Shown here: piece after piece, positions 1-28,097 of the stretch
Layout of the letters: every line of letters begins with the position of its first letter
How positions within the stretch are numbered: position 1 is the stretch's first letter
Virus record (IMG/VR): IMGVR_UViG_3300037585_000076
Location: 1-28,097 of that record
Source of the DNA: a virus
Strand: one strand, 5' to 3'
Length of the DNA stretch: 28,097 nucleotides
Program-made: the position numbers and the translations under genes
Notes under the pieces: generated by a model
What the model saw: only the letters and a program-made list of their open reading frames with translations
Databases searched by the model: none
What the model was told of the DNA's origin: nothing

Positions 1-516
1 ATGAAAGTAATTTTATTCAAGGTGCAAATAACACAACTGCAACAGGTACTAACAACACCTATATAATGGGAGAAAATAATACTGTAAAAGGTATGTCAAA
101 AAATAACATTATAATAGGAAATCAAAATGAAATAGCAAACGGGGTAAACAATGCTAATGTTTATGGTACTTTAGGAGAAGCTACAGCTGATAACTCAATA
201 GTCTTAGGGGGTAACGCTCCTGAAGATAACTTAGCTGAAAGACAATCTATTCATTTAATGTATGGAACACAAACTACAACAGGGAGTACAGTTGATAGTT
301 ATCTAAATAATATATCAGGAAATTACTTTACTATTCCTGAGAATACTGCTATGTATTTTCACGCTGACATTCTAGCTGTAAGAGTAGGTGGAACAGGAGC
401 AGGCTCTACAGGTGATTTTGCAAGTTGGGTAGAAAGAGGAGTAGTAATAAACAAGTCAGGAACGCTAAGTATTGAAAGAGAAAGAGATACAATTAAAAGT
501 TCAGGAACAGTTGGAA
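1..516 (+). repeat. Left copy of the 516-bp terminal overlap
   Basis: This stretch aligns without gaps to 27582-28097. I counted 14 substitutions by eye, 12 silent in the fiber reading frame and two conservative (Tyr/Phe, Met/Ile). The reading frame continues correctly through the junction. The simplest reading is a circular or circularly permuted genome whose ends were sequenced from two variants of the same population. A true tandem duplication of the fiber gene is the alternative. Confidence 0.9.
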
Positions 517-644
517 CTTGGAGACCAACAACAACAGTTGATGGAACTAACTTTATTATAGATGTAAGGGGAGCAACAGATGTAACAATAGAATGGGCTA
601 GTGATATTAAATTTACACAAATAAAAACAGGAGTAGCACTTTAA
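1..644 (+). CDS. Tail fiber/adhesin-like structural protein, 3' part (5' end lies at the right end of the window)
   Basis: The reading frame is open from the first full codon at position 3, so the ATG at 66 is internal. The same frame starts at 27371 and runs off the right end; joined across the 516-base overlap the protein is about 284 residues. The part here begins with short repeats rich in NN, TG, IxG and NxI (roughly the first 45 codons, e.g. GTNNTYIMG, IIIGNQNEI), which resemble the left-handed beta-roll of YadA-type trimeric autotransporter heads. A Gly/Thr/Ser-rich beta domain follows. Such repeats suggest a homotrimeric fiber or tip protein that binds the host surface. It follows the large tail/baseplate genes and precedes the tape measure gene by 11 nt. 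Structural role is likely; receptor binding is inference. Confidence 0.65.
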   Translation, partial: ESNFIQGANNTTATGTNNTYIMGENNTVKGMSKNNIIIGNQNEIANGVNNANVYGTLGEATADNSIVLGGNAPEDNLAERQSIHLMYGTQTTTGSTVDSYLNNISGNYFTIPENTAMYFHADILAVRVGGTGAGSTGDFASWVERGVVINKSGTLSIERERDTIKSSGTVGTWRPTTTVDGTNFIIDVRGATDVTIEWASDIKFTQIKTGVAL

Positions 645-655
645 AAAATAAAGAT

Positions 656-2080
656 ATGGCAGATAAAATAGTAATAGAAGCAGAGGTAAAATCAAATATA
701 GGTGATGTATCAAAAGATGCAAGTTCATTGGCAGGTGAATTTAAAGTTATGGGCGTTTCTTTAAATAGCGTTAAGGCAGGTTTTAAATCAGCAGCAACTA
801 CAGCAAAAGCTTCATTTGCAACTATAAAAGCAGGTATAATGTCTACAGGAATTGGTGCTTTACTTATAGCTGTTACTTCATTAATATCTTACTTTACAAA
901 TACTAAAAGAGGTGCTGATAAATTAGCACAAACATTTACTGCTATGGGTGCAGTTATAGATGTATTAAAAGATAGACTTAGTAAAGTTGGTGAAGCTATT
1001 AGCTATGTATTCTCAGGAGAATTTAGAAAAGCAGGAGAAGCATTAAAAGGTACTTTTTCAGGAATTACTGAAGAAATTAAAAAAGAAGTTGCAGCTATGG
1101 TTGAGCTTACTAGAAGAACTCAGGCTTTAAGAGACGCTGACAATGAGTTTATGGTTCAGAAAGCTAAAACTAGACAAGAAATAGAAAAAGCTAGATTGAT
1201 TGCAGAAGATGAAACAAAATCAGCAGAAGAAAGATTAGAAAACTTAAAAAAAGCACTAGAATTAGAAGCAAAAACAACAGAAGATGAAATTGCTTTAGCT
1301 AGAGAAAGAATGGCAATAAAGCAAGAAGAAATGGCTTTAAGTGAAAATAGTGCTGAAGATGAAGCTGAATTAGCAAGATTAAAAACAGAAATAATTGAAA
1401 AAGAAACTGCTTCTATTAAAATGAGAAGGAGAGTAGTTACTGAAGTAAACAGTTTAGAACGTGAAATATTAGCAGAAGAAAAAGCTAGATTAAAAGAAAG
1501 AGAAGATGCTGAAAAAGCTAAATTAAAAGAAATAGCAGATGCACAAGCAAAAGCTAGAAAAGAAAAAGAAGCAGCTGATAAGGAAGCTATGAAAAAGGCT
1601 TTAGAATTAGCTAAAGAAGAAATGGATAAAAAGATAGCTTACGCAAAATTAGTAGAACAAGAGAAAAAGAAGACTATTGCTATGGGGTTTGATGCTTTAG
1701 GAGCTTTAACTGAAAAAAGTGATAAGGCTCAAAAAGCAGTAGCAGTAGCAAAGACTATTTACAACACGCAACAAGCTATTATGAATGCAATGGCTAATGT
1801 ACCTGCTCCTTTTAATGTTATTCAAGCAGTAGCTACAGGAGTTATGGGTGCTGCATCTATACAGAAAATTCTTTCTACAAGTCCTGAAAGTGGTGGCGGT
1901 GGAGGTGGTGGTTCTGTTTCAGCACCTGCAACATCTACACCTGCTCCGCAAATGATGTCAGGAGCTTTTGAATTAACAGGAGGAGTAGAGCCTGAACCAA
2001 CTCGTGCTTATGTAGTTACTGATGAAATGACAAACAGCCAAAACCAATTAGCTAACATTAGAAGAAGAGCTACAATCTAA
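656..2080 (+). CDS. Tail tape measure protein (short)
   Basis: This 474-residue protein has the layout of phage tape measures. A basic, Ala/Lys-rich N-terminal region is followed by a hydrophobic segment at about residues 60-80 (IMSTGIGALLIAVTSLISYF), then a GAVIDVL...AISYVFSGEF region, then a long charged coiled coil at about 150-345. The C-terminus has a poly-Gly and Pro/Ala/Thr linker (about 410-430) and a conserved-looking tail (PTRAYVVTDEMTNSQ). In the virion it would fix tail length and pass into the host envelope during DNA injection. At about 1.5 angstrom per residue it implies a tail of roughly 70 nm. It follows the fiber gene by 11 nt. It is short for the family but appears complete. 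A coiled-coil scaffold is the alternative. Confidence 0.75.
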   Translation: MADKIVIEAEVKSNIGDVSKDASSLAGEFKVMGVSLNSVKAGFKSAATTAKASFATIKAGIMSTGIGALLIAVTSLISYFTNTKRGADKLAQTFTAMGAVIDVLKDRLSKVGEAISYVFSGEFRKAGEALKGTFSGITEEIKKEVAAMVELTRRTQALRDADNEFMVQKAKTRQEIEKARLIAEDETKSAEERLENLKKALELEAKTTEDEIALARERMAIKQEEMALSENSAEDEAELARLKTEIIEKETASIKMRRRVVTEVNSLEREILAEEKARLKEREDAEKAKLKEIADAQAKARKEKEAADKEAMKKALELAKEEMDKKIAYAKLVEQEKKKTIAMGFDALGALTEKSDKAQKAVAVAKTIYNTQQAIMNAMANVPAPFNVIQAVATGVMGAASIQKILSTSPESGGGGGGGSVSAPATSTPAPQMMSGAFELTGGVEPEPTRAYVVTDEMTNSQNQLANIRRRATI

Positions 2081-2104
2081 AATCAAATAAATACTAACTT
2101 AATA

Positions 2105-2114
2105 TATTATATAA
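2105..2114 (+). promoter_or_regulatory. Weak fifth copy of the late intergenic motif
   Basis: TATTATATAA sits immediately before the protease ATG at 2116. It matches the core of the stronger copies at 5263, 18127 and 20914 but has A in place of the preceding C. In such AT-rich DNA this could be chance. Confidence 0.2.
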
Positions 2115-2115
2115 T

Positions 2116-2829
2116 ATGCCTTGCCAAGAATGTGAAAACGGAAAAGTAAAATGGGGAAAGACAGGAGATTGTCAATATGACTCAATTGCTGAATGTGAAG
2201 AAGCCAATAAAGACTATTACGAAAAGACTACATCTATTGTTGAATTAGTAATTGCAGACGATAGTCAAGAACTAGCTATTGACGCTATCAGTTTAGTAAC
2301 TTCACCTGCAATAGAACAAGACTTTGTTTACTTTGGAAAAGAAAAGAATAACTTAACTTTTGCTAAAGTAGATGAGGAGAAAAGAATGTTGGTTAGTCCT
2401 GCACTTATTCCTAACAAGCAAATTTTCAGACACGACCCAAACACAGACTCAGACTACTATGTTTACTTTTCAAAAGAAACAGTCCGTAAGGCTTCTGAAC
2501 TTTATTTGAAACATAACAATCATCATAAAGCTACATACCAACATCAAGACAGAGTTTCAGGCGTTCTAACGGTTGAAAGTTGGATTAAGGAAGGTGACCA
2601 AGATAAATCTAAGTTATACGGTTACGACCTACCTAACGGAACTTGGTTTGTAAAAATGAAGATAGAGAATGACGAACTTTGGAATAAAATCAAAGACGGA
2701 GAATTAAAAGGTCTTTCAATCGAGGGTTACTTTACGGACAAGATGGAGCAGATGTCAGAAAAAGCACCAAGTAACGAGGAAATTCTTTCAGCACTAAATG
2801 AAATAATTAAGCAAAATCAAACAAAGTAA
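2116..2829 (+). CDS. Prohead maturation protease, XkdF-like
   Basis: This 237-residue protein matches the XkdF-type phage serine protease pattern. A His-rich stretch (H133, H136, H137, H143) in a KHNNHHKATYQHQD context is followed by an ELKGLSIEGYF motif whose Ser201 is the likely nucleophile. The enzyme would cleave the scaffold and capsid N-termini during head maturation. The N-terminus carries a small Cys motif (CxxC at 3-6, then C19 and C27) with NGKVKWGKTGDC, a mini-domain that I believe recurs in related phage proteins. The next genes encode the scaffold and the capsid, the usual protease-scaffold-capsid order. The ATG directly follows an AT-rich segment. Confidence 0.8.
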   Translation: MPCQECENGKVKWGKTGDCQYDSIAECEEANKDYYEKTTSIVELVIADDSQELAIDAISLVTSPAIEQDFVYFGKEKNNLTFAKVDEEKRMLVSPALIPNKQIFRHDPNTDSDYYVYFSKETVRKASELYLKHNNHHKATYQHQDRVSGVLTVESWIKEGDQDKSKLYGYDLPNGTWFVKMKIENDELWNKIKDGELKGLSIEGYFTDKMEQMSEKAPSNEEILSALNEIIKQNQTK

Positions 2830-2836
2830 TAGTTTA

Positions 2837-2850
2837 TCTATTATATATTA
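2837..2850 (+). promoter_or_regulatory. Copy of late intergenic motif TCTATTATATA before scaffold/capsid genes
   Basis: Eleven bases (2837-2847) are identical to the copies at 5263-5279 and 20914-20930. It lies in the 49-nt gap between the protease and scaffold genes, 28 nt before the ATG at 2879. Candidate late promoter or other cis-element. Confidence 0.4.
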
Positions 2851-2878
2851 CAAACACTAATAAAACTAAAAAGAAATT

Positions 2879-3580
2879 ATGGACATTAAAGAACAAATCT
2901 TAGTAGCTCTAGGTCTTAACAAAGAAGAAACAATTAAGTTAGAGTGGCAAGCAAAATCAGAAGACGGAACAATCTTTGTTTCAACTGCTGATGAATTAGA
3001 AGCAGGAGTGGACATCTCAGTTTTGACGGAAGACGGAACTACAATTTTATTACCTGTTGGAACTTACAAGACTGATACAGGCGTATCTTTCAGAGTTGAA
3101 GAAGAAGGTATTGTTGCTGAGGTTATCGAGTCAGAAACTGAAGAAGTAGATACCGTTGAAGAAGAAGATTTATCAGAAGAAATAAAAGAAGAAGAATTAG
3201 CTGAAGAAGATGATGATAGAAAAGAAGAAGCTGACGTTGCAGATTGGAAAGGTATGGAGAAAAGAATTCAAAATCTAGAAGACGCAGTAGCACGACTTAA
3301 AGAAGATAAAGTTGGAGGTGATGACGAAGTTGAAGAATTAGCTGAAGAAACAGAAGAACCTTCTACAAATCCTAAGTCTATCAAAACTACAGAAGTAGTT
3401 GAATTTTCAATTGAAGAATTAAAAGCTGAAAATGATAAACTAAAAGCTGAGTTAGCAGCACAACCTGCTTCAGCACCATTAGATACTAACAAGTTCAGTT
3501 CAGACAGAAAACCAATGTCAAGAAAAGAATATGCTAAGTTATCTAAAAGAGAAAAATTCTTACAAGATTTAAACAAATAA
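2879..3580 (+). CDS. Capsid scaffolding protein
   Basis: This 233-residue protein is very acidic. An N-terminal beta-rich segment (about 20-80, with repeated EDGT motifs) is followed by a Glu-rich low-complexity stretch (about 85-120). A short helical coil comes next (MEKRIQNLEDAVARLKEDK), then a second acidic stretch, a KAENDKLKAELAAQ coil at about 180-195, and a basic C-terminus (SRKEYAKLSKREKFLQDLNK). The acidic coiled-coil body with a basic C-terminal helix is the usual architecture of internal scaffolds, whose C-terminus contacts the capsid protein. It sits between protease and capsid genes, which supports the role. No catalytic motif is visible. Assignment is by architecture and position, not by a diagnostic motif. 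Confidence 0.7.
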   Translation: MDIKEQILVALGLNKEETIKLEWQAKSEDGTIFVSTADELEAGVDISVLTEDGTTILLPVGTYKTDTGVSFRVEEEGIVAEVIESETEEVDTVEEEDLSEEIKEEELAEEDDDRKEEADVADWKGMEKRIQNLEDAVARLKEDKVGGDDEVEELAEETEEPSTNPKSIKTTEVVEFSIEELKAENDKLKAELAAQPASAPLDTNKFSSDRKPMSRKEYAKLSKREKFLQDLNK

Positions 3581-3590
3581 AAATTAATAA

Positions 3591-3606
3591 ATAAAAAACA
3601 AAAAAC
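3591..3606 (+). promoter_or_regulatory. A-rich translation leader of the major capsid gene
   Basis: The leader ATAAAAAACAAAAAAC directly precedes ATGGCTT. No Shine-Dalgarno sequence is present. The tail tube gene has almost the same leader and start context, and the holin-like gene at 9256 a close relative. A-rich leaders are typical of efficient initiation in Bacteroidetes. Confidence 0.55.
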
Positions 3607-4524
3607 ATGGCTTTTACAACAACAAGCAACTTTGCAGGAAAGGCAGCAGGATTTTACGTATCGGCAGCTTTAAACCAAGCAACATCACTAGACTACTTAA
3701 CTATGATTGAAAACGTTAAGTATAAGTCTAACATTCAAAAAATGGCAGGTTCATCATTAGTAAAAGACGCTACTTGCGACTTTACTGATGCAGGTACTTT
3801 AGCACTTACTGAGAATGTATTAACACCAAAGAACCTACAAATCAACTTAGACCTTTGCAAGGCTACACTTTTAGACTCTTGGGAAGCGTTACAAATGAGA
3901 GCAGGAGCAGGAGCACCACCACCTGTAAGCTTTGATGACTATGTAATCTCTTATATGGGAGAAATTATCGCTAACGGAGTTGAATCTTCAGTATGGTCAG
4001 GAGCAGCAGCTACAGCAGGAGAATTTGAAGGTTTCTTAACAGGAACTACAGGTATCTTTGCAGTAGACGGAACAGTTCAAACTTCATCTGCTTCAGGTGC
4101 TTATACAGCAGCTAACATTATTGCTAACTTACAAACTTTAACATCTGATATGGCAACTAAGATTTCTGCTGTATTAAGAAAAGATGACTTACATATCTAT
4201 ATGAGTCCTAAGACTTACGCTTTATATGTATCAGCAGTATCTACTTTAGGATATGTTAATGCTTACAATATGAATGGAGACTATGCACCTGTATTTGAAG
4301 GGTACAAAATCGCTGTTTGTAATGGAATGGCTAACGACCAATTAGTAGCAGCAGAGAAGTCTAACTTATTCTTCGGAACAGATTTAATAAGCGATATTGA
4401 CGGACCTAGTATCAAATTAATGGATATGTCAGCTCTCGATGGGAGCGATAATATGAGATTAGTTGCTCGTTACTCAGGAGGTGTTCAGTTAGGTATCGGA
4501 GCTGATATCGTTCACCAATCATAA
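3607..4524 (+). CDS. Major capsid protein (HK97-fold type)
   Basis: This 305-residue protein lies directly after protease and scaffold. It reads like small HK97-fold capsid proteins from Bacteroidetes phages: an Ala/Thr-rich N-arm, a helical segment with LDLCKATLLDSWEALQMRAGAG, a P-domain-like stretch (IYMSPKTYALYVSAVSTLGYVNAY, about 199-222) and a C-terminal beta portion (NMRLVARYSGGVQLGIGADIVHQS). It would form the icosahedral shell with the scaffold and protease. The gene has the strongest-looking A-rich leader and is followed by a stable hairpin, both consistent with high expression. Capsid identity is well supported by context; the fold is inferred. Confidence 0.85.
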   Translation: MAFTTTSNFAGKAAGFYVSAALNQATSLDYLTMIENVKYKSNIQKMAGSSLVKDATCDFTDAGTLALTENVLTPKNLQINLDLCKATLLDSWEALQMRAGAGAPPPVSFDDYVISYMGEIIANGVESSVWSGAAATAGEFEGFLTGTTGIFAVDGTVQTSSASGAYTAANIIANLQTLTSDMATKISAVLRKDDLHIYMSPKTYALYVSAVSTLGYVNAYNMNGDYAPVFEGYKIAVCNGMANDQLVAAEKSNLFFGTDLISDIDGPSIKLMDMSALDGSDNMRLVARYSGGVQLGIGADIVHQS

Positions 4525-4542
4525 TAAAATAAATAATACGGA

Positions 4543-4564
4543 AGTGGGTGCTTAGGCACTCACT
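4543..4564 (+). terminator. Stem-loop after the capsid gene
   Basis: AGTGGGTGC pairs with GCACTCACT (9 bp, one G-T wobble) around a TTAG loop. It lacks a clear T-tract, so it may be an mRNA-stabilising 3' hairpin or a weak terminator rather than a full one. Loop and stem resemble the terminator at 5202-5230. Confidence 0.55.
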
Positions 4565-4574
4565 CCCTTAACCC

Positions 4575-4589
4575 AAAAAAACAAAAAAC
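4575..4589 (+). promoter_or_regulatory. A-rich translation leader of the tail tube gene
   Basis: AAAAAAACAAAAAAC precedes ATGGCTT, nearly identical to the capsid gene leader at 3591-3606. Probably an efficient initiation region in the absence of a Shine-Dalgarno. Confidence 0.5.
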
Positions 4590-5174
4590 ATGGCTTGTAC
4601 AAATTTAACAAAGGGAAGGGGACTCGACTGTAATCGTATCAGTGGAGGAGTAAAATTTATTTATTTCGGAGTTTACGACCAATTTACAGCACCAATAGAC
4701 GGAACAGGAATTGCTGTAACATCAGGAGAAGTTGTTGATATTGAAATGGGAGCAGGAACAGGACTTTACAGATATTCTATGCCTTTGGGTGTGGCGTCGG
4801 TGACGGATACGATTGTTGGCTCTCGTGATAATGGAACTATCTATTACACTCCAACTGCTCAGGTATTATTCAACAGACTAACAAAAGAAGACCAAAATGA
4901 GATTAAATTGCTAGGAGCAACTAAGGTTGTTATCTTTGCTCAATTAAATCAACAATTAGCTAACGGACATGATGTTATCATCTGTTTAGGTAGAGTTAAT
5001 GGAATGGAATTAAATGCAGGTACTATGGACACAGGTGCTGCTTGGGGTGATAAGAACGGATATACTCTTACCTTTGACGGAATGGAAGCAGACCCGTTCC
5101 CAATGGTAGCAGATTACACTACAAATCCTTTTGACAACTCAGCATTTACGAATGTATCAATCACTACATCTTAG
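4590..5174 (+). CDS. Major tail tube protein
   Basis: This 194-residue protein is beta-rich. It carries a GMELNAGTMDTGAAWGDKNG segment followed by YTLTFDGMEADPFP, the pattern I associate with tail tube proteins of Bacteroidetes phages (G-E/W-L-x-G-T...G-D-x-N-G-Y-x-L-T-F-x-G-x-E). An upstream LTKEDQNEIKLLGATKVVIF helix/strand also fits. Many copies would stack around the tape measure to form the tail tube. The gene shares its leader and start context with the capsid gene and is bracketed by two related hairpins, as expected for a very abundant protein. Alternative: a head decoration protein. Confidence 0.65.
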   Translation: MACTNLTKGRGLDCNRISGGVKFIYFGVYDQFTAPIDGTGIAVTSGEVVDIEMGAGTGLYRYSMPLGVASVTDTIVGSRDNGTIYYTPTAQVLFNRLTKEDQNEIKLLGATKVVIFAQLNQQLANGHDVIICLGRVNGMELNAGTMDTGAAWGDKNGYTLTFDGMEADPFPMVADYTTNPFDNSAFTNVSITTS

Positions 5175-5201
5175 TAGTTTTCTTATATAGTTCTTGATTA
5201 G

Positions 5202-5230
5202 GGTGGGCTTAGGCTCACCTTTTTCTTTTT
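5202..5230 (+). terminator. Intrinsic terminator after the tail tube gene
   Basis: GGTGGGC pairs with GCTCACC around a TTAG loop (7 bp with one G-T, extendable by two weaker pairs) and is followed by TTTTTCTTTTT. This is a classic factor-independent terminator and probably ends the scaffold-capsid-tube unit. A late-type motif follows 33 nt downstream. Confidence 0.8.
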
Positions 5231-5262
5231 ATTACTAACTGAATACAAATAAATACATAGTT

Positions 5263-5279
5263 TTTCTATTATATAACAG
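5263..5279 (+). promoter_or_regulatory. Late intergenic motif TTTCTATTATATAACAG, candidate phage promoter
   Basis: The 17 bases are identical to 20914-20930, with shorter matches at 18127 and 2837. It lies right after a terminator and 11 nt before the ATG at 5291, where a new transcript start would be expected. No Bacteroidetes TAnnTTTG element is present in this gap. Confidence 0.5.
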
Positions 5280-5290
5280 ACAAACTAACT

Positions 5291-5776
5291 ATGATACAAG
5301 CAACAACAGAAACTTCATTTATAATATATGTTCAAACTGAGGATAATCGTATAGACACTTCTGTAGCTTCTACTCAAATAAGACACTTAGTTAAATTCAC
5401 AAACGACTTAGATAAGTCTGTTCATTATGCTTATGGTAATACTGAAACAATTAAAGATAGGTTTACTACAATCAATATAAACTATGCAGCTTCATCTCCT
5501 AATATGTATGTAGGTGAAACAAAACTATTTCCCGCAGGATATTGGAAGTATGAAATTTACGAGGTTAGTTGGATAGGAACAGTAACCGTTTCTTTAGGGA
5601 ATGCACCTAAAAATGAAGATGATGTTTTAAGTCCTGCTTCTGTCACTAAGGGTGTAGTGCAGGGGTTAGTAACTAAGGGGAAGATGTATCTCGCAGAAAA
5701 AAATGGAACTGAGCAAGTTCAGTACACTCAAAGGCAAGAGCCGAGTGGAACAAATTATATATATTACGGACAATAA
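5291..5776 (+). CDS. Structural protein of unknown role
   Basis: I do not recognise a named family. The 161-residue product starts with a beta-rich region (SFIIYVQTEDNRIDT, KDRFTTININYA, YWKYEIYEVSWIGTVTVSLGN). It ends with a segment rich in Gly, Lys and Tyr (KGVVQGLVTKGKMYLAEKNG, then QVQYTQRQEP and IYYGQ). The C-terminus looks like a conserved tag seen in flavobacterial phage virion proteins, but this is memory rather than proof. It stands between the tail tube and portal genes and is first in a new transcription unit, 12 nt before a second small gene. A head or tail accessory protein is likely. Confidence 0.6.
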   Translation: MIQATTETSFIIYVQTEDNRIDTSVASTQIRHLVKFTNDLDKSVHYAYGNTETIKDRFTTININYAASSPNMYVGETKLFPAGYWKYEIYEVSWIGTVTVSLGNAPKNEDDVLSPASVTKGVVQGLVTKGKMYLAEKNGTEQVQYTQRQEPSGTNYIYYGQ

Positions 5777-5787
5777 AATAAAAAAAA

Positions 5788-6072
5788 ATGGCAATAGAAA
5801 ACGTACAACAATTATTAACTGAGCAACTAGGGAAAAATAGATGTGATGTAATTACAACAACAGCAATGACAAGTAAAGATTATTATGCAATTCACTTTGT
5901 AACTGAAAGTGTAATAGCTTCAATAACTGCTTCTAATATACAAACAGGAACAGGGTCAGCAGCAGCTAGTCTTCACACGACTATACCTGCGGGAACGACT
6001 TTATTTCTTCAATGCACAGCTATCACTTTGACAAGTGGTTTAGCTATTTGCTATTACGAACAAGTTATATAA
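5788..6072 (+). CDS. Small virion-associated protein
   Basis: This 94-residue protein has a short N-terminal helix (IENVQQLLTEQLG) and then a beta-rich Thr/Ser/Ala body (VIASITASNIQTGTG, LHTTIPAGTTLFLQCTAITL, GLAICYYEQVI). No family is recognised. Composition and position suggest a decoration or fiber-like component. The leader is a run of A residues. The stop codon overlaps the next start (TAATG), so the two genes are probably translationally coupled. Confidence 0.55.
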   Translation: MAIENVQQLLTEQLGKNRCDVITTTAMTSKDYYAIHFVTESVIASITASNIQTGTGSAAASLHTTIPAGTTLFLQCTAITLTSGLAICYYEQVI

Positions 6073-6755
6073 TGTTAGCCCTTAAACAAGCATTAAGTTT
6101 AGTAAACACTAAAAGTTTAGGAGGGTGGACACCTGATTCTGAAGATTCAGTTGTGGCTTGGTATCAAGACGACACTAATATTACTTTTGACCCTTCTACA
6201 AGACTTGTTAGTGCTTGGAATGATAGTGCTAATAACCATGATATGGTTCAAGCAACTTTAAGTGAGCAACCGTTTAACTTCCCCGGCGTTCTTACAGGTA
6301 TTGTATTTGATGGAATTAATGATAACTTACAAACAACTGTTCAAATGAGTTTTTCAGGTGCATTTACTGTTGGCATAAAATGTAAGATTGATGCAACAGG
6401 AAAAGTATTAATTGCAGACAATACAACCGCTAACGAAATGTTTAAGATTACTTCATCAAACAATTTAAGAGTTAAAGTAGATGGGAACACAGCAGATTTA
6501 GCTTTAGCATCAGGTTCTTGGGGTGATGGTTATTTAGTAGTAACTAGAGATGCTTCAAATAATATGGGCTTATGGCATAATGGAGTAGACCAAAGTGTTT
6601 CAGTTAGTTTATCAGGTACAGCAGACATAGACGCAATAGGAGTTAGAAACACTGACTTAAATGCTTTTGATGGTACTATGTATGAGATACAAATCTTTAG
6701 TTCTGAAAGTTCAGCATTAACGGCTAACGTAAACAGTAGACTAGCAAACTTATAA
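6072..6755 (+). CDS. LamG/concanavalin A-like lectin domain protein
   Basis: The start is placed at the ATG overlapping the upstream stop (TAATG) rather than an in-frame ATG at 6012 inside the previous gene, giving 227 residues. After a short lead (LALKQALSLVNTKSLGG) the rest resembles a LamG/concanavalin A-like jelly roll: VVAWYQDD, LVSAWNDSANNHDMVQ, GIVFDGINDNLQT, FTVGIKCKID, LVVTRDASNNMGLWHNGVDQ and a closing YEIQIFSSES strand. Such domains bind glycans. As part of the virion it could sit on the capsid or tail and help attach to surface polysaccharide. It lies just upstream of the portal gene. The fold assignment is fairly firm; the ligand is unknown. Confidence 0.7.
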   Translation: MLALKQALSLVNTKSLGGWTPDSEDSVVAWYQDDTNITFDPSTRLVSAWNDSANNHDMVQATLSEQPFNFPGVLTGIVFDGINDNLQTTVQMSFSGAFTVGIKCKIDATGKVLIADNTTANEMFKITSSNNLRVKVDGNTADLALASGSWGDGYLVVTRDASNNMGLWHNGVDQSVSVSLSGTADIDAIGVRNTDLNAFDGTMYEIQIFSSESSALTANVNSRLANL

Positions 6756-6757
6756 AT

Positions 6758-8617
6758 ATGAAAGATACAATATTAAGCATTAATTTAGAAACTTCAACAG
6801 CTCCTGTAATACAGGAAGTAAGAGGGCGTGATTATATAGAGTACGGCACAGAGGATTGGAGAAACCTCTACCCTCAGTTCTTAATTGACTTATACTACAA
6901 TTCTAGTACACACGCTGCTATTATAAATCAAACTTCGGAGCTAATCGCAGGTTCGGACTTAATTTGTGAAGAAGAAGACGCTATTAATTTAGAGTCTTAT
7001 GTTAAACTAAAGAAGTTTCTAAGACACGCTAATTCCAATGAAAGTTTACACCAAGTAATAAAAAAGGTAGCTTTTGATTTTAAACTTCAAGGTGGGTACG
7101 CTTTACATATTGTATGGAATAGAGAACGCACAGAAATTGCTGAACTGTATCACGTCCCTGTAGAGAGAGTAAGAGCAGGAAGACCTAATGACCTAGGTAA
7201 GGTTGATACTTTCTTTATAAGTGCTGATTGGGGAAACACTAGAACAAATAAACCTTACCCTATTGCTGCTTTTAATGTAAACGATAGGACTTCAGGAAGT
7301 CAATTAATTTATTCAGGTGCTTACAGTCCTAATATGGATATCTACCACACTCCTGATTACATAGCAGGTTGTAATTGGGCGTTAGTAGACCAAAAGGTTG
7401 CAGAGTTTCATTTAAACAATATAGAGAATGGATTTTCAGGCTCGTATTTCGTGAGTTTCGCAAATGGAATTCCAACATCTGAGGAAAGAAGACAGATAGA
7501 ACAAAGTTTAGTAGAGAAATTTACGGGTGCTTCTAACTCAGGGAAATTTATTTTAACGTTCTCAGACGATAAGACTAGAACTCCTGAAATAACTCCTATA
7601 AGTGTTTCAGATGCTGACAAACAATATTTAGCTTTACAAGAGCTTTTAGTTTCAAATATTTGTGCAGCTCACAGAATTACATCAAAGACCTTAATGGGTA
7701 TTGATACAAACAATGGATTTTCTAGTAATGCTGATGAACTTATAAATGCAGCTAATTTCTATCAAAATACAGTAGTTAGAGGTTTTCAATTAAATATCTT
7801 AAACACTTTACAAACTATATTCTCAGTAAACAATATGGACTTGCCTGTTGAGTTTGTACAATTAAAACCTATTACAGTTCAATTTGACTCTAAGACAATA
7901 AGGGAAGTTATGACGATTGATGAAATAAGAGCTGACTTAGGACTTGAACCTTTAGGAGAAGAAGATACAGTAGAACAAGATGTGAAGCTTGCTAAAACAG
8001 AAGCAACTGAACTTGATAAATTTATTGAAGAATTTGGAGAAGATATTTCAGAAGATTGGGAATTGATAGAAGAAGAAATAGTAGACGGAGAACACCAAGA
8101 CTTTGATTTTGAAAACGAGCTTAATAATATAGCTAATGATAAAACAGAATTAGCTTCAACAGGAACTGCTAGACCAAATGCTAGAAGTGAGCAAGACGGA
8201 ACAAATAAGTCAGATAATGAGTTTTATAAAGTTAGATATGTTTACACTAAAGATAATTTCCTAAGTCAAGAAGGAAGTACAAGAGATTTTTGCAGTAAAA
8301 TGATGTCAGCAAGAAAAGTTTACAGAAAAGAAGATATTTTACAAATGGGTTCAAGAGCTGTAAATGCAGGGTGGGGACCGAGAGGAGCAGATACTTATTC
8401 TATATGGCTTTACAAGGGCGGTGGTAACTGTCATCATTTTTGGTTGAGACAAATCTATAAGACATCTTTAAGAGGTGCAAAGAGTAATATCAAGCCAAGT
8501 GAAGCAATATCTTACACTAAAGCATTATCTGAAGGATTTACAGCTGAGAGAAACGACAAGTTAGTAGCAAGACCACCAAAGAGAATGAAGAATAACGGAT
8601 TTTTAGAACCAAGATAA
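6758..8617 (+). CDS. Portal protein with an additional C-terminal Cys/His domain
   Basis: Residues 1-410 have portal features: an early IEYGTEDWRNLYPQFLIDLYYNSSTHAAIINQTSELIAG segment (written here only as a landmark region at about 27-65), a wing/stem region with KKVAFDFKLQGGYALHIVW and YHVPVERVRAG, and helical ADKQYLALQELLVSNICAAHRI. An acidic linker (about 420-480) leads to an extra domain (about 495-580) with FCSKMMSARKVYRKEDI and a YKGGGNCHHFWLRQ motif. That C-terminal Cys...CHH pattern recalls the Cys/His end of Mu gpF/SPP1 gp7 head morphogenesis proteins, so this could be a portal-MuF-type fusion. The portal forms the dodecameric DNA gate and terminase docking site. The gene overlaps no neighbour but is tightly spaced. 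Confidence 0.8.
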   Translation: MKDTILSINLETSTAPVIQEVRGRDYIEYGTEDWRNLYPQFLIDLYYNSSTHAAIINQTSELIAGSDLICEEEDAINLESYVKLKKFLRHANSNESLHQVIKKVAFDFKLQGGYALHIVWNRERTEIAELYHVPVERVRAGRPNDLGKVDTFFISADWGNTRTNKPYPIAAFNVNDRTSGSQLIYSGAYSPNMDIYHTPDYIAGCNWALVDQKVAEFHLNNIENGFSGSYFVSFANGIPTSEERRQIEQSLVEKFTGASNSGKFILTFSDDKTRTPEITPISVSDADKQYLALQELLVSNICAAHRITSKTLMGIDTNNGFSSNADELINAANFYQNTVVRGFQLNILNTLQTIFSVNNMDLPVEFVQLKPITVQFDSKTIREVMTIDEIRADLGLEPLGEEDTVEQDVKLAKTEATELDKFIEEFGEDISEDWELIEEEIVDGEHQDFDFENELNNIANDKTELASTGTARPNARSEQDGTNKSDNEFYKVRYVYTKDNFLSQEGSTRDFCSKMMSARKVYRKEDILQMGSRAVNAGWGPRGADTYSIWLYKGGGNCHHFWLRQIYKTSLRGAKSNIKPSEAISYTKALSEGFTAERNDKLVARPPKRMKNNGFLEPR

Positions 8618-8619
8618 TT

Positions 8620-9180
8620 ATGGCATACGTATTATTTATATCAGAAGCAAAATTAAAGGATTCTACAGCAATCAACTTAAACGTTGACGTTGAGCTATTA
8701 CTTCCTTATGTAAGACAGGCACAGAAGCTCTATGTGGAAACTAAGCTAGGTACTGATTTAACAGATAAATTAAAAGCAGAGATAACAGCAGGAACTTTAG
8801 CAGGAGCTTACAAAACTTTAGTTGATGACTACATTGGTGACATGTTACCGAATTGGGCTTTTTACCACGCTATCCCTTTTTTAAGATTTAAAATTGAGAA
8901 CGGCAACATCTATTCTAAGACTTCAGAAACGGGAACGGCTTTAAGTACAGAAGAAGCTCAACACCTCAGAGAAGAAGTAAGAAACACAGCCGAATACTAT
9001 ACAGAACGAATGATTGATTATGTTTGTAATAACACTTCTAGCTTCCCTGAATACTCTACCAACTCAGGAAGTGATGTAAACCCTGATAAAAATGCTTACT
9101 ATAACGGAATGAACCTTGAAAGACCAAGACAACAAGGAACGAAACTTACTATAAGAAACTTTTTAAACGCTTCTGATTAA
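8620..9180 (+). CDS. Head-tail connector/adaptor protein
   Basis: This 186-residue, mostly helical protein begins 2 nt after the portal stop. The N-terminal half (NVDVELLLPYVRQAQKLYVE, TKLGTDLTDKLKAEI, YKTLVDDYIGDMLPNWAFYH) resembles gp6-like head completion adaptors, which bind under the portal. The C-terminal half ends in Tyr/Asn-rich sequence and KLTIRNFLNASD. Position directly after the portal supports the role. Its stop overlaps the next small ORF (TAATG). Confidence 0.65.
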   Translation: MAYVLFISEAKLKDSTAINLNVDVELLLPYVRQAQKLYVETKLGTDLTDKLKAEITAGTLAGAYKTLVDDYIGDMLPNWAFYHAIPFLRFKIENGNIYSKTSETGTALSTEEAQHLREEVRNTAEYYTERMIDYVCNNTSSFPEYSTNSGSDVNPDKNAYYNGMNLERPRQQGTKLTIRNFLNASD

Positions 9181-9296
9181 TGAAGAAACACTATAAACCG
9201 AAAACTAAAAATGTGACTAAGTTAAAGTCCTACTTAGATAAAAAAACAAAAAACAATGACAGAAGCAAAAGACACTCTACAGGTAGGGTTAGCTAA
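9180..9296 (+). CDS. Small basic ORF, 38 residues
   Basis: The ATG overlaps the connector stop (TAATG), a coupling pattern used throughout this genome. The product is strongly basic (MKKHYKPKTKNVTKLKSYLD start, later SKRHSTGRVS). Its last 41 nt overlap the holin-like ORF in another frame. No family is recognised. It may be a real DNA- or RNA-binding microprotein or merely a coupling leader for the holin-like gene. Confidence 0.35.
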   Translation: MKKHYKPKTKNVTKLKSYLDKKTKNNDRSKRHSTGRVS

Positions 9297-9414
9297 CGCA
9301 TCAGCAATAGGGTTCAGCATAACAGACTGTAACGAAATACTAACGCTAGTTTCTTTGACATTAGCAATTAGTTTTACTATATATAAATTCATTCAATTTG
9401 AAAAATCTAAATAG
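9256..9414 (+). CDS. Holin-like small membrane protein, 52 residues
   Basis: The ORF has an A-rich leader (AAAAAACAAAAAACA) like those of the capsid and tube genes. After a polar N-terminus (MTEAKDTLQVG) it has one hydrophobic segment at about residues 27-47 (ILTLVSLTLAISFTIYKFIQF) and ends in a charged tail. Size, single membrane span and position before a cell-wall-type gene fit a holin or pinholin-type lysis protein. The stop codon TAG is followed at once by the in-frame ATG of the next basic ORF. Confidence 0.6.
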   Translation: MTEAKDTLQVGLANASAIGFSITDCNEILTLVSLTLAISFTIYKFIQFEKSK

Positions 9415-9937
9415 ATGGCTCGTAAAGTTATTACAAGCGGTTTTAAGAGCGTTAAAAAGAAGCGAAAGGGAGTACACTCTAAAAACGCAAGTAAAGGACA
9501 GAACAGCTATAAAAAAGCCTACAGAGGTCAAGGGCGTTAATCTTTTAATCATTAGAGATACCTTTACAGATAAATCAACTATCGGCAAGTTGTTTATCAA
9601 TGGTGAGAATTTTTGTGATACCTTAGAAAACCCTTGGTTAGATAATCAAAGAAACATAAGCTGTATTCCTGAAGGACAATACAAAGTAAGACTTAGACTA
9701 GCAAGAGAAAGTGCAACAAGAGATTACTTACACTTATTAGTTCAAGATGTACCTAATAGAAGTTATATCTTATTTCATAGAGGAAACACAGCTAAAGATA
9801 CAAGCGGCTGCATTCTAGTAGGGAATGGTCGTAAACAAGACATTGTTGAAAACTCACGTTTAGCTATGGACTTAGTACTCAAAGAAATACTTAATTTAGG
9901 CGGTGAAAATATTAATTTAATAATCAAAAATAAATAA
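9398..9937 (+). CDS. DUF5675 family protein, L,D-transpeptidase-like motif, probable lysis/cell-wall role
   Basis: The conserved domain runs from about codon 46 to the end. It has DTFTDKSTIGKLFINGENFC, CDTLENPWLDNQ, a CIPEGQYKVRL strand, and SYILFHRGN...DTSGCILVG. That last His...Ser-Gly-Cys signature resembles the YkuD L,D-transpeptidase active site, so action on peptidoglycan is plausible. The start is a problem. The only ATG/GTG/TTG codon in frame upstream of the domain is a TTG at 9398, inside the end of the holin-like gene. Using it makes the first 46 codons overlap the 41-residue basic ORF in another frame. Other options are a non-canonical start near 9540-9555 or a +1 frameshift from the basic ORF. 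Neighbours on both sides are holin-like. Domain call is good; start and function are uncertain. Confidence 0.65.
   Translation: MKNLNRWLVKLLQAVLRALKRSEREYTLKTQVKDRTAIKKPTEVKGVNLLIIRDTFTDKSTIGKLFINGENFCDTLENPWLDNQRNISCIPEGQYKVRLRLARESATRDYLHLLVQDVPNRSYILFHRGNTAKDTSGCILVGNGRKQDIVENSRLAMDLVLKEILNLGGENINLIIKNK
9415..9540 (+). CDS. Highly basic 41-residue protein
   Basis: The ATG directly follows the TAG of the holin-like ORF in the same frame. The product has about 16 Lys/Arg in 41 residues, with GFKSVKKKRKGVHSKNASKG and a Tyr/Arg-rich end (YKKAYRGQGR). I believe similar KGVHSKN...YKKAYRGQGR peptides recur in marine phages but have no family name for it. The whole gene is embedded in the DUF5675 open frame, so one of the two may not be translated here, or the stretch is dual-coding. 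It may bind nucleic acid or membranes. Confidence 0.5.
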   Translation: MARKVITSGFKSVKKKRKGVHSKNASKGQNSYKKAYRGQGR

Positions 9938-9939
9938 TC

Positions 9940-10134
9940 ATGAAAAATTTTTTACAGAAGTACCTTATCGGGCAGATGCTAAAGTCAAAGAAATTTTGGT
10001 ATGCAATCAGTTCAGTAGTAGTTCCTGCTTTAGTTACTTACTTAGGAGTTGATGAAACAACTGCAAAAGATTTGTACTATGCAATCTTAACTCTAATTGT
10101 AGGTCAGGGAATTGCAGACGTTGCTAAAAAGTAA
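9940..10134 (+). CDS. Second holin-like membrane protein, 64 residues
   Basis: The gene begins 2 nt after the DUF5675 stop. A basic N-terminus (MKNFLQKYLIGQMLKSKKFW) is followed by two hydrophobic stretches (about 21-36, AISSVVVPALVTYLGV, and about 46-60, YYAILTLIVGQGIAD) and a KK end. This is the size and topology of small two-span holins. Together with the 52-residue protein it brackets the DUF5675 gene, so one may be holin and the other antiholin; I cannot tell which. Confidence 0.6.
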   Translation: MKNFLQKYLIGQMLKSKKFWYAISSVVVPALVTYLGVDETTAKDLYYAILTLIVGQGIADVAKK

Positions 10135-10843
10135 CAGATACAGATTAAAGCCACACGAAATTGTGGCACTAGAAAAAATGCGAGAAGCCGAGGCTAGAAA
10201 TGTTCTAGTTATCGGTGACTTGCATGAACCGTTCTGTTTAGATGGCTACTTAGACTTCTGTATAGAACAATACTATACTTATAATTGCACGGAGGTAGTC
10301 TTTATAGGTGATGTAATAGATAATCACTACTCTAGCTACCATGAAGCATCTGCAGACGGAATGGGTGGCTTAGATGAGCTAGAATTAGCTATCAAGAAAA
10401 TAGGCAGATGGCGAGATGCATTCCCTATGGCAACTGTAATTATAGGAAACCATGACAGAATCATTATGCGTAAAGCTCAAACCTCTAGTATTCCTTCTAA
10501 ATGGATTAAGTCTTTCAAAGAAGTCTTAGAAACTCCTGATTGGAACTTTGTAGAACGATATGAAGCTGATGGAGTACAATATATACATGGAGAAGGAGGT
10601 ACGGCTAGGACAAAGTGTAGAGCTGATATGATGAATACAGTTCAAGGACATTTGCATACTCAATGTTACACGGAACACTATGTAGGAAAGAAGTTCAGAG
10701 TATTCGGAACTCAAGTCGGTTGCGGTATCAATCACAAATCTTACGCTATGGCATACGCTAAATATGGCAAAAGACCTGCTGTTGGCTGTGCAGTCGTACT
10801 AAATAACGGTCAAACTCCACTCAATTTGTTAATGCCTTTATAG
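10112..10843 (+). CDS. Calcineurin-like metallophosphoesterase
   Basis: All metal-binding motifs of the calcineurin-like superfamily are present: GDLH (35-38), GDVIDN (66-71), GNHD (112-115), H159 in IHGEGG and GHLH (179-182). The substrate is unknown; phage members act on nucleotides or nucleic acid ends. The start is ambiguous. ATG at 10178 gives 221 residues, while TTG at 10112 or 10121 overlaps the holin-like gene and adds NRYRLKPHEIVALEKM, which looks conserved and argues for the longer form. It is the last gene before the main intergenic gap. A homolog in a nuclease-like clade is possible. Confidence 0.8.
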   Translation: MQTLLKSNRYRLKPHEIVALEKMREAEARNVLVIGDLHEPFCLDGYLDFCIEQYYTYNCTEVVFIGDVIDNHYSSYHEASADGMGGLDELELAIKKIGRWRDAFPMATVIIGNHDRIIMRKAQTSSIPSKWIKSFKEVLETPDWNFVERYEADGVQYIHGEGGTARTKCRADMMNTVQGHLHTQCYTEHYVGKKFRVFGTQVGCGINHKSYAMAYAKYGKRPAVGCAVVLNNGQTPLNLLMPL

Positions 10844-10959
10844 GTTTTTAACGCTTTTTTCAACTAATTTCAATCTTTTTTTAAATTTATTTTAGTATCA
10901 TTTACTAGATAAGAGATAACTTTTTTTAATATTTTTAGTTAAAAAGTATGTTAAAAGTT

Positions 10960-10988
10960 TTGTCAGTAAGTTTTTTATTGTATCTTTG
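10960..10988 (+). promoter_or_regulatory. Bacteroidetes-type host promoter for the early region
   Basis: TTG (10960-10962), an 18-nt spacer and TATCTTTG (10981-10988) match the Bacteroidetes -33 TTG / -7 TAnnTTTG consensus. It lies in the largest intergenic gap (10844-11026), which is otherwise AT-rich and T-tract rich with no hairpin that I can see. Transcription would begin near 10991-10995, giving a leader of about 35 nt before the ATG at 11027. Confidence 0.8.
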
Positions 10989-11026
10989 TACCATCAAAAT
11001 TAAATAAATAACTAAAAACACACAAA

Positions 11027-11197
11027 ATGAACTCAACAAAATTTAACTTCAGAATAAAAGATGCTAACGGGCTATTAAGATTTACAGGAACTGACGATTC
11101 TTGGTTTACTTTAGAGCAAGCTAGAGAATTAGCATTAAGTACGGACTTTATAATAGAATATGACGACAATGGAGTTGAGCTTTGGGAAGTATTATAA
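11027..11197 (+). CDS. Small early protein, 56 residues
   Basis: This is the first ORF after the host-type promoter and has a leader of A-rich sequence (ACTAAAAACACACAAA). The product is acidic (FNFRIKDANGLLRFTG, then WFTLEQARELAL, then IIEYDDNGVELWEVL), with two predicted beta hairpins and one helix. No family is recognised. First-transcribed small acidic phage proteins often act on host machinery, but nothing in the sequence proves that here. Confidence 0.6.
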   Translation: MNSTKFNFRIKDANGLLRFTGTDDSWFTLEQARELALSTDFIIEYDDNGVELWEVL

Positions 11198-11217
11198 AAA
11201 ACTAATATAATTAATCA

Positions 11218-11235
11218 GGGGGTGTAAAAACCCCC
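11218..11235 (+). other. GC-rich stem-loop in the early operon
   Basis: GGGGGT pairs with ACCCCC around a GTAAAA loop. It stands out in very AT-rich DNA, lies between the first and second early genes, and has no following T-tract. It may pause, protect or attenuate the early transcript. Confidence 0.5.
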
Positions 11236-11250
11236 ACAAACAATCAAGAA

Positions 11251-11487
11251 ATGAACTACAAAATCGTAAACAGAATTACAGAAGCTACATACTTCTTAAC
11301 TGAAAAAGAAAAAGAAACATTCTTTAGGAGAAATTGCTTTGTCAAAGGCGGTAAGATACAATATGATATTTATAATTTAACTGAAGCTAAAGCTAGAAGA
11401 ACAAATAAGATGTTAGACCTAGTTGCTCACTTATGCATAATAGGAGCTTCAATATTAGCTACATTACTTTACATTCAAAATTTTTAA
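11251..11487 (+). CDS. Small early membrane-anchored protein, 78 residues
   Basis: A soluble basic N-terminal part (YKIVNRITEATYFLTEKEKE, FFRRNCFVKGGKIQ) precedes a C-terminal hydrophobic segment at about residues 55-75 (MLDLVAHLCIIGASILATLLYI). Tail-anchored topology is likely. Family not recognised. The gene is early, follows the GC-rich hairpin and is 1 nt from the next gene. Confidence 0.6.
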   Translation: MNYKIVNRITEATYFLTEKEKETFFRRNCFVKGGKIQYDIYNLTEAKARRTNKMLDLVAHLCIIGASILATLLYIQNF

Positions 11488-11488
11488 G

Positions 11489-11866
11489 ATGACTAGAAAA
11501 GACGCAGAATATTTAGAACACTCTACTTATGTAGATTACAACAAGCCGTATTATTCAAGTCTTTTTGAAAGAGATTTAGATAATACGAAAGTAAGGGCTG
11601 ATGAATGGTTTTTAAAACCTATGTACGAGCAGTTAAGCTTTACTTCATACGATAGGGCTTCAGGGCATTTTAATAACGACTTATCTTACAACAGACGCTC
11701 AGTAATAGTTGTAGGAACTGAATTACAAATCTATAACAAGTTTTGTGAGATGATTGAGAAACACGGTTGGCAACTCCAAGACAGTTGGGATAGAGAATTA
11801 AAGCCTGAATATTTAAAACACTATAAATCAAATAATAATTCACCAATAATAATTAACTTAATATGA
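11489..11866 (+). CDS. Early protein of unknown function, 125 residues
   Basis: No family is recognised. The N-terminal half is Tyr/Asp-rich and polar (EYLEHSTYVDYNKPYYSSLF). The C-terminal half has a strand-helix unit (RRSVIVVGTELQIYNKFCEM, then IEKHGWQLQDSW). The stop overlaps the next start by ATGA, indicating translational coupling. Confidence 0.55.
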   Translation: MTRKDAEYLEHSTYVDYNKPYYSSLFERDLDNTKVRADEWFLKPMYEQLSFTSYDRASGHFNNDLSYNRRSVIVVGTELQIYNKFCEMIEKHGWQLQDSWDRELKPEYLKHYKSNNNSPIIINLI

Positions 11867-12084
11867 CACCAATTGAACTACAAGAAGACAAAGAGCTTCA
11901 CAAAAGACTGCACGAAATAAACACATTTCAATGTGTAGATAACGAACTATACCTAAGAGGTAAAGATGAATATGGCAAAGACTTTACATTATGCTTTGAC
12001 GCATTTAACTTCTTAGAGTGGATAGACAAAGAACAAATAGAATATATAAAACAAAAAGTAATTGAGTATGTTGAAGAAAAATAA
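11863..12084 (+). CDS. Early protein of unknown function, 73 residues
   Basis: An acidic, helical small protein (IELQEDKELHKRLHEIN, FNFLEWIDKEQIEYIKQKV) with a central strand pair (CVDNELYLRGKDEYGKDFTL). It starts within the previous stop (ATGA). Its first residues TPIELQE, and the underlying DNA, resemble the PPIELQE stretch in the DUF3310 gene at 16904. Function unknown. Confidence 0.55.
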   Translation: MTPIELQEDKELHKRLHEINTFQCVDNELYLRGKDEYGKDFTLCFDAFNFLEWIDKEQIEYIKQKVIEYVEEK

Positions 12085-12151
12085 TTTTATTACTTTTACA
12101 CCAAATTATTAACAGGCAAAAACCCTAGCCAATTAACATAGGTAGAAATAT

Positions 12152-12547
12152 ATGAAAACAGAAAAACTAAAAGAAATGTTTTACAAGTACAATCTTGTAA
12201 AAGACACAGATGTTTTCCGACATCAACATTTTGTAATCTTAACTAGGTCAGGGATAGAGAAAATTATGGCTCAGGAATTAATAACAGTTAGATTTGAAGT
12301 AGTTGTATCAGAACCTAATTTTGCAGGAGTTAAAGCTATTGCAACCAAAGATGATAAAACTATTGAAACTTACGGCTCAGCACTTAAAGGAGAAGGTTTT
12401 AAGGACGGAAATTGTAACACTTGGTATGTCTTAGAGATGGCAGAGAAAAGAGCCTTAGCAAGAAGTATTCTGAAACTTTTAAATCTGTATGAGATTAATG
12501 TCAAGTCAGAAGATGAAGCAGAAGATTTTAAAAAGAGTAATAATTAA
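12152..12547 (+). CDS. Probable recombination/annealing-associated phage protein
   Basis: The 131-residue protein contains FVILTRSGIEKIMAQELITV, a beta region with EVVVSEPNFAGVKAIATKD, YGSALKGEG and then WYVLEMAEKRALARSILKLL. The last motif resembles the A-E-x-R-A-x-x-R-x-L helix found in several phage single-strand annealing or Rad52-like families. The gene directly precedes an SSB-like gene, a common pairing in recombination modules. I infer a role in single-strand annealing or recombination; I cannot name the family with certainty. Confidence 0.5.
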   Translation: MKTEKLKEMFYKYNLVKDTDVFRHQHFVILTRSGIEKIMAQELITVRFEVVVSEPNFAGVKAIATKDDKTIETYGSALKGEGFKDGNCNTWYVLEMAEKRALARSILKLLNLYEINVKSEDEAEDFKKSNN

Positions 12548-12561
12548 ATAAATAAATAAAA

Positions 12562-12888
12562 ATGGAAGTAACAGGAAAATTAGTAAAGATACTTGAATTA
12601 GAAACAGGAACATCTAAAGCAGGTAAAGAATGGAAGAAGCAATCTATCTTAATTGACACAGGTGGAGACTTTAACAATGAAATATGTGTAAGTGCCTTTG
12701 GTGATAAAGTAGGACAAATGCTTAAGCTAGAAGTAGGAATGGAGGTATCAGTTCTTTGTAATGTTTATTCAAGAGAATATAACGGAAGATATTTTCACAA
12801 TATAGATGGCTACTTTTTTACTAATCAGAGCAACAAACCATCAGGCAAGATACAGAATGGTGAAGCTGAAGAAGATATGCCTTTTTAA
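12562..12888 (+). CDS. Single-stranded DNA-binding protein, DUF3127/OB-fold type
   Basis: 108 residues, with a beta-barrel pattern (EVTGKLVKILELETGTSKAG, KEWKKQSILIDTGG, EICVSAFGDKVGQMLKLEVG, VSVLCNVYSREYNGRYFHNI) typical of the small OB-fold DUF3127 proteins of Bacteroidetes and their phages. The acidic C-terminus ends in EEDMPF, like the DDIPF tip of bacterial SSB that recruits repair and replication proteins. It would coat single-stranded DNA during replication and recombination. The leader is AAATAAATAAATAAAA. The next gene starts 1 nt after the stop. Confidence 0.75.
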   Translation: MEVTGKLVKILELETGTSKAGKEWKKQSILIDTGGDFNNEICVSAFGDKVGQMLKLEVGMEVSVLCNVYSREYNGRYFHNIDGYFFTNQSNKPSGKIQNGEAEEDMPF

Positions 12889-12889
12889 G

Positions 12890-13399
12890 ATGAATACAGA
12901 AGATAACTTTAAAAACCTTTGCGACCTTACTACAAATTTAGTAGGGTTGCCTAAAGGCTCTCTAGCTTTAAAAACTAGAAAGACGGAATATCAAGTACCT
13001 AGAATGGTTGCAGCTATGGTTGCAAGAATAGAAGATGAAACTCACAGGGATATAATTGCTAAAGTATTGGATAGAGATAGAACAAGTATCAATCATTATG
13101 AAAGATGCCACTCAGCTAACTATTCTTCATTCCCTTTGTACCGTAATACATTCAATAAAGTTTACAATGCTTATACGGAAATCAAGGACGCTAAATTAAC
13201 TTTTATTGACTTGTATAATTTACAGGAACATCTAAGAAAAAACGGAATACACGATAGCTCAAAACATCAAACAACTATTCGTATCAGTACAGGTAAATTT
13301 AAGATAGCTGTAAATGTTTCTTACAAAGACTTCTATAATCAATTAGAATTATGTAAGTTAGCCCTTCAAAATTATCAACACGAAATAGAAGTTATATGA
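12890..13399 (+). CDS. DnaA domain IV-like DNA-binding protein
   Basis: The start is set at the ATG just after the SSB stop, not at an in-frame ATG at 12806 inside that gene, giving 169 residues. Residues about 22-85 resemble the DnaA C-terminal helix-turn-helix: TRKTEYQVPRMVAAMVARIE, then IIAKVLDRDRTSINHYERCH, which parallels the RQIAMYL...RDHTTVxHA signature. No AAA+ ATPase is present. The rest is unknown but contains a TTIRISTGKFKIAVNVSYKD strand pair. It could bind the phage origin or compete for host DnaA sites. It is coupled by ATGA to the replication initiator-like gene. Confidence 0.6.
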   Translation: MNTEDNFKNLCDLTTNLVGLPKGSLALKTRKTEYQVPRMVAAMVARIEDETHRDIIAKVLDRDRTSINHYERCHSANYSSFPLYRNTFNKVYNAYTEIKDAKLTFIDLYNLQEHLRKNGIHDSSKHQTTIRISTGKFKIAVNVSYKDFYNQLELCKLALQNYQHEIEVI

Positions 13400-14064
13400 A
13401 ACATTTATTAAGTAGTTCAGCTTTTCTAATAGTGAACAAGCAATTAGCGAAGCAGGTAGGATTGAAGGGTGCAGTCCTACTTGCTGACCTAATTAGCAAG
13501 GAAGAATACTTTATATCTAACGGAATGACAGATGGGTGGTTTTTTAATACTGCTAAGAATATAGAAGAAGACACTTGTTTGACATCACATCAGCAAAGAA
13601 AAGCAATTAAGAGTTTAAAAGACTTAGGAATAATAGAAACTAAAGTAATTGGTATTCCTGCAAAGCAGCACTTTAAAATAATTGAAAACAAGTTGTTAAG
13701 TTATTTCAATACTAGTTGTGAAGAAACTGCAAAACTAGTTGTTAAAAAAACGCAAACTATTAATAAGAATAACAATAAGAATAACAATAATATATCTAAA
13801 AGGCGTAATGAATTTGTATTTGAGGTTTTGTCTTTTGATTATGATGAAAGTATTTTAAATGGGTTTGTAGATTATTGGACAGAGCCTAATAAGTCTAATA
13901 CAAAAATGAAATTTGAATTAAATAAAACTTGGAGCACAAAGCTCAGACTAAAGACTTGGGCTAACAATCAAAAAAAATGGGATAAACCTAAGTCTAATAA
14001 AAAAACAATGAGTAAGTTAGACGCTCAAATTAATGAATGGCAAAAAGCAAAAGAATTATTATGA
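13396..14064 (+). CDS. Phage replication initiator/helicase-loader-like protein with winged-helix N-terminus
   Basis: The N-terminal half (FLIVNKQLAKQVGLKGAVLL, LISKEEYFIS, WFFNTAKNIEEDTCLTSHQQ, RKAIKSLKDLGIIETKVIGI) has the winged-helix layout common in phage replication initiators of the DnaD/RepN type. An Asn/Lys-rich linker (about 115-135) leads to a C-terminal domain (FEVLSFDYDESILNGFVDYW, KTWSTKLRLKTWANNQKKW) with the WxxKLxLxxWxxNxxKW pattern of DnaD-like helicase loaders. It would recruit host replication proteins. Both neighbours are coupled to it by ATGA overlaps. Confidence 0.65.
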   Translation: MKHLLSSSAFLIVNKQLAKQVGLKGAVLLADLISKEEYFISNGMTDGWFFNTAKNIEEDTCLTSHQQRKAIKSLKDLGIIETKVIGIPAKQHFKIIENKLLSYFNTSCEETAKLVVKKTQTINKNNNKNNNNISKRRNEFVFEVLSFDYDESILNGFVDYWTEPNKSNTKMKFELNKTWSTKLRLKTWANNQKKWDKPKSNKKTMSKLDAQINEWQKAKELL

Positions 14065-14429
14065 AACCATTAAAACAAGAAAACATAAAAGAGCTGACTG
14101 AAAAAGTACTAGACTTAGTTGCCAAGACTTCAGTTGAAATAGGACACAGGTCAGATGCTCAGACTTTAGCAAGTCTATCTAAAATATTTGCTGAAGACTT
14201 AATACAAGAAAAGCGTTTTGGCAATATGACCTTTAACCAAGTTCAAGACGCATTTAGACAGGGAGTTAGATTTGGAAAGGACGAACCATTTTTAAATATT
14301 AGAACCTTTTACAAGTGGGTGTATGCTCAGAAGAAACTAATTGACAATGCCTATTACGAAGTACATACATTAGGAAAGCCAAAAGGAAAGACCTTATGGT
14401 ATCAAGAACCTGTAAAGCTATTAAGATGA
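14061..14429 (+). CDS. Replication-associated phage protein of unknown function
   Basis: I place the start at the ATG overlapping the previous stop (ATGA), giving 122 residues; an in-frame ATG at 14037 would add 8. The sequence is helical (LTEKVLDLVAKTSVEIG, LASLSKIFAEDLIQEKRFGN, FNQVQDAFRQGVRFGKDEPF, IRTFYKWVYAQKKLI). A predicted alpha-helical body and a position next to the initiator suggest a helicase loader partner or replication accessory. No family name. Coupled to the next tiny ORF by ATGA. Confidence 0.55.
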   Translation: MKPLKQENIKELTEKVLDLVAKTSVEIGHRSDAQTLASLSKIFAEDLIQEKRFGNMTFNQVQDAFRQGVRFGKDEPFLNIRTFYKWVYAQKKLIDNAYYEVHTLGKPKGKTLWYQEPVKLLR

Positions 14430-14485
14430 TAGGTTGGGTAATAATAACAGCTTTTGTAATGTGGCTAATAAGAAAATTGAGATGA
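14426..14485 (+). CDS. 19-residue membrane microprotein
   Basis: The ATG overlaps the preceding stop (ATGA), and the ORF's own stop overlaps the next ATG in the same way. The product MIGWVIITAFVMWLIRKLR is one hydrophobic segment with a basic end. Coupling on both sides makes real translation plausible, but at 19 codons this could still be a passive coupling ORF. Confidence 0.4.
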   Translation: MIGWVIITAFVMWLIRKLR

Positions 14486-14571
14486 AGATATTAACAATAG
14501 TATGGGGAATAATAATTCTACTTTGTATTTTAGAAGCAATATTTTGTACTAAGTTTGAAAATGAAATTTGA
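14482..14571 (+). CDS. 29-residue membrane microprotein
   Basis: It starts in an ATGA overlap with the 19-residue ORF and ends 11 nt into the nuclease gene. Nearly all of it is hydrophobic (LTIVWGIIILLCILEAIFC), ending CTKFENEI. It would be a single-span membrane peptide. Function unknown. A membrane anchor for the replication module, or a superinfection-type peptide, are possibilities without direct evidence. Confidence 0.45.
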   Translation: MKILTIVWGIIILLCILEAIFCTKFENEI

Positions 14572-14989
14572 ACGAAAAGCACATAGAGAAAGACAGAACA
14601 AAGCTCTAACTCAGTTTTGCAATCACTTTGGTTTAACTTATGGTTCACATCAGGAATATGCTCACATTGACGCAGTCCTTTACAACAAAGGAAAAATTAC
14701 AGGCTTTGCAGAAGTAAAAGGAGTACATAAGAATATAGAGGACGGTCAAGATGTTATAGTTGCTATGAGAAAGATAGTAAGAGCTCAACAGCTTCAAGTC
14801 AATAGTGGTAAACCTGTAGCAATTATATGGGCTTTTAATAATGCTATTGTCTATGAAAGAATAAATAACTTAAAAGGAATTTTTTACTATGGTGGTAGGG
14901 CAGTCAGAGAAGGAAGCACCTTTGACCAAGAAATGCTTATAAAAGTATTAATTAAAAATTTAATAAGAATTGAAGAAGACAGTCAGTAA
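14561..14989 (+). CDS. PD-(D/E)XK nuclease, resolvase-like
   Basis: From ATG 14561 the protein has 142 residues; a TTG two codons earlier is possible. The nuclease core is visible: HIDAVLY with D37, then GFAEVKG with E51-V-K53, and a later helix IVAMRKIVRAQQLQVNSGKP and strand VAIIWAF. This D...ExK arrangement is the PD-(D/E)XK signature of Holliday-junction resolvases, restriction-type and repair nucleases. Position beside NinG and the annealing-like gene favours a recombination or replication-repair role. Residue assignment is by eye. Confidence 0.65.
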   Translation: MKFERKAHRERQNKALTQFCNHFGLTYGSHQEYAHIDAVLYNKGKITGFAEVKGVHKNIEDGQDVIVAMRKIVRAQQLQVNSGKPVAIIWAFNNAIVYERINNLKGIFYYGGRAVREGSTFDQEMLIKVLIKNLIRIEEDSQ

Positions 14990-15380
14990 ATTAAAAAAAG
15001 AACTTGACAAGTGGTTCAGTCTTTACATAAGACTTAGAGATGCTAACGAATACGGAATGTGTCAATGCTTCACTTGTGGAATAGTCAGACACTATAAAGA
15101 AGGTATGCAAAACGGACACTTTCAAAGCAGGAAACATTTATCTACAAGATTTGATGAGGAGAATTGTCAGGTACAATGTGTTAAATGTAATGTCTATGCT
15201 TGGGGAGAACAGTACAAGTTCAGTCTAGCATTAGATGGAAAGTATGGAGAAGGCAAAGCTGAAGAATTACAATTTTTAGCTAGAACAACTTTAAAGATTT
15301 CTAGGGTAGAATATGAAGAAAAGATAAGTTATTACAAATCACTTGTTGAAAAGTTAAAAAAAGAAAAAGGAATTGAGTAA
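14970..15380 (+). CDS. ninG: NinG-like recombination protein
   Basis: 136 residues beginning at TTG, 20 nt inside the previous gene; no in-frame ATG occurs before about codon 30. It carries CQCFTCG (C31, C33, C36), QNGHFQSRKH with H50, and CQVQCVKCN (C66, C70, C73), the zinc-binding HNH-like arrangement of the phage NinG (lambda Rap) family. NinG proteins act as structure-specific endonucleases in recombination. A lysine-rich C-terminus (LVEKLKKEKGIE) follows. Its partner nuclease lies upstream. Good family confidence. Confidence 0.8.
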   Translation: MKKTVSKLKKELDKWFSLYIRLRDANEYGMCQCFTCGIVRHYKEGMQNGHFQSRKHLSTRFDEENCQVQCVKCNVYAWGEQYKFSLALDGKYGEGKAEELQFLARTTLKISRVEYEEKISYYKSLVEKLKKEKGIE

Positions 15381-15398
15381 ACTTTTTTATTAAGTTTG
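15373..15398 (+). promoter_or_regulatory. Weak host-type promoter candidate
   Basis: TTG (15373-15375) and TAAGTTTG (15391-15398) match the Bacteroidetes elements, but the spacer is only 15 nt, short for the consensus. The AGTAA..TTTTTTATT stretch before the -7 box also occurs in the early promoter at 10960. A start here would make the 15403 mRNA nearly leaderless. It would lead the sigma-like gene. Confidence 0.3.
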
Positions 15399-15402
15399 GC
15401 GT

Positions 15403-15759
15403 ATGACAGAACCGATATATGCAAGTGAGGAACATAGGACAATATTAGAAACCTATATTTTAATGTGTACTGAGTTTTCAAAAGAAGTAAGCACAAAAGC
15501 AAAATACAATAATTATTTAGATGTAGTTGAAATCATAGTTGAGTACCACAACAACTATGGTAAAGGAGTTAAAGAAAACAATTGGTACGATTGGTTAATG
15601 ATTATTCCAATTAACTTATCAGTAGCTACAAATGGTTTCTTTGCAGGGCTTGAAACAAAAAGTAATTCAGCTACACTTAGAGCCTATAAAACTGTCTTAG
15701 ATGAAATGGTACATGATGTAACAGATAAAATAGACGCATTAGAACAAATAAATGACTGA
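15403..15759 (+). CDS. Helical protein of unknown function upstream of the sigma-like gene
   Basis: 118 residues, no family recognised. Predicted all-helical (EEHRTILETYILMCTEFSKE, NNYLDVVEIIVEYHNNYG, NWYDWLMIIPINLSVATNGF, LRAYKTVLDEMVHDVTDKID). It overlaps the sigma-like gene by 8 nt, so the two are probably co-translated. The pair could act together in transcription control, but nothing in the sequence proves this. Confidence 0.5.
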   Translation: MTEPIYASEEHRTILETYILMCTEFSKEVSTKAKYNNYLDVVEIIVEYHNNYGKGVKENNWYDWLMIIPINLSVATNGFFAGLETKSNSATLRAYKTVLDEMVHDVTDKIDALEQIND

Positions 15760-16297
15760 GATATACGCAGAAATATCTAAGCTAAGTTCTTTTTTTAGGA
15801 AGATGTGTTATGGTATAACGCAAGATGAAGAAGCTATTAATGACGCTGTGCAGGAGCTTATGATATACTTCCTGCAAATGAACACTCAGACTTTACAGGG
15901 CATTTATGAAAAAGATGGTTTAAAAGGAATTAAAGGATATGGAGCTGTTGTATTGAAAAGAAGTTTAACAAGTGTAAGAAGTCCTTTTTATTATAAGTAT
16001 AAAAAATACTACACTAATTTAGTAGGAGTATATACACCAAGCTGTAGTCAGAACGCTTTTCATAATAGTATTTATAATTTACCTGAAGAAAAAGAAGATA
16101 ATTACAAATGGGAAAAGCTAGAAGAAATTGACAAAGTATTAGATAAGCAAACTTGGTACGATAAAAAGATATTTGAGCTTTACTACTCAGGTGAAACTTT
16201 AGACAGCCTAGCAAAGAAAACAGGAATAAGTAGAAACAGTCTTTTTACTACAATAGATAAAGTAAGAGAAATACTTAAAAAGGAATTGAATGAATAA
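15752..16297 (+). CDS. Sigma factor-like protein (ECF/sigma-70 type)
   Basis: 181 residues. The N-terminal part resembles ECF sigma region 2: ISKLSSFFRKMCYGITQDEE, INDAVQELMIYFLQMN and then the helix GIKGYGAVVLKRSLTS. The C-terminal part looks like region 4: YDKKIFELYYSGETLDSLAK and KTGISRNSLFTTIDKVREIL, a helix-turn-helix of the A/S-x-x-x-G-I-S-x-x-x-V type. Such a protein could redirect host RNA polymerase to phage late promoters. The match to regions 2 and 4 is by pattern only, and the linker (about 80-125) is not obviously conserved. Candidate recognition sites are the TTCTATTATATAA copies. Confidence 0.6.
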   Translation: MTEIYAEISKLSSFFRKMCYGITQDEEAINDAVQELMIYFLQMNTQTLQGIYEKDGLKGIKGYGAVVLKRSLTSVRSPFYYKYKKYYTNLVGVYTPSCSQNAFHNSIYNLPEEKEDNYKWEKLEEIDKVLDKQTWYDKKIFELYYSGETLDSLAKKTGISRNSLFTTIDKVREILKKELNE

Positions 16298-16688
16298 GTT
16301 CTTTGTACCTCAAGATGTCTATGAAGACAGAATAGCTATCTGTAAGGGTTGTATCTATTACTTCAAGCCAACAGGAACTTGCAAAGCTTGTGGTTGTTTT
16401 ATGAAAGTGAAAGCTAGACTTGCTCCTATGGAATGTAAACAGAAGTATTGGGGAAAAGAAACAGAGGTGGAAATACCTGAGCAACTTCCTTTAGAAATAG
16501 TTGAAGAAGTGTTAGCTATTTGGGAAGACTTAAAAACAGGAAGGGCTAAAAATCAAACAGCCAAAAAGAAAATGATAGAGCTTTGGAATACAATATCAGG
16601 AAGTAATTATAACACAGGAACAAACTGTGGCTCTTGTATTTCAACTTGCTTTGATGGAATAAAAAAGATTTATAAAGAATACAGCTAA
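16290..16688 (+). CDS. Zinc-binding phage protein
   Basis: The 132-residue protein has an N-terminal zinc-binding pattern: C18-x-x-C21, then C31-x-x-C34-x-C36 and C49 (ICKGCIYYF, CKACGCFMKVKARLAPMECK). A second Cys cluster lies near the C-terminus (NCGSCISTCFDG). This C-x-x-C...C-x-x-C-G-C-x-x-x-x-K motif occurs in small phage proteins of unknown function. It overlaps the sigma-like gene by 8 nt, which suggests a joint role, possibly in late transcription. Confidence 0.6.
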   Translation: MNKFFVPQDVYEDRIAICKGCIYYFKPTGTCKACGCFMKVKARLAPMECKQKYWGKETEVEIPEQLPLEIVEEVLAIWEDLKTGRAKNQTAKKKMIELWNTISGSNYNTGTNCGSCISTCFDGIKKIYKEYS

Positions 16689-16698
16689 AACAATAGAT

Positions 16699-16881
16699 AT
16701 GGAAAGAACTTACAAAACAATTAAATGGGTATTAAAGAAACATATTGATAAAGGAGTTAAATCTTTATGGACTTGGGAGAAGGACAACTTTACTTGTATC
16801 TTTGAGAACTATTCAGGTGATAGCAGAATATATACACCGCACCAACTTTTAAAAATATTAACTAATGACACAGAACGATAA
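16699..16881 (+). CDS. Small protein of unknown function, 60 residues
   Basis: A short basic N-terminal helix (YKTIKWVLKKHIDKGVKSLW) and a beta/loop half (WEKDNFTCIFENYSGDSRIY). The C-terminus TPHQLLKILTNDTER overlaps the next gene by 17 nt. No family is recognised. Confidence 0.5.
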   Translation: MERTYKTIKWVLKKHIDKGVKSLWTWEKDNFTCIFENYSGDSRIYTPHQLLKILTNDTER

Positions 16882-17131
16882 ACTAATTAAAAACCTAGAA
16901 ACTATGCCGCCAATTGAATTACAAGAAGTACCTGATTACTATAAAGGAAAAAACGGATATATGGCTAAAGATGTAGTAAGCAACTTTGACCTCAGTTACA
17001 ATATAGGAACAGCAGTAACTTATCTTTTGAGAAGTAAGAACAAACATAATGATAAAGGAGTTGAAGATATTAGAAAAGCAATAAATCATTTACACTTTGA
17101 ACTAGACAGATTACACAATGACGCTGTATAA
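16865..17131 (+). CDS. DUF3310 family protein (nucleotide kinase-like)
   Basis: 88 residues. The stretch DYYKGKNGYMAKDVVSNFDL followed by NIGTAVTYLLRSKNKHNDKG and VEDIRKAINHLHFELDRL matches the DUF3310 pattern (a conserved YL-x-R...K...D-x-x-KA-x-x-x-L core). The family is frequent in phages and has been annotated as nucleotide kinase-like, though its biochemistry is unclear. The start may be ATG 16904 (MPPIELQE), since the domain begins just after it. Coupled to the methyltransferase by a 14-nt overlap. Confidence 0.7.
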   Translation: MTQNDKLIKNLETMPPIELQEVPDYYKGKNGYMAKDVVSNFDLSYNIGTAVTYLLRSKNKHNDKGVEDIRKAINHLHFELDRLHNDAV

Positions 17132-17852
17132 AGGTGATTGCTTAGAGGTTATGAAGTTAATACCTGACGGAAGTATAGATGCTATTATAACAGACCCTCC
17201 TTACGGCACTACTGCCTGTAAGTGGGATAGCGTAATTAATTTTGAATTAATGTGGGAACAACTCAATAGAATTATAAAACCAAACGGGGCTATTGTTTTA
17301 TTTGGCTCAGAACCATTTTCAAGTTATTTAAGAATGTCAAATATAAAAAACTATAAATATGATTGGTATTGGGATAAAAAATTTGGCGGTAATTTTGTTC
17401 AAGCGAAAAGAATGCCTTTAAAAAACATAGAGTGTGTAAGCATATTTAGTAATAGCAATAAAATGCCTGAATATTATGCACAAATGACATTAAGAAATAA
17501 ACCAATAAAGCAGGGTGGAATTAAAACAAGCCAAGCAATACCAATAAAAAACAATAGTAAAACTCATACAAAAAAAATTTATAAATACAAATACCCATTA
17601 ACCCTATTGCAATATCCAAAAGAGTTAGGCAAAACAATACACCCAACACAAAAGCCTGTATTATTGATGGAGTATCTTATAAAAACCTATACAAAAGAAA
17701 ACGAATTAGTTTTAGATTTTACTATGGGCTCAGGCTCTACAGGAGTAGCTGCAAAAAACTTAAACAGAAAGTTTATTGGAATTGAGCAAGATGACAAGTA
17801 TTTTAAAATTGCAGAACAGAGAATAAAAGAAACTGAATATAAATTATTTTAA
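17118..17852 (+). CDS. DNA methyltransferase (adenine N6 or cytosine N4, beta-class order)
   Basis: 244 residues. The catalytic motif IV DPPYG lies at 26-30, and the SAM-binding motif I at 199-209 (LDFTMGSGSTG). HPTQKP at 175-180 is the conserved stretch before motif I. Catalytic motif first and SAM motif last is the beta-class arrangement. It would methylate phage DNA, probably to evade host restriction or to regulate. It is a stand-alone enzyme with no nuclease gene next to it. A second methyltransferase domain lies at 18154. Target sequence unknown. Confidence 0.85.
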   Translation: MTLYKGDCLEVMKLIPDGSIDAIITDPPYGTTACKWDSVINFELMWEQLNRIIKPNGAIVLFGSEPFSSYLRMSNIKNYKYDWYWDKKFGGNFVQAKRMPLKNIECVSIFSNSNKMPEYYAQMTLRNKPIKQGGIKTSQAIPIKNNSKTHTKKIYKYKYPLTLLQYPKELGKTIHPTQKPVLLMEYLIKTYTKENELVLDFTMGSGSTGVAAKNLNRKFIGIEQDDKYFKIAEQRIKETEYKLF

Positions 17853-17853
17853 T

Positions 17854-18111
17854 ATGACACTATACACTTGCGAATGTGGTAAAGAAGAAAAAGAAGTTGG
17901 CAAAGCTACAATAGTCCTAAGAGATAAAAAGTGGGTAACTAAGGAAGCACTATGCAGTTGTGGTAAGTATATGTATAGCAAGCCAACAGACGGAATGCCT
18001 AGCCTTAAAAGAACTGAAGCATCATTAAGTAAAAAAAAAAGAGGTGATAAGCTTTGGGCAGGTGCAAAAGAAAAGCTAATAGGAACAAGAGGAATAAATG
18101 AAGACTATTAA
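17854..18111 (+). CDS. Zinc-ribbon-like small protein
   Basis: 85 residues with C6-x-C8 and C34-x-C36 (YTCECGKEEK and EALCSCGKYM), a probable zinc ribbon. A basic tail follows (KPTDGMPSLKRTEASLSKKK). It resembles small phage zinc-ribbon proteins in the vicinity of terminase genes, with a GMP-x-L-x-RTE motif I believe recurs. It starts 1 nt after the methyltransferase stop. DNA binding is plausible; function unknown. Confidence 0.6.
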   Translation: MTLYTCECGKEEKEVGKATIVLRDKKWVTKEALCSCGKYMYSKPTDGMPSLKRTEASLSKKKRGDKLWAGAKEKLIGTRGINEDY

Positions 18112-18126
18112 ATAAATAAACAAAAA

Positions 18127-18139
18127 TTCTATTATATAA
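18127..18139 (+). promoter_or_regulatory. Late intergenic motif copy before the ParB-methyltransferase/terminase unit
   Basis: TTCTATTATATAA is identical over 13 bases to the copies at 5263 and 20914 and lies in the 42-nt gap, 14 nt before the ATG at 18154. Confidence 0.45.
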
Positions 18140-18153
18140 AAAGACACTACATT

Positions 18154-19290
18154 ATGAAACAACAAGTTAAGATAAGTAAAGTAAAGGGAAACCCTGACAA
18201 TCCTAGAATAATTAAGAACGATAAATTTAAAAAGCTAGTGAAGTCAATACAAGAGTTCCCTGAAATGTTAAAGCTTAGACCTATTGTAGTTGATGAGGAC
18301 TTTATGGTGCTTGGTGGCAATATGAGATTAAAAGCAAGTAAAGACGCAGGGCTTAAAGAAGTATGGATAGAAGTAGCAGAAGGACTTACTGAAGAACAAA
18401 AGAAAGAGTTTATCGTTAAAGACAATGTAGGATTTGGAGAATGGGAATGGGATATGTTAGCTAATGAATGGGATAGCGTACAACTTGCTGAATGGGGTTT
18501 AGATGTATGGGAAAATGAAGATGATAAAATAGCTGAAGCAGGATTAATAGAAGATGATGAAATACCTGAAGTAAAAGAAAGCAAAGTAAAGCGTGGTGAT
18601 ATTTGGCAACTAGGAGAACACCGACTTATGTGTGGTGATAGTACAAGCTCAGATGATGTAGAGAAACTAATGAATGGCGAAAAAGCTGATATGGTATTTA
18701 CAGACCCACCTTATGGAATAGGATATGATAATGAGGATAGATGGAATGGAATAAAAAAACAAAATAGTAAAGCTAAAAGAAATAAAAATAAAATTATTAT
18801 TGGAGATGACAAAGATTTTGACCCTAGTTTTATTTTAACACTATTTAGTTATGTAAAAGAGATATTCATTTGGGGATTTCAATACTATCCTCATAAATTA
18901 GGAAGGGGTGGTATTATTGTTTGGAATAGAAAAACAGAAACCCAAAAAGATGTACCACACACAGACTTTGAGTTATGTTGGTCAAAACAAGAACGAAATA
19001 AAATGGCTTGGATTACTTGGGGTGGATTTAAAAATAAAGAAAAAGGAGAGGATAGACTGCATACTACACAAAAACCTATTGAACTAGCTGAGTGGTTTTT
19101 TAATAATTGGGGAAAAGAAAGTAATTTAATAATTGATTTATTTTTAGGTTCAGGTTCAACACTAATAGCAGCAGAGAAACTAAATAGAAAATGTTACGGA
19201 ATGGAATTAGACGAAAAGTATTGTGATGTAATAATAGAAAGATGGGAACAATTTACAGGACAAAAAGCAATAAAGAATGGAACAGAATAG
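18154..19290 (+). CDS. ParB-like domain fused to a DNA methyltransferase
   Basis: 378 residues. The N-terminal part (about 1-110) is ParB/Srx-like: NPRIIKNDKFKKLVKSIQEF, RPIVVDEDFMVLGGNMRLKA with the GGNxRLKA motif. The C-terminal part has IWQLGEHRLMCGDS, then DPPYG at 184-188, HTTQKP at 303-308 and DLFLGSGST at 328-336, i.e. a beta-class N6-adenine/N4-cytosine methyltransferase. ParB-methyltransferase fusions are common in phages and often lie next to the terminase. The enzyme could mark phage DNA against host restriction or at the packaging site. It overlaps the small terminase gene by 14 nt. Confidence 0.85.
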   Translation: MKQQVKISKVKGNPDNPRIIKNDKFKKLVKSIQEFPEMLKLRPIVVDEDFMVLGGNMRLKASKDAGLKEVWIEVAEGLTEEQKKEFIVKDNVGFGEWEWDMLANEWDSVQLAEWGLDVWENEDDKIAEAGLIEDDEIPEVKESKVKRGDIWQLGEHRLMCGDSTSSDDVEKLMNGEKADMVFTDPPYGIGYDNEDRWNGIKKQNSKAKRNKNKIIIGDDKDFDPSFILTLFSYVKEIFIWGFQYYPHKLGRGGIIVWNRKTETQKDVPHTDFELCWSKQERNKMAWITWGGFKNKEKGEDRLHTTQKPIELAEWFFNNWGKESNLIIDLFLGSGSTLIAAEKLNRKCYGMELDEKYCDVIIERWEQFTGQKAIKNGTE

Positions 19291-19630
19291 AACAAAGATT
19301 AACAAAGAGAGATTACTCAAAGCTTTAGAAAGTTCTTTAGGAGTAATAACTACAGCTTTAAAAGCAACTGACCTAAGCAGAACAAACTTTTATAAGTGGC
19401 TAAAAGAAGATGAAGAATTTACAGCTAAAGTAGAAGAAATAGAAAACATACAGCAGGACTTTATTAAGTCAAAGTATTATGAATGTGTAAAGGATAAAGT
19501 ACCATCAGTTGTAATACACGCTGCAAAGACTAGGTTAGGTTGGAATGAAACAAATAGAGTAGATATAACTTCAGGAGATAAAGCAATTAATATGCCTGTT
19601 ATAACATTTGTTGAAACTGATACTGAATAA
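19277..19630 (+). CDS. terS: Terminase small subunit
   Basis: 117 residues. An N-terminal helix-turn-helix (KERLLKALESSLGVITTALK, ATDLSRTNFYKWLKED) is followed by a helical oligomerisation region (EEFTAKVEEIENIQQDFIKS, KYYECVKDKVPSVVIHAAKT) and the RLGWNE motif frequent in phage small terminases. It recognises the packaging site and hands DNA to the large subunit. It overlaps upstream and downstream genes by 14 and about 20 nt. Position directly before the large terminase makes the assignment strong. Confidence 0.8.
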   Translation: MEQNRTKINKERLLKALESSLGVITTALKATDLSRTNFYKWLKEDEEFTAKVEEIENIQQDFIKSKYYECVKDKVPSVVIHAAKTRLGWNETNRVDITSGDKAINMPVITFVETDTE

Positions 19631-20819
19631 AAAATATAATCCACTATTTTCATCTGATGCTCGTTACTTTATAATCACAGGTGGCAGAGGTTCAGGTAAG
19701 TCTTTTGCTGTTACAGTCTTTTTAACTTTACTTACAATGACTAAAGGGATAAGAATACTCTTTACTCGTTTTACAATGACTTCAGCTCACTTATCAATTA
19801 TTCCTGAGTTCTTGGAAAAGATAGGGCTGCTAGGATTTGATGAAGTCTTTAGCATTAATAAAGCAGAAGTAGTAAACACAAGCAATCAGTCAGATATTCT
19901 ATTTAGAGGAATTAGAACCTCAGCAGGAAACCAAACAGCTAGCTTAAAGTCTTTACAGGGAATAAGCACTTGGGTTTTAGATGAAGCTGAAGAGCTAGTA
20001 GATGAGAATATATTTGACACTATTGATTTAAGTATTAGAGAAAAGAACATACACAATAGAGTGGTATTAATATTGAACCCTGTTACTAAAGAACATTGGA
20101 TATATAAAAGGTTTTTTGAGGACAAAGGCGTAGAGGGTGGTTTTAACGGCTTTAAGGACAATGTATGCTATATACATACTAGCTACCTAGATAATATTAA
20201 AAACCTCTCACAGAGCTTCCTAGAGCGTATTAAGACTATAAAGCATAGAAACTTTAAAAAGTATCAACACAAAATCTTAGGAGGTTGGTTAGACAAGGCT
20301 GAAGGAGTAGTCTTTGAGAATTGGAGTATTGGAGAGTTTAATCCTGATGGACTACAGACTTCTTGTGGAATGGACTTTGGCTTTAGTGTAGACCCTGATA
20401 GTCTTACAGAAGTTGCTATTGATAAAAGAAAGCGTAAGATATATTTAAAAGAACATATCTACAAGAATGGTATTAAGTCAAATGAGTTGGCTAAAATAAT
20501 ATTAGACAAAGTAGATAATAAACTTATCATAGCCGATAGTGCAGAGCCAAGACTAATTGCAGACCTTAGACATTTAGGAGTAAACATAAAGCCTGTAAAA
20601 AAAGGAACTATTGAAAGTGGAATAACTCGTATGCAAGATTATGAATTAATCATAACTCCTGAGAGTACTAACATAGCTAAAGAATTGAATAACTACATAT
20701 ACGCTGACAAAGGTTCTAAGCTTTATGTAGATAATTATAATCACGCAATAGATGGTGTTAGGTATAATGTTATTTACCATCTAGATAATCCAAATGCAGG
20801 GAAGTATTATGTGCAATAA
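19608..20819 (+). CDS. terL: Terminase large subunit
   Basis: 403 residues from TTG 19608 (TTG 19611 is also possible); no ATG occurs nearby. The ATPase has Walker A GGRGSGKS (25-32), a likely adenine/coupling segment and Walker B VLDEAEE (123-129). The C-terminal RNase H-like nuclease has GMDFGFSVDPDS with D256, IADSAEPR with D310 and HAIDGVRY with D382, the three acidic metal ligands. It drives DNA into the prohead and cuts it. The short length is normal for compact phage TerL. The start overlaps the small subunit gene, so the two are probably coupled. Confidence 0.9.
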   Translation: MLKLILNKKYNPLFSSDARYFIITGGRGSGKSFAVTVFLTLLTMTKGIRILFTRFTMTSAHLSIIPEFLEKIGLLGFDEVFSINKAEVVNTSNQSDILFRGIRTSAGNQTASLKSLQGISTWVLDEAEELVDENIFDTIDLSIREKNIHNRVVLILNPVTKEHWIYKRFFEDKGVEGGFNGFKDNVCYIHTSYLDNIKNLSQSFLERIKTIKHRNFKKYQHKILGGWLDKAEGVVFENWSIGEFNPDGLQTSCGMDFGFSVDPDSLTEVAIDKRKRKIYLKEHIYKNGIKSNELAKIILDKVDNKLIIADSAEPRLIADLRHLGVNIKPVKKGTIESGITRMQDYELIITPESTNIAKELNNYIYADKGSKLYVDNYNHAIDGVRYNVIYHLDNPNAGKYYVQ

Positions 20820-20913
20820 AAAGGAAAGCGACCTAAGCCGCTAACCCCACAAGTTTATGAAAACAGGGCAAAGATAACATTTTAAATTAAAGCAGTAAAC
20901 TAAAAACAACAAA

Positions 20914-20930
20914 TTTCTATTATATAACAG
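20914..20930 (+). promoter_or_regulatory. Late intergenic motif TTTCTATTATATAACAG before the tail module
   Basis: The 17 bases are identical to 5263-5279. This copy lies at the end of a 111-nt gap after the large terminase and ends directly before the ATG at 20931. If it is a -10-type element the transcript would begin at or after the ATG. A leaderless transcript or another role in initiation must therefore be considered. Confidence 0.45.
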
Positions 20931-21530
20931 ATGAAAGTAAAAGTCAAAAAAGAAGGTAAAGTAAAAGAGTTCAAATTGATTAATAGTTGGGAAGATGTAA
21001 CTCTTGAAAAATGGTTGCAACTTATTGATTTTGAAACAGGTACAAAGACAGAAGAAGCAACTGAAACAATAGCAGCGTTATCTAATATTCCTAAGCAGTT
21101 AGTAAAGGAATTAGCTTTATCAGATGTGGCAGTAATAATGAGTAGGATTGCAGAGCTACAGCAAAAGCAAGATACAAAGCTAAAAAGGATAATTGAAATA
21201 GATGGTATTGAGTACGGCTTCCACCCCGATTTAGACAGCATTACAATAGGGGAGTATGCAGACTTGGAAACATTTATTAAGGGAGGAATTGAAAAGCATT
21301 TACCTGAAGTAATGGCTGTTCTTTATAGACCGATAAAAGAAAAGAAGAATGATATTTATATTATTGATGCTTATGATGGAGACATTCGGCTTAGGACGGA
21401 AGAAATGAAAAAGATGTCAGCTGAACAGGTACAAAGTGCTTTACGGTTTTTTTTTGTTTTAGGGAAGGAGTTGTCAGAGATTTTGCCATTGTATTTGATG
21501 GAGCAGCTGAAGGAAATGAAGACGCAATAG
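20931..21530 (+). CDS. Tail assembly chaperone, short (pre-frameshift) form
   Basis: 199 residues in frame 0. N-terminal VKEFKLINSWEDVTLEKWLQ and later DGIEYGFHPDLDSITIGEYA, LETFIKGGIEKHLPEVMAVL and LRTEEMKKMSAEQVQSALRF. The position between terminase and tail genes, and the slippery site near the 3' end, correspond to the lambda gpG-type chaperone that coats the tape measure during tail assembly. Frame 0 continues past the slip site for 24 more codons. The longer -1 product is listed separately. The start is ATG; no Shine-Dalgarno is present. Confidence 0.75.
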   Translation: MKVKVKKEGKVKEFKLINSWEDVTLEKWLQLIDFETGTKTEEATETIAALSNIPKQLVKELALSDVAVIMSRIAELQQKQDTKLKRIIEIDGIEYGFHPDLDSITIGEYADLETFIKGGIEKHLPEVMAVLYRPIKEKKNDIYIIDAYDGDIRLRTEEMKKMSAEQVQSALRFFFVLGKELSEILPLYLMEQLKEMKTQ

Positions 21531-21703
21531 CTTCAGAAAGTTTTGCAGAGAAGTGGTCTTGGTTTGGGGTTTTTTATCGCTTGTGCAATGCTGAAATAGT
21601 AAATTTAGAAAGAATAACGAATTTAGGACTGTTAGAGTGCTTGACTTGGTTAAGTTATGAAACAGACCTAAACTCACAAAATAAAGTAAATAGAAATGGT
21701 TAA
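20931..21703 (+). CDS. Tail assembly chaperone, -1 frameshift fusion (gpG-T type)
   Basis: Predicted join: 20931-21455 in frame 0 (175 codons), then 21455-21700 in the -1 frame (82 codons) and TAA at 21701-21703, for about 257 residues. The extension reads ...FAIVFDGAAEGNEDAIA, FAEKWSWFGVFYRLCNAEIV and LECLTWLSYETD, resembling the C-terminal T domain of Bacteroidetes phage chaperones (WxW...Y.L......LxxCLxxLxxE). The T domain recruits tail tube subunits to the tape measure. Two products from one gene with a set ratio is the classic tail-assembly arrangement. The extension ends 8 nt into the next gene. Confidence 0.75.
21447..21455 (+). other. Programmed -1 frameshift site (nine T residues)
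   Basis: Frame-0 codons CGG TTT TTT TTT GTT contain the slippery heptamer T TTT TTT (21449-21455). A -1 slip opens a frame that runs without a stop to 21703. That frame has no ATG of its own, so frameshifting is its only evident route of translation. I saw no clear downstream pseudoknot. Confidence 0.8.
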
Positions 21704-22241
21704 CAACAAGACATATAATAATGTAGTAAACACTTTACTTAGACTAGGTGAATATCACGACCAAATAAGCACAACTTCAGTTGGAGACATATATGACCTC
21801 AATCTTGAAAAGATGGAGAAGTTTCCCTTAATGCACATAAACCCTACATCAGTAACTACAGGAGACAGTCAATTGACATATAACTTTCAAATCTTTATTA
21901 TGGATATGGTTTCTGAGAAGTCAGCTTGGCAAACTGCACAACAAGCAGCTTTAACTAAGTTAGTCAATACTAAGAATAACGAACAAGAAGTATTCAATCA
22001 GACTTTAGAAATATGCACAGATATTATAGGGATGCTAAGACACAGTTCACGACAATCTTTAAGCGGAGTTAATGATATAAACGAACCTATCTACTTTACA
22101 CAAGACCAATTTACAATAGAGCCTTTCCAAGAACGCTTTGACAATTTGTGTTGTGGATATGTGTTTAACTTAGGAGTATTAGTTCAGAATGACTTTCAAA
22201 CTTGCGATATTCCTGTTAATGTAAGAGGTGCAGGGTACTAA
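21696..22241 (+). CDS. Tail completion/terminator-like structural protein
   Basis: 181 residues that overlap the end of the frameshift product. Features: YNNVVNTLLRLGEYHDQIST, VGDIYDLNLEKMEKFPLMHI, GDSQLTYNFQIFIMDMVSEK, and TLEICTDIIGMLRHSSRQSL. A DQFTIEPFQERFDNLCCGYV strand-rich end closes the protein. This resembles neck/tail-completion proteins of Bacteroidetes phages, which cap the tail tube. Order in the genome (after the chaperone) is a little unusual for that role, so a minor tail protein is also possible. Confidence 0.55.
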   Translation: MVNNKTYNNVVNTLLRLGEYHDQISTTSVGDIYDLNLEKMEKFPLMHINPTSVTTGDSQLTYNFQIFIMDMVSEKSAWQTAQQAALTKLVNTKNNEQEVFNQTLEICTDIIGMLRHSSRQSLSGVNDINEPIYFTQDQFTIEPFQERFDNLCCGYVFNLGVLVQNDFQTCDIPVNVRGAGY

Positions 22242-22315
22242 TGTTCAAGTTTAGGATAGGAAGATTAATAGTTCAAATAGGGTGGAAGAAATTTAAAATA
22301 ACAATAAAATTATAA
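22241..22315 (+). CDS. 24-residue basic microORF
   Basis: Its ATG overlaps the previous stop (TAATG). The product MFKFRIGRLIVQIGWKKFKI (plus TIKL) is amphipathic and basic. It ends 10 nt before the next ATG. It may be translated or may only maintain coupling through the gap. Confidence 0.25.
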   Translation: MFKFRIGRLIVQIGWKKFKITIKL

Positions 22316-22325
22316 TAATAAAATT

Positions 22326-22778
22326 ATGGCAGCAGATTTAACAACAACAATCACAGAGAATGTAGTGCTTAACGGCTCAGTCAGAGGTTCTACAAACACT
22401 TTAACAACAACAGGTATAGTAGATGTATTTGAAAGAATATTAACTTGTACTTACTCACAGACTACAACAGTAGCAGTATTTAATTCAACTCCTTATGGAG
22501 CAGATGGTGCTTTAGATGTAGAGAATTGTAAATACTTTAGAGTAACTAACCTAAGTGATGACCAAGATATGAAAGTAGCTTTTGTAACAGCATCTACTAA
22601 CTATCAAGTAACTGTAAGGGCAGGAGGTTCTCATATCTTATTCCAAGCTGAAGAAGCATTAATTGGTTCTGAAAATGCAACTCCTGCTTTCCCTACATTA
22701 GAAGACTTAGTTACTGTAGAGGTAAGACCTTCAGCAGCAACTGATGTTCAAGTAGAAATCTTTGCAGGTCTAGTATAA
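22326..22778 (+). CDS. Virion structural protein, tail module
   Basis: 150 residues, beta-rich and Thr/Ala/Val-rich (TTTITENVVLNGSVRGSTNT, VFERILTCTYSQTTTVAVFN, KYFRVTNLSDDQDMKVAFVT, STNYQVTVRAGGSHILFQAE, VEVRPSAATDVQVEIFAGLV). No family is recognised. The leader is A/T-rich. It shares composition with the 94-residue protein at 5788. Tail or decoration component is likely. The stop overlaps the next ATG (TAATG). Confidence 0.55.
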   Translation: MAADLTTTITENVVLNGSVRGSTNTLTTTGIVDVFERILTCTYSQTTTVAVFNSTPYGADGALDVENCKYFRVTNLSDDQDMKVAFVTASTNYQVTVRAGGSHILFQAEEALIGSENATPAFPTLEDLVTVEVRPSAATDVQVEIFAGLV

Positions 22779-23308
22779 TGAAGACAGAAGCTCTTGAAAG
22801 ATACCTTAATAGCTTTGGGAAACAAGTAGTAAACAGAGCAAAAGGAAATTTACAAAAAGCTAAAGGCGGTGGTACTAATTTAGAAAAGTCTTTAAGCTTT
22901 AAAATAATTACTTCTGCTGAAGGTTTTAGCGTTCAATTCTATATGGATAGCTATGGTACTTTTGTAGATAAGGGAGTTTCAGGGACTAAAGTAAAAAGAA
23001 GTTTTAAAGACTATAAGGGTAGGACAATTTCAAGTCCTTATAAGTACACTTCAAAGCAACCACCTAGTAGAGTGCTTGATAAGTGGATAGTAAAAAAAGG
23101 AATAGCTCCAAGAGATGAAAAAGGAAGATTTATGTCAAGAAAAAGCATATCTTTTTTAATAGCTAGAAGCATTAAGAGAAAAGGAATACAAGGAATAAGT
23201 TTCTTTCAGAAGCCTTTGATGTTAGGTTTAAAGCAGTTTGGTAAAGAAATGTTAGGAGCAGTAAAAGAAGATATATTAAATAGTTTAAGACAACAAAAAA
23301 TAGCATAA
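22778..23308 (+). CDS. HK97 gp10-like tail-completion protein
   Basis: 176 basic residues. The central motif YGTFVDKGVSGTK and the later PPSRVLDKWIVKKGIAPRDE plus KGRFMSRKSISFLIARSIKR, then KGIQGISFFQKPL, is the pattern of gp10-like neck/tail completion proteins (GxFxDxG ... Pps..i..Wi..kGi...d...r...fliar.I...Gi). It would join head and tail. It is coupled on both sides by TAATG overlaps. Confidence 0.65.
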   Translation: MKTEALERYLNSFGKQVVNRAKGNLQKAKGGGTNLEKSLSFKIITSAEGFSVQFYMDSYGTFVDKGVSGTKVKRSFKDYKGRTISSPYKYTSKQPPSRVLDKWIVKKGIAPRDEKGRFMSRKSISFLIARSIKRKGIQGISFFQKPLMLGLKQFGKEMLGAVKEDILNSLRQQKIA

Positions 23309-24693
23309 TGGCAACAACAATAGAACAAGAACCTTTATTCCCTCAAATTCCTGTTGGACAAGAGGTAATTTTTGTAGTATCAAATAGTACAATAGTAGCT
23401 ACACAAACTAATGTAAGGTTTATAGCTGATATTTATATAAGTGATACAAGCCCAACTGCTATATCTACAGCTACAATTCCAACAGCTACTTTTAAAACAA
23501 CTCCTAATAATGCAGGGGTAGGTATATTTGATTTCAGACAAGTAGTAGAAAATTATGTTAGTGCTGATAATATGGCTTACAACCTAAGTGAATATAAAGG
23601 CGTGTCTACAACTAATGACACTCCACACCCTATTCATTTAATAGATAAATATTCTAAAAATAAAAAAGCTGCTAGATGGCTAAATATACAGTTTAAAACA
23701 CAATACATAGATACAAATGGTGATATTCAGATAGACACTCCAACTAACTCACAAAATAACTATATGTTGTTTAATGGCTACTTAAAATATACTGATGTAC
23801 TTAAAATATTTAACAATGAATTTGGTTTTGATTTATCTAACTTTAACTTATCTTCTTCAACAGATAGGTTCTTAACTAATGCACCTAAAACTCAGTATGC
23901 TAACTTAGAAGATTATGGAACAATTGCATTTTTGACTCGTAGTGATAATGTAGACTACATAAAGCTAATATATAAGGATAGTGGAGGAATCCAACAAGGA
24001 ACAGAAGATGTGGATAGGACAGGTGCAAATGGAGCTTATGTTAGTCTTGGTTCAGAAATATATAATAGACTTTTGTACTTTGGTTGCTTTCCTGCTAACT
24101 TACAGAATTGGAGTAGTACTTTTCAAGCGTTAGTTTCAGGAGGTTCTATTCAAGGTGGCAGCATAGTTGTACAAGCGTTTGATGATACTGATGCTGCAAT
24201 TTCTAAAGCATATACTATTAATCTTAATTGTCCTGATACTAAAGGCTTTGAGTCTATAAGACTTTGTTGGTTAAATCAATGGGGAGTTTGGGATTACTAC
24301 ACATTTACTAAGAAGTCAATAAGAAGCGTATCAACTAAAGGCTCTACATACGAGCAATTAGCAGGGTCTTGGAATGAAGCAGCTTACAGAGTAGATAGTT
24401 ACAAAGGTGGTAAGAAAGCCTTTAGAGTAAATGCTACTGAAAAGATAAAAATGAATACAGACTTTGTAAGTGAAGATGAGAATGTAATGTTTGAAGAATT
24501 AATAAACAGCCCTGAAGTTTACATTTTAAAAGGCTTCCAATCAGACGTTAATTTCTCAGCACTTAATCAATATGTTACTCCTGTAAGAATTACTACATCA
24601 AGTTTTACAAAGAAGACAGTAGCAAACGATAAACTCATTCAATATTCTTTTGAAGTAGAAAAGAGTAAAACCCTAAGAACACAATCTGTATAA
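23308..24693 (+). CDS. Tail/baseplate structural protein, 461 residues
   Basis: The protein starts MATTIEQEPLFPQIPVGQEV and has a beta-sandwich-like N-terminal region (VIFVVSNSTIVATQTNVRFI, ADIYISDTSP, IFDFRQVVENYVSADNMAYN). The middle holds RSDNVDYIKLIYKDSGGIQQ and a Trp/Tyr-rich WLNQWGVWDYYTFTKKS segment, with a C-terminal FEVEKSKTLRTQSV. It resembles distal-tail proteins of Bacteroidetes phages by position and composition only. It overlaps both neighbours by TAATG. Likely Dit-like or baseplate component. Confidence 0.55.
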   Translation: MATTIEQEPLFPQIPVGQEVIFVVSNSTIVATQTNVRFIADIYISDTSPTAISTATIPTATFKTTPNNAGVGIFDFRQVVENYVSADNMAYNLSEYKGVSTTNDTPHPIHLIDKYSKNKKAARWLNIQFKTQYIDTNGDIQIDTPTNSQNNYMLFNGYLKYTDVLKIFNNEFGFDLSNFNLSSSTDRFLTNAPKTQYANLEDYGTIAFLTRSDNVDYIKLIYKDSGGIQQGTEDVDRTGANGAYVSLGSEIYNRLLYFGCFPANLQNWSSTFQALVSGGSIQGGSIVVQAFDDTDAAISKAYTINLNCPDTKGFESIRLCWLNQWGVWDYYTFTKKSIRSVSTKGSTYEQLAGSWNEAAYRVDSYKGGKKAFRVNATEKIKMNTDFVSEDENVMFEELINSPEVYILKGFQSDVNFSALNQYVTPVRITTSSFTKKTVANDKLIQYSFEVEKSKTLRTQSV

Positions 24694-27371
24694 TGAGTGT
24701 ACAATTAATAGTATTTCCACAGTATTTTGATGGTTCAACACCATTAAGTTCTCTATCTACTGAATTCTTTGTTGATGGTATTAATTTTAATAATATTAAT
24801 ATTTCTTCTTCAACTCAAAGTATTGCAGGAGCTTTACCTCAGACTTTTATTGATTCAAATACGTTTATGGGTATATCGTTTCTTATCGTAAACACTTGGT
24901 ATCGTTTTAGCGGTGTTGCAAGTGAAGTTGATGAAAGTTCAGGGGCTTTAAACTTTAGTCCTGATGAAGGTATTATACAGAGATTATCAAGTCTTACTTA
25001 TGGAGCTACTTATGATTTAACGCTAAACATAACAACTAATTCAACAAATCTTAAAGTATATCAATACAAAGGAGATGCATTAAAAAGTACTCACACAATA
25101 ACAGGTACGGGTTTACAGACCATATCATTTAATGCTTATTCAACTGCTGATATAATAGCAATTTATAGTGTAAACTCTACAGCTATAATAGAAAGCATAT
25201 CTTGTGGCGTATCTTTATCAACTCCAAGTGGTGTCTTTACTAATCTAAGTAATGGACAAGTAATATGCGACCTTTACGAAGATGAGGATATTCCTTTAAG
25301 TCTTTCTATTGATGACTTTAAAAATGTAGCGGAACAAGTACAGTCTTATTCAAAGGCTTTTAATTTACCTGCAACAAAAAGAAATAATAAAATCTTTGAT
25401 AATATATTTGAAGTAACAAGAACTGATACAGGACTTAACTTTAATCCTTATAAGAAAACTAAGTGTATCTTAAAGCAAGATGGCTTCTTATTGTTTGAAG
25501 GATATTTAAGACTTATAGACATACAAGACAAAGAAGGAGAAATAAGTTACAATGTTAATCTTTATTCTGAAGTTATTGCTTTAGCTGATGTATTGGCAGA
25601 AAGAACATTTAATGATATAAGTTTTGAGGAGTTAGAACACGATTATACTTACACAGAAATTAGGAACAGTTGGCAAGGATTATTAACAGTAGCTCCATTA
25701 CCTATAACGTCTTACGCTAATAATACAGGTGTTGCAGGTGCAACTACTACAAATGTTCTTAAATATCCTTTTGTAGATTGGACACATCAATTTTCAAGTA
25801 ATTCAAACGGTCCTGTATTACCTAGATTAGAAAGTGCATTTAGACCTTTTATAAAATTGAAGTATTTAATAGATAGAATTTTTGCAGCAACAGATTTTAC
25901 TTATGAAAGTGCTTTCTTTGAAACAGCAGATTTTGTAAAGCTTTTTATGGACTTTAATTGGGGTGATAATGAAAATGGCTCACAACCTGATATGTCTGAA
26001 GTTGTAGATAGAGATTACGCATTTTCAGGTAGTTCTGAATATATAAATCAGACTGCATATAATTCAGCTTCAAGAATACCATTCCAAACAGGTACAAGTT
26101 CATCTAATTGGGATAATACAAATTACAAATACACTTCCCCTGTAAATAACTTAGAAGTAGATATAGCGTTTCGAATCACATTAAGAAGTACAGCAACAGT
26201 TTCTACCTATTCAAATAATTTAAGGGTAGCTAAATTTGACCAATATGGTAATGTATTAGAAGTGTTTGCTCAAGACAACAATTCTGTAGCAGCAGGGTAT
26301 TTAAAGTCAATGACAGGGACTGCAAGTACAGTAATGCAAGTAGGAGATTACATACAAGCTCAAAGTAAAGTTATAACAGCTAATAAGATTAAGGTAGAAA
26401 CTCCTTCGGGTTCTTCTTTTCTTTCTTATTTAAATTTTACCACTAATAATAATGCAATGCAAACTTCTGTATTGTTAAATCAATTAAGAGGTGAATTAGG
26501 ACAATGGGATTTCTTAAAAGGAATTATGACTATGTTTAATTTAGTTTCAATACCTGATAAAGACAATCCAAATAATATCTTAATAGAACCTTATGGAGAT
26601 GTTTTTATAAATAATGCTGATAGTACTGAATTAGATTGGACTGAAAAGATAGACGTTTCAGAAATGAAGCTAACTCCTTTGACTGATTTAAATAAAAAGA
26701 CTATTTTTAAGTTTGTAGAAGATGAGGACGACTATGCTTTTAACGTATATAAAACCTCAACTAATCACTTGTACGGAAGCAAGAAGTTTGATGCTTCAGG
26801 TTTTACTATTCTAGCAGGAGAAGATGAAGTAGTAGCAGAACCTTTTGCAGCAACATTTGTAAAACCTTTGGAGACACAGTACTCTGACCTTATAGTATCT
26901 ACTGTTTATTCTATGAATGAAGACGGCACTTCAGTAGCTTTTGAAAACAGTCCTAGAATAATGTATGAAACCGGAATAAAGACTTTATCATCTTGCACAT
27001 ATAAAGTACCTACACAAAATGGAGTTTCAGGAGACCCTACAGAAGATGAGTTTTTGCAATTTAGCCATTTAACAAATATTCCTACAGTAGCAGTTTCTAG
27101 GGACTTTCACTTTGGAGAATGTCAATTGGGGACAAACGTAGGAAACCCTGTAAACAATAATCTATTTAACTTGTATTGGCTACCTTATTATAATGAGCTT
27201 TACAATCCTGATACAAGAATAATGGATTTAAAAGTAAATTTAAGCCCTTCAGACGTTAGCACTTTTAAAATGTATGATACTGTGTTTATTAAAAACAGAA
27301 CATTCAGAGTAAACAAAATAGACTACAAACCAAACGACTTGGCAACCGTTGAATTTATACTTATACCATAA
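24693..27371 (+). CDS. Large tail tip/baseplate hub protein, 892 residues
   Basis: This is the largest protein in the window. The N-terminal ~180 residues look like a carbohydrate-binding-type beta-sandwich (SLTYGATYDLTLNITTNSTN, GTGLQTISFNAYSTADIIAI). A second region (about 185-330) contains CDLYEDEDIPLSLSIDDFKN, QSYSKAFNLPATKRNNKIFD and KCILKQDGFLLFEGYLRLID, a pattern I associate with baseplate hub-type proteins of Bacteroidetes phages. The remainder is beta-rich and ends in SPSDVSTFKMYDTVFIKNRT and ATVEFILIP. It may form the tail tip that contacts the host. The end overlaps the fiber gene start (ATAATG). Confidence 0.55.
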   Translation: MSVQLIVFPQYFDGSTPLSSLSTEFFVDGINFNNINISSSTQSIAGALPQTFIDSNTFMGISFLIVNTWYRFSGVASEVDESSGALNFSPDEGIIQRLSSLTYGATYDLTLNITTNSTNLKVYQYKGDALKSTHTITGTGLQTISFNAYSTADIIAIYSVNSTAIIESISCGVSLSTPSGVFTNLSNGQVICDLYEDEDIPLSLSIDDFKNVAEQVQSYSKAFNLPATKRNNKIFDNIFEVTRTDTGLNFNPYKKTKCILKQDGFLLFEGYLRLIDIQDKEGEISYNVNLYSEVIALADVLAERTFNDISFEELEHDYTYTEIRNSWQGLLTVAPLPITSYANNTGVAGATTTNVLKYPFVDWTHQFSSNSNGPVLPRLESAFRPFIKLKYLIDRIFAATDFTYESAFFETADFVKLFMDFNWGDNENGSQPDMSEVVDRDYAFSGSSEYINQTAYNSASRIPFQTGTSSSNWDNTNYKYTSPVNNLEVDIAFRITLRSTATVSTYSNNLRVAKFDQYGNVLEVFAQDNNSVAAGYLKSMTGTASTVMQVGDYIQAQSKVITANKIKVETPSGSSFLSYLNFTTNNNAMQTSVLLNQLRGELGQWDFLKGIMTMFNLVSIPDKDNPNNILIEPYGDVFINNADSTELDWTEKIDVSEMKLTPLTDLNKKTIFKFVEDEDDYAFNVYKTSTNHLYGSKKFDASGFTILAGEDEVVAEPFAATFVKPLETQYSDLIVSTVYSMNEDGTSVAFENSPRIMYETGIKTLSSCTYKVPTQNGVSGDPTEDEFLQFSHLTNIPTVAVSRDFHFGECQLGTNVGNPVNNNLFNLYWLPYYNELYNPDTRIMDLKVNLSPSDVSTFKMYDTVFIKNRTFRVNKIDYKPNDLATVEFILIP

Positions 27372-28097
27372 TGAGCAAAGTAGAAACAATACCATATTTA
27401 AGCGGGTTTGATGTAAAACCTTTAGCAGTATCAGGAATAGGAGATGTAACTTTTACTGATGGAACTGATGAAATAACGCCTAACCAAAAACAATGTGAAG
27501 CTTATGGATATACCTATAATGAAGCAACAGGAACTTGTAGAGCTTTTGAATATAGTGCAAGTTTACAAGTAAACACTATTAATGAAAGTAATTTTATTCA
27601 AGGTGCAAATAACACAACTGCAACAGGTACTAACAACACCTATATAATGGGAGAAAATAATACTGTAAAAGGTATGTCAAAAAATAACATTATAATAGGA
27701 AATCAAAACGAAATAGCAAACGGGGTAAACAATGCTAATGTTTTTGGCACTTTAGGAGAAGCTACAGCTGATAACTCAATAGTCTTAGGGGGTAATGCTC
27801 CTGAAGATAATTTAGCTGAAAGACAGTCTATTCATTTAATGTATGGAACACAAACTACAACAGGGAGTACAGTTGATAGTTATTTGAATAATATATCAGG
27901 AAATTACTTTACTATTCCTGAAAATACTGCTATATACTTTCACGCTGATATTCTAGCTGTAAGAGTTGGAGGAACAGGAGCAGGCTCTACAGGTGATTTT
28001 GCAAGTTGGGTAGAAAGAGGAGTAGTAATAAACAAGTCAGGAACGCTAAGTATTGAAAGAGAAAGAGATACAATTAAAAGTTCAGGAACAGTTGGAA
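27371..28097 (+). CDS. Tail fiber/adhesin-like structural protein, 5' part (continues at position 1)
   Basis: The ATG at 27371 overlaps the last base of the upstream stop (TAATG). The frame is open to the window end and matches the frame at the left end. The N-terminal 70 residues are unique (SKVETIPYLSGFDVKPLAVS, then a NQKQCEAYGYTYNEATGTC segment with two Cys). YadA-head-like repeats follow (GANNTTATGTNNTYIMG, IIIGNQNEIANGVNNANVFG). The N-terminal region probably docks to the tail tip and the repeat region trimerises. Confidence 0.65.
   Translation, partial: MSKVETIPYLSGFDVKPLAVSGIGDVTFTDGTDEITPNQKQCEAYGYTYNEATGTCRAFEYSASLQVNTINESNFIQGANNTTATGTNNTYIMGENNTVKGMSKNNIIIGNQNEIANGVNNANVFGTLGEATADNSIVLGGNAPEDNLAERQSIHLMYGTQTTTGSTVDSYLNNISGNYFTIPENTAIYFHADILAVRVGGTGAGSTGDFASWVERGVVINKSGTLSIERERDTIKSSGTVG
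27582..28097 (+). repeat. Right copy of the 516-bp terminal overlap
   Basis: Aligns without gaps to bases 1-516 with 14 substitutions. See the left copy for interpretation. Confidence 0.9.

Follow-up and report, generated by a model that had tools for sequence, protein, structure and literature searches.

Phages that read their late promoters with a sigma factor of their own are already a known kind of system. Late transcription in T4 uses the sigma factor gp55 and TATAAATA promoters (PMC2988020), and phiEco32 and phage 7-11 each encode a sigma factor with its own middle/late promoters (PMC4331800). In the Bacteroidota, the housekeeping promoter is of the form TTTG / TAnnTTTG, and in Flavobacterium johnsoniae 87% of the predicted leaders are longer than 10 nt (PMC6847099). 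How Bacteroidota phages control their late genes is little described. Our search of the literature found no mapped late promoter class for Bacteroidota phages or flavophages, and no description of the sigma–promoter family presented here, of its sequences, or of its clade-by-clade turnover.

The DNA analysed here (the whole stretch, which we call 'the window') is 28,097 bases long and is a virus record of a marine phage. Its genes run on the plus strand, and its recognisable proteins are a portal, a terminase, and head-protease-like and capsid-like proteins. The last 516 bases (27582–28097) are near-identical, not identical, to the first 516 (1–516), with 98% reported over 300; such ends fit a genome of about 27.6 kb that is circular or has terminal redundancy, assembled as from slightly different strains. 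The window carries a repeated bipartite element, and it is likely, in our judgement, that this repeat forms the core of a phage-specific late promoter read by a phage-encoded sigma factor.

phiEco32 and 7-11 resemble the window phage in that their early promoters are of the host type, their sigma gene lies among the non-structural genes, and their structural genes are preceded by a few well-conserved promoters specific to the phage. The phages and hosts are unrelated, however, and here the element is a different one, bipartite and AT-rich, with a core that often abuts the ATG and a promoter activity that is predicted. As in T4, a small phage sigma factor is proposed to guide the host core polymerase to a short AT-rich core before structural genes. 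Unlike in T4, the window element has a conserved second box about two helical turns upstream, and the sigma model has ECF-like regions 2 and 4; the core is CTATTATATA with its conserved upstream box, rather than a TATAAATA core without one. With ECF sigma factors that use two-box promoters, the window protein shares a predicted region 2, linker and region 4, and its best PDB folds include ECF sigmas, but it lies below the Pfam cut-offs and its proposed boxes are AT-rich, unlike typical ECF boxes. The Bacteroidota housekeeping promoter appears to be used in an early gap, and the AT-rich motif near −28 in F. johnsoniae would coincide with AAATAAA if transcription starts at the ATG; the late gaps, in contrast, are without TAnnTTTG, and several late mRNAs of the phage are predicted to be leaderless.

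Among cultured phages, the closest are P12024S and P12024L of Nonlabens (terminase 63% identical, portal only 31%), from which we infer a Bacteroidota host. They have a syntenic Sigma-70 region 2 gene and a bipartite element before their late genes, but their core is CGTTAATATA and their boxes are spaced by 14 rather than 12. A DNA search found no near-identical cultured phage; relatives are abundant among IMG/VR contigs. A scan of genome contigs matched two MAG contigs, both of which resemble free phage contigs, so no host can be named from that scan. Phage contigs of the family are binned in MAGs labelled Pseudooceanicola and Euryarchaeota (L247 and L248), probably through contamination by free phage.

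The bipartite element and its conservation

The element reads AA[AC][TC]AAA-N11-T[CA]TATTATATA, or equivalently AA[AC][TC]AAA-N12-[CA]TATTATATA. In the whole window, this full form occurs five times on the plus strand and not at all on the minus strand, and 300 third-order Markov simulations of the window gave no match. The core alone, [CA]TATTATATA, was found five times against 0.24 expected. A sequence-only reading of the window had drawn attention to a 17-mer occurring identically at 5263–5279 and 20914–20930, with a 13-base match at 18127–18139, an 11-base match at 2837–2847 and a weaker copy before 2116. Sequence search bore all of this out, the weaker copy reading ATATTATATAAT. The frequency in shuffled sequence, proposed then as a check, favours the motif as well: with up to three mismatches the 17-mer has five matches against 0.54 expected, and none of 100 dinucleotide shuffles reached five. 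The core being nearly palindromic, two of these five relaxed matches are read on the minus strand. What had been overlooked is the AAATAAA-type box upstream, at fixed spacing. All five copies belong to one repeat family (D2) that extends further 5' than the 17-mer, and with the upstream box they are roughly equal in quality.

Each copy is a candidate late promoter on the plus strand, is conserved in relatives, and precedes a plus-strand gene. The first, at 2085–2113 (AAATAAA-N12-ATATTATATA), stands two bases before the ATG of a head-protease-like gene (2116–2829). The second, at 2819–2847 (AAACAAA-N12-CTATTATATA), overlaps the 3' end of that gene with its upstream box and lies 31 nt before an acidic gene (2879–3580), possibly a scaffold gene to judge by position and composition, after which comes the capsid-like gene (3607–4524). 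The third, at 5247–5275 (AAATAAA-N12-CTATTATATA), contains the first 17-mer and lies 15 nt before the ATG of the gene at 5291–5776, with the portal gene (6758–8617) further downstream. The fourth, at 18110–18138 (AAATAAA-N12-CTATTATATA), precedes by 15 nt, and in many relatives by 1 nt, the ATG of a ParB-domain DNA methyltransferase gene (18154–19290), downstream of which is the terminase large subunit gene (19608–20819). The fifth, at 20898–20926 (AACTAAA-N12-CTATTATATA), contains the second 17-mer and lies 4 nt before the ATG of the gene at 20931–21530, the first of a run assigned to the tail by position. The claim that one copy follows an intrinsic terminator holds in so far as a terminator-like stem-loop with a T-tract (5200–5221, plus strand) is placed directly 5' of the third copy, in a scan whose total of terminators is about the same as that of shuffled sequence.

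Upstream regions were compared for the orthologs of 42 window genes in 160 relative loci, allowing the core at most one mismatch. The core is present upstream of the orthologs of 2116 in 20 of 34 distinct regions, of 2879 in 30 of 33, of 5291 in 48 of 48, of 18154 in 28 of 31 and of 20931 in 58 of 63; at every other window gene it occurs in none to three regions. Recurrence in relatives, another of the checks suggested earlier, is thus found before the same five genes. An alignment of 200 sites has two conserved blocks, A-A-(A/C)-(T/C)-A-A-A and (T)CTATTATATA, separated by poorly conserved sequence. In 2.4 Mb of relative loci, the bipartite form has 196 distinct plus-strand sites; the three control readings of these loci (reverse complement, reversed and complemented) contain none. 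The two boxes are 12 apart at 246 of 322 core sites, and near-complete relatives typically have about five sites each, on one strand. The distance from core to ATG, by comparison, varies with gene and relative from 1 to about 35 nt: for orthologs of 18154 it is mostly 1 or 14 nt despite the same protein start (MKQQV), and for those of 5291 mostly 1, 3, 4 or 14 nt. Nor is the near-palindrome kept, the mirror base of the conserved C being G in only 28% of sites; a palindromic operator was rejected since symmetry is not conserved across sites.

In the window and its relatives, the motif is found before late genes and not before early ones. As the sequence-only reading had stated, the early gaps 10844–11026, 11198–11250 and 12085–12151 hold no copy. 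One of them holds a candidate host-type promoter, TTTG-N18-TATCTTTG, at 10959–10988 (plus strand), 5' of the early genes. In the orthologous gap of relatives, downstream of gene 10112, TTG-N16-22-TAnnTTTG is present in 45 of 87, where shuffles give 1.8%; for the −7 box the figures are 72 of 87 and 20%. Only one of 203 late upstream regions has the bipartite host form. The early genes thus appear, from their sequence, to be served by host-type promoters. The host-type TAnnTTTG box had also been said to be absent from the five late gaps. This is so on the plus strand, where none was found, but the minus strand has one, at 20876 in the last gap. A host housekeeping promoter, with its TAnnTTTG −7 box, was rejected for the late genes on account of that absence.

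A predicted phage sigma factor

Between the replication genes and the terminases lies an ORF of 181 aa (15752–16297, plus strand) that was previously unannotated and was identified by fold. We predict that it encodes a two-domain, ECF-like sigma factor, and propose it as the reader of the five promoters. It weakly matches sigma and transcription-regulator families in PHROG (E 2.4e-4). Against Pfam Sigma70_r2 and Sigma70_r4_2 it falls below the curated cut-off (13.1 bits vs 25.7), and the syntenic gene of P12024S passes the Pfam sigma cut-off (25.2 vs 24). The AlphaFold model, made from 31 relatives, has a mean pLDDT of 71.9 and a pTM of 0.46. It consists of two helical domains (residues 2–84 and 118–178) and a disordered linker (86–117), and as modelled it has the ECF arrangement of regions 2 and 4 only, joined by a linker. 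Foldseek comparison of the model with the PDB returned sigma factors as the top matches, many of the ECF type; the best, 6dv9_F, has a probability of 1.00 and a modest E-value of 9.9e-3. Among the viral matches that carry a name are homologs of RpoE and sigma-70. Searching PDB sequences with the sigma profile gave no meaningful match, nor did tblastn in phage records, although P12024S has a syntenic, very diverged sigma factor. By fold and profile, then, the phage encodes a protein of the sigma-70 family.

The sigma family is present in 27 of 28 near-complete records, and a sigma gene lies 1.2–4.9 kb upstream of the terminase gene in every one of the 25 loci that extend 8 kb or more in that direction. 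The exception is G008, which has copies of the motif and no detectable sigma factor. In this record (L335/L336), two different early regions flank one late region, and the early region that adjoins the terminase is without sigma. It is likely an assembly hybrid of strains, and we count it as weak evidence against a phage-encoded reader.

Co-divergence of cores and sigma factors, and the alternatives

In P12024S and P12024L (NC_018271, NC_018272), a gene annotated 'Sigma-70 region 2' occupies the place corresponding to the window sigma, and late genes are preceded by AAAACAAA-N14-CGTTAATATA, an element that ends 2–3 nt before the ATG and is not annotated in these records. The window core was tried as the P12024 late element and rejected, as these phages carry their own. 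Relatives that share the P12024 sigma (48–99% identity) carry the P12024 core type too. At the corresponding late genes, the core is TTTTAAAATAAA in the L252 group and TTTTATATTTAT in the L273 group. Each of the four cores is clade-specific and strand-specific, and more distant groups carry a sigma of their own in the corresponding position and a core of their own before late genes. Within the window group, the outliers G025 and G022 have changed cores (CTATAATATA-like and CCTTTATATA, respectively) at two or more promoters. That several separate sites change in concert implies a changed trans-acting reader, for which the phage sigma would be the simplest candidate. The L252 sigma matches both the window-clade profile (E 6e-7) and the P12024 profile (E 4e-4), which supports one sigma family; direct comparison of the window-clade and P12024 profiles is weak (probability 19%). 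Common descent confounds the parallel divergence of core and sigma. In the G025 sigma (L325, ORF at 6708), Asn replaces the Lys/Arg of most relatives before the FYYKY motif (YGTVALNRALTS vs YGAVALRRALTS). This Asn is a candidate specificity residue; it occurs in L230 as well, whose promoters were not seen.

The promoters might be read by a host sigma factor instead—an alternative one, an ECF one, or the housekeeping one redirected by a phage activator—while the phage sigma-like protein serves elsewhere. Bacteroidota genomes encode many ECF sigma factors, and G008 has its motif copies without a sigma that we could detect. We nevertheless consider this improbable, given that the phage sigma accompanies the motif in every other near-complete record, that TAnnTTTG is absent from the late gaps, and that cores shift together at several late promoters whose genes are largely unchanged, which fits a reader inherited along with them. 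We think it very unlikely that the element, instead of being a promoter, is a DNA-level signal or the binding site of a phage DNA-binding protein engaged in repression, packaging or replication. The near-palindromic core in the window would suit such a site, and the phage encodes HTH proteins besides the ParB-domain methyltransferase; the symmetry is lost among relatives, however, and the conserved copies share one orientation, before the starts of gene groups, with the second box at a fixed distance.

Slighter still is the chance that the element serves highly expressed late genes as a signal for translation initiation or in the mRNA leader. The core does often run up to the ATG, and F. johnsoniae, which has no Shine-Dalgarno sequences, relies on other features around the start codon (PMC6847099). 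Against this, the distance to the ATG is variable even among orthologs with the same N-terminus while the box spacing is constant, and internal late genes (capsid, portal) are without the element. A late promoter read by the phage sigma is supported, for its part, by conservation before the same five genes, strand specificity and rigid two-box spacing, and further by the absence of the element from early genes, the host-type promoters in the early gap, and the sigma-like phage protein itself.

Predicted transcription starts and neighbouring genes

Under the phage-sigma reading, the RNA polymerase of the host, carrying its own housekeeping sigma, would transcribe the early genes from the TAnnTTTG promoter at 10959–10988. 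This early run would include the small ECF-like sigma gene at 15752–16297, whose product would then direct the host core polymerase to the five bipartite promoters that precede the gene groups for packaging, head and tail. If these work like sigma-70 promoters, the transcript would begin some 11–13 nt past the first base of the core, in many copies at the ATG or a few bases from it. The copy ending at the ATG at 20931 had been flagged earlier as one that would need a leaderless transcript or a role other than promoter. That caveat is real and general, cores in relatives often ending 1–4 nt before the ATG; with so many copies abutting it, we predict several late mRNAs to be leaderless or nearly so.

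This geometry assumes that the first bases of the core correspond to −12/−11, as in sigma-70-type promoters and in the host −7 element, with its T−12 and A−11 (PMC6847099). Where the core abuts the ATG, transcription would begin at the ATG or within about 2 nt of it, and the AAATAAA box would be centred near −28, where promoters of F. johnsoniae have an AT-rich motif (PMC6847099). Read as a classical −35 box at the standard distance, AAATAAA would place the start within the coding sequence of some ORFs. This argues against such a reading, and implies another kind of upstream element or a shorter spacing.

A wider proposition, to which we give about even credence, is that these phages represent a widespread family of small marine Bacteroidota phages with co-diverging, possibly orthogonal sigma–promoter pairs, and with several promoters that start at the AUG and yield leaderless structural mRNAs. 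If so, the core changes in concert with the sigma while the promoter-bearing late genes stay largely the same, and structural genes are expressed from mRNAs without leaders, inside hosts in which most cellular mRNAs have one. What is gained is a concrete candidate sigma–promoter pair that has five sites in each genome, together with a relative in culture (P12024S) and a set of natural replicates whose cores differ. These make sigma–promoter co-evolution directly testable, and likewise the translation of leaderless mRNAs in a phylum that does not use Shine-Dalgarno sequences.

Several neighbouring features deserve mention. The gap after the capsid-like gene (4525–4589) has a hairpin (GGGTGCTTAGGCACTC) and no promoter copy; the hairpin is possibly a partial terminator that sets the dosage of capsid mRNA. 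ORF 12806–13399, which adjoins a replication-initiator-like gene, has a weak, below-cut-off match (E 0.0055) to the C-terminal HTH of DnaA. The ParB-fused DNA methyltransferase gene (18154–19290), proposed here to be under late control, has a second DNA-methyltransferase-like ORF (17118–17852) just 5' of it, and evasion of host defences is one possible role for the two.
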